From NCBI RefSeq assembly GCF_036549215.1, contig NZ_CP144371.1, forward strand, positions 1-64,000: a stretch of DNA of 64,000 nucleotides, in the 5' to 3' direction. Below the pieces are notes generated by a model, which ran no database searches, was not told the origin of the DNA, and was given only the letters and a program-made list of their open reading frames with translations. Position 1 is the first letter of the stretch. Every line of letters begins with the position of its first letter. A program made the position numbers and the translations under genes. Below are positions 1 to 64,000 of this stretch, in pieces. This stretch comes from Candidatus Blochmannia sp. SNP. Lineage in GTDB: Bacteria; Pseudomonadota; Gammaproteobacteria; Enterobacterales; Enterobacteriaceae.

Positions 1-370
1 CTAAACGCCTCCACTGAAAATCAATTCAATCACACTATGCACCTGATATGCGGTCAAAACTGTACTTTTCAACCTTAAAATAAGTTTGTTTTCAAAACTT
101 TTCAAAAACATCATACAAATTCTAATTTAATTATTATTTTATACACATATTACTAATAAAACTATAAAAAATACCTCTCCTAATAATAGAGTATGAACTG
201 TTATGTAATATTTAATTTTCATCATTATTTCTATAAAATTTCGTGTTTTTACACTAATTGCATTATAAATTTATTAAATATTTGTTATTGAACACATCAA
301 TTGAATGTATACAAATATAAATATATTAAAAATTTTTTAATAACGATTAAATATCATTTATACATAAAAT
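1..370. other. Spacer downstream of thrC, possibly holding a gene end
   Basis: This lies downstream of the thrC stop codon. The first 78 bases are richer in G+C than the rest and are open in plus frame 1 up to a TAA at 76-78 (last residues CGQNCTFQP). They could be the 3' end of a plus-strand gene that starts outside the window. The minus strand is also open here and ends in a TAG at 1-3, so the coding strand cannot be decided, and I recognise neither peptide. Bases 79-370 are A/T-rich with no feature that I can support. Confidence 0.25.
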
Positions 371-1672
371 TTAAGATACTATTTTTAAAATTAAATTACG
401 TAATGAAGAAAAACATTTAGATGTTTTATATGATAAAATAGGTAATTTCATACGTTTTTTTAAAGTATCCGGTAATACTACTCGTATCTTTTTTTTAAAA
501 AAACACTCTACTAGTTCTTTAAATTTAACAGGATGAGCGGTACCAAGGCACATTCCAAATTCATCAGAATCCAATTGATCAGATAACAATCGATACGCTA
601 CAGCAGTATGAGGTTCAGAAAGATATCCTAAATTTGAAATTTCTTGAACTGTTTTTTCGGTAAGTATATCATTGACACAACCATATTTTAATTCTTTAAT
701 AGATCTATTTTCTCGATGAAACAATTCTTCTATTCTAGGCCAATTATTTGGGCAACTTACATCCATTGCATTAGAAAACGTTGAAACAGTAGGATGAGGT
801 TTCCAATAACCATTTCGTAAGAATCTAGGTACAGTATTATTAATATTAGTAGCAGCAATAAACTTTCTCACTGGCAACCCACAAGATTGGGCTAATAATC
901 CTGCAGTTAAATTCCCAAAGTTTCCGCTGGGAACTGCAATAACTAATTTATTACGCATCTGATGTGGTAGTTGTGATACTCCTTCAAAATAATAACAAAC
1001 TTGCGCTAATATACGACTAATATTAATAGAATTGGCAGAATTTAAATCTAAAACCTGTCGTAATACACCATCTTCAAAAGCTTTTTTCACTAAAAATTGA
1101 CATGAGTCAAAATCTCCATCTACTGATATAGTAGAAATATTACCTCCTAAAGTACAAAATAATTTTTCTTGCAATCCGCTAATTTTCCCTTTAGGATATA
1201 AAATAATAACGTGTATGTTGCTAAAATCAACAAAAGCATGGGCTACAGCTGCTCCTGTATCACCAGATGTAGCTGTAAGAATAACCATAGGCTTATCAGA
1301 TTGATAATTAACTTTATTTAACATTTGTGCCATCAATCGGCTTCCAAAATCTTTAAAAGCTAAAGTTGGTCCATGGAAAAGTTCTAAAATAGCAATATTG
1401 TTTTTTATAAATACTAATGGTACTGGAAAATTAAAAGCATTCTGAACACAACTTAATATACTATTTTTTGATAACTCAGAGCCAATATATGTAGATAAAA
1501 TATGCGCACTACGTTCTATAAAATTCATTTCTAACATAGAATTAATTTCAAGTACGGAGAACTTTGGAAGATCTGCCGGAAAAAATAACCCTTGATCCTT
1601 CCCTAGTCCTTGTATAAGAGCTTGACAAAACGTCACTTGTTCATCATGTTGTTTAATGTTATATAATTTCAT
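371..1672 (-). CDS. thrC: Threonine synthase
   Basis: A PLP enzyme that converts O-phosphohomoserine to L-threonine, the last step of the threonine pathway, in the cytosol. The 433 residues match the family length (E. coli 428). The PLP lysine lies in HGPTLAFKDFG (Lys107), and the phosphate-binding loop TATSGDTGAAVAH lies near residues 132-145. The ATG follows the thrB stop after three bases, so thrA-thrB-thrC is one operon read on the minus strand. No lesion is seen. A complete thr operon in a reduced genome fits supply of an essential amino acid to the host. Confidence 0.97.
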   Translation of the reverse strand: MKLYNIKQHDEQVTFCQALIQGLGKDQGLFFPADLPKFSVLEINSMLEMNFIERSAHILSTYIGSELSKNSILSCVQNAFNFPVPLVFIKNNIAILELFHGPTLAFKDFGSRLMAQMLNKVNYQSDKPMVILTATSGDTGAAVAHAFVDFSNIHVIILYPKGKISGLQEKLFCTLGGNISTISVDGDFDSCQFLVKKAFEDGVLRQVLDLNSANSINISRILAQVCYYFEGVSQLPHQMRNKLVIAVPSGNFGNLTAGLLAQSCGLPVRKFIAATNINNTVPRFLRNGYWKPHPTVSTFSNAMDVSCPNNWPRIEELFHRENRSIKELKYGCVNDILTEKTVQEISNLGYLSEPHTAVAYRLLSDQLDSDEFGMCLGTAHPVKFKELVECFFKKKIRVVLPDTLKKRMKLPILSYKTSKCFSSLRNLILKIVS

Positions 1673-1675
1673 TAA

Positions 1676-2611
1676 CTATTCTACCATAATACGTGCTCCG
1701 CGCTGATCGAGGGAACAAATTCGAATAAAACCTGAATCATTTTGCAAATAAAAACGTGATAACCAATCAGAAATATCTTCTATTACATCATAAGTATTAC
1801 ATAATACAAAAATTGTTGGTCCAGACCCTGAAATACCACAAGATACAGCACCTTTTTTCATAATATTATGACGTATATAAGATAACTTTACTGGAAATAA
1901 TCTCGAGCGATAAGGTTCTGCAATGATATCTTTCATGCATTCAATTGCTAAAGATTCTTGTTGAGTATGACAAGCATGAATGAATCCGGATAAATACTGG
2001 CTGTGATTAACGCAATCCTCGCGGTCATATTGATTTGGTAATATTGATCGCGACATCGCAGTGGATATTTTCACGCCCGGATATGCTAAAACCCATACCC
2101 AATTATTAAAATTAGGAATTACTTGGTTAACAATATTACAATTTTTTAAAATTAAACGCATACCTCCCAAAAAACAAGGCGATACATTATCAAAATGGAT
2201 TGATCCAGAAATTTTTCCTTCCATTTCCCCCATTAATGCAAGCAATTGATCTTGATTAAGTGGAGATCCATAATGATAATTCATTGCTACTAATACAGCT
2301 ACTATAGAACAAGCGCTAGAACCCAAACCAGAAGAAACCGGAATGTTTTTTTCTAACTTAATACTTAAAGGATACGTTTGCCCTAAAGTTTTACAAAACT
2401 TTTCCCAACACTGAAACACAATGTTTTCTTCTAATCGTGTTGGTAATTGATTATGAAAACATCCTATATTTTTTAAACTAAATATATTAGAATCTTCAAT
2501 ACTTACACAATCTCCCAGTAAACTACCATTTATCGGAGTAATTGCCATACCTAATGTATCGAATCCTACCCCAATATTACCAATAGATGCTGGAGCATAA
2601 ACTCTGACCAT
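1676..2611 (-). CDS. thrB: Homoserine kinase
   Basis: Phosphorylates L-homoserine with ATP to give O-phosphohomoserine. It belongs to the GHMP kinase family. The N-terminus ([17 protein letters not shown]) is typical, the ATP-binding GHMP motif [11 protein letters not shown] is at residues 91-101, and a C-terminal GISGSGPT loop is present. Its 311 residues compare with 310 in E. coli. It sits 21 bp after thrA and 3 bp before thrC, so the three genes are probably cotranscribed and translationally coupled. Confidence 0.97.
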
Positions 2612-2632
2612 ATCTACATATCCTTACTATTT

Positions 2633-5080
2633 TTATGATAAAGTACGTAATAAATCTGCAAATACTCCTGCTGCTGTAACATCATTTCCTGCGCCATAAC
2701 CACGTAATACTAATGGTAACGGCTGATAATACCGTGTAAAGAATGCAAGAGCGTTCTCTCCATCTTTTACTTTAAACAATGGATGATCATTATCTATAGA
2801 TTCAACTTGTACACGACATTGTCCTTTTTGTATATTTCCAATGTAACGCAAGACATGTCCTGATTCATATGCTTTCTTAACTTTACTCAAAATAATGTCA
2901 TCTAACAAATATAACTTTTCAAAAAAACTATCCGTATTACATTCACTCATGAAATTATGAGGTATTACTGGATCGATTTGAATATCCTCTAATTCCAATT
3001 CATATCCAACTTCTCGTGCTAAAATCAATAATTTCCTAGCGACATCTATACCAGAAAGATCATCTCTAGGATCTGGTTCAGTGTAGCCTTTCTTCTTAGC
3101 TAATAAAGTTGCAGCAGATAATGATAATCCCTCATCTAATTTTCCAAAAATAAAAGATAAAGATCCGGATAGAATACCTGAAAAACTTATTAATTCATCC
3201 CCAGCATTCAACAATTTTTGCAAATTTTCTATAACTGGCAATCCAGCCCCTACATTAGTATCATACAAAAATTTTCTTCGTGATGTTATCACAGCTTCTC
3301 TCAGCGTCCGATAACGTTTCATAGACCCTGTATTAGCTTTTTTATTTGGAGCAATTACATGACAACCATTTAATAAAAAATTTATATAATAATCAGCAAC
3401 ATCAATACTACTAGTACAATCAACAATAACTGGATTTAAAAAATGATTTTCTTTTACAGCATCTATTAATTTCTTCAAATCACAAGATTCATGTGATTTT
3501 TTAAGTGATGATTTCCAATCATTTAAATCAATTCCATTTATATTGATATACATCACTCGTGAATTAGTAATTCCACATACTCGTAAATCAATGTGTTTAT
3601 TTTTTAACCAATATTTCTGACGTCTAATTTGTTCGATTAAAGCAGTACCAACACCTCCAGATCCAATAATAAATACTTCTATTAGCTGATCAACACTGAA
3701 TAACATTTGATGAGCCACTCTAATTCCAATAGCAGTAACATTATTTTTCACAACTACCGAAATAGAACGCTCTGAAGATCCTTGAGCAATCGCAATAATA
3801 TTAATATTAGCCCGAGCTAGCGCACCAAATAATTTGTTAGATAAGCCGAGTTGAGTACGCATACCATCGCCAACAACTGAAATAATTGCAAGATCTTGTA
3901 TCACATCTATTGGCTCCAAAAGGCCATTTTTTAACTCTAAATTAAACTCGTCATTCAATGACGTACAAGCTTTTGATAATTCTTGATAAGGCACACAAAA
4001 ACTTATACTATACTCGGAAGATGATTGAGTAATTAATACTACTGAGCATATAGCCTTAGACATTGCTGAAAATACGCGAGCAGCCATACCAATCATACCT
4101 TTCATTCCTGGCCCAGAAATATTTAACATTACCATATTATTCAGATATGTGATCCCTTTAACTATATTAGTTGAATCGTTATTAATTGGCCCAATTAATG
4201 TTCCAGGAGCATTAGGTTTAAAAACATTTTTTATTAAACAAGGTATATGGAATTGAGCAATTGGAACGATAGTGCGTGGATGTAAAATTTTAGCTCCAAA
4301 ATAAGAAAGCTCCATGGCCTCTTGATAAGATAACGAATGTAATAATTTTGCATTAGGTACTTGATGCGGATCACATGTATAAATACCATCTACATCTGTC
4401 CAAATTTCACAACGATTAGCTCCTAAGCAAGCCGCCAAAATTGCAGCTGAATAATCGGAACCATTTCGACCTAAGGCAACTAATTCTCCTTGTTCATTGC
4501 CTGCAGTAAATCCAGCCATTAATATAATATTTGAATGAGAAATAGGTATATTTTGAATACGTCGCGCAGATTCTTCAATATTTACCATAGAAGCAAGATA
4601 TCCTCCTCCTTGTGCCACAAGATTATCTACTGGATTAATAATAGTTATTTGAAGATTTCTTGCGATTAATAGACCTTCCATTAAAATAATAGATAATTTT
4701 TCCCCTAAACAAATAATGTTAGCATTGACACTGTCTGGACAAAATTTTAATAATGAAATTCCATGGAGTAAATTTTTTAAATGAATGAACTCTTTTTCTA
4801 AAATAGAATGCAAAGCTATATGATTAAACCCCGGTTGAATCTGAGCTATATCTTTTAATAAAGTATTAAACATAATTTCTATATTATGGATATGTTCTAA
4901 AATTGAATTACCATTCAATGTGTGATCGATGATGGATACTAGATGATTAGTAATCATTGCAGGTGCTGATAACACTGCTGCTATTTGTTCTTTTTGAGCA
5001 TTTTTTTCAATAATATTGGCGACATGAATAAACTGATTTGCATTAGAAAGTGAAGTTCCACCAAATTTCAATACTCGCAT
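2633..5080 (-). CDS. thrA: Bifunctional aspartokinase I / homoserine dehydrogenase I
   Basis: Catalyses the first and third steps of the aspartate-to-threonine pathway. The aspartokinase domain starts with KFGGTS (5-10) and has NGSDYSAA at 206-213. Two ACT-type regulatory segments follow, with SSSEYSISF near 353 and GSSERSISV near 434. The homoserine dehydrogenase domain begins at the NAD-binding loop GSGGVG (473-478). Length is 815 residues (E. coli 820) and both halves look complete. The ATG has a good Shine-Dalgarno (AGGAG, 7 bases upstream). It is first in thrABC. No Thr/Ile-rich leader peptide or attenuator is visible upstream, so the E. coli-type control seems lost. Threonine feedback through the ACT segments may remain. 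Confidence 0.97.
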
Positions 5081-6071
<991 letters not shown>

Positions 6072-6500
6072 TTAAATATTAAATTTAATACAACTAATTT
6101 GTCGCCATAAGTCACGTTTAGCTTTAATATTACATTTTAATATTGATAATGATGGAGTATTCAAACACATGCCATGAAAATTTTTTGATACTTCAGTGCC
6201 AATCCACCAACAGTGACAAGAAAATCCTGATGGAATAATTAAGTGGTTAATTTGACTATTAGTTAATGCGCATACTTCTCTAGAGCTCAGCTGAATAGCG
6301 CGTATAACATCCTTAATAAAAGGGTCATTTAAAGATATTGGAAAATCTGACGATATTAATAATAAACGAAGACATACCCATAATTTAATCTGATTATTAT
6401 TATTTAAAACTATGGGATATCGTAATTTCCACGGTACAATACCTAATTTCCATAGAACAGAATTATTTTTTTTTTGTTTATCTTTGTTATTAAGACACAT
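6072..6500 (-). CDS. holD: DNA polymerase III psi subunit
   Basis: Psi binds chi (HolC) and links the clamp-loader complex to single-strand DNA-binding protein. The protein is divergent, but the family pattern is clear along its length: WKLGIVPWKLRYPIVL near residues 17-32 matches the conserved 'LGI..W.LR.P..L' block of E. coli HolD; DPFIKDVIRAIQLS, LIIPSGFSCHCWWIGTE and the end block LWRQIS also match. Length is 142 residues (E. coli 137). The N-terminal 11 residues, rich in Lys and Asn, are not conserved. They contain an in-frame run of ten A (6466-6475), a slippage-prone tract. E. coli neighbours such as rimI are absent. The assignment rests on motif alignment by eye. Confidence 0.85.
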   Translation of the reverse strand: MCLNNKDKQKKNNSVLWKLGIVPWKLRYPIVLNNNNQIKLWVCLRLLLISSDFPISLNDPFIKDVIRAIQLSSREVCALTNSQINHLIIPSGFSCHCWWIGTEVSKNFHGMCLNTPSLSILKCNIKAKRDLWRQISCIKFNI

Positions 6501-6601
6501 ACTTACTCATATTCAATGTATATAGCATTACATATAACCAATATAAATAATTAATACTAAACAGTAATGATATGTTTAACTAATTTAATTTTTATATAAT
6601 C

Positions 6602-8350
6602 TTATCGGATATATATATTTTCAGAAAAATTTTTTTTATTATGATACGTACTACTACGTAAAGACGTGCTGCCTAATAATTTCATATTTATTGGTTTATT
6701 TAAAATTCGTGCATGAGACAACTGAGTTAATATTTTATTATTAGATAGTCCTTTATTTAGTTCAATAATAGAATGAAAAGAAAATAATCTAATATTACCT
6801 ATTCCATAACAACGAATATTATCAATTTTATTTGAAAGCATCCCAATAATATGACGGATTTTAACTCCATCGTTACGTCCTACTGATATATGATAAATAT
6901 CCATATTGTCAGAAGAAATTTTCTTAAATTTACACCTAACTTTCAAAGTTCTATTATCAATGCGACAGTTATTTTTATAATTATTTTTCATACGTATTTT
7001 ATAATCTGATTTATTTTTAATAACTGGATCTGGAGGCAATACTAATGGACGATTTCCTTGTGCTATTTTTAATAAAACGGCTGCTAAATTTTCTATTGTC
7101 AAACCTTTTTTAGGTTTTATTTGCGGTAATAATGATCGATATATATCTAAATCATTATTAGTATTTAATTGACATTCTATTTTATTGGCAAATTTAGCCA
7201 AACGGCAAGCAAGTAAAGTTTTAACAGTAGGATGTCTAACTTCTGTAATATTTAAATTTATTTTACGTTCAATATTACGTAATATACGAAATTCTTTATA
7301 TTCTACAAATAATAAAGATTTTCCGACGCGTCCTGCTCTACCAGTTCTTCCTATACGATGTATATAGGCATCAGAATTTATTGGTATATCATAATTTATT
7401 ACTAAACTAATACGATGAACATCTAATCCACGAGCAGCAACATCAGTAGCTATAAGAATTTGTAAACTTCCATGTCTTAATCGATTTAGCGTTTGATGCC
7501 GTATTGCTTGATTCATATCTCCGTTTAAAGCCGCACTGTTATAACCAAATTTCTCTAATATGTTAGAGATTTCCAACGTTGCACATTTAGTACGAACAAA
7601 AACAATGGCTGCTTCAAAATCTTCTGTTTCTAAAAACCGCATTAATGCTTCATGTTTAGCTATTCCGCGCACTAACCAATAACTTTGTTTAATATCAGCA
7701 CACATATTCGTATCAGTATGGATATACACTTCTTTTGGATTATTCATAAATCTATAACTTATGCGGCGAATACCCATAGGTAAAGTAGCAGAAAATAATG
7801 CTGTTTGGTGTTTAATTGGAATATTTTTAATGATATGTTCAATGTCTTCAATAAATCCCATACGTAACATCTCATCAGCTTCATCTATCACTAAAGTTTT
7901 TAATTTAGATAAATCAGCAGTACCACGATTTAAATGATCTATTAATCTACCTGGAGTGCTGACAATAATATGAGGCCTCTTATTTAAAGCACTCAATTGA
8001 ATGTCATAGCTTTGTCCTCCACATAAAGTCACAATATTTATTTTATTCATATATCTTGTAAAATCAGAACATACTCTTCCAATTTGGATCGCTAATTCTC
8101 GAGTAGGTGTCACAATTAAGCCTTGAGAAAAAGAATCATTAATATCGACATTATGCAGTAGGGGTAATACAAATGCCGCAGTTTTTCCACTACCTGTATG
8201 CGCCATTCCCAACACATCATATCCGGCCAACAAATATGGAATACACTGAGTTTGGATAGGTAAAGGTTTTTCATATCCGATATCATGTAAGACATTAATT
8301 ATATGATGATTTAACCCTAAATCCATAAAAGAATCTGCGGTTTTTGACAT
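6602..8350 (-). CDS. deaD: ATP-dependent DEAD-box RNA helicase DeaD/CsdA
   Basis: Unwinds RNA during ribosome assembly and mRNA decay, especially in the cold. Motifs in order: Q motif (GYEKPLPIQTQ, 25-34), Walker A AHTGSGKT (50-57), PTRELA (82-87), DEAD (156-159), SAT (187-189), and motif VI HRIGRTGRAGR (331-341). A C-terminal RNA-binding domain of the DbpA type follows (ISVGRNDGVKIRHIIG, then GNIRLFSFHSIIEL). Length is 582 residues (E. coli 629); the shortening is at the basic tail. In E. coli, nlpI lies between pnp and deaD. Here the corresponding 666-bp spacer is empty. Confidence 0.96.
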   Translation of the reverse strand: MSKTADSFMDLGLNHHIINVLHDIGYEKPLPIQTQCIPYLLAGYDVLGMAHTGSGKTAAFVLPLLHNVDINDSFSQGLIVTPTRELAIQIGRVCSDFTRYMNKINIVTLCGGQSYDIQLSALNKRPHIIVSTPGRLIDHLNRGTADLSKLKTLVIDEADEMLRMGFIEDIEHIIKNIPIKHQTALFSATLPMGIRRISYRFMNNPKEVYIHTDTNMCADIKQSYWLVRGIAKHEALMRFLETEDFEAAIVFVRTKCATLEISNILEKFGYNSAALNGDMNQAIRHQTLNRLRHGSLQILIATDVAARGLDVHRISLVINYDIPINSDAYIHRIGRTGRAGRVGKSLLFVEYKEFRILRNIERKINLNITEVRHPTVKTLLACRLAKFANKIECQLNTNNDLDIYRSLLPQIKPKKGLTIENLAAVLLKIAQGNRPLVLPPDPVIKNKSDYKIRMKNNYKNNCRIDNRTLKVRCKFKKISSDNMDIYHISVGRNDGVKIRHIIGMLSNKIDNIRCYGIGNIRLFSFHSIIELNKGLSNNKILTQLSHARILNKPINMKLLGSTSLRSSTYHNKKNFSENIYIR

Positions 8351-9016
8351 CTGTAATTACTCCATATTTAATAAACCAATTAACTATATAAGTGTAATAG
8401 AAAAATTTTTATAAAAACAATATTCCATAATGTAGAAATACGTGTGTATATGTATTAAGATTATTCAAAGAATAATACTACTGTTTTATATATATGAATT
8501 TCAGCAGTTTATGATTAAAAATTGTATAATATTTGTGAAAACTACATTAAAAACATAAATATTGTCTTTACGAAAAACAAGAATATTGATTCTCAAAATG
8601 CTACTAAAGGATCACCCGCATACAATAATAATTTGTATACTGTTTGTTGTATAATAACATGCACAACAAATAAGATTCCAATTTTTATTTACTTCCTGAA
8701 TATCTATACTTATTTTGTAATGCACAAATATGCCATTGCGTATCTATTCATTTGAATCTCTATTTATGAAATAATAATTATAAATTTATTCCTAAATTTC
8801 TTCCTACAAATATATTATTAAACTATGTATTTTCTATTTATATTAAATAATTTCAAATATAATTAAATTACTGTAAGTCGTAATATAATACGTTTCAGAT
8901 AGGTAATAAATAAATAAATAATTATCAATCTATATAAATAACTACAAACCATATATTATATGTATATGCACACATATAACAACCAAATAACTATTATCAT
9001 TATAGTATATAATATT
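8351..9016. other. Spacer between pnp and deaD at the expected position of nlpI
   Basis: A/T-rich DNA of 666 bp. E. coli carries nlpI here, but no lipoprotein signal or TPR-like frame can be read on the minus strand. A 77-codon plus-strand frame (8522-8755) begins with TTG, has no Shine-Dalgarno and resembles nothing I know. A hairpin with 8-bp arms (TTTGTTGT at 8643-8650, ACAACAAA at 8663-8670) lies in the deaD leader. The spacer probably holds a decayed nlpI and the deaD promoter. Confidence 0.5.
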
Positions 9017-11116
9017 TTATACGGCTGTTATTCCCTTCATACTCAAACGAATTCGTCCTTGACGGTCTATTTCTAATACTTTTACTAATACTTCTTGTCC
9101 TAATTTTAAATAATCAGTAACTTTATTTATTCTTCTTTCAGAAATCTGAGAAATATGTACTAATCCTTCTTTTCCAGATAAAATAGTTACGAATGCTCCA
9201 AATTCAACAATATGCGTAACTTTTCCAGTGTAAATAGCTCCTATCTCAACATTTGCAGTAATATCGTTAATTCTGCGAATAGCTTGTTTTGCTTTATCAT
9301 AATCTAAAGAAACTATTCTTATGGTACCATCGTCTTCGATATCAATAATAGTGTTAGTTTCTTCAGTCAATGAACGAATGACAGATCCTCCTTTTCCTAT
9401 AACATCTTTAATTTTACTTGGATTAATTTTAATACTGTATATTCTTGGTGCAAATATTGAAATTTCTTTCTTAGGAACCTTAATAATTTTATCCATCAAA
9501 TCTAATATTTGAAATCTAGCATGTTTTGATTTTTCTAATGCAATATTTATAATATCATAAGTAATTCCATCTGTTTTAATATCCATTTGCAGTGCCGTTA
9601 TACCTTGACGACTACCAGATATTTTAAAATCCATATCTCCAATATGATCCTCATCGCTTATAATATCAGATAATATCACAAAATCATTTCCTTCTTTAAT
9701 TAATCCCATAGCAACACCAGCAACTGATGCTTTAATTGGTACTCCGGCATCCATTAACGCCAAAGATGTTCCACAGATAGATGCCATGGAAGATGATCCA
9801 TTGGATTCAGTAATTTCTGATACTACACGTATTGTATAAGGAAATTCATTAGAATCAGGCATAACCGCCAACATTCCGCGCTTTGCTAATCGCCCGTGTC
9901 CAATCTCTCTTCTTTTTGGAGCACCCATAATGCCTATTTCCCCGACACAATATGGTGGAAAATTATAATGCAATAAAAATCTATCAATACGCGTTCCAAT
10001 TAGTCCATCAACATTCTGTGCATCACGTTCTGTACCAAGTGTGACAGTGACTAATGCCTGAGTGTCGCCTCGAGTGAATAATGCTGATCCATGAGTACGA
10101 GGTAATATACCTGTTTTTATATCTATTTCGCGAATTACATCTTTTGAACGTCCGTCAACACGTAATTTATTTGCTAGGATACGATAACGAATTGATTGTC
10201 TTTCTAAACAATTTAAAAGACACATGATTTCCTTTTCTTCGACAAGGCCATTACTATTATAGCTACTATTAAGCACAGTTTTTATTATGTCTTTCTTAAT
10301 GTTGTCAACTTGAGCATGACGTTCCTGTTTATCAAAAAAACAATATATATCTTTAGAACGAGACTCATATAATTCAGATAAATATGTTTTTAAAGGCATG
10401 TTAATTTCTTTTTCTTTCCAAAAACATTTAGATTTTCCAGATTTTTTGACTAATTTATTAATATTGCAAATTACTGTCTGTTGTTGTTCGTGTCCAAATG
10501 TAATAGCATCTAACATTTCTTTTTCGCTTAGCAAGCATGATTCTGATTCCACCATTAAAATATTAGATTCAGTTCCTGAAATAACCAAATTTAATTTACT
10601 ATTAGATAACTCCGTTCTTGTTGGGTTTAATACATATTTATTTTTAATGTAACCAACTCTAGCTGCTCCAATTGGTCCTGAAAACGGAATATCGGATAAA
10701 CTTAATGCAGCAGAAACTCCTATTATTGCCACGATATCCGGATCCACCTGAGGATTTACTGACATCACTGTAGCAACTACTTGTACATCATTAGTAAATC
10801 CTTTGGGAAATAATGGTCGAATAGGGCGATCAATTAAACGAGATATTAACGTTTCGTTTTCACTCGGACGACCTTCTCTACGAAAGAAACCTCCTGGAAA
10901 TTTTCCGGCAGCATACGTACGTTCTTGATAATTTACAACAAGAGGAAAAAAATCTTGTTCTAGTTTTGATTGATTAGAACTAACTACAGTAACAAGTACT
11001 GTAGTATCATTCATACTAACCATGACTGCAGCATTTGCCTGACGAGCTATAGTTCCAATGTCTAAAGTTATAATATGTTTCCCATATTTAAATTTATGAA
11101 TAATCGGATTTAACAA
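9017..11116 (-). CDS. pnp: Polyribonucleotide nucleotidyltransferase (PNPase)
   Basis: A phosphorolytic 3'-5' exoribonuclease and degradosome component. It has two RNase PH-like domains, the second with the active-site stretch [19 protein letters not shown], then a KH domain ([21 protein letters not shown]) and a C-terminal S1 domain ([18 protein letters not shown]). Its 699 residues compare with 711 in E. coli; the missing residues are from the tail after S1. The start [14 protein letters not shown] matches the family. It follows rpsO by 153 bp on the same strand, the classical rpsO-pnp pair. The long spacer probably carries its own leader. Confidence 0.97.
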
Positions 11117-11269
11117 AACAATATCCTTCTATATTTAAAATATAATTTTTATGTATCGAATTAATCATCTATGATTTATTAACAAATGCTTTTTTATTTT
11201 ACTTTTTAACTTTAAAATAGTAAGCCATAAACACATTGTGATTTTAATTGAATTAAAAATTCATCCTTC

Positions 11270-11539
11270 CTAATGACGTAATCCTAAATTTTTTATTAAA
11301 TTAGTATAACGTAATACTTGATTTTCTTTTAAATATTTTAATAATCTCCGTCGATGAGAAACCATTTTAAGTAATCCACGGCGACTATGGTGATCTTTTT
11401 TATGTTTTAAAAAATGATGCTTCAAATAATCAATACGTTCAGTTAATAAGGCAACTTGTACCTCAGTAGAACCGGTATCTTTAGGACCGTAACCAAACGT
11501 AGAAATTATTTCTGCTTTCCTTTTAGCATTCCAAGACAT
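11270..11539 (-). CDS. rpsO: 30S ribosomal protein S15
   Basis: A primary 16S rRNA-binding protein of the 30S platform. Its 89 residues equal the E. coli length. The conserved blocks [35 protein letters not shown] and the C-terminal [11 protein letters not shown] are intact. It lies between truB and pnp in the ancestral order. The Shine-Dalgarno (AAGGTATTTTGC before the ATG) is acceptable. Confidence 0.97.
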
Positions 11540-11899
11540 GCAAAATACCTTTTATTTTAGAAACCTATGTTTAAAGATAAATTATATTTTAAACTGAAGT
11601 TAAATAAAACTTTAATTAATATCCAATGTTCTATTTTAACTATCATCCCATTATGTAAAAAATAAATAAATTAAATAATAGCGAAACATAGTTCTTGTAC
11701 CTCATACATGATTCTCACAGGTTTGAATTACCGTTCTAATTCACTTTTCTTTTAAAAAATGCATACAACACAATAAATAATACAGTAATATTTATACACG
11801 TACCATGTAATAGAATAAAATAATCAAAATATATTCTACTATTTTGTATTTTTAATTTAATTAGTAAGAATGTATGCGCTATAATTTCATTTATATTTA
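11540..11899. other. Spacer between truB and rpsO
   Basis: A gap of 360 bp. On the minus strand a TATAAT-like -10 (plus 11581-11586) lies 42 bases upstream of rpsO without a good -35, so an rpsO promoter here is plausible but weak. The centre (about 11690-11750) is less A/T-rich than its surroundings. It holds no open frame or RNA that I recognise. Confidence 0.4.
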
Positions 11900-12670
11900 T
11901 TAACTATATTTAATGTGTTCAAGCATAATCGAGTTCATTGGTATCAATAATTCATCTAATTTACAAAAAGCTTCTAAATCATCAAAAGAGTCATTATAAA
12001 AAATAGTTTCTAGGGTTTTTATATTTATCATAGATGAGGATACATATTTCCCAACTGATAAACGACGCAATGCTATGACATGCGCTCCACAACCTAAGTT
12101 TTCCCCAATGTCATTTATCATACTCCGAATGTAAGTGCCTTTAGAACAACGAACATCTAATTCAATAATATTTTCTGTCTTTTTAAGAAGATTTAGATTA
12201 TATATATGAACTATCCTAGGTTTTCTAGGAATGATTATTCCTTTTCTAGCATATTTATATAAAGGCAACCCACGATATTTTAATGACGAAAACATAGGAG
12301 GAATCTGATTTTTTACTCCTCTAAAAGATTCTAAACATTGTTCTAATTTACTATTATTTAGTTGTACAGATGAAACACGAACAATTATCCCATCTGAATC
12401 AAAAGTATCAGTACTTATTCCCAATTGAGCGATTACTTTATATCTTTTGTCATAATTCAACAAATATTTTGCAAATTTAGTCGCCTTTCCAAAACAAATA
12501 GGAAGCATTCCTGTAGCCAAAGGGTCTAAAGTGCCAGCATGTCCTATTTTATTTGCACAAAATAATTTATTGATTTTATTCAATAATGAACCAGAAGATA
12601 TACCCTTAGGTTTGTCTAATAATAAAATACCACTAATATCTCTAATTAATTTGTTCTTATATCTCTTCAC
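11900..12670 (-). CDS. truB: tRNA pseudouridine-55 synthase, PUA domain lost
   Basis: Makes pseudouridine 55 in the T-loop of tRNAs. The catalytic aspartate is Asp49 in HAGTLDPLATG. The N-terminal motif ILLLDKPKGISS and the later RCSKGTYIRSMINDIG block are present. The protein ends at 256 residues, shortly after LDELLIPMNS. E. coli TruB has 314 residues, and the missing piece corresponds to the C-terminal PUA RNA-binding domain. The catalytic domain is complete, so activity is likely. It lies 17 bp after rbfA in the nusA-infB-rbfA-truB series. Confidence 0.95.
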   Translation of the reverse strand: MKRYKNKLIRDISGILLLDKPKGISSGSLLNKINKLFCANKIGHAGTLDPLATGMLPICFGKATKFAKYLLNYDKRYKVIAQLGISTDTFDSDGIIVRVSSVQLNNSKLEQCLESFRGVKNQIPPMFSSLKYRGLPLYKYARKGIIIPRKPRIVHIYNLNLLKKTENIIELDVRCSKGTYIRSMINDIGENLGCGAHVIALRRLSVGKYVSSSMINIKTLETIFYNDSFDDLEAFCKLDELLIPMNSIMLEHIKYS

Positions 12671-12687
12671 TAATAACTCTAATATAT

Positions 12688-13077
12688 TTAACTTAGTTTC
12701 TCTATCGCAATCTTTGTTGTAATAGTAGTGATCAAATCACATACTTTTGTTCCTTCACGTAATGAAGAATCATACTTAAATAACAAAATAGGAATAATAC
12801 GTAAGCACATGGTATTAGCCAATAAAAAACGAATGAAACGCGAAGCACGTTGTAATATTACAATAGCAGAATTTATTTCTTCTGGACTGTCTTTATCAAT
12901 AAAAGTAACGAAAATATTAGCGTTTTTTAAATCTTTAGATACTTTAACTCCTGAAACGGTAGGTTTACCTATACGGATATCATCGATTTTATGCTGCAAA
13001 ATAATCGAAATATTTTTATGTATTTCTTGAGAAATACGCTGAGTGCGATAATGGCTATTTTGGTGCTGAATGTACAT
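12688..13077 (-). CDS. rbfA: 30S ribosome-binding factor A
   Basis: Binds the 16S rRNA 5' helix region and aids late 30S maturation, notably in the cold. Its 129 residues compare with 133 in E. coli. The KH-like fold signature is readable: [40 protein letters not shown], and [18 protein letters not shown]. It sits between infB and truB on the minus strand, as in E. coli. Confidence 0.95.
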
Positions 13078-13190
13078 TTCCCCCCTTACCTTTTATAAAA
13101 TAATCACACCCTACGTTCCGTTCATATACAAACACGACTATACCCTCAATTAAATAAAGATCTAACAATCAAGCATATCTTATTTAAAGG

Positions 13191-15860
13191 TTATACATGA
13201 GACATTTTGATGATATCAAATACTTCAATCATATCTCCAGAATGAATATCATTATAATTTTTTATACCGATACCACATTCAACCCCACTTCTTACTTCGT
13301 TGACATCATCTTTAAAACGACGTAACGACTCTAATTCGCCTTCATAAGTAACTATATTATCTCGTATAATCCTAATCTTTTTATGGCATTTTATCATCCC
13401 TTCAATAACTATACAACCAGCAATATTTCCATGCTTTGGTGACCGAAACACACTCCGTACCTCTGCTAAACCAATACTCTCATGTTTATATCGTGGAACT
13501 AACATACCATGCATCATTTGTTTTACTTCATTTATTAAATCATAAATTACTGAATAATAACGCACATCTATTTGATCTAATTCAATTATACGTCGTGTAG
13601 CAAGATCCGCTCTAACATTAAATCCTAAAATAACCGCATTATAAGCTGCTGCTAATGCGATATCAGTTTCAGTAATACCACCAATAGACGAAGATAAAAT
13701 CTTTACTATTATATTACTAGTTGATAAATTTTCTACAGTTTCACGAATAGCCTCAGAAGAACCTTGTGTATCAGATTTAATAATTAAATTCAATTCAGTA
13801 ATAGTGCCACTGGTAGTATTCTTAATATTAGCAAAAATATTTTCTATATTAGGTTCTTTTTGACGAGCTAATTTCATTTCTCTAAATTTTCCTTGACGAT
13901 ATAAAGCTACTTCTCGCGCTTTTTTTTCATCACGCACCACAATAACCATTTCTCCAGAATCAGGTATTCCTGATAAACCTAATAATTCAACCGGGATTGA
14001 TGGACCTGCTGAAATAACATCATGACCAAATTCATTTCGCATAGCACGTACCCGTCCATATTCTGTTCCACACAGAATGATATCACCACATTTTAATGTG
14101 CCTTCACGAACTAAAACAGAAACTACAGGCCCACGCCCTTTATCTAAAAAAGACTCAATAACCGTAGCGCTTGCCATACCATGACGCATTGCTTTTAATT
14201 CTAATATTTCTGACTGTAACAAAATAGCATCTAATAAATTATCTATCCCATCTCCTGAAATAGCAGAAACATTTATAAACTGCGTATCGCCACCCCAATC
14301 TTCTGGAATAAGACCATGATGATTTAGATCATTTTTTATTCGTTCAGGATTTGCTTCTGATTTATCAATTTTATTTATTGCTACTACCACAGGAACATTA
14401 GCAGCTTTGATATGCTGTATTGCTTCAATAGTTTGAGGCATCACCCCATCATCAGCAGCTACCACTAAAACTACAATATCCGTTAACTGAATTCCACGAG
14501 CACGCATAGCTGTAAATGCCGAATGTCCAGGAGTATCTAGAAAAGTAATCATTCCATGATCAGTACTTACATTATATGCACCTATACTCTGAGTAATACC
14601 TCCTATTTCAGAAGATGCTATTTTAGTCGAGCGAATACGATCAAGAAGAGAAGTTTTTCCATGATCTACATGGCCCATGACAGTAACTATCGGTGCTCGA
14701 TTTTCAATCGTAGCACAACTATTAATACGATCATTCATAATTAACTCTTCTAGTTCGTTATCATGGCGTAAAATAACTTTATGTCCCATTTCTTCCGCTA
14801 CTAATTGAGCTGTTTCTTGATCAATAATTTTGTTAACAGTTGCCATGATTCCTAATTGCATCATCACTTTAATAACATATGAGCTTTTTATTGACATTTT
14901 GTTAGCTAAATCAGCTACACTTATAGTTTCTCCAATAATAATATCGCGAGTAATGATTTGAACAGGCTTATTGAAACTTTGTAGTAATGCGCTTTGTTTG
15001 CGCTTATTTTTACCTATTCGATTCGAAACATATAACTCTTCTTCTTTACCAAATTCATCAGGCATAATTGCGTATAGACGATGATTATTGCTTCTTTTGT
15101 GTTGCTGTTGTTTCGTTAGTTTTCCTCCACTGCGATTCCGTGTACGCGTACGAGAGCGATTACGTCGTTCGTTCTCTAATTTTTGATTATTATTTTTTTC
15201 TATTGGTGAAGACATACGATATAATTTATTACTATTACGATTATTTTCTAAATTAGGACGAATTACTTTTGAATTTTCAATATTCCAATTATCTTCAGAT
15301 TTATTTTTAATTGATTGTATTTCATTTTTTTCTTGTAAATATTTATCTTCAACTTTACGATGATACACTTTTTCTGTCACTTTTTCTTTACATCTTACTG
15401 ATTCAGAATAATGCCGATTTTTTTTAGAATGCTGTGTTAAAAAAAACGGATTTATAGTGTCATCTACTTTTTTATTTATTAAATTATTTTTTTCAGTTAA
15501 ATCAGCTACATCATTATTAACATTAGATACCATTTTATTTTTTAAGTCAACACACTCTGATTCTTGTAAAGCAGCATATTGTATGTATGTAAGTTTCTTT
15601 CGTATTTCTATCTGTACTTGTTTACTTTTACCGCCAATACCGGATACATTCACGGTACTACGTGTTTTTCGTTGCAATGTTAATTTATTAGATAATCCTT
15701 TTTTATTACCACTCATATGTTTAAATAAAATTTCTTTTTCTATTTGAGTTATAACATCCTTTTCTGTTTTAAAAATGCCAAGATATGAAAACCATTGTAT
15801 TAATTGATCTACCGACGTTTTCATTTCCATAGCAAATGATTGTATGGTACTATCTATCAT
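13191..15860 (-). CDS. infB: Translation initiation factor IF-2
   Basis: A GTPase that places initiator tRNA on the 30S subunit and promotes subunit joining. It has an N-terminal IF2N domain ([15 protein letters not shown]), a long, poorly conserved basic and Asn-rich linker (about 50-290), a second IF2N-like segment ([15 protein letters not shown], 311-325), and the G domain with GHVDHGKT (396-403), DTPGH (442-446) and NKID (496-499). C-terminal domains follow. The 889 residues equal the family length. The linker keeps its size but is rich in Lys, Asn and Arg, typical of A/T pressure. It follows nusA by 29 bp in the same operon. Confidence 0.97.
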
Positions 15861-15889
15861 GGCGTTCCTTAATTATTACTACAATAATA

Positions 15890-17401
15890 TTAATGTTTAT
15901 TATCATTATTAAACCAACAAATATTGCGAGCTTCCATAATTAATTCTCCAATTTTTTCTTTGGTTACTCCTTTGATATCAGATAGAATCGAAATATCTTG
16001 TTCAGCTAAATCTTCTAATGTAGAAATACCACGGTCAATTAATTTTAATGCCAATTCATATTCAATATTAGATAATCTCAACAACTCTATAATAGGATTA
16101 ATAATAGCAGGATGATTGTTATCTTTGACATCTTGATTATGTGTAATAGAAAAATTTTTTAAAGCATCTCTTGCACGATTCCTAATTGCTTCCACTGTTT
16201 TAGTATCAATTTTCTTTATCGATAACAGTTCTGTTATGGGTACATACGCTAATTCTTCAAGTGAAGAAAATCCTGAATCAATTAAAATTTGAGCTGATTG
16301 TTCGCTAATATTTAAAGTATTAACAAAAATATTAGTGACAGCACATATTTCAACCTGACGTTTTTTTTCTAACTCGTCTACAGTCATAATATTTAATTCC
16401 CAACCACTTAATTGAGATACTAGACGAATATTTTGTCCGTTTCGTCCGATAGCTTGAGCCAAATTAGATTCTTCTACCGAAATATCCATTGTATGCTTAT
16501 CTTCATCTATAACAATGGATGCGACATCAGCAGGAGACATAGCATTAATAACAAACTGTACGGGATTATCATCCCACAACACAACATCTACGCGTTCTCC
16601 TCCTAATTCACTAGAAATAGCCTGAACACGTGCTCCTCGCATACCCACACAAGCACCTATTGGATCAATACGCTTGTCATTTGTTTTAACAGCAATTTTT
16701 GCTCGTGAACCAGGATCTCGAGCGGCAGTCTTAATCGTAATTAATTCTTCTCCAATTTCAGGCACTTCAATGCGAAATAATTCAACCAACATTTCAGTTC
16801 TAGTGCGACTTATAAACAATTGAGGACCTTTAAAATCTGGTCGAACTAAGTACAGAATACCACGAATTCTATCTCCTAATCTAAAATTTTCACGTGGCAG
16901 CATCTCTTCTTTATTAATGATCCCTTCAGCATTATTTCCCAAATCTATATTAATACTATCTCTATTAATTTTTTTTACTATACCGGTTACAATGTCGCCT
17001 TGTCGACTTAAAAACTGTTCTATAATAATTGCTCGTTCAGCTTCACGTACTTTCTGAACAATAACCTGTTTTGCAGTTTGTGTTGTAATACGATTGAAAC
17101 TAACAGATTCAATAACATCTTCAATGTAATCATAAATTTTAATTTTTGGATTTTCAAACCGAGCAGCGTCTAATGTAATTTCCTTAGTAGGTTGAGTAAC
17201 TTGCTCTACTACAATCCATCTCCTAAACGTGTTAATCTGACCTGATTTACGATCAATTGCAACACGCACTTCAACATCCTGTTCATATTTTTTTCTTGTA
17301 GCAGCGGCTAATGCAATCTCTAATGCTTCAAAAATTTTTTCCTGAGGTACAGCTTTTTCATTAGAAACTGCTTCTACTACAGCCAAAATCTCTTTATTCA
17401 T
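15890..17401 (-). CDS. nusA: Transcription termination/antitermination factor NusA
   Basis: Binds RNA polymerase and nascent RNA, and modulates pausing, termination and antitermination. The N-terminal polymerase-binding domain (1 to about 130) is well conserved. An S1 domain ([21 protein letters not shown]) follows, then two KH domains ([16 protein letters not shown] and [17 protein letters not shown]), then two C-terminal acidic repeats with helix-hairpin-helix character. It has 503 residues (E. coli 495). It heads nusA-infB-rbfA-truB. The gene that precedes it in E. coli, rimP, is not intact upstream. Confidence 0.97.
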
Positions 17402-17877
17402 CTTAGTTATCTCAAAAATCTATTTTTAATAACTACCAACAAGTATTACTGAATTTAGGTTTGTTTTTCAAACATAACAATCTTTTAGTCATTTTCATTT
17501 AAAATATAAAATTACCACAATTATCGATTCAAATTATAAAAATTATGATTAAATAGACAAGCGCTAATCCAGCATCCTGCATTATATCAGACAAAACCTC
17601 ATAGCACGTATAACAGAATTCTATTTGATATTGTGAAGCTAATAGTGAATCTTGATAAATTTTCATATAAAATAATCGGCACAATCCACTTATTCGATAA
17701 TATACAATATTATATGTATCAAAATTAATCCATCAAGACTCTCTAGAGATTAATTGGTGACCAACAAACGACAAACCAATTAAATGACTGATGGCTCTTA
17801 ACTAAAAATACTAACATATTCTTATTATTTTTATTTTATAATACAAGACTTATCAAGCGCGTACTACATTAACAGGG
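17402..17877. other. Spacer between initiator tRNA and nusA at the expected rimP locus
   Basis: In E. coli the order is metY-rimP-nusA. Here 476 bp separate tRNA-fMet from nusA and hold no intact rimP. A 45-codon minus-strand frame (17529-17666) contains one stretch that resembles the RimP N-terminus; it is listed separately. The rest is A/T-rich and presumably carries the nusA leader. Confidence 0.5.
17529..17666 (-). pseudogene. Possible remnant of rimP
   Basis: A 45-codon frame from an ATG at 17664-17666 to a TGA at 17529-17531. The part LSDIMQDAGLALVYLIIIFI resembles, position by position, the RimP N-terminal pattern ITAPVEALGFELVGIEFI. It lies exactly where rimP is found in E. coli, in the same orientation. 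It has no Shine-Dalgarno, and nothing similar to the rest of RimP follows. The match is short and hydrophobic, so chance is possible. Confidence 0.25.
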
Positions 17878-17951
<74 letters not shown>

Positions 17952-18021
17952 TTAATATTAAAACAGTGAAATTATACACTATACGACTCTAGAAAATCAA
18001 ATTATTTATATCATAAAGTAA

Positions 18022-18108
18022 TACCGAGGACGGGATTCGAACCCGCAATCTCAAACAAGAGAAACTACCACCTCAAAGTAGCGTGTCTACCTGTTCCACC
18101 ACCTCGGT
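18022..18108 (-). tRNA. leuU: tRNA-Leu (GAG)
   Basis: An 87-nt class II tRNA with a long variable arm, read on the minus strand. The acceptor stem ACCGAGG pairs with CCTCGGT. The anticodon loop TTGAGGT gives GAG, and the T-arm is GGGTTCGAATCCC. E. coli leuU has G1-U72; here the pair is A1-U72. The 3' CCA is not encoded (TTA follows A73). It lies between secG and tRNA-fMet as in E. coli, with argG deleted from between them. Confidence 0.95.
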
Positions 18109-18285
18109 ATATTGATGCAAATATCATCAAAATAATACATATACATCGATCGCTATTATTTATATTGATTACTAATTACATATATCCGTATATATTGTTT
18201 ATCGTACATGAATAAATACATCTGTCTGATATATTGTTATATATTATGTTTTCCAATAAAAAGCTTAAATAAATTTAATTTAATA

Positions 18286-18561
18286 TTAAAATTGACCATT
18301 TTGTACACTACTTTGAATATATTTCTGATTTTGTTTACTATTCATATTTCCTAATAACAAACTAAGTAAAAAAAACAATATAGCTAAAATTACTATCAAA
18401 CGAGTTATGCCATCATTGAAACCTCCTGAACTTAGCATATCACTTAAAGATCGATTACTAAACATTCCTCCAGAATCGTTATCTTTATTTTGTTGCAACA
18501 TAATCAATACAATCAAAGTTACTGCTATTATTACAAATATAACTAAAAAAGTTTGATACAT
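18286..18561 (-). CDS. secG: Protein translocase subunit SecG
   Basis: A small accessory subunit of the SecYEG inner-membrane translocon. It has 91 residues (E. coli 110) with two hydrophobic segments, about 3-22 and 53-70. The conserved loop MLQQNKDNDSGGMFSNRS lies between them, and the tail is short and polar. It stands next to tRNA-Leu and downstream of glmM on the same strand, the ancestral order. Confidence 0.92.
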   Translation of the reverse strand: MYQTFLVIFVIIAVTLIVLIMLQQNKDNDSGGMFSNRSLSDMLSSGGFNDGITRLIVILAILFFLLSLLLGNMNSKQNQKYIQSSVQNGQF

Positions 18562-18728
18562 AACATTATATTATCCTTACATAAGTATAAATTATTGCAA
18601 TTAAATAATAGCTATGTACTTAATTTTATAATTAAATGAACTTCATTCATATAATTATAAGTTATTTAACTTACTAAAATTAGTAGTACATAATATATAG
18701 CAAATGCTAAACTCAATTACCATCGTAT

Positions 18729-20087
18729 TTATTTTATTTGAGATCTTACTACAGAAGCAATTTTATTTGCTAAATACAATATTTTATCGTAACGTTTTCC
18801 TTCTACCATAATACGGATATATGGCTCAGTACCGGACTTACGTAATAACACACGTCCTTGTTCAGATAATTCCTCTGCTACTGCTTTGGCTTCTTTTTTA
18901 ACTAAATCAGATTCTAGAGGACTATTAATACCAGAATAATATACATTAACTAAAATTTGGGGTAATAAACACATGTCATTGCATAATTCATATAAACTTG
19001 CACAATTATTTACCATTGCAGACAATATTTGGAGAGCAACAATAATACCATCTCCTGTAGTAGTTTTGTCTAAAAGTACAATATGTCCTGAATTCTCTCC
19101 GCCAATATGCCAACCCCTTTTTTTTAACATTGAAAGTACACAACGATCACCGATGCCAGCAGCACGTATAAAAGGGATATTTAACTGTTTTAATGCTGAT
19201 ACAAGTCCCATATTGCTCATAAGAGTGCCTACTACACCTCCTGTTAGCTGCTTGTTGCTATGATACAATTTTTCTCGAGCAATAATATATAACATTTGAT
19301 CACCATCTACTTTATTTCCAAAATGATCAACCATAATTACTCTATCGCCATCTCCATCATAAGCAATACCTAAATCTGCCTTTTTTGCCAATACCTGAGC
19401 ACGTAGTTGCCGAATATTTGTAGCGCCACATTCCTTATTAATGTTTACCCCATTCGGACGACATGCAATAGTAACCACGTTAGCACCTAACTCACGAAAT
19501 ACACTCGGAGCTATATGGTAAGTAGCTCCATTAGCACAATCTACAACTATTTTTAATTTTCTTAAACTAAGATGAGTTGGAAAAGTTCCTTTACAAAATT
19601 CTATATAACGACCAGCTGCGTCAACAATGCGACTAGCTTTTCCTAGTTCTTTTGGATCAACACATGTTAAACACTTATTTAACTCTATTTCTATAGAATG
19701 CTCTACTTCGCTATCTAATTTAGTGCCCTTAACAGAAAAAAATTTAATACCATTATCATAGAAAGGATTATGAGAAGCAGAAATTACAATACCAGCCTCA
19801 GCTCTAAAAGCGCGAGTTAAATATGCAATAGCTGGAGTAGGCATGGGACCAGTTAATGCTGCTGACAAACCAGCAGCAGCTAACCCTGACTCTAATGCTG
19901 ATTCTAACATATACCCAGAAATACGAGTATCTTTTCCAATAATAATTTGATTAGATCGACCTTTACTATAACAACTTAATACCTTGCCTGCAGCCCAACC
20001 AAGCTTCAGAACAAAATCTGGAGTGATTGGAGTACTTCCAACTCTACCTCTAATACCATCAGTACCAAAGTATTTGAGGTGCTTCAT
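18729..20087 (-). CDS. glmM: Phosphoglucosamine mutase
   Basis: Converts glucosamine-6-phosphate to glucosamine-1-phosphate for UDP-GlcNAc, which feeds peptidoglycan and lipid A. The phosphorylated serine is Ser105 in [13 protein letters not shown]. The metal-binding loop DGDGDR is at 244-249, and the C-terminal phosphate-binding loop [17 protein letters not shown] is intact. It has 452 residues (E. coli 445). Its Shine-Dalgarno lies inside the end of folP, one base separates the two genes, and they are probably coupled. Confidence 0.97.
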
Positions 20088-20088
20088 A

Positions 20089-20937
20089 TTAGGTTTCCTT
20101 ACTTTTTTTATGTTGAAACATAGTTTTAACTACTTGTAATGCTTCTGCCGTTTCCTTGACATCATGTACACGAATAATTCGTACGCCTTGTACAGCTGCA
20201 ATTACTGCACAAGTAATACTACCTATTAATCTGTTTTTAGGATCATATTGATTATTACTAAAACTAAGCATCGATTTACGTGATATACCAACTAATAAAG
20301 GTAAACCAAAATGATGAAAATATTTTAAATTAGCTAAAAGCTGATAATTATGTACTAAATTCTTTCCAAAACCAAAACCAGGATCAAGTAATATTTTATC
20401 TCTGGTAATACCAGCCAACTCAAAACGGGATATTTGTTTAGAAAAATATTCATTTACTTCAGCTACGACATTAGAATATATCGGAAAATTTTGCATTGTT
20501 TTAGGCTGTCCTTTCATATGCATTAAACATATCGGTAGCTTACAATCTACTGCAGCTTGCATAGATCCTTTAGTAGTAAGAGAGCGTACATCATTAATTA
20601 AATGAGCACCAATAGCCGCGCTTTCACGTATTACTAATGCTGATGATGTATTTATTGAGATACAAGTATCAAAACGTTGTGCTATAGCACGTACTACAGG
20701 TATAACACGTTCAGCTTCTTCTTCATCACTTATAATATCGGCTCCAGGTCGTGTCGATTCACCGCCAACATCAATCAAAGTAGCGCCATCAGAAATCATA
20801 CGAAATGCATGATCAATCGCTTTATAAAAAGTATAATACTTTCCTCCATCAAAAAAAGAATCAGGAGTAACATTTAAAATACCCATAATTTGAACTGCAG
20901 AAAAATTTAAATTACGTTTGTTTACAACCGAACTCAT
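20089..20937 (-). CDS. folP: Dihydropteroate synthase
   Basis: Condenses p-aminobenzoate with dihydropterin pyrophosphate in folate synthesis. Both family signatures are present: [15 protein letters not shown] (18-32) and [16 protein letters not shown]. The pterin-binding [10 protein letters not shown] and the C-terminal RVHDVKET are also present. The 282 residues equal the E. coli length. It sits between ftsH and glmM on the minus strand, as in E. coli. Confidence 0.96.
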
Positions 20938-21066
20938 AAATTTACATACATCTCTAATATATTGTTTTTAAATTAAAATATACATTGTTTTTTTATAAAA
21001 AAGACAAAATTTTTGATAAAAATAACTAATATTGATTTTTATTCTTTCATGTAAATTATCACAATA

Positions 21067-23007
21067 TTATTGTGACGCAGTATCAGGGTTATCATTATAA
21101 GATTCTCTGTTTACTGATTTTGGCTCTTTTACAGAAGAAATACAAGAATCAGCATTCTTATCGTTACTTGTATCAAATGGACTATTTTCCCATCCAGACG
21201 GAGGCTCAATTGATTTTCTATCCATTAAATCATTTATCTGAGATGCATTAATTGTTTCATATTTTATTAATGCATCCTTCATAGAATGAAGGATGTCTAC
21301 ATTTTCTATTAAAAGATTTTGAGCACGAACATAATTTCTTTCAATCAAAAATTTAATTTCCTGATCAATAATACGAGCAGTTTCATCAGACATATGTTTT
21401 GCTTTAGCTACTGAACGTCCAAGAAATATCTCTCCCTCTTCCTCTGCATACAACAATGGCCCAAGTTTTTCGGAAAATCCCCATTGAGTTACCATATTCC
21501 GAGCAATAGAAGTAGCGACCTTAATATCATTAGATGCGCCAGTGGATACTTTATTTGGACCATAAATTATTTCTTCAGCAAGTCTACCTCCATATAACGT
21601 AGAAATTTGGCTCTCTAATTTTTGTCGACTTGTACTAATTGCATCACCCTCTGGTAAAAAAAATGTTACACCTAGAGCACGCCCCCTAGGGATTATAGTA
21701 ACTTTATGCACTGGGTCATGCTCTGGAACCAATCTACCGATTATAGCATGACCAGCCTCATGATAGGCTGTAGATTCTTTTTGAGCTTCTGTCATTACCA
21801 TAGAACGACGCTCAGCACCCATTACAATCTTATCTTTAGCTTTTTCAAATTCTACCATTGATACCATATTCTTATTATTACGAGCGGCAAATAATGCTGC
21901 TTCATTTACAAGATTAGCTAAATCAGCTCCTGAAAATCCCGGTGTCCCCCTAGCAATTACTAATATATCTACATCCGATGATAATGGTACATGACTAACA
22001 TGTACTTTTAATATTTGTTCCCTACCTCTAATATCTGGTAATCCCACAACTACTTGACGATCAAATCGACCTGGCCTCAATAAAGCTGGGTCCAATACAT
22101 CTGGACGATTAGTGGCTGCTATAACAATAATGCCTTCATTTCCTTCAAATCCATCCATCTCTACTAACATCTGATTTAAAGTTTGTTCACGTTCATCATG
22201 TCCTCCTCCTAACCCTGCGCCTCTTTGACGACCAACTGCATCAATTTCATCTATAAAAATAATACATGGCGCAGCTTTCTTAGCTTGTTCAAACATATCC
22301 CGCACACGAGATGCTCCAACACCTACGAACATTTCTACAAAATCAGAACCTGAAATAGTAAAAAATGGAACTTTTGCTTCTCCAGCAATTGCTTTTGCTA
22401 AAAGTGTTTTTCCAGTACCAGGAGGTCCTACCATTAATACTCCTTTTGGAATTTTTCCGCCTAATTTTTGAAATCTACTAGGTTCACGCAAATAATCTAC
22501 TAATTCCTTTACCTCTTCTTTTGCTTCATCACATCCTGCTACATCTGCAAAAGTAGTTTTAATTTGATCTTCAGTTAACATACGTGCTTTACTTTTCCCA
22601 AAAGACATAGCGCCCTTTCCGCCTCCTTGCATTTGACGCATAAAGAAAACCCACACCCCAATTAATAATAACATTGGAAACCAAGAAATAAAAATAGATG
22701 TAATTAAACTAGGTTCTTCTGGAGGCTCTCCAACAACTTTTACTTTTTTGGTTAAAAGAATATCAAGTAATTTTGGATCATTTACTGGGATATAAGTAGT
22801 ATAACGATTACTATCTTTTTTTATAACAACAATTTCACGACCGTTAATACGAGCTTCTTTAACTTGATCTTGGTTTAAATCATACATAAAAGTAGAATAA
22901 TCCAATTTACGACTACCCGAGTCGCTAGGCCCGAAACTCTGGAACAAAGATATAAAAACCACCGCAATAACCAACCAGAGACCTAGGTTTTTAGCCATAT
23001 CACTCAA
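21067..23007 (-). CDS. ftsH: Membrane-bound ATP-dependent zinc metalloprotease FtsH
   Basis: An inner-membrane AAA+ protease that degrades misassembled membrane proteins and some regulators. Transmembrane segments lie at about 8-24 and 103-122. The AAA domain has Walker A GPPGTGKT (194-201) and Walker B with FIDEID (251-256). The zinc motif HEAGH is at 416-420. Its 646 residues are full length (E. coli 644). It is 63 bp downstream of rlmE. The partner complex HflKC is encoded elsewhere in this window. Confidence 0.97.
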
Positions 23008-23070
23008 AAGATTAACCTCGCAATTGCATTACAACAAAATTTTAATAGTTTTAACATGTTACATGACATA

Positions 23071-23703
23071 TCAATTATATTTACGTTTTTTCGCTACAAT
23101 ATAGACTTCACGAGAATGAGACCTAGAGGCATCTGGTTTACGGATTTTCACTATGTGAAATAAAGAACGTACATCATACATGTATTTATCCAACCCCTTA
23201 CCCTGGAAAACTTTTACTAAAAAAGCTCCCCCACACATTAAGACATCACGACATATATTTAATGCTACATGTCCAAGACATATAGACCGATTAACATCAA
23301 TTATTGATATGCCAGTCATATTAGGAGACATATCAGATAGAACAACATGAGCCTTTTGTTGTCCTATCCATGTACGCAATATTTTAAAAACATTAGGATC
23401 AGAGCAATCTCCTTGCAAAAAATTTACTCCAGAAATTCTACGCATGGGTAATATATCGCACGCTATAATGCGCCCTGTATTGCCTATTCTATTTTTGACA
23501 TAAATCGTCCACCCGCCAGGCGCTGATCCTAAATCTATTACTGTCATGCCAGACGAAATTAACATATCCGTATGATTTATTGAATCTAATTTAAACCAAG
23601 ATCGTGATCTCAATTCCTGTTTTCGTGCTTTTATCACATATTGGTCTTTGCAATATTTTTGTAACCACTTTGAAGAATATATAGAACGTTTTTTATCTGC
23701 CAT
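23071..23703 (-). CDS. rlmE: 23S rRNA 2'-O-ribose methyltransferase RlmE (FtsJ/RrmJ)
   Basis: Methylates U2552 in the A-loop of 23S rRNA on the 50S subunit, using S-adenosylmethionine. The SAM motif [10 protein letters not shown], the later DMSPNMTG, and VKVFQGKG with the catalytic lysine are readable. Its 210 residues compare with 209 in E. coli. It precedes ftsH as in other enterobacteria and is probably cotranscribed with it. yhbY, which lies upstream in E. coli, is missing. Confidence 0.96.
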
Positions 23704-24081
23704 ATCAGATTATTTCTTAAACATTTTTTATAAACAACATTGATAAAAATAATAATAACTAGTATTTTTTAATATTAGTTAAATAAAGATCATAATTTTT
23801 ATATAAAATTAGTTAATTTTTTCATATATAGTTTAAATATCATTCTAAGCATTACAAAAAATATATAGATCAAAATATCTCTTGTAATATAAATTAATAA
23901 ATACCCCAAATATATAACAACTAAAAACATAAACTTTATTAATAAAGTTACTACATCGTATACTTCCACTATAAAATATATTAATATTAAATTATATAAT
24001 AAATAAAATTTAAACTCTTTGCTTATAAAAAACTATTTTTAAAAATTTTTTCAAAAAATGTAATTTTTAAAACATATTATT
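23704..24081. other. Spacer between greA and rlmE
   Basis: An A/T-rich gap of 378 bp where E. coli carries yhbY. No frame resembling YhbY can be read. An 18-bp perfect palindrome, AACTTTATTAATAAAGTT (23932-23949), lies about 130 bases after the greA stop. Nothing else is supported. Confidence 0.5.
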
Positions 24082-24558
24082 TCAATAATATTTAATCTGA
24101 ATGATTTTATATCTTGTCTTCCCTTTTGGAGTATCAATCTCAATAACATCTCCTGCTCTATGACCAATCAAACCTCTAGCAATAGGAGAATTGATAGAAA
24201 CCGTATTTTCTTTAAGGTTTGCTTCATCATCTCCTACAATACTATATGTTTGTCTATGTGCTGTATCTAAATTTTCAATATTAACTGTAGCTCCAAAAAC
24301 TATTCTATTATTAGTGATTAATTTAGTGACATCTATAATATGTGCATGAGAAAGCTTAGACTCTATTTCTTGAATACGTCCTTCACAAAAACCTTGTTGC
24401 TCACGAGCAGCATTATATTCAGCATTTTCTTTTAAATCACCATGCTCACGTGCTTCAGAAATATTTTTTATAATTTCTGGACGACGCACGTTTTTTAAAT
24501 AATCTAATTCTTTTCTCAACTTTTCAGCTCCACGTAAAGTCATTGGCACGTACTTCAT
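24082..24558 (-). CDS. greA: Transcription elongation factor GreA
   Basis: Rescues backtracked RNA polymerase by stimulating cleavage of the nascent RNA 3' end. The 158 residues equal the family length. The N-terminal coiled coil begins [17 protein letters not shown] and has the acidic tip [16 protein letters not shown]. The C-terminal FKBP-like domain ends with [18 protein letters not shown]. Both domains are intact. Confidence 0.97.
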
Positions 24559-24850
24559 GATTTACCTTCATCATATTACATATGTTTAAAAAAAATAAAT
24601 TCTTATTCGTATATAATGTTTACATTATTTAATAAATAATGTAATTAAAACATATTCTCTAGTACAGATGTATAATCTTATAAAAAATGTCACTCTCTGT
24701 AGTGCGACATCATACGGACGAAATCCCATAGTACAAAAATTTTAAATCTAATAATATGCTCGGTTTATTATTTTAATAATATAAATCGAATCACATTAAT
24801 TTGACTACTTTATTTCGTTATCTTACTTACATATATGTAAGAATCTATTC

Positions 24851-25873
24851 TTAATTTTGATCATGATAGATAATAAACTTCATAATGCTGTTGCACAGCA
24901 ATGATATATTCATATTATGTGTCGAAGATATAGAATAGTAACGGTCTTTCCACTGTAAAGAATTAATAATATACTCAATCTTTTTTTCTACTATATATTT
25001 CTCTAATAAATCTATTTTATTAAATATTAACCAACAAGGTTTACAAACCAATTTTTTACTGTAGTTATCTAACTCATGTCTAATAGTAATAATATTTTCT
25101 AACGGATCAGAATTATCTAAAGGCGCGATATCAATAAAATGCAACAATATCTGGCAATGTTCCAGATGCTTTAAAAACCTCATTCCTAATCCTGAGCCAT
25201 TAGAAGCACCTTTAATAATACCAGGAATATCTGCAATAACAAATCTATCATAATTATTAATCTGTACTACACCTAAACATGGTACTAATGTAGTAAATGG
25301 ATAATCTGCTACTTTTGGTTTCGCTGATGAAATTACACGAATAAAACTAGATTTTCCAGAATTAGGTAATCCAAATATTCCGACATCTGCCATCAGAAGT
25401 AATTCCAAATTCAAGTGTTGAAATTCCCCTGTTTTGCCATGTGTATTAAAAATTTTTTTGTGTCGTAAAGAATATTTAAAATGTCCATTCCCAAAACCAT
25501 GGTGTCCTCCCTTAGCTACCATTAACCATTTTTTGTGACTGTCTATTTCTCCTAATAATTTATTTGTTTTTTTATCACTCACTCTAGTTCCATACGGAAC
25601 TTTTATAACAACATCTTTTCCTTTTTTACCAGTACAACCCCGGCTACGACCACTTTCTCCATGCCCAGCTTTAAAAACATGATGAAAATGAAAGTAATTT
25701 AAAGTATTTACATTAGGATCTGCTAATAACCAAACATTACCTCCATTTCCTCCATTACTGCCATTAGGTTTCCTTAAAAAAGAGCCCCTTCTTCTTATTT
25801 TTTGAAAACTAATACAACCGTGTCCTCCATTTCCAGCAACAACCGTAATATTAGTCATATCAATAAATCTCAT
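24851..25873 (-). CDS. obgE: Obg-family GTPase ObgE/CgtA
   Basis: A GTPase that acts in late 50S assembly and stress control. The glycine-rich Obg fold occupies about 1-158 (GGNGGNVWLL, GRSRGCTGKKGKDV). The G domain follows with P-loop GLPNSGKS (168-175), switch residues DYPFTTLVP, DIPG and NKID. The protein ends at 340 residues. E. coli Obg has 390, and the missing part is the acidic C-terminal tail after the G domain. In E. coli dacB lies upstream toward greA and yhbE downstream toward rpmA; both are absent here. Confidence 0.95.
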   Translation of the reverse strand: MRFIDMTNITVVAGNGGHGCISFQKIRRRGSFLRKPNGSNGGNGGNVWLLADPNVNTLNYFHFHHVFKAGHGESGRSRGCTGKKGKDVVIKVPYGTRVSDKKTNKLLGEIDSHKKWLMVAKGGHHGFGNGHFKYSLRHKKIFNTHGKTGEFQHLNLELLLMADVGIFGLPNSGKSSFIRVISSAKPKVADYPFTTLVPCLGVVQINNYDRFVIADIPGIIKGASNGSGLGMRFLKHLEHCQILLHFIDIAPLDNSDPLENIITIRHELDNYSKKLVCKPCWLIFNKIDLLEKYIVEKKIEYIINSLQWKDRYYSISSTHNMNISLLCNSIMKFIIYHDQN

Positions 25874-26016
25874 AATATACCTCTATACATATCACCTAAA
25901 TCTTATAGCATATAGATATAACCTCTCATTTGATAAGTTTAATATAAATCTATACAATAATTAATTTTATTTTATATTTTTAAATTACATTTCTAATATT
26001 TTCTGCTGCTATACTC

Positions 26017-26061
26017 TGTATATGCTGTATATGCTGTATATGCTGTATATGCTGTATATGC
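26017..26061. repeat. 9-bp tandem repeat TGTATATGC, five perfect copies
   Basis: Five identical back-to-back copies of TGTATATGC in the spacer between rpmA and obgE, with no repeat period outside the array. A 9-bp unit in noncoding DNA is prone to gain or loss of copies, so it is a likely VNTR. No coding frame runs through it on either strand. Confidence 0.97.
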
Positions 26062-26242
26062 ACTATTTTTACAATTTAATAAAACCATAACTACAAACAA
26101 TCTAAAAATAGCAAAAATTACTATAATCCTAATAAAACATAATCGATATAATATACGCGCAAACAAATCAAAAATATTAACGTAGATATATATTTAATTA
26201 ATCTTATATAAATTATAAATAACCCAGCGTCATAGATTTTAT

Positions 26243-26274
26243 ATTCACCATACCATATCTATGGTATGGTGAAT
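26243..26274. repeat. 15-bp perfect inverted repeat downstream of rpmA
   Basis: The arm ATTCACCATACCATA pairs perfectly with TATGGTATGGTGAAT across two bases. It lies about 200 bases after the rpmA stop. On the minus strand no U-tract follows. On the plus strand TATTATTTTC follows, but no plus-strand gene precedes it. It may act as an mRNA 3' end or stability hairpin for rplU-rpmA. Confidence 0.6.
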
Positions 26275-26477
26275 TATTATTTTCTATAAAAATTTATACC
26301 CACATTTGGAATTATTTTTAATTTTTAATCTTTTTAAAAATATGTATTCAAGATCCATCAACGCTAATATAACTATCACTTCAATTATAAAATAGAACCA
26401 AAAATTTCGCCCTAACCAATTTATTTATATCAAATTAAAATTTGATTATTAAATAATATTACTAAAATAATATCCCT

Positions 26478-26738
26478 CTATCCGTTAGTAACAATACTAA
26501 TAAATCTACGACGAGACACTCCCTTTTTTTCAAATAAAACTTTCCCGGATTTTAAAGCAAAAAGAGTATAATCTCTGCCACAGCCTACATATTTTCCTGG
26601 ATGAAACGTATTACCACGTTGACGCACAATAATGGTACCTGAAGATACAAATTCTCCTCCAAAACATTTAACTCCTAAACTCTTACTATGTGAATCTCGA
26701 CCATTACGAGTAGAACCTCCGGCTTTTTTATGTGCCAT
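26478..26738 (-). CDS. rpmA: 50S ribosomal protein L27
   Basis: A 50S protein near the peptidyl transferase centre. Its 86 residues compare with 85 in E. coli. The N-terminus [18 protein letters not shown], the middle [15 protein letters not shown] and the phenylalanine-lysine C-terminal region ([16 protein letters not shown]) are typical. It is second in rplU-rpmA, 17 bp after rplU. Confidence 0.96.
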
Positions 26739-26755
26739 TTTTATCCCTTATTTAT

Positions 26756-27085
26756 TTATTGATCATTTAGATTATAACCGTTTATGCTTGTTATTTTTAT
26801 TTTTGTAAAACACTGACGATGTCCTTGAAATTTACGAAAATGTTTACGACGACGAAATTTAATAATCTCTATCTTTCGATTGATATTTTGCTCTACAATT
26901 TCCGCTATAACTTTTCCCTCTTTTACGAAAGGACATCCTATTTGAAGATAATCATTACGTTTAATAAGCAATATTTGATTAAATTCAATTTGATTACCAA
27001 CATTAATACCAATTCTTTCTACATTAATCATTTGACCTTCAGTAACACGATACTGTTTACTACCAATTTTAAAAACCGCATACAT
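26756..27085 (-). CDS. rplU: 50S ribosomal protein L21
   Basis: A 50S protein that binds 23S rRNA together with L20. It has 109 residues (E. coli 103). MYAVFKIGSKQYRVTEGQ at the start and the signature KFRRRKHFRKFQGHRQ near the end identify it. It is the first gene of rplU-rpmA. A strong sigma-70 promoter lies upstream, and ispB diverges from the same spacer, as in E. coli. Confidence 0.96.
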   Translation of the reverse strand: MYAVFKIGSKQYRVTEGQMINVERIGINVGNQIEFNQILLIKRNDYLQIGCPFVKEGKVIAEIVEQNINRKIEIIKFRRRKHFRKFQGHRQCFTKIKITSINGYNLNDQ

Positions 27086-27136
27086 AAATAATGATCCATC
27101 TCTTGTTTATAATCTGATATTATTTCTATGTATGTT

Positions 27137-27165
27137 CTTATACATTAAAAAAGAATGTTTCTCAA
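27137..27165 (-). promoter_or_regulatory. Sigma-70 promoter of rplU-rpmA
   Basis: Read on the minus strand: -35 TTGAGA (plus 27160-27165), a 17-bp spacer, and -10 TATAAG (plus 27137-27142). The -10 ends 51 bases before the rplU start codon. Box sequence and spacing are close to consensus, and no other gene reads this way in the spacer. Confidence 0.65.
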
Positions 27166-27313
27166 CCATAATAATAAATAATTATTATTATTAGTAATAA
27201 TAATAATAATAAAAAATTACTACATGTATTACTTATGGAATAGCTATATATAATACAAATCATTGCATATATACATACATTTTATTTAACATTTAATAAT
27301 TATAATAATATCA

Positions 27314-28285
27314 ATGAATATTACTCAAATCGCTAAATTAACTGAACAAGATATGATAGATGTGAATGAAGAAATTCGTATACGATTAGCATCTGAAATT
27401 ACTTTAATCAACGAACTTGTTCAATATATTATTAATAGCGGAGGGAAACGAATTCGACCAATGATTACCTTGTTAACCGCAAGAGCATTACACTACAAAA
27501 AAACACAACATGTCATTATTGCTACATTAATAGAGTTTATTCATACTGCTACTTTATTACATGATGATGTAGTAGATAAATCACATATGAGACGCGGTAA
27601 AATAGCTACTAATATAATTTTTGGAAATGCTGCTAGTGTGTTAGTAGGTGATTTTATATATACACGAGCCTTTCAGATGATGACAGAATTAGAATCCTTA
27701 CGAATATTATCATTAATGGCAGACGCCGTTAATATAATTGCAAAAGGAGAAATTTTACAATTAACAAATTGTAATGATCCAACTATTACTATAGATAGTT
27801 ACATGAAAATTATTTATAGTAAAACTGCTCGTTTATTTGAAGTAGCTTCTCAATCATCTGCTATTTTAGCTAATGCTGATACTTATCAAGAAAAAGCATT
27901 ACGTAATTACGGACGATATGTGGGCACCGCTTTTCAATTAATTGATGATTTATTAGATTATTCTGCTTCAGAAACAATATCTGGGAAAAATATTGGGAAT
28001 GATTTAAATGAAGGAAAACCTACTCTTCCTCTACTACATGCTATCCATCATAGTACCCCAAAGCAAGCATCACTTATATGTCATGCCATCAAACAAGGTA
28101 ATAATCGTCATTTATTAGGTGTAATTCTAGATACAATGCATCAATATGGTTCATTAGAGTACACTCGAAAACGTGCTGAAACAGAAATTAATAAAGCTAT
28201 TTCTTGTCTTAATATTTTACCTATTTCTCCTTACCGAAAAGCATTAGCAAGTTTAGCTACTTATATAATTCATAGGGTTCATTAG
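27314..28285 (+). CDS. ispB: Octaprenyl diphosphate synthase
   Basis: A trans-prenyltransferase that builds the C40 side chain of ubiquinone/menaquinone from farnesyl diphosphate and isopentenyl diphosphate. The first aspartate-rich motif is DDVVD (84-88), followed by RRG. The second is in QLIDDLLDYS near residues 208-217. The substrate motif GGKRIRP is at 43-49. Its 323 residues equal the family length. It is divergent from rplU, as in E. coli, and stands alone on the plus strand. Confidence 0.95.
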   Translation: MNITQIAKLTEQDMIDVNEEIRIRLASEITLINELVQYIINSGGKRIRPMITLLTARALHYKKTQHVIIATLIEFIHTATLLHDDVVDKSHMRRGKIATNIIFGNAASVLVGDFIYTRAFQMMTELESLRILSLMADAVNIIAKGEILQLTNCNDPTITIDSYMKIIYSKTARLFEVASQSSAILANADTYQEKALRNYGRYVGTAFQLIDDLLDYSASETISGKNIGNDLNEGKPTLPLLHAIHHSTPKQASLICHAIKQGNNRHLLGVILDTMHQYGSLEYTRKRAETEINKAISCLNILPISPYRKALASLATYIIHRVH

Positions 28286-28538
28286 TTATCACTTTTAGAA
28301 TAATACATATAATTAATATTTAAGAATAAAATATGTAAATATTAAACTATAACTCTAATTATCATTATTTGCCGAAAGCAATATGTAATACTGTTTGTCA
28401 ATAACATATAAATATATTATTATAATCGTAATAAGTAAAATAATACAATATTTATGAACATATTAAAAAATAAAATATAAACAACATATATATTGTTATT
28501 TATTAGAATTAATCACATGCAGATATAAGGCAACATAC

Positions 28539-29072
28539 ATGCATTTAAACCAAGTTTCAGCTGGAGAAAATATTCCAGAAGATATATACGTTATTATTGA
28601 AATTCCAGCTAACTCTGATCCAATTAAATATGAAATTGATAAAAAAACAGGAGCAATATTTGTTGATCGTTTTTTATTAACACCTATGTTTTATCCTTGT
28701 AATTATGGCTATATCAATAAAACTTTGTCATTGGATGGTGATCCAGTAGATGTGTTGGTTCCTACTCCATATCCTTTGCAATTAGGTTGCGTAATACATT
28801 GTCGCCCTATAGGCATGCTCAATATGATAGATGAATCTGGTAAAGACGCTAAAATAATTGCGGTGCCTCACAATAAAATATCAGAACAATATTCATTAAT
28901 ACAAGATATAAATGATTTTCCAAATTTACTGCGTAATCAAATAGATCATTTTTTCAAAAATTACAAAGATTTAGACCCTGGAAAATGGGTTAAAATAAAA
29001 AGCTGGGAAAACCGCAACGCTGCTAAAACAGAAATTTCAAAAGCTTTTGAACGTTTTAAAAAAACCACATAA
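28539..29072 (+). CDS. ppa: Inorganic pyrophosphatase
   Basis: Hydrolyses pyrophosphate to phosphate and so drives biosynthetic reactions. A family I enzyme of 177 residues (E. coli 176). The metal-binding signature is seen as DGDPVDVLV, with the N-terminal [15 protein letters not shown] and later KDAKIIAVP. It is convergent with tamB; an inverted repeat of 12-bp arms (29102-29113 and 29138-29149) between them may terminate both. Confidence 0.96.
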
Positions 29073-29141
29073 TTTTTCAATTTTTATGTTTTTATCACAT
29101 AATTTTTAATTAAATGCTAACGATATATAGGTTAAAATTAA

Positions 29142-32100
29142 TTAAAAATCAAATTTATATAATAAATCAAGCGCTTGATTACTTCCAGATGTAACTTCTA
29201 AATACAATTGTGAACATAAACAATAACGTACAGTTATTGTCGTCAACAAATCAAAAATACTTATTCCATATTTAATTTGTAAACCAGGAGCTATGTATCC
29301 ACTTATTGCAACTAATGGCGTGGTTCCAATGATATCTTGAGTATTTAATGTCAAATCTTGCACACCAAATATTTTTCCTATTTTACTAATAAATTGCTCA
29401 CTATTTTTGACGCTTGCTCCAATTAAAAAAGATGTTATTATACTGGCATCCGTATTAAAAAGTATAAGATTTCTATTATCACCTAATAAATAAGATACGA
29501 TTTCTTGTGGAGAAAATAATGAAGTAGTGGAGAAAACTTCTAGTTTTGGTTGATCAAAAACACCAGTAATTCGTATACCAACTATATTTCTATTTCTAAT
29601 ATCAGATGGGTTACAAATTGCTTCAATATCAAGATACGGTTGATTTATTGATCCAGAAAATAGTAGGTGTCCCTTTTTTATCATCAAATTTTGTCCATAT
29701 ACTTGAAAATAACCGGAAAGCATATCAATGTGCCCTGTTAAAAGCAAGTTACTTCCATTATATCCAGTTTCTAAATTACCCCTCAATTTCGTGCGTAAAC
29801 CTAATCCATTGAAATTCACATCATTACCGAGAGACACAGTAACGTTAGAATAAATAGCAGTACATAAATTTTTAGAATTATCTAAAATAGGTTCAAAATT
29901 ATCATCCAATAAAATTTCTTCTGAAGACACTCTAACTATATTTTTCGAACGTTCTTTAACTTCAATATAAGCCCAAGGAATTTCAACATTACCTCGTAAA
30001 TGAACTTTTTCTGCAGTGACCATACAAGTAACACTAGGAGACATTTTCATCTTTATTTTTGGAGAGATACAAAAACTAATTTGGTTTCCCCATATTCTGA
30101 AAAATGCACGCATATCACGAATAGAATCAAAATTAACAATATCGCCACTTAAATTTAACTTGCTGTCATTATCCGTGTACATTGTTCCATTTAATGTGGC
30201 ATAATCCCCAAAAAATCTTATGAACACTTGAGCATTTCTTACAAAAAATGGTGTATCAGGCTTATTAATATTAAAGTCGTGTAATTGAGCAGAACCATAA
30301 ATTTTTAGATGATGGGTATATCCATGAAAACGAATATTCAAATTTAATAATCCATTTACAGGTTCTTTCAATGAAATCAATGAATGACAAAAAGGCAATA
30401 ATGAGATATTTTTAATCTGTATATTTCCTGTTATTTTAGATGTATTGTGTAATTCGGTTATTTTGAATGATCCATGATTTTGATCACAATTACCTATATT
30501 TACAAACCATTCGCAATATGAAGTAACTTGCATTAATACAATTTTTACAGTAACTTTATTTATTCTGATTGAATCTATTTCTATACCTTCGATAGAAGAT
30601 TTAATACTACATTGTTTTCCTGAAAGTAAAATTGTACCCTTAGGTAATCGTTCTCCTACTATCCAATAGCAATTGGAACAATATACATGAACAGTACGTA
30701 TATTTATTAATTCTGGCAATAATATTTTTAAAGAAACTACATTAAAACTTTTAAGTAAACCGTCTATTTTATTTAATATATTTGTCTTTAAAACATTAGA
30801 AATAGGAATTGTATAATTAATAATTTCCCAATAATGTGAATCAAAAATCATTTTTCGTGTTAAATGTTGATAGATAATAATAATATCTTGCATTAATTTC
30901 CATGTTCCTGTTGGAGTTATAATACTCGTTTTACTAACTCTGCTATGCCAAGTTTTATTAAAAAGATCCAGATTACCGCAAAGTTTTATTTCTCCAGACA
31001 ACATGTCGTCACAGGATATTAGATTTAAATAATGTTTCTGAATATTGCCTTGTCCTTTCGCTATTATTTGGCGTAACGACAAAAATCCACACCGTATTTT
31101 ATCTGCTTGTAAAAAAAATTTACTTTGCATGATATCATCACGATAAATATCACTATTTATTACTATCTTATCAATGTTAATATTCTTATCTCTCCAATTT
31201 AGGGAAGATATATCAATATTCGATAATAATCTAAGATATCTAACAGGTCCATATAATTTAAATTTTCCATATACACTACCACTTAATCCAGGTACTATTG
31301 CGTTGCAATCTGGGGCTGCAAGCGTAGCATTTAAAACAGAACCTTTTTTTAAGTCTAAGGCTCCCTGTATTTTTAATGCATTAGTTCCCCATTTTATTAA
31401 TAATTCCGGTATTTTCCATTCACCGAATGAATTACTGTATAATGCTCCTGTACATGAAATATTATTATTTTCTATATTTCCATTAAGATTTAAATCAGAC
31501 ACTCTAAGATCCCAAACATTAGAATATAAACGCCCTTGAGTAACAATATTACCTGATAATTTAATTGGTTTTTTAAACCACTTTTTTTGAAAAAAACTAA
31601 CTTTATTTAATAGAAACACACTATTCCAACTAATCATATTAGTCCAATTAATAACCCCTTGCATATTCAAACATCCATCTGACATTATTGCTCTTAATTT
31701 AGAAATGGTACAGCCGTTAGTATCCCCTTGAGCATTCATAACTACATGTGCTGCTGAAAATTTCATACTACTTAATTGTAATGTTACTTGAATATAATAA
31801 CTTCGTATTTCACCATTTAAACATAAATTAATATCTTCTATTAAATAATCATCCGTTCCTAAAAAAGAAAGTGGTATTTTTCTGCCAACTACAGATATGC
31901 CTATAGGTATACCAAATTGCATCATATTAATTTTTAATAATACATTTATTGTAGAAACAGTACCTAAAAAATCACAACGAAGACATATGTCATTGTATAA
32001 TTCTCCAGTGAGAATTAATTTTATTTTACTTGTACTCTGACTTTTTGTTGTTTCAGGAGAGTTATTGATGCGGGCAACATTATACACAGTATAATCAGCT

Positions 32101-32987
32101 GTAATATTTATTGGATAATATTCCCTAAATGTTATATTTCCTATTGCATTAAGATAACCACATGGTAATTTAATATTTAATTTTAAATTTGCGGCCTGAT
32201 CATGTAAATATGTCCGAAAATAAAAATGATTAATAGTCCAATAATTATGATAATTATCAAAAATACAAACATCCTCTCCTTCTATATCCTTTAGAATTAA
32301 ATTTACAGGAACCTTAAAAGAAGACAATGCCATTAATAATTTACTAGACAATGATTTAAGTAAACACTTTATATTCCATTGGTTGCTATATTTATACATG
32401 TCTATGATATTAGTTTTTATATTTGACATATTTACATTAGAAACATTTAAAACTACTCCTGTGATACATATAGGTAAAACTGTTAGTAAATTATTTTGAA
32501 ATGTTAATCCAGTATCTAATGTTTTTAATTTAAATATAATATTATTTGAAATAATATGAGTATTATGAAATACCATTTTTTTTAGTATTACAGGAAACGG
32601 AAAAGAAAAAATTTTTTCTATTTTTGTTTTTTTATATCTTTTACTTTCTTGATTTTTCGTATCTGTTTTTTTTATTTTTATAAAAACATTTTTCAAAGAA
32701 AGATGATCAATATATATCTGTTTATTCCATATGTATTTTAGATTTAATAAAATATTACATTGATCAACATCAATTATACCTATCGGTGTTTTATAGACTA
32801 TATGAGTTATATTAAAATTACCCCAAGTACCGGAAACAGAATCAAATGTTAACCCGGGGATACAATAGGCAATTCCCGTAAGAGTTACGTATGTTCCAGT
32901 ATTAGTACCTAACAAAAACATAAAAACTCCACATATTATTGATATCCATAACAAGAAAATCAAATAGATTTTCTTTATAAAAATCAT
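29142..32987 (-). CDS. tamB: Translocation and assembly module subunit TamB
   Basis: A large inner-membrane-anchored periplasmic protein of the TAM complex. It is thought to carry phospholipids and help outer-membrane protein assembly together with TamA. Its 1281 residues compare with 1259 in E. coli. An N-terminal membrane anchor lies at about 7-29, a long beta-rich AsmA-like body follows, and a conserved DUF490 C-terminus contains LLTGHIDMLSGYFQVYGQ and ends in a beta-strand (LYKFDF). The ATG overlaps the tamA stop by four bases (ATGA), showing translational coupling. The full-length frame shows that selection still acts on it. Confidence 0.94.
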   Translation of the reverse strand: MIFIKKIYLIFLLWISIICGVFMFLLGTNTGTYVTLTGIAYCIPGLTFDSVSGTWGNFNITHIVYKTPIGIIDVDQCNILLNLKYIWNKQIYIDHLSLKNVFIKIKKTDTKNQESKRYKKTKIEKIFSFPFPVILKKMVFHNTHIISNNIIFKLKTLDTGLTFQNNLLTVLPICITGVVLNVSNVNMSNIKTNIIDMYKYSNQWNIKCLLKSLSSKLLMALSSFKVPVNLILKDIEGEDVCIFDNYHNYWTINHFYFRTYLHDQAANLKLNIKLPCGYLNAIGNITFREYYPINITADYTVYNVARINNSPETTKSQSTSKIKLILTGELYNDICLRCDFLGTVSTINVLLKINMMQFGIPIGISVVGRKIPLSFLGTDDYLIEDINLCLNGEIRSYYIQVTLQLSSMKFSAAHVVMNAQGDTNGCTISKLRAIMSDGCLNMQGVINWTNMISWNSVFLLNKVSFFQKKWFKKPIKLSGNIVTQGRLYSNVWDLRVSDLNLNGNIENNNISCTGALYSNSFGEWKIPELLIKWGTNALKIQGALDLKKGSVLNATLAAPDCNAIVPGLSGSVYGKFKLYGPVRYLRLLSNIDISSLNWRDKNINIDKIVINSDIYRDDIMQSKFFLQADKIRCGFLSLRQIIAKGQGNIQKHYLNLISCDDMLSGEIKLCGNLDLFNKTWHSRVSKTSIITPTGTWKLMQDIIIIYQHLTRKMIFDSHYWEIINYTIPISNVLKTNILNKIDGLLKSFNVVSLKILLPELINIRTVHVYCSNCYWIVGERLPKGTILLSGKQCSIKSSIEGIEIDSIRINKVTVKIVLMQVTSYCEWFVNIGNCDQNHGSFKITELHNTSKITGNIQIKNISLLPFCHSLISLKEPVNGLLNLNIRFHGYTHHLKIYGSAQLHDFNINKPDTPFFVRNAQVFIRFFGDYATLNGTMYTDNDSKLNLSGDIVNFDSIRDMRAFFRIWGNQISFCISPKIKMKMSPSVTCMVTAEKVHLRGNVEIPWAYIEVKERSKNIVRVSSEEILLDDNFEPILDNSKNLCTAIYSNVTVSLGNDVNFNGLGLRTKLRGNLETGYNGSNLLLTGHIDMLSGYFQVYGQNLMIKKGHLLFSGSINQPYLDIEAICNPSDIRNRNIVGIRITGVFDQPKLEVFSTTSLFSPQEIVSYLLGDNRNLILFNTDASIITSFLIGASVKNSEQFISKIGKIFGVQDLTLNTQDIIGTTPLVAISGYIAPGLQIKYGISIFDLLTTITVRYCLCSQLYLEVTSGSNQALDLLYKFDF

Positions 32988-34739
32988 AAATCTGGTCCTA
33001 AATTAACATATAAATATAAAAACTGATGATCTGTTTTCCCTCTATGTATTAGCGGAGTTGCTAGATCTAGTTTTATAAGGCCTACCGGAAATTGCCAGCG
33101 TACTCCAATACCCATACCAGATCTGAAATTATTCCATTTAATATTATTACTAATCTCTCCTATGTCCACAAAAATAACTCCCCACCATTTACTAATCATA
33201 TTATATTGGTATTCAAAGGTAGTAGTGATTAATTTAGTAGCAACTCTTGTATAAGATTCAGAGTTGTCACAAGGATCTAAATATTTATATCCACGAATCC
33301 CACTATTTGTATTAGAAAAAAAACGCAACATTGAATTAATAAATGAGAAATTATTAGTATTTATCCAGCTTAAATTCCCACGAACTAAAACACGATGTTT
33401 TTTTAATAACGTTCGAATCCAAATATTTTGAGCCTGCACAGCAACAAAATTAATATCTGATTTCCAAAAATTGTTAGATATATTAATCGAATAGCGCTGA
33501 CTATCCCCCCAATGCGGGATTACGTCACCACGCTTACGAACACGATATATACTTATTCCTGGATAAATTAATATTATATTTTTAGTAATATGATTGTTAG
33601 CATAATGATTAAGATGCCAATGTATATTAATTGCGCGGTTCCACTTGTGGGAACAATTCCAATAACGAGCCATATTTATAGTTATAATACTAGACCGAAT
33701 ATTACATGTATCTTCATGTATTAACCCTCCCTGTAATAAATAATATTGTTCTAATGGGTTACAAAGAAGTGGAATTTTATAACTTAAATCAATAACTTGT
33801 TCTGATGTAGATAAACTAAAATTATTTTCTAAACTATGCCCATATGCATTAATCCACGGTTTTTTCCAAATTATTTTAGTGCGTGGACCTGTTTCCATAC
33901 TATAACCAGATCCAGTTTCAAAACTATTTTTGGCACAAGGATAAAAAAAAATATCTAATATTAATTTTTTTTTTTGTGGACAACGCGTATAATCTGAAGA
34001 AATTGATACTGATTCAAACCAATTAGTAGAAGAAAATCGGCGATTTAATTCCATAACGGAAGCTGCATTGTAGTATTCTCCTGAATGTATATTAGATATA
34101 TTTTTTAAATAATCTTCTTTAATCTGACTCCCATGAAATTTAATTTTTTCAAAAAAATAACGTTGTCCGCTATAAAAATCTATATTCCAAATACTTCGAC
34201 AAAGTGAAGGTATAACAATAAGCTGATTGTTTTGAAATGTAGCATCAAAATACCCTTTTAATAAAGCCAAATTATAAAGTTTATTTTTAAATTGTTCATA
34301 ATCACTATGTTTTAATCTTGTTCCAACAAAAGATTTCGCATCTTTTATCATTTTCTGATAATCATGATCTTTTTCCCCATCTCCATGTATAATAATATTT
34401 ACCTCAGTAACCATAATTGGAGATCCAGGTTCAATTTTAATAACTAGTAGATCAGATTGTTTATTACAAGATTTAAATGGAGAAAAAATTAGCGTTGGAT
34501 CATAATAACCTAATGGACGCAACCCAGCTCTAACTGCACTATCTATTTTTTTTTAAATCTAAATCTACATACTTGCAGTTAGTATTAATATCAGATAATT
34601 TCTTGCGTACATTATAATTTAATTCACTATCTAATCCTTCTATTATTATATTAACATCACTATTACATATTAACGGTATGAAAAAATAAACTATTAAATA
34701 TGATCTTACCATCATATATTTTTTAAGCTCCTTGAACAT
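32984..34739 (-). CDS. tamA: Outer-membrane TAM subunit TamA, frameshifted at a poly(A) tract
   Basis: An Omp85-family outer-membrane barrel with N-terminal POTRA domains, partner of TamB. The 5' part (66 codons from 34739) has a signal-like start (RSYLIVYFFIPLICNS) and the first POTRA strand, then stops at a TAG (34539-34541). The remaining 512 codons read in another frame, with LRPLGYYDP, GERY-like SGQRYFFEKIKFHGSQI, ETGSGYSMETGPR, and the Omp85 signature SGIRGYKYLD. The junction is nine A in the mRNA (plus 34546-34554). With one A fewer, the frame runs through as DLKKIDSAVRAGLRPLGYY, matching E. coli TamA. Apart from this one base the gene is full length (about 580 residues against 577). 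It is probably either read through by slippage or newly broken. Confidence 0.88.
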
Positions 34740-35080
34740 GCATTAAGTCCTTAGATATATTAAATTTTTAAATAAAATAATAAAGTATAATATTAACAAT
34801 ATATAGTGTTTTTCGAAACATCTTTATGAAATACTATATCTTATTTCATATCTATTAAGTATAAATACATATATTCATTTATTTTTTATAACATATGATT
34901 ATATCTGATAATTAATACATAAAACTCAATATTCCATGTTTTTTTTAGAAAATCATTAATATTTTAGTAATAACTCTGCCAAACAATATTAAACATTAAA
35001 ATTTAAATACCGACAGAAATCATATAAATTGATATAGATCAATTTATATGATTGTAAAAATACAGATATATAATAAAAAA
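34740..35080. other. Spacer between cysQ and tamA
   Basis: An A/T-rich spacer of 341 bp. It contains a 16-bp perfect hairpin just after cysQ (listed separately) and presumably the tamA promoter. No open frame is supported; in E. coli other genes, including msrA, stand between cysQ and tamA. Confidence 0.5.
35018..35053 (-). terminator. 16-bp perfect hairpin 27 bases after cysQ
   Basis: The arm AATCATATAAATTGAT pairs perfectly with its complement across the 4-base loop ATAG. It starts 27 bases after the cysQ stop on the minus strand. The base after it on that strand is TTTCTG rather than a clean U-run, so it is a poor intrinsic terminator by sequence. It may define or protect the mRNA 3' end. 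Confidence 0.45.
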
Positions 35081-35854
35081 TTAATATGACGAAACTTGAA
35101 AACCTGGATTTAAAAAAGATCGCTTTATATTTCTATAGTGTAAGGAATTTCCATCCCAATCATTAATCATAGCACCAGCTGCTCTAGCTATAACATGTCC
35201 AGCGGCTGTGTCCCAAATTTTAGTAGAAGAAAACCTCGGATAAAAATGTACACTACCTTCCGCTATTAAACAAAATTTAAATGATGAGCCAATATTAATA
35301 ATTTTATAATTTTTAAATCTTTTTAAATAACTATATAAATGATGTTGATCATAATCCACATCATTACGGCTCATCACGATCATCGGATAACAAGATGCAC
35401 GAACCGCAATATTTATACGTTCTCCTTTATAATTAATCTTCCATGCTTGCCCATTATCTGCTGCATATAATATATTATATGCAGGAACATACACTACCCC
35501 CATAATAGGTTGACCATATTCTATGAATGCTATATTCACAGTAAATGCACCATTTCTCAATAAAAATTCTTTTGTTCCATCCAAAGGATCTATCAACCAA
35601 AAACAACTTCCGTCTCTGCATTCTTGCCATTCAGTAATATCCTCTTCAGACAACACCGGAACGTCAGGTGTTAAATTTCGTAACGAATACATAATAATCT
35701 TATGAGAGAGTAAATCAGCATTAGTTACAGGAGATTGATCTAACTTTTGGTATGAACCTAACTTTAAACTCCCATTGTAAATCCTCATGATTTCTGTCCC
35801 AGCAACGCGAGCAATATAACTTATTTTTTCAATCATTCCATAATGGAATATCAT
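35081..35854 (-). CDS. cysQ: 3'(2'),5'-bisphosphate nucleotidase CysQ
   Basis: Dephosphorylates 3'-phosphoadenosine 5'-phosphate (PAP), the by-product of sulfate reduction and of phosphopantetheine transfer. It belongs to the inositol monophosphatase superfamily. Metal ligands are seen in SEED (69-72) and DPLDGT (89-94), and the C-terminal IWDTAAGH is intact. It has 257 residues (E. coli 246). I chose the first ATG because it has AGGA nine bases upstream; the ATG at codon 7 has no spaced Shine-Dalgarno. Retention suggests that PAP is still produced, possibly by sulfate assimilation. Confidence 0.95.
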   Translation of the reverse strand: MIFHYGMIEKISYIARVAGTEIMRIYNGSLKLGSYQKLDQSPVTNADLLSHKIIMYSLRNLTPDVPVLSEEDITEWQECRDGSCFWLIDPLDGTKEFLLRNGAFTVNIAFIEYGQPIMGVVYVPAYNILYAADNGQAWKINYKGERINIAVRASCYPMIVMSRNDVDYDQHHLYSYLKRFKNYKIINIGSSFKFCLIAEGSVHFYPRFSSTKIWDTAAGHVIARAAGAMINDWDGNSLHYRNIKRSFLNPGFQVSSY

Positions 35855-36053
35855 AATACATATCCTGATAACCTTTTATACACGTCATGATATAAATTAG
35901 AAACATATATTAATAATCTATGCGCAGAAAGAACTGCATTTAATTATTAATAATTACACATACTATAATTTTTAATTAAGATGAAAGATCACAATTCTTG
36001 TCTACATATATTTAAAATAATTATGTACAATAAAATTGTTGCATAATTTATAA

Positions 36054-36521
36054 TTACTTACTTTTTATAATTTGACTAATAATAACGTTTATTTTAGCAA
36101 AAATATCATTATAAATATGTATATTTATGTTATATGTGCCAATAGCTCTCAACGCATTATGATTGGGTAGTCTGATCTGTGATTTAAAAATTTTAAAACC
36201 AGAAGCCGTTGTAATTGCATCAGCAATATCGCGAGAACCTACAGATCCAAATAATTTTCCTTCAACCCCTGCTTTAGCTCTAATAGTAATACTCTTTAAT
36301 TTGTTAATTGTTTCTGCACAAAATTCAGCCTTAGTCTTCATTTCTATTGCTTTATTTTGCAACTCAAGCTGTTTTGCTTTAAATATTGCGATATTATTTT
36401 TTGTAGCTGACATTGCTTTATATTTTGGTATCAAAAAATTACGAGCATAACCTGATTTCACAGTAATTTCTGATCCTATATTTCCAAGTTTATCAACGTT
36501 ATTAATTAAAATAATTTTCAT
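36054..36521 (-). CDS. rplI: 50S ribosomal protein L9
   Basis: A two-domain 50S protein with a long connecting helix. I place the start at the ATG at 36519-36521, giving 155 residues (E. coli 149) and the expected N-terminus MKIILINNVDKLGNIG. The frame is open 11 codons further upstream, but those residues (MILLSEKIGIT) have no counterpart in L9. A weak GGAA lies upstream of the chosen ATG. The motif GYARNFLIPKYKA and the C-terminal domain EGKLFGSVGSRDIADAI are intact. It is the last gene of rpsF-rpsR-rplI. Confidence 0.95.
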   Translation of the reverse strand: MKIILINNVDKLGNIGSEITVKSGYARNFLIPKYKAMSATKNNIAIFKAKQLELQNKAIEMKTKAEFCAETINKLKSITIRAKAGVEGKLFGSVGSRDIADAITTASGFKIFKSQIRLPNHNALRAIGTYNINIHIYNDIFAKINVIISQIIKSK

Positions 36522-36580
36522 TGTTATTCCAATTTTTTCTGATAACAAAATCACACCAATCTATATTCATTCCGAATTAA

Positions 36581-36805
36581 TTAATGATGATCAGTATATG
36601 GTAACAAAGATAAATAACGCGCTCTCTTGATAGCACGAGCTAATTGTCTTTGGTATTTTGCTTTCGTTCCAGTAATTCTGCTTGGAATAATCTTTCCGCT
36701 TTCTATAATAGAATGTTGTATTGTAACAAGATCTTTATAATCAATATTAATAAATTTTTCTGCTGTAAATCTACAAAACTTACGATGACGTACAAACCGT
36801 CCCAT
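36581..36805 (-). CDS. rpsR: 30S ribosomal protein S18
   Basis: A 30S platform protein that binds S6. Its 74 residues compare with 75 in E. coli. [31 protein letters not shown] and [21 protein letters not shown] are all present. priB, which lies between rpsF and rpsR in E. coli, is missing from the 191-bp gap. Confidence 0.97.
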
Positions 36806-36996
36806 AATTCACTCCATATTTTATTATATAAGCTTTTATATTTAACTAAGTTAATATAATGATAATATCATATTTATCCAATACAGTGTATTATAACATA
36901 TTTCTACAGTTTTAATTGTTATTGATTGCTAAAAATTCATGAACATTTAATTAAATGAATATAATTATTAAAATATACATATATTTTAATACTTTA

Positions 36997-37350
36997 CTAC
37001 ATGTTAGGAACATGGTTCTCTTGATTGTCTTCTTTCCTTTTCATCATAGGAGAAGGATCAGATATTGCACATTTAGTTCTCATGAACATACTACGTATGA
37101 TAAGATTATTAAAACGAAAAGCATTATTTAGTTCTTTCATAATATTTTGGGATACTTCTATATTTAATAATATATAATAAGCTTTATTAAATTTATTAAT
37201 TGGATATGCTAATTGACGACGCCCCCAATTTTCAATACGGTGAATTTTCCCTTTAGAATTTATGATGATTTCTGTGTAATGATTAATTATACCAGATATT
37301 TGTTCACTGCAGTCAGGATTAACCATAAAAACTATTTCATAATAACGCAT
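36997..37350 (-). CDS. rpsF: 30S ribosomal protein S6
   Basis: A 30S protein that forms a heterodimer with S18. It has 117 residues (E. coli 131-135). The start [18 protein letters not shown] and the middle [24 protein letters not shown] identify it. The acidic C-terminal tail, which is glutamylated in E. coli, is shortened. It is first in rpsF-rpsR-rplI. A weak hairpin (37491-37519) lies in the gap upstream, after rlmB. Confidence 0.96.
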
Positions 37351-37564
37351 ACTTTATTCCTTTCATTCTAGAATATTGTCTTTATTTAATTAGTAACATT
37401 CTTAAAAAAATAATAGGGCATTTATATTTTCTTCTATGTAATTTTACATAAGTAAAAATTATATGTACATGTTAATCTTTTATGGTTAACATTATACATC
37501 TTAAATAATAATGTATAATCCATATTATAATTATATACATATATATTTAATCATCATTATTTAT

Positions 37565-38308
37565 TTAATATTTCCCACGTTGTCTTAACGCTTCAAACAA
37601 ACATATTCCGGTAGCCACTGAGACATTCAATGATGTAGCAGCTCTTAGCATTGGAATAGTAATTAATTCATCGCAATATTTTTGAGTTAAACGACGAATA
37701 CCTTTTCCTTCAGAACCCATTACAAAAGCTAATGGTTTAATTAATTCAGTATTAAAAATAAGACGTTTAGATTTTATTATAGTACCAATAATCCAAATAT
37801 TATGGTTTTGAAGTAATTTCAATGTCCTACTCAAATTAGTTACTTGTATAAAAGGTATATATTCTACAGAGCCACTAGCTACTTTTCTAACTGTCCCATT
37901 CAAACGCGCTGATCGATTACGAGGCGCAATAACCATATGAGCTCCAGCTGCATCTGCAGTTCGTAAACATGCACCCAAATTATGTGGATCAGTAACGCCA
38001 TCTAATATTACCAATAATGGTGTAGTTTTACATTGTATTAAAAAATTGGGCAAATCGTTTTCTTTCATGCAATATTTTTGAACTATTTCAGCAATAATAC
38101 CTTGATGTAATGCTCCTTGTGCTTTAATATCTAACTGCTGACGATCACATTTTTTAATATTAATTTTACATTGCTTTATCTGATCAATTAACGATTTTAA
38201 ACGCAAGTCTTTATATTTCTGTGTAGTATACACAGATAAAATCCGTTTTGAGTGATTATCCAAAACAGATTTTACGGCATGTATGCCGTACACTAATTCA
38301 ACGACCAT
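37565..38308 (-). CDS. rlmB: 23S rRNA 2'-O-methyltransferase RlmB
   Basis: A SPOUT-family enzyme that methylates G2251 in the P-loop of 23S rRNA. It has an N-terminal substrate-binding domain (about 1-75). The catalytic domain has DGVTDPHNLGACLRTADAAGA, then VMGSEGKGIRRLT, then SLNVSVATGICLFEALRQR, which forms the knot. Its 247 residues compare with 243 in E. coli. rnr, which lies upstream in E. coli, is absent between rlmB and purA. Confidence 0.95.
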   Translation of the reverse strand: MVVELVYGIHAVKSVLDNHSKRILSVYTTQKYKDLRLKSLIDQIKQCKINIKKCDRQQLDIKAQGALHQGIIAEIVQKYCMKENDLPNFLIQCKTTPLLVILDGVTDPHNLGACLRTADAAGAHMVIAPRNRSARLNGTVRKVASGSVEYIPFIQVTNLSRTLKLLQNHNIWIIGTIIKSKRLIFNTELIKPLAFVMGSEGKGIRRLTQKYCDELITIPMLRAATSLNVSVATGICLFEALRQRGKY

Positions 38309-38462
38309 CGTAGTATTTTCTGAAACAACTCTATTCTAATATGTAACTTCAAACATTAAATCTAAATATTTCACTTGTTATCACTACATATTAATATAGA
38401 TGCAATATATATTAAACAAATAATTATTTTATTTAAAATAAAGTATCAGTTCCTTATGTTAA

Positions 38463-39761
38463 TTAAGAATCAAACGGATTGGATAATACTATTATTGCTG
38501 AACGTTCTGAACCAGTAGAAATAATATTAATAGGAATGCCAATAATTTCTTCTATACGTTTAATATAATATTGAGATTCCTCAGGAAGTTTATGGAATGC
38601 CGTAATACCTACAGTGCTTTTCTTCCATCCAGGTAATGTTTCATATATCGGCTCTAAATTTTCTAATTCTTCTAAGGAGCACGGAAAATTGTATATTATT
38701 TTTCCATTCTTCTTACGATATGCGATACAAATTTTTATTTCTTCTAACCCATCTAAAACATCAAGTTTTGTTAAACAACACGAAAAAAAAGAATTAATTT
38801 TCACAGAATATCGTACTGCTACTGCATCAAACCACCCAGTACGACGACGACGTCCAGTGGTAGAACCAATTTCATTTCCATTTATACATAACCAATTACC
38901 TATATCATTGGATAGTTCTGTAGGAAAAGGACCGAACCCAACACGAGTAGAGTACGCTTTTACAACACCTAAAATATAGTCAATACAACCAAGTCCAATC
39001 CCTGCGCCAATACTTACACTGCCAGCAATAGTATGAGTGGATGTAACATAAGGATATGTTCCATGATCAACATCTAGTAAACTACCCTGAGCCCCTTCAA
39101 ATATCACTGAATTTCCTCTGTTTATGGCATCATCTAATAACTCAGGAACATCGACAATCATGTCAATTAATATATCAGATGTTGACGTCACTTCATCCAA
39201 AACCACCTGATAATTAACAGGTTTCATCTTGTAATAATGAACTAATTGAAAATTATAATAATTTATTATATCTTGTAGTTTATTTTTAAAATTTTCTATG
39301 TTATATAAATCGCCCACCCGTAACGCCCGTCGCGCTATTTTATCTTCATAAGCTGGTCCAATGCCACACCCTGTTGTGCCAATAGTTTTAGAAGCTTGAT
39401 AATTTTCTCTAGCTAAATCCATTGCTACATGATAAGACAATATTAAAGGACAAGATGCAGAAATAAATATACGTTTACATGTTGATATACCTGCTTTTTT
39501 CAGCATTTCTATTTCTTTTATTAAAGATACTGGTGATATTACAACCCCACTAGCAATAATAGTAGTTACATGATTATGTAAAATACCAGAAGGAACTAAA
39601 TGCAAAATAATTTTTTCCTGACCTACTACAATAGTATGACCAGCATTATGTCCTCCTTGATAACGCACTACGTATTGAACTTGTGAAGTTAACAAATCAA
39701 CTATTTTTCCTTTACCTTCATCGCCCCATTGAGCTCCCAACACAACAATACTTCTAACCAT
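38463..39761 (-). CDS. purA: Adenylosuccinate synthetase
   Basis: Condenses IMP with aspartate using GTP, the first step from IMP to AMP. The 432 residues equal the family length. The N-terminal GTP loop GAQWGDEGKGKIVD is at 9-22. GHNAGHT, TIGTTGCGIGPAYEDK and GRRRRTGWFDAVAVR follow in order. The gene looks intact. It stands between hflC and rlmB on the minus strand; yjeT and nsrR of E. coli are absent. Confidence 0.97.
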   Translation of the reverse strand: MVRSIVVLGAQWGDEGKGKIVDLLTSQVQYVVRYQGGHNAGHTIVVGQEKIILHLVPSGILHNHVTTIIASGVVISPVSLIKEIEMLKKAGISTCKRIFISASCPLILSYHVAMDLARENYQASKTIGTTGCGIGPAYEDKIARRALRVGDLYNIENFKNKLQDIINYYNFQLVHYYKMKPVNYQVVLDEVTSTSDILIDMIVDVPELLDDAINRGNSVIFEGAQGSLLDVDHGTYPYVTSTHTIAGSVSIGAGIGLGCIDYILGVVKAYSTRVGFGPFPTELSNDIGNWLCINGNEIGSTTGRRRRTGWFDAVAVRYSVKINSFFSCCLTKLDVLDGLEEIKICIAYRKKNGKIIYNFPCSLEELENLEPIYETLPGWKKSTVGITAFHKLPEESQYYIKRIEEIIGIPINIISTGSERSAIIVLSNPFDS

Positions 39762-39879
39762 TTCTTAAAGTCACCTATTAATTTAAATAATTATTTCCTA
39801 TAAAGATTAGGTATATAAAATATCACAAATAACACCTATTTATAATATAAAATATGGAGTGTCTATTATTCATAAAATT

Positions 39880-40908
39880 TTAATTGTTAATACCCGACAG
39901 AACCTGTGGTGATCGCATAAAACGTAAAAAATCAGTTTCTGTGCTTAATACCATGAGATCATTATTATTTTTCTTAAAGCTATTTTCATATGCACGTAAA
40001 GTACGTATTAATGCATAAAATGATGGATCCTCATTAAAGGTAGTGGCATATAGTTTTGCGGTTTCTGCATCAGCTTCTCCTCGAATAATTAAAGATTGAC
40101 GTTTAGCTTCAGATAAAGTACGTGTCACCTCATAGTCTGCAGTAGCACGTAGTTTTTCCGCCTCTTCCCGTCCTTGAGATCTATGACGTCTAGCAACAGC
40201 ATCGCGTTCTGCTCGCATACGCTGATAAATTGCATCAGATACTTCTGTTGGCAAATTAATCTGTTTAATCCGAACATCTACTATTTCAATACCCAATGCA
40301 GCCATGCTGTTTGGATTCACCACATTAGAAACCCGATATTGTTTTTGTTCTGAGGTATTATATTTTTCTGGATTAAAATTAAAATTTTTAGTATTGTTAA
40401 GACGTGATGTCATCACTTCCTCTCCTGAAGTACCATTGTTTAACGATGCGCGTACATCAGTCATTAATCTATTTCGTGAATCTGTCACAATACCTTGAAC
40501 ATTTAATCTTCCCAATTCCGAGCGTAATCGATCAGAAAATTTTCGTTTTATTAATACTTCTGCTTGGGAAATATCACCCCCTCCTGTTGCTAAATAATAT
40601 TGACTTAAATCACTAATGCGCCATTTAATATAAGAATCAATAATTAAATCTTTTTTTTCCATAGTAACAAATCGATCTGCTTGATTATCCATAGTTTGAA
40701 TACGTGAATCTAATACTTTTACTGTCTCAATAAATGGAAGTTTTATGTGTAATCCAGGATTATAAATTAATGGATTGTTATCCATATCACGTAATACTTT
40801 ACCAAAACGTAATATAATACCTTTATGCCCCTCTTCTATCGTAAATAAAGAAAAAAACAACACTACTACTATTATACATATAACGAATGAAAAAACATTT
40901 CGTATCAT
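39880..40908 (-). CDS. hflC: Modulator of FtsH protease HflC
   Basis: An SPFH/prohibitin-family inner-membrane protein that forms the HflKC cage around FtsH on the periplasmic side. An N-terminal membrane segment lies at about 4-22. The SPFH domain starts EEGHKGIILRFGKVLRD. A coiled region contains MRAERDAVARRHRSQGREEAEKLRATAD, and the C-terminus (LSTETDFLRFM) is conserved. It has 342 residues (E. coli 334). Its ATG directly abuts the hflK stop. Confidence 0.95.
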   Translation of the reverse strand: MIRNVFSFVICIIVVVLFFSLFTIEEGHKGIILRFGKVLRDMDNNPLIYNPGLHIKLPFIETVKVLDSRIQTMDNQADRFVTMEKKDLIIDSYIKWRISDLSQYYLATGGGDISQAEVLIKRKFSDRLRSELGRLNVQGIVTDSRNRLMTDVRASLNNGTSGEEVMTSRLNNTKNFNFNPEKYNTSEQKQYRVSNVVNPNSMAALGIEIVDVRIKQINLPTEVSDAIYQRMRAERDAVARRHRSQGREEAEKLRATADYEVTRTLSEAKRQSLIIRGEADAETAKLYATTFNEDPSFYALIRTLRAYENSFKKNNNDLMVLSTETDFLRFMRSPQVLSGINN

Positions 40909-42207
40909 TTATGACTCTCTCCCTTTACGTATAACGTTAACACGTTGTGTATTAGCTTGTCTTTTATCTAAAATTTTTTCTTCAGCTATAGTATTTGTAT
41001 GACGAGATAATTGACTACTTTTTGATATTAACTTTGAATGATCGGTATTAGAATCATCAGTAACATATATTTTGTTTAAATTAAAAGTATCATCAGTGTT
41101 ATCAATGCTATCAGAATATTCAACTTTTCCGTTATTATTTTTAATTTTCGTTACTTGGCCTGAAGGTAATAATAATACATTCTGTGTATTTTTTAAGTTT
41201 ATGAATATTTTTCTAGTATTACTCAATACACGCTCCATAGAATTTATATATAGTCGCTCACGAGTGATTTCAGGAGCTGCTTTATATTCTGGCAAAATTT
41301 TTGAAAATCTTTGTACTTCTCCTTGCGCTTCTAAAACAGTGCGAGCTTTATATGCACGACCTTCTTCTAAGATACGTTGTGCTTGTCCATTGGCACGTGG
41401 TTGCACTTCATTAGCATAAGCTTCAGCTTCACGAATATATTGTTGTTCATTTTCCCTAGCGGCAATAGCGTCATCGAATGCTGCTTTTACTTCTTCCGGT
41501 GGACGAGCTGTTTGAAAGTTTACATCCAATAAAGTAATACCCATATTATAAGGATATATCGTTTTTTCTAAAACTCTTCGAGTATCACTACGCACCACCG
41601 TACGCCCTTCAGTTAAAATACGATCCATATTATATTTACCAATAACTCCGCGCAATGCACTGTCAGTAGCTTGACGCAAACTGTCATCAGCGTCAGTAAC
41701 GTTAAACAAATAATTTTTTGGCTCAGTTACACGATACTGCACGTTCATCTCTACTCGAACTACATTTTCATCTGAGGTCAACATCATACCAGATGCTGCT
41801 AATTCACGTACCGATTCTACATTTACTGGGATTACAACATCAAAAAAAGTAGGTTTCCAATTTAATCCTGGTTGTACTAAATGATGATATTTTCCAAATC
41901 TTAAAATTACTCCACGCTCTGCTTCTTTAATAGTATATAAACCACTAAAAATCCATACAAAAATAATAATAATCAATATTAAAATTATAAAAAAATTTTT
42001 ATTTTTAGAAAATTTTTTTATGTCTTTATTATTACTACTAAATATATTCAGTTTATCATTTATTTTATTTAAGCATTTATCTGGATCTAATATGTTAAAT
42101 TTAGATTTGTTTTTATCTTCGGAAGAAGAACTATTTACATCATTTTTATCATGACCCCCCCATGGATCATGAATATACTTGCAGTTTTTAAAAAAATTAA
42201 AAATCAT
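40909..42207 (-). CDS. hflK: Modulator of FtsH protease HflK
   Basis: A partner of HflC in the SPFH complex that controls FtsH. I place the start at the ATG at 42205-42207 (432 residues, E. coli 419). The open frame extends four codons further to a GTG, but the stretch GAGG falls there and serves as Shine-Dalgarno for the ATG. The cytosolic N-terminus keeps HDPWGG. A membrane segment is at about 72-90, and the SPFH domain starts EAERGVILRFGKYH. The coiled region includes AAIAARENEQQ-like DDAIAARENEQQYIREAEAYANE. The C-terminal tail is low-complexity and poorly conserved. Confidence 0.94.
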   Translation of the reverse strand: MIFNFFKNCKYIHDPWGGHDKNDVNSSSSEDKNKSKFNILDPDKCLNKINDKLNIFSSNNKDIKKFSKNKNFFIILILIIIIFVWIFSGLYTIKEAERGVILRFGKYHHLVQPGLNWKPTFFDVVIPVNVESVRELAASGMMLTSDENVVRVEMNVQYRVTEPKNYLFNVTDADDSLRQATDSALRGVIGKYNMDRILTEGRTVVRSDTRRVLEKTIYPYNMGITLLDVNFQTARPPEEVKAAFDDAIAARENEQQYIREAEAYANEVQPRANGQAQRILEEGRAYKARTVLEAQGEVQRFSKILPEYKAAPEITRERLYINSMERVLSNTRKIFINLKNTQNVLLLPSGQVTKIKNNNGKVEYSDSIDNTDDTFNLNKIYVTDDSNTDHSKLISKSSQLSRHTNTIAEEKILDKRQANTQRVNVIRKGRES

Positions 42208-42265
42208 ATTTTGCCTCACATATTATATGAGTAGTATATACATTATTTTCTTTATTTTAAAAATA

Positions 42266-43555
42266 TTAAATAATATAATCTATTAATAATTTATTATTTT
42301 TTAATAAACGACACCAATCTATAGAAGACAAATATATTTTCAATCTAACATAATTATTATCTTCAACCCAATACTGTTTAACAACTTGCAGCCTATATAA
42401 TTTTTGACATAAATCATTATTTATAGGCATGCGCAATTCATAAGAAATCATATTATTTAACAGCAGTTCATTAAGGGCTTGTATTAATAAAGAAATACCT
42501 AAATTGTTTTGAGCAGATATCCATACTCGTATTGGACGATTATCATGGTCCCGATCGATACGTGGTAGTAATTTTTTTAATTGGTCTATTTTATTCATCA
42601 CTAAAAGTATTGGAGTGTTATGAATATTCATACTATTTAAAATACAATGTACTGTATTAATGTTTTGTTCAAATCTTTCATTAGAAACATCCACAACATG
42701 TAATAATAATGTTGCTTGTATTGTTTCTTGTAAAGTTGCTTTAAAAGAAGATAACAAACCTTGCGGTAAGTTTTGAATAAAACCTACCGTATCTGATAAT
42801 ATAATATTAGACCCTCCTTTATACACAATACGTCTACATGTAGGATCGAGAGTGGCAAACAATTTTTCTGCTGTATAAACATGTGATGCGGTCATCGTAT
42901 TAAATAAAGTAGATTTGCCAGCATTTGTGTATCCTACTAAAGAAACAGTAGGCACTCCAATTTTAAACCGATGTCTTCTATTTTGTTCTCTTTGGTTTTC
43001 TATTTTTTTGAGACGCAATAATATTTGAGTAATCTCTTTACGCAACAAACGACGATCACTTTCTAATTGCATTTCCCCTGATCCTCCTCGTAAACCAATC
43101 CCACCTTTTTGACGTTCAAGATGACTCCATTCATGTACTAAACGAGAATTTAAATGGCGTAATTGAGCTAATTTCACTTGCAATTTCCCTTCATATGTAC
43201 GTGCACGTTGCGCAAAAATATTAAGAATTAATTGATTTCTATCAATTATTTTGCATTGCAATAAATGCATAAGATTACGTTCTTGATGAGGGGATAAAAT
43301 ACAATTGAACAATATAATAGATACAGGATTATTTTTAACTATTTGTTCAAGCTCTAATACTTTTCCAGTTCCAATAAAATACTTACTATTAAAAGTTTTA
43401 CAATGGCTAGTAAGAACATCTAGAATTTGTATTCTTGCTGTAGAAGCTAAAGATAAAAATTCTTTTAAATTGAAATTTTCTTCTTCTTTTTGTTTAGAAA
43501 AAATCGTATGAACCAATATAGCTTGTTTATCAAAAAAATTTAAATCATACAACAA
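42266..43555 (-). CDS. hflX: Ribosome-associated GTPase HflX
   Basis: A GTPase that binds the 50S subunit and splits stalled or heat-damaged ribosomes. The HflX N-terminal domain contains HLERQKGGIGLRGGSGEMQLE, and the G domain contains the P-loop GYTNAGKST, DTVGFI and NKID. No ATG fits the start. The frame contains TTG at 43565-43567, 43553-43555 and 43550-43552. I chose 43555 because GGAG ends six bases upstream; this gives 429 residues (E. coli 426). It lies between hfq and hflK, the ancestral order. Confidence 0.93.
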   Translation of the reverse strand: MLYDLNFFDKQAILVHTIFSKQKEEENFNLKEFLSLASTARIQILDVLTSHCKTFNSKYFIGTGKVLELEQIVKNNPVSIILFNCILSPHQERNLMHLLQCKIIDRNQLILNIFAQRARTYEGKLQVKLAQLRHLNSRLVHEWSHLERQKGGIGLRGGSGEMQLESDRRLLRKEITQILLRLKKIENQREQNRRHRFKIGVPTVSLVGYTNAGKSTLFNTMTASHVYTAEKLFATLDPTCRRIVYKGGSNIILSDTVGFIQNLPQGLLSSFKATLQETIQATLLLHVVDVSNERFEQNINTVHCILNSMNIHNTPILLVMNKIDQLKKLLPRIDRDHDNRPIRVWISAQNNLGISLLIQALNELLLNNMISYELRMPINNDLCQKLYRLQVVKQYWVEDNNYVRLKIYLSSIDWCRLLKNNKLLIDYII

Positions 43556-43726
43556 TAACCACTCCAAATAAATTTAACATACACAATCACATATAATAGA
43601 ATCAATTAAACATTCCATAGTATTATACTACACTTAATAACATTTGATAGTAATAATCGAATTTAATATATAATCATACGCAAAAAAGTATGAAACTCTC
43701 TGAAATCAACGATTAGAAAGAAATTT

Positions 43727-43957
43727 TTAACTATGACGACTAATATAGTATGGGACGATACGGGAAGGTACAATAGTAGATATAGCGTGTTTATAAATCA
43801 TTTGATTCACTGTATTTCTTAAAAGTATCACAAATTTATCAAAAGACTCGATTTCTCCTTGTAATTTAATACCATTTATTAAATAAATAAAAACTGGGAT
43901 GCGTTCTCGACGTAGTGCATTCAAAAATGGATCTTGTAGTGATTGACCTTTGTTCAT
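43727..43957 (-). CDS. hfq: RNA chaperone Hfq, C-terminal tail missing
   Basis: A hexameric Sm-like protein that pairs small RNAs with mRNAs. It has 76 residues against 102 in E. coli. The Sm core is complete: Gln8 and Asp9, the rim residues RRER at 16-19, Phe42, and the proximal YKHA motif (55-58). The missing residues are the disordered C-terminal tail. With the core intact, RNA binding is likely, but few sRNA partners may survive in so small a genome. It lies 94 bp after miaA. Confidence 0.96.
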
Positions 43958-44052
43958 TTTTTGATTTCCTTAAAATTTATTTTTAATCATTTTAAATAAT
44001 CCAAAAAATTATATAATTTCAGGTTTATTATTTAAAATTTCATATATAAAAA

Positions 44053-45042
44053 TTAATTTTTTGTTAATATTTTTGATATACTGTCAATTGCAGCAGATAA
44101 ATTATCGCTACATAACCAATGTAAATTTGGCCATTTACGTAACCACGTTAGTTGCCGTTTTGCAAGTTGTCGAGTAGCACAAATCCCTTTAATTATCATC
44201 TGATTGTAGTTAATATCACCAGATAAATATTCCCACATCTGACGATAGCCAACACAAGAAATAGATGATCTTACTTCTTCTCTATGTAAATCAGAGCAAT
44301 TAAATAATTTACTAACTTCATCTTCAAATCCAATCTCTAACATTCTATAAAACCGTTGCTCAATTCTTTTATTTAAAATTTCACGACTTGACGGAACAAT
44401 AGCAAATTGGTGCGCTTGATATCTCAATTTGAGACCAGTAGTTAATTTCAACTCTGTCCATGTTTTTCCAGAAATAAAAAAAATTTCTAATGCTCGAATT
44501 ATTCTTTTATGATCATTTAAATGAATTTTATTGGCAGCAACAGGATCAACATGTTTAAGTAAATTATACATGTTTATCCATCCTATTTTTTGTGCTTCAC
44601 ATTTTAGATCATCACGAATTTTTTGATTAGTTGTTGGTAAAAAAAACAAACCCTCCAGTAAATTCTTAAAATATAACATTGTTCCACCAACTAGAAAAGG
44701 TGTATGTCCGGATTTTATAATTTTTTCTATTTCATTATTTGCATCGTGACAAAAATCTGCCGTTGAATAACATTCAGCTGGATCACGAATATCTATCAAT
44801 TTATGAGGAGCAAGCTTTAATTCTTCAGGAACAGGTTTGGCTGTACCGATATTCATACCACGATATACCAAAGCTGAATCAACACTAATAATATCTATAT
44901 TTAAATTTCTTTTTTTTAAAGCTATAGCTACACTTGTTTTTCCAGAAGCTGTAGGACCCATTAAAAATATAACTAATGGTTGACGTTTAATACTATTTTC
45001 CCTTAACTTATACAATATAAAAATATTATTTCTATAAGTCAC
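44053..45042 (-). CDS. miaA: tRNA dimethylallyltransferase
   Basis: Adds a dimethylallyl group to A37 of tRNAs that read UNN codons. The P-loop is GPTASGKTS (29-37). The motifs DSALVYRGMNIGTAKP and HKLIDIRDP follow, and GYRQMWEYLSG and RQLAKRQLTWLR close the protein. It has 329 residues (E. coli 316). The first codon is GTG without a visible Shine-Dalgarno; a TTG at codon 10 would give an N-terminus closer to the family, so the start is uncertain. mutL is absent between amiB and miaA. Confidence 0.95.
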   Translation of the reverse strand: MTYRNNIFILYKLRENSIKRQPLVIFLMGPTASGKTSVAIALKKRNLNIDIISVDSALVYRGMNIGTAKPVPEELKLAPHKLIDIRDPAECYSTADFCHDANNEIEKIIKSGHTPFLVGGTMLYFKNLLEGLFFLPTTNQKIRDDLKCEAQKIGWINMYNLLKHVDPVAANKIHLNDHKRIIRALEIFFISGKTWTELKLTTGLKLRYQAHQFAIVPSSREILNKRIEQRFYRMLEIGFEDEVSKLFNCSDLHREEVRSSISCVGYRQMWEYLSGDINYNQMIIKGICATRQLAKRQLTWLRKWPNLHWLCSDNLSAAIDSISKILTKN

Positions 45043-45193
45043 ATAAGTAAATGATATATGAATAAATTGTAATTATTTCAACGAACATATTAACTTTTAT
45101 ACATAAGAGTATACAATATATATTAATAATAATTTTTTTAAAAAAATGAAATTTTCATAATAACAGTGCTGATTCAGTAATACTGATTATTTA

Positions 45194-46501
45194 TTAACTT
45201 GCAGCAACATATGTTTTTTTTACTTGTGAGGAATCTAACGGTTTTTTTTGTGATTTTATGAAATAAGAACGTAAACCTTTATACAAAGCATTAGCTATTT
45301 TTTCTTGATAAAGATTACTAATGAGAAGATACTCTTCTTTTATATTACTAATAAATCCAGTTTCTACTAAAATAGATGGAATATCGGGAGATCGCAATAC
45401 AGCAAAACTAGAATACTCAGGTGTATTTTTATGTAAGGTAGTAATATTTTTTAATTGATGTAATACATGCACCGCAATATCGTATCCTACTCGTTTAGCA
45501 TAACCAAACTGTAAATCCAAAACTACATGGCTAAAATATGGATCATTGCAATAACTAGTTAGTATATCTCCTAATCCTCCTAATAGCTCTGAATGTTTTT
45601 CACTGCATTGTAACAAATGTATCATTTCGCTTTTAGCACGACGCTCAGATAGCACCCAAACTGACGCTCCTCTAACATTAGTATTTAAAGCAGAATCCGC
45701 ATGAATAGAAATTAAAACATTTGCTCCTCTTTTTCGCGCCAAATTAGAACGTTCCATAACCGATAAAAAATAGTCTCCATCTCGGATCATTACGGCTTTA
45801 AAACTTGGATCCAAATCCAATAACATTTTTAGTTTTTTAGCTATGCTAATCGTAATATTTTTTTCACATATCCCACCATGTCGTCCCATAGCTCCTGGAT
45901 CTTGTCCTCCATGTCCGGCATCGATTGCTACAATAATCGGAGACAATACTTGTTTGGGATTTTGATTTTTTTTAAATTGTGTATCTATTATTTTTTTTTG
46001 GTGATTTATTACGTTATTTACATGTGCGGGGGTTTTACGAACCATAATAGGTGGCATCTCATGAAGATTTATATCATCAGTTACAGTAAATGTTTTCTTT
46101 TTCAAAATTGTTAATATAAGACGATAATTTTCTTTTATTTGCTTTTGTGTTACTGTTCCTATATTTGAAGGACAAGTTAAATCTAATACTATACGTATAT
46201 TTTGATGATTAATAGATACGTTTGTTCGAATACATCTAACTAAATTAGCACCGTTAAAATTTATTGGAAATATATCTTTTTCAAATTTGGATGCTGTTAG
46301 AAGATCTATCACAATTCTTTCTGGATTGTGCAAAGAAAATATCATATACACGGGGACAATAGCACAATCTAGCATTACCGTAGATTGATTTTTATTATTT
46401 GTAACCGAGATTGCACTAAGAGTTGATGCTATTATAGGTTCTACACATAAATATTTTGACAAGATCATTATTACAAAAACTATTTCATATTTCAACTTCA
46501 T
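45194..46501 (-). CDS. amiB: N-acetylmuramoyl-L-alanine amidase AmiB
   Basis: A periplasmic zinc amidase that cleaves septal peptidoglycan during cell separation. I chose the ATG at 46499-46501 (435 residues), which overlaps the tsaE stop as ATGA and has GGAA upstream; a TTG five codons earlier is less likely. An N-terminal signal (KYEIVFVIMILSKYLCV) is followed by an AMIN domain. The catalytic Amidase_3 domain has the zinc ligands in DAGHGGQDPGA and LISIHADSA, and the glutamate in ILVETGFISN. The ancestral order tsaE-amiB is kept. Confidence 0.94.
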   Translation of the reverse strand: MKLKYEIVFVIMILSKYLCVEPIIASTLSAISVTNNKNQSTVMLDCAIVPVYMIFSLHNPERIVIDLLTASKFEKDIFPINFNGANLVRCIRTNVSINHQNIRIVLDLTCPSNIGTVTQKQIKENYRLILTILKKKTFTVTDDINLHEMPPIMVRKTPAHVNNVINHQKKIIDTQFKKNQNPKQVLSPIIVAIDAGHGGQDPGAMGRHGGICEKNITISIAKKLKMLLDLDPSFKAVMIRDGDYFLSVMERSNLARKRGANVLISIHADSALNTNVRGASVWVLSERRAKSEMIHLLQCSEKHSELLGGLGDILTSYCNDPYFSHVVLDLQFGYAKRVGYDIAVHVLHQLKNITTLHKNTPEYSSFAVLRSPDIPSILVETGFISNIKEEYLLISNLYQEKIANALYKGLRSYFIKSQKKPLDSSQVKKTYVAAS

Positions 46502-46992
46502 ACATGCAATTTCCAATATGCTAATAAATCATCCAGCATTCTATGGCCTAAATTACTAAAAGATTTTATAACTACTTTTCTGGATTTTTCACAATCATGA
46601 TAATTCATTGTCACTGAAATATCTTCTGTTGGTAAAATTTCCATTCCTTGTTTTGGCCATTCTATTAAACATACAGTCTGTCCATCAAAATAGTCTCTAA
46701 TTCCCATATATTCAAGTTCTTCTGAAGAAGTTAATCGATAAAAATCAAAATGACACACATTCCAATGTGTTAGAATATAAGATTCAATCAAAGTATAAGT
46801 TGGACTATTTATATGTCCAACATGTCCTAATGCATGTAAAAATCCTTTACACAAAACAGATTTTCCTGATCCCACATAACCATTTAAATAAATCACACAG
46901 CTTCGAATACAAACAGAAGCCAATATAGCACCTAATAGCAAGGTTTTTGATTCATCAGACAACATCAATACACATTTTTTCATCTTTAACAT
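46498..46992 (-). CDS. tsaE: tRNA threonylcarbamoyladenosine biosynthesis ATPase TsaE
   Basis: An ATPase of the TsaBDE complex that makes t6A37 in ANN-reading tRNAs. The P-loop is GYVGSGKS (38-45). INSPTYTLIESY, HFDFYRL, GIRDYFDGQTVCLIEWP follow and are diagnostic. It has 164 residues (E. coli 153). It overlaps amiB by four bases, so the two are coupled. nnr (yjeF), which precedes it in E. coli, is missing upstream. Confidence 0.95.
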   Translation of the reverse strand: MLKMKKCVLMLSDESKTLLLGAILASVCIRSCVIYLNGYVGSGKSVLCKGFLHALGHVGHINSPTYTLIESYILTHWNVCHFDFYRLTSSEELEYMGIRDYFDGQTVCLIEWPKQGMEILPTEDISVTMNYHDCEKSRKVVIKSFSNLGHRMLDDLLAYWKLHV

Positions 46993-47457
46993 AATTTAAG
47001 ATCTTAAGCGATAAAATATTTTATACATAAAACAATACAAATAACTTCATATAATTTTTTATCGTTCGAACATATCATATATAAATACAACGATATATCA
47101 AAAAATTGAGTCATATTATTACATACTACATCGCTAAGGGTATTAATTCTTTGATAAAAGTGAGTTTTTATCAAAGAATTAATAAAATAATAAGCGCTGA
47201 ATGTATTGAAACAACAAGATACACACTACTGATTTTATCATGAGAATTAACACGTAATATTCAGTACGTTCACATGCCTAAGTATAAGAAATCCTTACTT
47301 TCATAAGTATAATAATCATTTAATTATTTACAAATTGAATAACAATTTATAATTTACTATACCAAATATACAAATATCTACTCCTCCTCAAAATTTGTTA
47401 ATATTGATATCAATATATAATGGAATCAATAAATAGAGCATTAAAATAAATTAAATA
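46993..47457. other. Spacer between tRNA-Gly and tsaE
   Basis: 465 bp in place of the E. coli nnr and queG genes. It holds a 19-bp perfect inverted repeat (47141-47184, listed separately). No frame resembling either gene, and no further RNA, is seen. Confidence 0.55.
47141..47184. repeat. 19-bp perfect inverted repeat
   Basis: The arm at 47141-47159 (TATTAATTCTTTGATAAAA) pairs over its full length with 47166-47184 across a 6-base loop (GTGAGT). It lies about 270 bases after tRNA-Gly and 150 before tsaE. Neither strand has a U-tract after it, so it is not a standard intrinsic terminator. Confidence 0.6.
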
Positions 47458-47530
47458 AGCGGGAAACGAGACTTGAACTCGCGACCCCAACCTTGGCAAG
47501 GTTGTACTCTTCCAACTGAGCTATTCCCGC
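47458..47530 (-). tRNA. tRNA-Gly (GCC)
   Basis: A 73-nt cloverleaf read on the minus strand. The acceptor GCGGGAA pairs with TTCCCGC, and the anticodon stem-loop CAACC-TTGCCAA-GGTTG gives GCC. The T-arm is GAGTTCAAGTCTC, and the discriminator is T as in E. coli. The 3' CCA is not encoded. E. coli has three copies (glyV, glyX, glyY) next to orn; here there is one, in the same place. Confidence 0.95.
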
Positions 47531-47577
47531 TTATTTAAAATAAAAAATCAAAACATAATTTCTATTCATTAATAGAC

Positions 47578-47605
47578 ATTTATCTATCTACACCGATAGA
47601 TAAAT
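47578..47605. repeat. 11-bp perfect hairpin between orn and tRNA-Gly
   Basis: ATTTATCTATC (47578-47588) pairs with GATAGATAAAT (47595-47605) across the loop TACACC. It lies 84 bases after the orn stop on the minus strand and 48 bases upstream of the tRNA-Gly gene. It may separate the two transcripts or protect the orn mRNA. Its role is not shown by sequence. Confidence 0.5.
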
Positions 47606-47688
47606 TTTAATACTAATTAATTATTGTGTAGTAATATGTCATCTTAAATATGGCTAAATAATACTTATATTATAAGTCATATATTATC

Positions 47689-48228
47689 TTATAATTTCAT
47701 AAAATATTTACGATAATATATCAATTCTATAATGGATTCACGAATATCTTCCAATGCACGATGAGTTTTATGTAATTTCAATCCAGATATCAAATCTGGT
47801 CTCCAACGAATCATTAATTCTTTAATAGTACTAACATCCAAGTAATGATGATTAAAATATGATTCTAATTCTGGCATGTATCGAAATAAGAACCGGCGAT
47901 CCTGAGCTATACTGCTTCCACATATCGGTGATTTTTTAAAAGGCACCCAATCTTTTAAAAATTTCACTGTTAAACTAGATGCGTCTATCTCATCTAGTTT
48001 GCTATATTTAACTTTTTTTAATAATCCAGTAGAACTATGAACACGTACATTCCAATCATTCATTAAAGATAACTGATATTCAGATTGATGTATCACTACA
48101 ACAGGACCTTCCGATAAAATATTCAATTCACTATCAGTAATAACTGTAGCTATTTCCAAAATACGATCTTGCTCCGGATCTAATCCAGTCATCTCTAAAT
48201 CAATCCATATTAAATTCTTATCATGCAT
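47689..48228 (-). CDS. orn: Oligoribonuclease
   Basis: A DEDDh 3'-5' exoribonuclease that degrades 2-5 nt RNAs left by other RNases; it is essential in E. coli. ExoI motif [12 protein letters not shown] (8-19) supplies Asp and Glu. Exo[13 protein letters not shown] and ExoIII with [11 protein letters not shown] are present. It has 179 residues (E. coli 181). It is divergent from psd. rsgA, which lies between them in E. coli, is absent. Confidence 0.96.
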
Positions 48229-48657
48229 TAAAATTCCACCTGTACACTACATTACTTAATAACTTAATTAAGCAATATAAATATTACCCTCATGAGCACT
48301 TTTACTTTTTAAGATCATACTAATCTAAGTTAAATAAAATATATGAAATATCTTATATATATGCGTACATATTATTGTAATATACATATCGAATATTAAA
48401 TGTAAATTACCATACTATTTAAATAAAATTTTTATATTTATCACTATTATTTTGTAACTTCTTCTTAGCAATAAACGTAACTTTTTTTCACAGCAAAAGT
48501 TTAGCACACTTTTGCACACTTTTATACAATATACAACCATATTATATGTTATATTAACATCTGAAAATAATGTGAATTTATAAACAATTAACAGAAAAAT
48601 ATATAATCGCTATAATCATTAACTAAAAATTAATAATTTAAAAATTAGGTACACATT
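48229..48657. other. Divergent spacer between orn and psd
   Basis: 429 bp that should carry promoters for both genes; E. coli has rsgA here. A hairpin GCAAAAGT (48493-48500) with ACTTTTGC (48508-48515), and an overlapping 10-bp tandem duplication GCACACTTTT (48504-48523), lie in the psd leader. No RsgA-like frame is seen. Confidence 0.55.
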
Positions 48658-49536
48658 ATGTTAGAAAAAATACAAGTTCTACTGCAGTACTTATTACCAA
48701 AATATTGGATTACTTATTTATTAGGATTAGGGGCATCATGGAAAGGTGGATGGGTAACGCATTATGCTATTCAATTATTTATTCGTATCTATAAAATAGA
48801 CATGAAAGAGTTCGATAAACCTAATCCATCCAATTATACAACGTTTAATGAGTTTTTCACTCGAAAATTGCGTAATAATTCTCGGCCTATAGATACCAAT
48901 TTATCTACATTAGTTATCCCGGCTGATGGAATTATTACTCAAATAGGAAAAATAAATCAAAAAAATACCTTCCAAATAAAAGGAATTCCTTATCATCTAG
49001 ATGGATTACTAGCAGGCCATGATAACATCATTGACTATTTTAGTGATGGGAACTTCGTGATCATTTATATACCTCCGCAAAATTGTCATCGTGTCTACAT
49101 GCCTTGTACAGGCACACTGCGTGAGGTGTTGTATATACCTGGCGATTTATTTTCAGTACATCCAAAAATTACAAAAAATATACCTAATATATTTTCTCGC
49201 AATGAAAGAGTCATCTGTTTATTTGAAACAGATTTTGGTTATATGGCTCAAATTTTAGTTGGAACTATAATAGTAGGAAGCATTGAAACTACATGGTTAG
49301 GAACAATTACCCCGCCCCGAGAAGGTGTCGTTAAACATTGGCGCTACCCAAATACTTCAAATATTAAGGATGCAATTATATTACAAAAAGGACATGAAAT
49401 GGGATTATTTAAATTAGGATCTACTGTTATTAATTTATTTGATAACAAAAAGGTTATTTTAAACAGTCTATTACAACCATACGATATTGCTCGTATTGGA
49501 ATGCCTTTAGCACAAGGATGTAATCAAGAGAAATAA
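48658..49536 (+). CDS. psd: Phosphatidylserine decarboxylase proenzyme
   Basis: Makes phosphatidylethanolamine from phosphatidylserine at the inner membrane. It is a self-cleaving pyruvoyl enzyme. The LGST motif near residue 257 ([11 protein letters not shown]) is the cleavage site between Gly and Ser. [29 protein letters not shown] and GSIETTWLG are conserved. It has 292 residues (E. coli 322); only the poorly conserved C-terminal tail is missing. mscM follows after 11 bp, as in E. coli, so they form an operon. Confidence 0.96.
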
Positions 49537-49547
49537 TCACATATATT

Positions 49548-52500
49548 ATGCATCATCTCACATCATGCAATAATATTGTATATAATGTGCTTTCTTTTCA
49601 AAAGAAAGCCATATTTCTTAAATATTTTTCTTTATCAATATTTATTGTAGGATGTTTGTATTCACTGATAATATTTTCTTATGATTTTTCAGAAGAACAC
49701 GAAATTAAAAAATATTTACAACATATACAACAACAAGAACATATTGATATTCATCAAAAATCCATTATAGAAAATTTACAATCTACTTTATATTTTATTT
49801 CTGAAAGAAAATCTTCTAATATTAAAATTAAAGAATATCAAAAAATAATAGATGATTTTCCATATATAACCCTTCAATTACGTAAAGAATATAATGATAT
49901 CTCTAATCAAAGTATTAATATTAATAAAAATCTTTCTGCCCATGAACTGAAACAGAAAACATTCCAAATTAATAATCAATTAACAAATTTATCAAAACAA
50001 TTGAAACAAGAAGAAGATTATATATCTTCAATTAACGAATCATTAATATTATTACCAGAACAACAAACTGTGGCTAAGAATATATTAAATAATTTAGCAC
50101 AACAACAAATATTATCTGTTGTAAATATAAATACTCCGATAGAACAATCCAAATTTACTGCATTACAAGCAGAACAGGCAGCTAGGCAATTAAAAATAGC
50201 CGAACTCGAACTCGCTCAATTAAGCGCCAATAATCGTAAAGAATTATCCCAACTTCGAGCAACATTATTGAAAAAAAAATACGAATGTGTAAATAATGAA
50301 CTACAAATATTAAAAAACCAATTAAACTATTTATGTAAAAGTGAAATAAAACAACCTATTGAATATAATGAAAAAATACTATCAGAACAGAATAGAACAT
50401 TACCAAAGTCCATTATAAAGCAGATACAAATCAATCAGGATCTTTCAGCTATTTTAAAACAACAAGTACATCATATAAACAGCATCACATCTAAAAAACA
50501 AGAAGTTACATCATATACATTACAAGTACGTCAAACTTTTGCTAATTTACTTGAACAAGCACAGTGGTTAGATAAATCTCCAGCTCTTGGAGAAACACTA
50601 CGTTCTCAAGTTTCAAAGTTACCAAAAATGCCTAAATCTCAACAGTTAGATCATGATATGGCTCAACTAAGAGCCAAACGTCTTCAATGTGAAAACCAAT
50701 TGAACAAATTAATGTTAATATCATCACAAAGTAAACAAGACGATGGATCGTTATTAACATTACCACAAAAAAATATTCTTGAAAAAAAAATAACTATACA
50801 ACGTAATCTTATTACTGCATTATTAAATAATTATGATATTCAAATCCTTGAATTAACAAAGTTAAAAATTTCTTATGAACAACTTAAAGAAGCATTACAA
50901 GATGTACAAAAAGCTACACATCGTTATTTATTTTGGGTAGCTGATGTGCACCCAATTACTATATCCTACCCATTAGAAATTTATCATGATTTATATCGGT
51001 TATTAATTACAAACAAATTTGATCATCAAATAATACATATTTTAAAAATGATTTTTTCTGATCAAAAAACCCTAATGTTAATAATATTGTGTTTCATTGC
51101 ATCATTTGGATTTCATTTTACTGCATATCGTCATTATAAAGAATTTTTAAAACGATCTAGTAAAAAAATAGGTAAAGTAAATCAAGATAATTTTTTGCTT
51201 ACTTTGTATAATATATGGTACTCAATGTTAATAGCATTACCAATCCCAATTTTGTGGGCAATCATAGGATATAGTTTAAATCACACTTGGTTATACCCTA
51301 TTTCTGTAGAAATTAGTGATGAAATTAATGCTACAACTTTTATACTATGGGTATTTATAGTAGGCGTTTATTTTGCGTCCCCAAAAGGATTGTTCATTAT
51401 CCATTTTGGTTGGCCAAAAAAAAGAGTTCAACAAGTTTTTTCACATCATTATATCTGGGCTATTATAACAGTTGTTTTTTTAATAATGATACTAACTATA
51501 TTTAATAACTATAACGATAGAGAGTTTTCTAATACTTTGGGACGATTATGCTTTATTTTACTATGTATTTGTTTAACATTTATTACCAATAATCTAAAAT
51601 GTTCTGGATTACCTTTGTATTTAAATAAATATGATTCTTCTGATAACATCATTAATCGTTTTTTGTGGAATATTATGATATGTGCGCCAATAATAGCGGC
51701 GATTTCTTGTATTTTAGGCTATTTATTCGCTGCTCAGACATTATTAGCGCGGTTAGAAACATCATTATTTATTTGGATTATATTATTAATCGTATACCAT
51801 ATTATTCGTAGATGGACATCTATTCAGCGACGTCGCATTGCTTTTGAACGAGCTAAACAAAGACGAGCTACGCAATTACATCTAAGAACATATAATAATG
51901 AATCAAATGCTTATCAATCACAAACTAACAAATTAGTATCTAATGATAAAATCAATAAAAAGATTTTAGATTTAGATACTATTAGTACACAGTCATTACA
52001 ACTAATACGATCTATTATTACTCTTATTGCCCTGTTGTTAACGACTTTATTATGGTCAGAATTGTATTCTGCATTCTCTTTTTTAGAAAATATTACATTA
52101 TGGGATGTGACTTCTACTATAAAAGGCGTAGATAATATTCAACCTATCACATTGAATTCATTTATTATTTCTGTCTTAGTAATTGTTATTACCACAAAAA
52201 CAGTAAGAAATTTACCAGCATTTCTAGAACTCACTTTTTTACAACATTTAGACCTTACGCCAGGAACAGGATATGCTATTACTACGTTAACTAAATATAT
52301 ATTGATGTTTCTTGGAGGAATAATAGGATGTTCATTGATAGGTATAGAATGGACTAAAATACAATGGTTAGTGGCAGCATTAGGCGTAGGATTAGGTTTT
52401 GGATTACAAGAAATTTTTGCTAATTTCATCTCTGGCTTAATAATATTATTTGAAAAACCTATTCGTATTGGTGATACTGTAACTATTAGTAATCTTACTG

Positions 52501-52976
52501 GTAATATTACTCGAATTAATACTCGTGCAACTATCATTACTGATTGGAATCATAAAGAAATTATTGTTCCAAACAAAGAATTTATTACAAAACAATTCAT
52601 TAATTGGTCTTTATCGGATACATTAACACGCGTAGTACTACGCGTGCCAGCTCCATTAAAAACAGATGCTAAAAAGATAGTACAAATCTTATTACAAATA
52701 GTAAAAAATTCTTCTCTTGCTTTAAATACTCCACCTCCAGAAGTATATTTAGTAGATTTACAACAGGGGCTACCTGTATTTGAAATACGAATACACATAT
52801 CAGATATAAAGCTTCGTATGCCCTTATGTCATCAAATACATATGTTGATCATAGAATATTGCCAAAATAATGGATTAAAACTACCATATGTACCTATATA
52901 TGCTTATAACAATCAGTTATTTGTTAATAATTTTGATTCTAATTATCCTAATGCAAATTATTATACAACAAAATAG
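49548..52976 (+). CDS. mscM: Miniconductance mechanosensitive channel MscM (YjeP)
   Basis: A large MscS-family channel of the inner membrane that opens on hypo-osmotic stress. It has 1142 residues (E. coli 1107). The first 40 residues contain a membrane segment. A long periplasmic, coiled-coil region rich in Gln, Lys and Leu runs to about residue 480. About ten hydrophobic segments follow. The MscS domain is clear: pore-lining helix with AALGVGLGFGLQEIFANFISGLIILFE-like pattern near 945-970, then PIRIGDTVTI, and WNHKEIIVPNKEFI. The frame is intact over 3.4 kb. It converges on efp. Confidence 0.93.
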   Translation: MHHLTSCNNIVYNVLSFQKKAIFLKYFSLSIFIVGCLYSLIIFSYDFSEEHEIKKYLQHIQQQEHIDIHQKSIIENLQSTLYFISERKSSNIKIKEYQKIIDDFPYITLQLRKEYNDISNQSININKNLSAHELKQKTFQINNQLTNLSKQLKQEEDYISSINESLILLPEQQTVAKNILNNLAQQQILSVVNINTPIEQSKFTALQAEQAARQLKIAELELAQLSANNRKELSQLRATLLKKKYECVNNELQILKNQLNYLCKSEIKQPIEYNEKILSEQNRTLPKSIIKQIQINQDLSAILKQQVHHINSITSKKQEVTSYTLQVRQTFANLLEQAQWLDKSPALGETLRSQVSKLPKMPKSQQLDHDMAQLRAKRLQCENQLNKLMLISSQSKQDDGSLLTLPQKNILEKKITIQRNLITALLNNYDIQILELTKLKISYEQLKEALQDVQKATHRYLFWVADVHPITISYPLEIYHDLYRLLITNKFDHQIIHILKMIFSDQKTLMLIILCFIASFGFHFTAYRHYKEFLKRSSKKIGKVNQDNFLLTLYNIWYSMLIALPIPILWAIIGYSLNHTWLYPISVEISDEINATTFILWVFIVGVYFASPKGLFIIHFGWPKKRVQQVFSHHYIWAIITVVFLIMILTIFNNYNDREFSNTLGRLCFILLCICLTFITNNLKCSGLPLYLNKYDSSDNIINRFLWNIMICAPIIAAISCILGYLFAAQTLLARLETSLFIWIILLIVYHIIRRWTSIQRRRIAFERAKQRRATQLHLRTYNNESNAYQSQTNKLVSNDKINKKILDLDTISTQSLQLIRSIITLIALLLTTLLWSELYSAFSFLENITLWDVTSTIKGVDNIQPITLNSFIISVLVIVITTKTVRNLPAFLELTFLQHLDLTPGTGYAITTLTKYILMFLGGIIGCSLIGIEWTKIQWLVAALGVGLGFGLQEIFANFISGLIILFEKPIRIGDTVTISNLTGNITRINTRATIITDWNHKEIIVPNKEFITKQFINWSLSDTLTRVVLRVPAPLKTDAKKIVQILLQIVKNSSLALNTPPPEVYLVDLQQGLPVFEIRIHISDIKLRMPLCHQIHMLIIEYCQNNGLKLPYVPIYAYNNQLFVNNFDSNYPNANYYTTK

Positions 52977-53001
52977 ATACTAATTAGCATCTAGTATAAA
53001 T

Positions 53002-53568
53002 TTATTTAGCTCGAGAAATATATGTTCCTGAACGAGTATTTATTTTAATTAACTCCCCTGATTGAATAAACAGTGGAACCTTAATCATAGCTCCAGTGTT
53101 TACTGTAGCTAATTTAGTTTCAGATGATCCAGAGTTATTCTTTTTTATTGAAGTAGTATTTATTACTTTCAGTTCTATACAATTAGGAGGGGTTATAAGA
53201 ATTGGCACGTTATTCCATAAAGTCACCACATAATGTAGTTGAGTGGTAATCCATTTAAAGTTATCTCCTACTATTTTTGAAGCAACAGCAATTTCTTCAA
53301 AATTTTTTTCATCCATAAAATACCAAAATTCACTATCATGATATACATAAATCAAGCTGACATCATAAAGATCAGCTGATCTTAACAAATCTCCAGATTT
53401 AAAAGTCTTTTCTAGAATTTTTCCAGATATGATTTGTCTAAATCGCACACGACTAAAAGATTGTCCTTTACCGGGCTTTATAGACTCACTACTAATGATA
53501 ACACATGGTTCATTATTTTGAATAATCTTAAGCCCAGTTTTGAATTCATTAATGCTATATAGTACCAT
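53002..53568 (-). CDS. efp: Translation elongation factor P
   Basis: Relieves ribosome stalling at polyproline stretches. The 188 residues equal the E. coli length. The three-domain fold is readable, with EKTFKSGD and the C-terminal signature [26 protein letters not shown]. The modified lysine is Lys34 in KPGKGQ, the target of EpmA lysylation in E. coli, so modification remains possible; epmB and epmA are not in this window. It lies downstream of groL on the same strand, behind a 29-bp hairpin. Confidence 0.96.
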
Positions 53569-53594
53569 AAAAATTAGTTCTAAAAAGAACCACG

Positions 53595-53666
53595 ATCACC
53601 ACCGAACTAAATAACCCTAATCTTATTCCTATTTTATAGATTAGGGTTATTTAGTTCGGTGGTGAT
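53595..53666 (-). terminator. 29-bp perfect inverted repeat between groL and efp
   Basis: Arm 53595-53623 pairs without mismatch with 53638-53666 across a 14-base loop. The arms begin ATCACCACCGAAC and include TAACCCTAAT, so they are mixed-sequence rather than simple A/T. On the minus strand it starts 22 bases after the groL stop and is followed by GTGGTTCTTTTTAG, a partial U-tract, 27 bases before the efp ATG. It probably ends or stabilises the groESL mRNA. It is far longer than a normal intrinsic terminator. Confidence 0.65.
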
Positions 53667-53687
53667 TATATTCTTTTTAATGAAAAA

Positions 53688-55373
<1,686 letters not shown>

Positions 55374-55667
55374 TTATTTCTCAACGATAGCAAGGATATC
55401 GCTTTCTGACATAATTAATACTTCTTCATTATCAATTTTCTCCACTTTTACACCATACCCGTCATTGAAAATCACGGTGTCGCCAATACGAACATCTAAA
55501 GCTTTTACCTCCCCGTTTTCCAAAACACGGCCATGACCAACAGCCAATACCTCTCCACGTGTAGATTTTCCTGCTGCAGATCCAGTTAATACGATACCTC
55601 CTGCAGATTTTGATTCAACCTCTTTACGTTTAACAATTACACGATCATGCAATGGACGAATTTTCAT
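55374..55667 (-). CDS. groS: 10 kDa co-chaperonin GroES
   Basis: Caps the GroEL chamber. Its 97 residues equal the E. coli length. [29 protein letters not shown] includes the mobile loop, and the roof and C-terminal [13 protein letters not shown] are intact. It is the first gene of groS-groL. A conserved heat-shock promoter lies 112 bases upstream. Confidence 0.98.
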
Positions 55668-56073
55668 TTAATGCTCCCTAATTATATTATCTAACTATTT
55701 GCATACCATGTTAACAATTTCTTATACTAAACATTAGATGCAAATTTTGTTAATATTCACCACTTCAAGACAATATTTAAAATGGGGGCATTCAAGATTG
55801 CTTCAAGGGGGGGGTGAAAAATTTTTACATATAGAAATATCTTTATTCTTATAAATAAGCAGTCCACCCATCATTAATAGTAGTTAATTTTTGTTGTAAT
55901 TAGCATTACACTGACAAACGCTTCTAATATAGAGATACAAAACAGTACAACCACAATACAATAAAAATCGATATACACTAAAATAATTGACTTTTGTTGA
56001 AAACAGAGTACAAATATTTCACTATGTACGTAAAATTAATAGATATATAACCTGATTGTTCAAAGAGAGAAAC
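55668..56073. other. Divergent spacer between groS and cutA
   Basis: 406 bp. It contains the sigma-32 promoter of groSL (55780-55814, listed separately). No cutA promoter close to consensus could be pointed out on the plus strand. No open frame or other RNA is supported. Confidence 0.6.
55780..55814 (-). promoter_or_regulatory. Sigma-32 heat-shock promoter of groSL
   Basis: Read on the minus strand: a C-run that runs into CTTGAA (-35; plus 55802-55807), a 14-base spacer, and CCCCATTT (-10; plus 55780-55787). This matches the RpoH consensus CTTGAA-N13-15-CCCCATNT at every key position and resembles the E. coli groE promoter. It ends 112 bases before the groS ATG. It implies that RpoH control of groESL is kept or was kept recently. 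Confidence 0.9.
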
Positions 56074-56382
56074 ATGATAATAATCTTGTGTACTATACCA
56101 AACGATATGTCTATTGTTTTAAATATTACAAAGACATTATTAAATAATAAACTGGCAGCATGCATAACTTTACACGAAGTCCGCTCATTTTATTATTGGG
56201 AAACTACCCTGAAAGATCATACTGAATTACAATTGTTAATTAAAACACAAAATTTTTTAAAAAATTCAGTATTCACAACAATTAAAAAGTTACATCCTTA
56301 TAAAGTCCCAGAATTATTAGCTCTATCCATCATAGATGGAGAATCCAACTACCTATCGTGGATGCAATCTGCATTGCTATAA
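56074..56382 (+). CDS. cutA: Divalent-cation tolerance protein CutA
   Basis: A small trimeric PII-like protein linked to copper and divalent-metal tolerance; its exact role is unclear. I chose the ATG at 56074-56076 (102 residues). The frame also opens at a TTG six codons upstream, but AGAGAG lies before the ATG. The family motifs are NNKLAACITL, SFYYWETTLKDHTE, LLIKT, LHPYKVPELLALSI and YLSWM. E. coli CutA has 112 residues. dsbD, which follows in E. coli, is missing. Confidence 0.93.
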   Translation: MIIILCTIPNDMSIVLNITKTLLNNKLAACITLHEVRSFYYWETTLKDHTELQLLIKTQNFLKNSVFTTIKKLHPYKVPELLALSIIDGESNYLSWMQSALL

Positions 56383-56793
56383 TGCTAATTACTTATGTAG
56401 TAAAATCAGACTCTACATAATAATTAATCATGCAACGAAACCCATCGGGCTTGCTCTAATAATAGGTCTTAAGAATCAAACTTTATACTCTAAAATTTTG
56501 TAAAAACTATTTTATTTTAAAAATTAACAAAGATAAAAATGATCTCTCTAGATAGAGACGTTATATATATTCTGATAAAAGCAAAAAACAATATCTGTTT
56601 ATTGTCATTTATACTATTTAACTCAAATAATATTACTGATATAAATTAATACAAAATCTGGAATTATTTGTTATTTTAAAATATTTTAAATAATAATTTT
56701 TCATTAATAAATAAAATATATTGACGAAATGAATATAATAAAGATAATACAATCAAATTCTTTTACCAACTAAATATAAATCAAAACTAAGAA
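56383..56793. other. Spacer between cutA and tRNA-Phe
   Basis: 411 bp where E. coli has dsbD and further genes. A short, less A/T-rich patch near 56430-56470 is followed by A/T-rich DNA. The tRNA-Phe promoter is at 56721-56748 (listed separately). No DsbD-like frame can be read. Confidence 0.55.
56721..56748 (+). promoter_or_regulatory. Sigma-70 promoter of tRNA-Phe
   Basis: -35 TTGACG (56721-56726), a 16-base spacer, and -10 GATAAT (56743-56748). Each box has one mismatch to consensus. The predicted start lies about 40 bases before the tRNA 5' end, leaving a short 5' leader for RNase P. Confidence 0.65.
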
Positions 56794-56866
56794 GCCCGGA
56801 TAGCTCAGTCGGTAGAGCAGAGGACTGAAGATCCTCGTGTCCTTGGTTCAATTCCAAGTCCGGGCA
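56794..56866 (+). tRNA. tRNA-Phe (GAA)
   Basis: A 73-nt cloverleaf. The acceptor GCCCGGA pairs with TCCGGGC, the D-arm is GCTCAGTCGGTAGAGC, the anticodon stem-loop AGGACTGAAGATCCT gives GAA, and the T-arm is TTGGTTCAATTCCAA. The discriminator is A. The 3' CCA is not encoded (TGT follows). The place after cutA corresponds to E. coli pheU. Confidence 0.96.
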
Positions 56867-58238
56867 TGTTTTAAAAATCAACTAATTTATAAATTGAAAT
56901 ATTAAAAATTTGTCACTGCAACTTATTTACACTTTAGAAATAACTAAAATCTAGCAGTATCCAGTATAAATAGAAACGCATGCTTTACGTCGAACTGATA
57001 AATATTGAAATAACCGAAAATTTATGTTTGATTTTAACAAAACCTATCATTTTTAAAACAAAACTAGAAACAAAAATATACCCATTTACTATATCTTAAT
57101 GTAAAAACATAATAATGATAATGATCTATGCACATAGATATAATAATTTTTAGATTATTTGTAGACTTATGTAAGTCATATTGTATTTGATAAACCTAAA
57201 CTACATTTTCTAATCTAACGATTAATAGCTTCCAAAAATTAAATGAATCAACAATATTTAACTCCAATAGTTTTACGTTAACTATACAACAAACCATTCA
57301 CAAACATAAATATAGTAAATTTCATGCTTACTATACTTATATGCAACATGCTGATCGCGATTGAATCAATTAATCAAGGGCTACTAAAAATTAGTAGTGC
57401 TCATACATATATGTTTTCAAAATAAATAACTGATATTTTTACATTAAAAAATCAAACTTTATAACTATATTTCATGATAATTGAATAAACCAGTTACAAT
57501 TAGTCTACCCAACTTTATCAACTACAACCAAACCTAACTAATCACCCAATAATTATTACAATAATCTCAAAATTTTATTTTTTTCCTCCATGCTATTTAT
57601 TTTTATAAAAATATAACTCAAGGCATTTTCATTTTAAAAAATAATTAATTATCTACTACCCTGATAGTTATCATACACTTGTCCTAGTCATTTAGATAAT
57701 GTCATATCACCATGATATAATATTTACTTATCTGTTTTATTTAATTCTATATATCATATAAATAATGTAATAATTCAATTAAAATACACACTCATAAACT
57801 TATGATAAATATTATTTCCTAAAAAATTAATGTAATGATTATATTAAATCATAGTGTATTAAAACTAAAAAATAAAATTTATATAAAATTATCTAAATAA
57901 TTAATACATAAAATATGTATTCAATTTCACTGAATGACTATTTACTTTATATAAATTATTTAATTAAAAAATAGTCTTCTTTTTGACATAAATCGTGCTA
58001 TATGTTATGCTGTGAAATATGATATTAAACATAATATATATACATCCATTGAAGTTATAGAAATATACAGTTATTATGTTGTAATTTAGTGAAACAACCT
58101 GCACCTGAATGAATTTAACAAGTAACGTAAATGAAATTTAAGTTTTATATTTAATAGAAAAAATAATCACATTAGAAATGTGATATATAATAAAAACTAA
58201 TTGCAAGTTTTAAGGTTCATCAATTTAATACAGTAATT
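56867..58238. other. 1.37-kb gene-free region between tRNA-Phe and metC
   Basis: This is the longest empty stretch in the window and joins two segments that are far apart in E. coli. No frame above about 60 codons with a plausible start is present. Visible small structures are palindromes at 57124-57139 and 57166-57179, a 7-bp hairpin CTACTAA/TTAGTAG at 57381-57397, a near-consensus promoter at 57983-58011, and an 8-bp hairpin (58166-58184) in the metC leader. It may hold decayed genes or an unrecognised RNA. Confidence 0.55.
57983..58011 (+). promoter_or_regulatory. Sigma-70 promoter upstream of metC
   Basis: -35 TTGACA (57983-57988) is perfect, the spacer is 17 bases, and the -10 is TATGCT (58006-58011) preceded by TG at the extended -10 position. 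The predicted transcript start is about 220 bases before the metC ATG, so metC would have a long leader. No MetJ box (AGACGTCT-like) is seen near it. Confidence 0.65.
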
Positions 58239-59426
58239 ATGATAAAATTTGAAACTGAACTAATTACCTCTGGAAGAGACAAGCAATATACATACGGCGC
58301 AGTTAATCCTATTATTCAACGAACATCTTCAGTAGTATTCGATTCTATTCAACACAAAAAACGAGCTATTAAAAATTATAACACAACTGATACATTATTC
58401 TACGGTAGATACGGTACTATTACCCATTTTTCTTTACGTCAATCTATGACTGAGTTAGAAAATGGCGTTGGTTGTATGCTATATCCATGTGGTACAGCAG
58501 CAATTACTCATGCAATACTTTCTTTTGTTAAGCCAGGAGACCATATATTAATGACAGGCTCAGCATATGAGCCAACTCAAAAATTCTGTCGACATGTTTT
58601 AAAAAAAATAAACGTGTATACCACTTGGTTTGATCCATTAATTGGAAGTGATATTTATAATTTCATTCGATACAACACCCGTTTAATTTTATTAGAATCG
58701 CCAGGATCAATAACTATGGAAGTACAGAATATCCCTGATATTGTTAAAACGGTGCGTGAAAAAAAATCAGATATAATCATATTATTAGACAATACTTGGT
58801 CAGCAGGAGTTTTTTTCAAGGCGCTAAATATGGGCGTTGATATTTCTTTGCAATCTGGTACTAAATATATTACAGGTCATTCTGACGCCATGATAGGAAC
58901 TGCAGTTTCTAATGCACGTTGTTGGGATCAATTACAAGAACAATCTTATTTAATGGGTCAAATGGTTGATGCTGATACTGCTTATATGGCGTCACGTGGA
59001 CTACGTACTTTATATGTTAGATTAAAGCAACATGAAGAAAATGGACTGCATGTTGCACATTGGTTAGCCAAACATCCAGCAGTAGAACGGGTAAATCACC
59101 CTGCTTTAGCTACATGTAAAGGACATGAATATTTCATAAGAGATTTTAGTGGATCCAGTGGATTATTTTCATTTATTCTGAAGAAACGTTTAAATAATTT
59201 ACAATTATCTAGTTTTATTAATAATCTTAAGCATTTTAAACTTGCATACTCCTGGGGTGGATTTGAATCTTTGATTTTAATAAATCAAGTAGAAGAGCTC
59301 CGCTATATACGTCCAGCTGGGACGTTAGATTTCACAGGAACATTAATTCGAATACATATAGGATTAGAGCATCCTGATGATTTGATTCATGATTTATCAG
59401 ATGGGTTTAATCGTATTAATTTATAA
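58239..59426 (+). CDS. metC: Cystathionine beta-lyase
   Basis: A PLP enzyme that cleaves cystathionine to homocysteine, pyruvate and ammonia in methionine synthesis. The PLP lysine is Lys209 in [19 protein letters not shown] (54-60), [11 protein letters not shown] and [10 protein letters not shown] are conserved. The 395 residues equal the E. coli length. It is a single gene on the plus strand and is convergent with plsC. No clear Shine-Dalgarno precedes the ATG. No lesion is seen. Whether the symbiont can complete methionine synthesis cannot be judged from this window. Confidence 0.96.
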
Positions 59427-59656
59427 TAACATGAATATATAAATATTTTGCTTTACGTTACCACAATAAACAGATAATAATAATCGTATAAAATGTAAAT
59501 TTTCATGTTATTATATAGCCATATTGCATATATTATGTAGTGTTAACCAAAATAATAAACCAATACAACACAACAACTGACTTACTGTCCCACTTCTTTG
59601 TAAAAAAGTGTTACCTGCTTGCTGCCTGGCCTGCTGCTGTTAATAAAATTTGAAAG

Positions 59657-60418
59657 TTATTTTGTACAACGTGGTTTGAATGATCGAGTAACCTGTGTTT
59701 CAGATATAATTACTTCTTGATTTAACGCATCAATTTTTGTTTTCATAATTTCATAACAATATTCAGTCATGCTACGTATTTTATTGGGTTCGTATTGTTC
59801 AGTTTCTATAGGAGGCATAATTTCAACAATTACTAAACCATTAGACCAACGGTTTAGTTTTATTTTGTTAGAAGTATTAGAAACACAAACAGGTACAATA
59901 GGCACTTTAGCAGAAATTGCGGCATGAAAAGCTCCTATTTTAAACGGTAATAATCCCTTTCCAAAACTACGTGTACCTTCCGGAAACACCCAAATAGAAA
60001 TATCGCGCGTTCTAATAGATTTAGCTATTTTTATTAAAATATTATGAGACCGAGAGCTTTTACTCCTATTAATTAATATATTTCCGCACAACCAATATAA
60101 TTGCCCAAATAACGGAATCCATAGTAAACTTTTTTTTCCGACTATTATTGTACGTGGTGGCACAACATTAGCTACTGTAACCATATCATAATTACTTTGA
60201 TGGTTGGAAATATATATACAATTCTTTGGTAATGGGTTATTTGAAAAATTTCGTATCTTAACTGTAATACCAAAAATAGGAGCCATGCTTCCAAACAAAC
60301 GACCAAAAAAATCAGAGTAGTATGACTGATGAAGTCTTAATAAACAATAAATGATACCAAAGATACAAATAGTAATTGACAATATCAAAACTGAAATAAT
60401 ACGTATAATGGCAAGCAT
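59657..60418 (-). CDS. plsC: 1-acyl-sn-glycerol-3-phosphate acyltransferase
   Basis: Adds the second acyl chain to lysophosphatidic acid to give phosphatidic acid at the inner membrane. The catalytic HX4D motif is His73-Asp78 in NHQSNYD. The substrate motif FPEGTRS is at 145-151. An N-terminal membrane segment spans about 5-27. It has 253 residues (E. coli 245). It follows ribB on the minus strand. The neighbour parC of E. coli is absent. Confidence 0.95.
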   Translation of the reverse strand: MLAIIRIISVLILSITICIFGIIYCLLRLHQSYYSDFFGRLFGSMAPIFGITVKIRNFSNNPLPKNCIYISNHQSNYDMVTVANVVPPRTIIVGKKSLLWIPLFGQLYWLCGNILINRSKSSRSHNILIKIAKSIRTRDISIWVFPEGTRSFGKGLLPFKIGAFHAAISAKVPIVPVCVSNTSNKIKLNRWSNGLVIVEIMPPIETEQYEPNKIRSMTEYCYEIMKTKIDALNQEVIISETQVTRSFKPRCTK

Positions 60419-60491
60419 ATTCTCTCTTTTAAAGTATCATAATATAAATGTTTAATAAAAGCACTAACCTCATCCGTAACATATAAGATTC

Positions 60492-60533
60492 TATTTTACA
60501 ATATTAATTATAAATAATTAATATTGTAAAATA
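60492..60533 (-). terminator. 19-bp perfect hairpin between ribB and plsC
   Basis: The arm at 60492-60510 pairs perfectly with 60515-60533 across a 4-base loop; the arms are A/T-rich (for example ATTTTACAATATTAATTA). On the minus strand it starts 42 bases after the ribB stop and no run of T follows. It could end or stabilise ribB mRNA or lie in the plsC leader. Confidence 0.45.
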
Positions 60534-60574
60534 CTTCCAAGTCTATAAACAGATAATTAATTGATATACATATA

Positions 60575-61219
60575 TTATATTACATTGACACGATAAGTTA
60601 TTAAATCTGAAATAGTGAGAACTGGCATCATATATTTATTTGCAAATGTGACAACTTCTAATATACGCGCCATACTTCCATCCTTATTTATTACTTCACA
60701 CAATACTCCAAATGGTCTCAATCCAGCTAACGAAGTTAAATCTATAGCCGCTTCCGTATGTCCAATACGAGCCAAAACTCCACCATTTTGAGCACGTAAA
60801 GGAAAAACATGACCAGGACGATTCAAATCGGAAGGTTTTGCATTATCTTCTATAGAAACCTTAATCGTAGTTAATCTATCTGCAGCTGAAACTCCAGTAG
60901 TTATACCTACTGCTGCTTCTATGGTAACAGTAAAAGCAGTGCCATAACGATTGCTATTATTTTCTACCATCATTGGTAAATTCAACTGATTACATCGATC
61001 TTCTGTCAGACATAAACAAACTATTCCGCTACCATAACGGATGGCTAATGCCATTTGTTCAACTGTCATATTTTCTGCAGCAAATATCATATCACCTTCA
61101 TTCTCACGGTTTTCATCATCCATTACTAAAACACCACGACCATTACGCAACGCTTCTAATGCATTTTGGACGCGCTCTATAGGTGTACCAAATTCAGATA
61201 AAAAACTCTCCCGACGCAT
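60575..61219 (-). CDS. ribB: 3,4-dihydroxy-2-butanone-4-phosphate synthase
   Basis: Makes the four-carbon riboflavin precursor from ribulose-5-phosphate. It has 214 residues (E. coli 217). The metal-binding [13 protein letters not shown], the active-site [11 protein letters not shown] and GHTEAAIDL are intact, as is [10 protein letters not shown]. It is not fused to GTP cyclohydrolase II. No FMN riboswitch could be read upstream, whereas E. coli ribB has one. Retention fits supply of riboflavin for the symbiont, the host, or both. Confidence 0.96.
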
Positions 61220-62093
61220 GATAATTTAATCCTCATTAATACCATCATCTATAAAACAAGGGAAAAAATTAAACATAAACTAAAACCATGATTTAATAAA
61301 CCCATATATTTATAAATTAAAATTTATCCCGTACATCACTCTTATTTATACTATTGTCATAGATATCAAAATTATATTAAATACTATTAAAAAATATATT
61401 AATAGTACTATATATTTTGTATGATAGAAAATATAATTTATGTATGTAATACATCACCCTGATCCTAAAATTATATCTGATTTATAAGATAAACTAAAAC
61501 ACTATGTCCATAAAATATATTATATTACAATATACTAAAATTCATACTAAAATACCGATTGCTAAATTTAATATTGCAGTGATTACAACACAACTAAAAC
61601 ACTAATTATTATAAATATTGAAAAACCTAAAAATGTACTGTTATTATTGTGAATCTACTATAAAATTACTTAACATTTTACATATAATTTAGAAAGTAAA
61701 ATTCGATAATTATTATACCCCTAGGTCATTCATATATATTGAATTAATTAATAAGAAGTTGATGTACAACTATCAATTCTATGCAAGATATATAACGAAA
61801 TAAATTATAAAAAATTAAAATTAATTCAAATACAAACTTTAATAAGATTAAAATAAAAAATTCTAATAATAAATAAAACTAAAAAATAAATTCTGTCATA
61901 ACTACATAACTATAAATACACCCACTTATGATGCTTCCCTCTCTCGTTACCTTAATTACATTTATTTATATTATACCTGAATCTTACACACACTATTTCA
62001 ATATCCATATTTCACTATACCCAAATACTTACTACTGTGCTCTGTTCTAAAATCATGCTAAATGCACCATGTGTACTTAATGTATATTATTTT
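61220..62093. other. Gene-free spacer between hldE and ribB
   Basis: 874 bp. It should carry the ribB promoter and leader, but the conserved core of an FMN riboswitch is not visible on the minus strand. The part near 61920-62060 is C-rich on the plus strand and less A/T-biased than the rest. No open frame or RNA that I recognise lies in it; decayed genes are likely. Confidence 0.5.
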
Positions 62094-63527
62094 TTAATTT
62101 TTACGTTTAATAGCATTAATAATATTACTACTAGAGTAACCAGTTTTAAAATTTAATACATGTACTTTACCTCCTTTTTTAAACACCTCTTGGCTTCCCT
62201 CAATATCGCAAATATGATAGTCACCTCCTTTTACTAAAAAATCTGGAGATAAATTTGCAATCAATCTTGTAGGTGTATCCTCATAAAAAGGCACTACCCA
62301 ATCTACTACTGCTAAAGCAGCTAACACAAGCATACGTTTCTCTAAAGTATTTATTGGCCTTGTTTCACCTTTTAATCGTTTTGTTGAAGCATCGCTATTC
62401 ACAGCTACAACTAACCTATCTCCAAGTTTTTTAGCATTAGTTAAGTAACTTACATGACCAGGATGGAGTATATCAAATACACCATTAGTCATCACTATTT
62501 TTTCACCTTTATTACGAGCTAAAGATATTATCTGTTTTAACGTCTTTTCGTCTAATATACCACAAGGCAAACTGGTGTACACATGACTATTTATAATACT
62601 TTTTATTTCATTTAAATTAGTAGTAGAAGTACCAGATTTTTTTATTACCGCGCTAGCAGCTAAATTAGCTAAAAAACATGCTTTCTTTAAACTCTTACCA
62701 GAAGATAGCGCCGCTGATAACACAGCAATCACTGTATCTCCAGCACCAATTACATCATGCACTTCCTTTGTTTGAGTTGGGAAATATAACGGAGCTGCAT
62801 TCCGTGTACATAAAGTCATGCCTTGTTCAGAACGTGTAATCAATAAAGCTGACAAATTATAATCAATTATAATTTCCTGAGCACGATTTATTAAAATCTT
62901 TTCATTACGACAAAATCCTACTATAGATTCAAATTCTGATATATTAGGAGTTAATAAAGTAGCACCTTTATAACGAGAAAACTGAATGCCTTTAGGATCT
63001 ATTATAATTGGTACATTAATATAACGAGCTAACTTAATAATTTCTTCTATACTATTTAAAGAACCTTTAGCATAATCAGATAATACTAATACCTTATATT
63101 TAGGTAAATGAAATTCAATTTGTTTAAGCAATTTTGTGGTATCAACATTATTGAAATATTGTTCAAAATCTAATCTAATAATTTGTTGATTACGTGACAT
63201 TACTCGCAATTTAATTATAGTAGGACATGTGTTAATCGAAATAAAATTCCATTTTACATTGGACTTATCAAGTTGTGTTTCCAAAATGTTGGCTGCTTCA
63301 TCAACTCCGGTTAATCCTAACAATCTTGGTTGAGCACCTAAAGCAGCAATGTTCATTGCAACATTGGCAGCTCCACCCGGTCTATCTATAACTTTATTGA
63401 TTTTAACGATCGGAACAGGTGCTTCTGGAGAAATTTTATCAGTAGACCCATACCAATATCGGTCTAACATAACATCTCCTACAATTAATACACTAGATTT
63501 AGAAAAATTTGGAAAAATAACAGTCAT
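62094..63527 (-). CDS. hldE: Bifunctional heptose 7-phosphate kinase / heptose 1-phosphate adenylyltransferase
   Basis: Makes ADP-glycero-manno-heptose for the LPS inner core. The N-terminal ribokinase-type domain has [29 protein letters not shown] and the C-terminal kinase signature [17 protein letters not shown]. The nucleotidyltransferase domain begins near residue 340 with [16 protein letters not shown] (HxGH). The 477 residues equal the E. coli length. Both activities look intact, so the cells probably keep an LPS core. Confidence 0.96.
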
Positions 63528-64000
63528 AATTTACTTAAATACATCCTACTTAAATAAATAAAAATATGATTAATTCTATATTAAATTAATAAAACAGTAA
63601 TATATTAAATTATTTAGTAAATAATTAAAATCTACAATATAAATAATTCTTGGCGTTTTTTATAGCATTATGTTTAAATTGAAATAAAGTGCATATCTCC
63701 CAAAAATTTATAAATGAAAATTGTATATTAAATTAAAAAGCATATATATAATGCTCTTGTATTTAAAATTATTTACATCATATACAATTTTATATATTCC
63801 GACTAATTTTATTATTATTATTTTTATTATTAAAATAATTATTTGACTAATCTATTATATATAGATAATTAATAACAGCAAAACCCATTATATTTCGTAT
63901 TAAAAAAAAATTATATAATATATGAAATAATTTTATTTTATAATTAATAAATATCACATAAAACATATGTATAGTTTATATACCTTCTGTATTAGGAAAT
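63528..64000. other. A/T-rich region upstream of hldE
   Basis: 473 bp to the window edge. It should hold the hldE promoter, but no pair of boxes stands out. No open frame reaches the window end on either strand in a form I recognise. Confidence 0.4.

Follow-up and report, generated by a model that had tools for sequence, protein, structure and literature searches.

Frameshifted genes that may be corrected during transcription have been described in Blochmannia by Williams and Wernegreen (2010, PMC3017870). Their report gives 4, 4, and 8 genes with frameshifts in poly(A/T) for three whole Blochmannia genomes, which hold 114, 134, and 153 long coding A-runs. It lists ytfM (tamA) among the candidates, with frameshifts in B. 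pennsylvanicus, B. floridanus, and B. vafer that are possibly corrected by slippage, and places the indel of B. pennsylvanicus at another location than those of B. floridanus and B. vafer. For a histidine gene of B. pennsylvanicus, the rescue of a frameshift by transcriptional slippage was reported by Tamas et al. (2008), as cited in a review (PMC5009743), which puts the share of corrected transcripts at 12–50% for this ant-symbiont gene and cell-wall genes of aphid symbionts combined. The tssM gene of Citrobacter rodentium (PMC4256274), likened here by its description, is a case from a different gene and host in which a gene interrupted in the DNA is made whole by slippage in the transcript.

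The slippage-rescue phenomenon, which the sequence-only reading of the locus described here had invoked as known in the genus, is therefore published for Blochmannia, including ytfM, and it is the phase of the break in the genome denoted G000 that looks new. The window, a 64-kb stretch of this genome, contains tamA in two pieces on the minus strand. The tract at which they meet, site 1 (34546–34554), is a run of nine A in the tamA mRNA, and the plus strand accordingly carries nine T, with an A on both flanks. The N-terminal piece (34539–34739) starts with an ATG at 34739, with alternative ATGs at 34715 and 34712. Its start resembles a signal peptide by eye, it includes the beginning of the mature protein, and it ends with ...VDLDLKKNR*, the first base of the stop codon (34541–34539) being five past the A run. 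The remainder of tamA (32984–34552), which encodes a POTRA domain and the Omp85 barrel, opens within the tract (KKIDSAVRAGLRPLGYY...) and continues for 522 codons to the stop at 32984–32986, or for 512 codons if counted from the TTG at 34522. The two frames are offset by one base across site 1, which corresponds to one A in excess or two A short. Because the downstream frame is closed by a TAA at the run's 5′ edge and the upstream frame ends at 34541–34539, they can be joined only at site 1 or a few bases after it. The sequence-only reading was thus correct in that the frame stops immediately after a run of nine A, that eight or eleven A would restore it, and that the 512-codon remainder is free of lesions. 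Searched against its own genome, the 522-residue frame gave a single match without internal stops. The second long tract of the gene, site 2 (33965–33975, minus strand), is a run of eleven A in the tamA mRNA and is in frame in G000. A megablast search of phage records gave no matches, and a search of genome contigs found one Pantoea relative only.

The 522-residue piece matches the Pfam families Omp85 (5.8e-17) and POTRA (7.6e-10). Its match to the NCBIfam TamA model NF047950 covers model positions 53–569 and scores 582.4 bits, compared with a cut-off of 625 for the whole protein; the score is that of this piece alone, unjoined to the N-terminal piece, so that model positions 1–52 are missing. 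No Pfam match was obtained with the 59 residues that 34562–34739 encode on their own. The adjoining tamB (29142–32987, minus strand, 1281 residues) scores 893.6 bits with the NCBIfam TamB model, above the cut-off of 825. It is full length, and its start overlaps the tamA stop in an ATGA, both as previously claimed. A POTRA domain, an Omp85 barrel, and a neighboring tamB, the features of the TamA family, are therefore all present. The ATGA overlap is visible in the analyzed stretches of 11 of 13 genomes but not in that of G012, and the stretch of G003 ends before it.

Fourteen genomes of the genus were searched, of which 13 contain tamA and the same 13 contain a full-length tamB, in every case without internal stops. 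The exception is G006, in which neither gene was found in the searches or among the open frames of at least 80 codons between cysQ and ppa. In the corresponding region (G006:C1:94000-112000), tamA and tamB are missing and the neighbors cysQ and ppa, identified by eye, are kept. TAM has been lost as a pair in G006. Of the 13 genomes with tamA, 11 have a copy interrupted at a poly(A) tract, and two different tracts are affected. Eight genomes have site 1 out of frame, as A9 in G000, T4A9 in G010, and A10 in G013, G004, G009, G001, G008, and G011. In G007, with A10 preceded by a G, and in G003, with A7, site 1 is in frame, and there is no run of at least nine at this position in G002, G012, and G005. 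Site 2 lies approximately 195 codons beyond site 1, and the genomes out of frame there are G011, G007, G002, and G012, so that G011 is broken at both sites. At site 2 of G013, the run is interrupted and shortened to A8. The gene is whole only in G003 and in G005, for which intactness is read from a 598-residue open frame with one alignment anchor unplaced. The series thus comprises two copies that are in frame, ten that are broken at one tract, and one broken at both. Breaks beyond the two sites were not seen in the 13 genomes compared, and a mutual exclusion of the sites was not significant (one-sided 0.12). A single-indel break in an A run of at least nine, with the rest of the gene open, persists across species at site 1. 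With 11 of 13 genomes affected at two tracts, tamA has a frame break that is inherited and has recurred. The gene is the one for which ytfM frameshifts were reported (PMC3017870), and there are likewise two places of breakage (here site 1 in G004, and site 2 in G002 and G012); the differences are that the A9 of G000 is in the other phase and that 13 genomes are tallied here instead of three.

The breaks are confined to a narrow context. In a survey of 149 genomes of the family, mostly one per genus and including two of Blochmannia, 111 gave a match to tamA. Outside Blochmannia, 106 of the 109 matched genomes have a single open tamA frame of 578–716 residues; the exceptions are G041, a fragmented genome of 49% completeness, G129, whose match contains three TGA, and G052, with a weak partial match. 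The tamA match of G129, a small genome, is otherwise open, as if TGA encoded a residue. Within the family sample, recurrent tamA breaking is particular to Blochmannia. For comparison within the window, 45 ORFs of at least 90 residues were taken as genes and followed over the 13 genomes, and tamA is the only one with frame breaks at poly(A) runs. The 44 other genes contain 94 A-runs of at least nine, all in open frames, which led us to drop general indel noise of the assemblies as an explanation. Of the 572 gene copies compared, 554 passed an automatic test and two, both in G005, had no match. Another 16 copies, for which no ORF fitted, and 11 short ones were inspected and had no break in the matched part; five of the inspected copies run off the end of the stretch, and in the G002 copy of the ORF at 6602–8356 the match extends over just 473 of 582 residues. 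Among A-runs of at least nine, 12 of 21 are broken in tamA and 0 of 94 elsewhere, a comparison in which the tamA runs are longer and shared ancestry is ignored; for runs of at least ten, again with shared ancestry ignored, the counts are 9 of 17 and 0 of 22. The seven A-runs of at least nine found in tamB over the 13 genomes are never broken. Eight other apparent frame changes were discarded as spurious, originating from two ORFs picked in G004 that are antisense to rpsF and rplU (names assigned by eye). The longest A-run of G000 in the 44 other genes is an A10 at codon 9 of the ORF at 6072–6506.

A second gene of the genus, hisH, is split at an A11 that is one base short in ten of 14 genomes and is in frame in the other four. 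In G000, it is located outside the window (G000:C1:355870-356447). We take hisH to be the histidine gene of the ant symbiont for which slippage rescue was described. The tamA gene shares with that case a single poly(A) break, an open remainder, and occurrence in many species. It differs in that all ten split hisH copies have the same A11, whereas the run in tamA varies (A9, T4A9, and A10) and the break is found at either of two sites.

The sequence-only reading had explained the break in G000 as a one-base expansion of a run of eight A. The tract comparison among relatives that it proposed as a check speaks against this, because the tract is A10 in six relatives and T4A9 in one, and all seven are out of frame. 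An alignment with the in-frame G003 gives an in-frame length of 11 base equivalents at site 1, and an alignment with E. coli TamA presumably gives 11 as well. The effective length is 10 in the seven other broken genomes, one base longer than the 9 of G000. The expansion was therefore dropped, and two one-base contractions most likely account for the tract of G000, judging from these tract lengths; an eight-A ancestor is possible, but it would need a larger jump. On a tree of tamB, in which the branch joining nine genomes has a support of 84/85 and nearby branches have higher values, the states of site 1 require at least two changes, either one loss with a regain in G007 or two losses.

Beyond the break, tamA evolves under purifying selection. 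In the 36 pairs of a nine-genome clade, dN/dS is 0.094–0.247 between the two sites (172–173 codons) and 0.175–0.367 after site 2 (301–304 codons); the range for tamB in this clade is 0.227–0.404. The N-terminal piece gives 0.145–0.647, a range that carries little information because of the short length of 40 codons. Downstream of the break, the two tamA pieces have accumulated 24 silent and 15 replacement changes on the G000 branch. This is no more replacement-rich than the sister branches of G010 (13 and 14) and G013 (26 and 19), in a count in which only the G000 changes also had to agree with outgroups, and tamB on the G000 branch (52 and 65) is more replacement-rich than the tamA pieces. 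A neutrally evolving sequence of 475 codons is expected to acquire approximately 11 stops at 0.10 changes per site, and in neutral simulations it was open in 5 of 2000 runs at 0.05 changes per site and in 0 of 2000 at 0.10. Codon AAG occurs in at least one of the nine genomes in 7 of 21 all-lysine columns of the tamA pieces and in 15 of 37 of tamB; the run itself, two or three pure columns, says little in this respect. The low dN/dS together with the open frames disfavors an old loss of the gene and favors rescue by slippage. Selection reportedly keeps ancient homopolymer frameshifts in Blochmannia, with expression maybe lowered, an argument ascribed to Wernegreen, Kauppinen and Degnan (2010, 'Slip into something more functional').

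Based on the distribution of the breaks and the selection on the sequence beyond them, we infer that tamA of G000 is probably an inherited gene that depends on slippage of RNA polymerase. A one-base deletion in an in-frame, A11-equivalent tract would have happened either once, in an ancestor common to nine of the 13 genomes, or separately in two ancestors. On the A run, RNA polymerase would slip, so that a fraction of the mRNAs has a corrected number of A and yields full TamA, and selection on this protein would have kept both halves of the gene. In the lineage of G000, a further A would have been lost, from A10 to A9, after which the insertion of a single A would no longer restore the frame. 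Whole TamA would then require an insertion of two A, giving an A11 mRNA, or a deletion of one, giving an A8 mRNA. Most G000 transcripts would retain A9 and yield a short fragment of up to 66 residues, and a minority, chiefly A11, would yield whole TamA, at a level lower than in the sister genomes and above zero. Ribosomes that finish tamA may feed tamB through the ATGA, and the break may therefore lower the expression of both genes. The earlier suggestion that the gene may be functional despite its break in the DNA is thus supported by the open remainder and the purifying selection, but it is weakened by a phase that defeats the usual one-A slip. A further, tentative reading, which we regard as rather unlikely, is that selection keeps the out-of-frame state because it throttles TamA and also, by way of the ATGA overlap, TamB, so that tract length would be a heritable setting of TAM dose. 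In G007, one tract is in frame and the other falls out, and under a throttle the step in G000 would turn the dose down further.

The direction of the breaks bears on how efficient the rescue would be. Eleven of the 12 broken tamA tracts and all ten broken hisH tracts are one base short and need one extra A; tamA of G000 alone needs one fewer or two more. If the five to seven break events, hisH included, were independent, the probability of such one-sidedness arising by chance would be 0.03–0.008. Either breaks that insertion can rescue become fixed or the DNA is biased towards deletion, and a bias would look alike. In the published counts for Buchnera transcripts, 151 of 157 insertions and only 16 of 57 deletions fall within homopolymer runs, and 80% of the insertions are single nucleotides. 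The same study counts against rescue, since transcription errors that restore the frame were not detected in it. For E. coli RNA polymerase, zero deletion product is reported on the poly(A) runs examined (PMC6260861). Since slippage is biased towards insertion, the phase of G000 is the hard one to rescue, and its tamA is predicted from the tract to be the worst rescued of the broken ones. A rescue by insertion of two A is possible but should be weaker, since most insertions are single. Neither a phase rule nor a genome of opposite phase was found in the literature examined, a weak absence, as the most relevant earlier studies are not covered by it.

The same directional argument raises the alternative that the A10 ancestor was rescued and that, after the poorly rescuable step to A9, TamA is now being lost in the G000 lineage. 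The solitary phase of G000, which no broken hisH tract shares, and the predominance of single insertions on A/T runs would agree with such a loss, and the missing tamA and tamB of G006 show that a loss of TAM can occur. Against it, the G000 branch has neither an excess of replacements nor stops, with the limitation that a very recent step leaves no trace, and runs of nine A or T are reviewed as able to gain up to six extra nucleotides (PMC5009743), so that an insertion of two is possible. We consider this ongoing loss unlikely. Of the earlier proposal that tamA is newly lost, the frame break itself is improbable as the recent event, and the final step from A10 to A9 could still be one.

A dependence on polymerase slippage is also preferred to a change of frame by the ribosome on the A run, programmed or incidental. 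A-rich heptamers are slippery for ribosomes, and a −1 shift would restore 11 of the 12 broken tamA tracts, several of which lie just before a TAG. However, G000 would need a +1 shift, opposite in sense to the other 11. The 90 nucleotides after site 1 fold no better than shuffled sequences, with z-scores of 0.77 in G000, 1.55 in G004, and 1.17 in the in-frame G003, in a test limited to folds free of pseudoknots, and no Shine-Dalgarno-like stretch was seen by eye just upstream. A ribosomal shift is therefore less likely than polymerase slippage, and we regard it as improbable.

An error of sequencing or assembly that hides a true A10, the length seen in some relatives, or an in-frame tract appears more improbable still. 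Homopolymer lengths are error-prone, and the published length of what is probably the same genome is 783,876 bases compared with 783,877 here, a difference of one base somewhere. Nevertheless, that genome was reported to have been sequenced with Illumina at more than 5000x coverage, and other long runs of G000 within the window lie in open frames, including the A11 of tamA and A9 runs in the genes at 45194–46528 and 49524–52976. Even a true A10 would leave the gene out of frame, as it is in the seven relatives. The closed frame in 11 of 13 genomes might suggest that tamA is a pseudogene wherever it is broken, with TamB working alone. This is hardly credible, because both downstream pieces have dN/dS values far below 1 in each of the 36 pairs, stops would be expected in neutral sequence, and G006 lacks tamB as well as tamA.

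A 2025 paper on probably the same genome read frameshift fragments, hisH among them, as non-functional remnants (PMC12779916); a term search of its main text found no mention of the TAM genes. The breaks of hisH and tamA are common to many species, which cautions against calling such fragments dead. The protein sequence of tamA is clearly still selected despite the break. If the yield of slippage depends on its direction, the tamA series would predict the dose of TamA from DNA alone.
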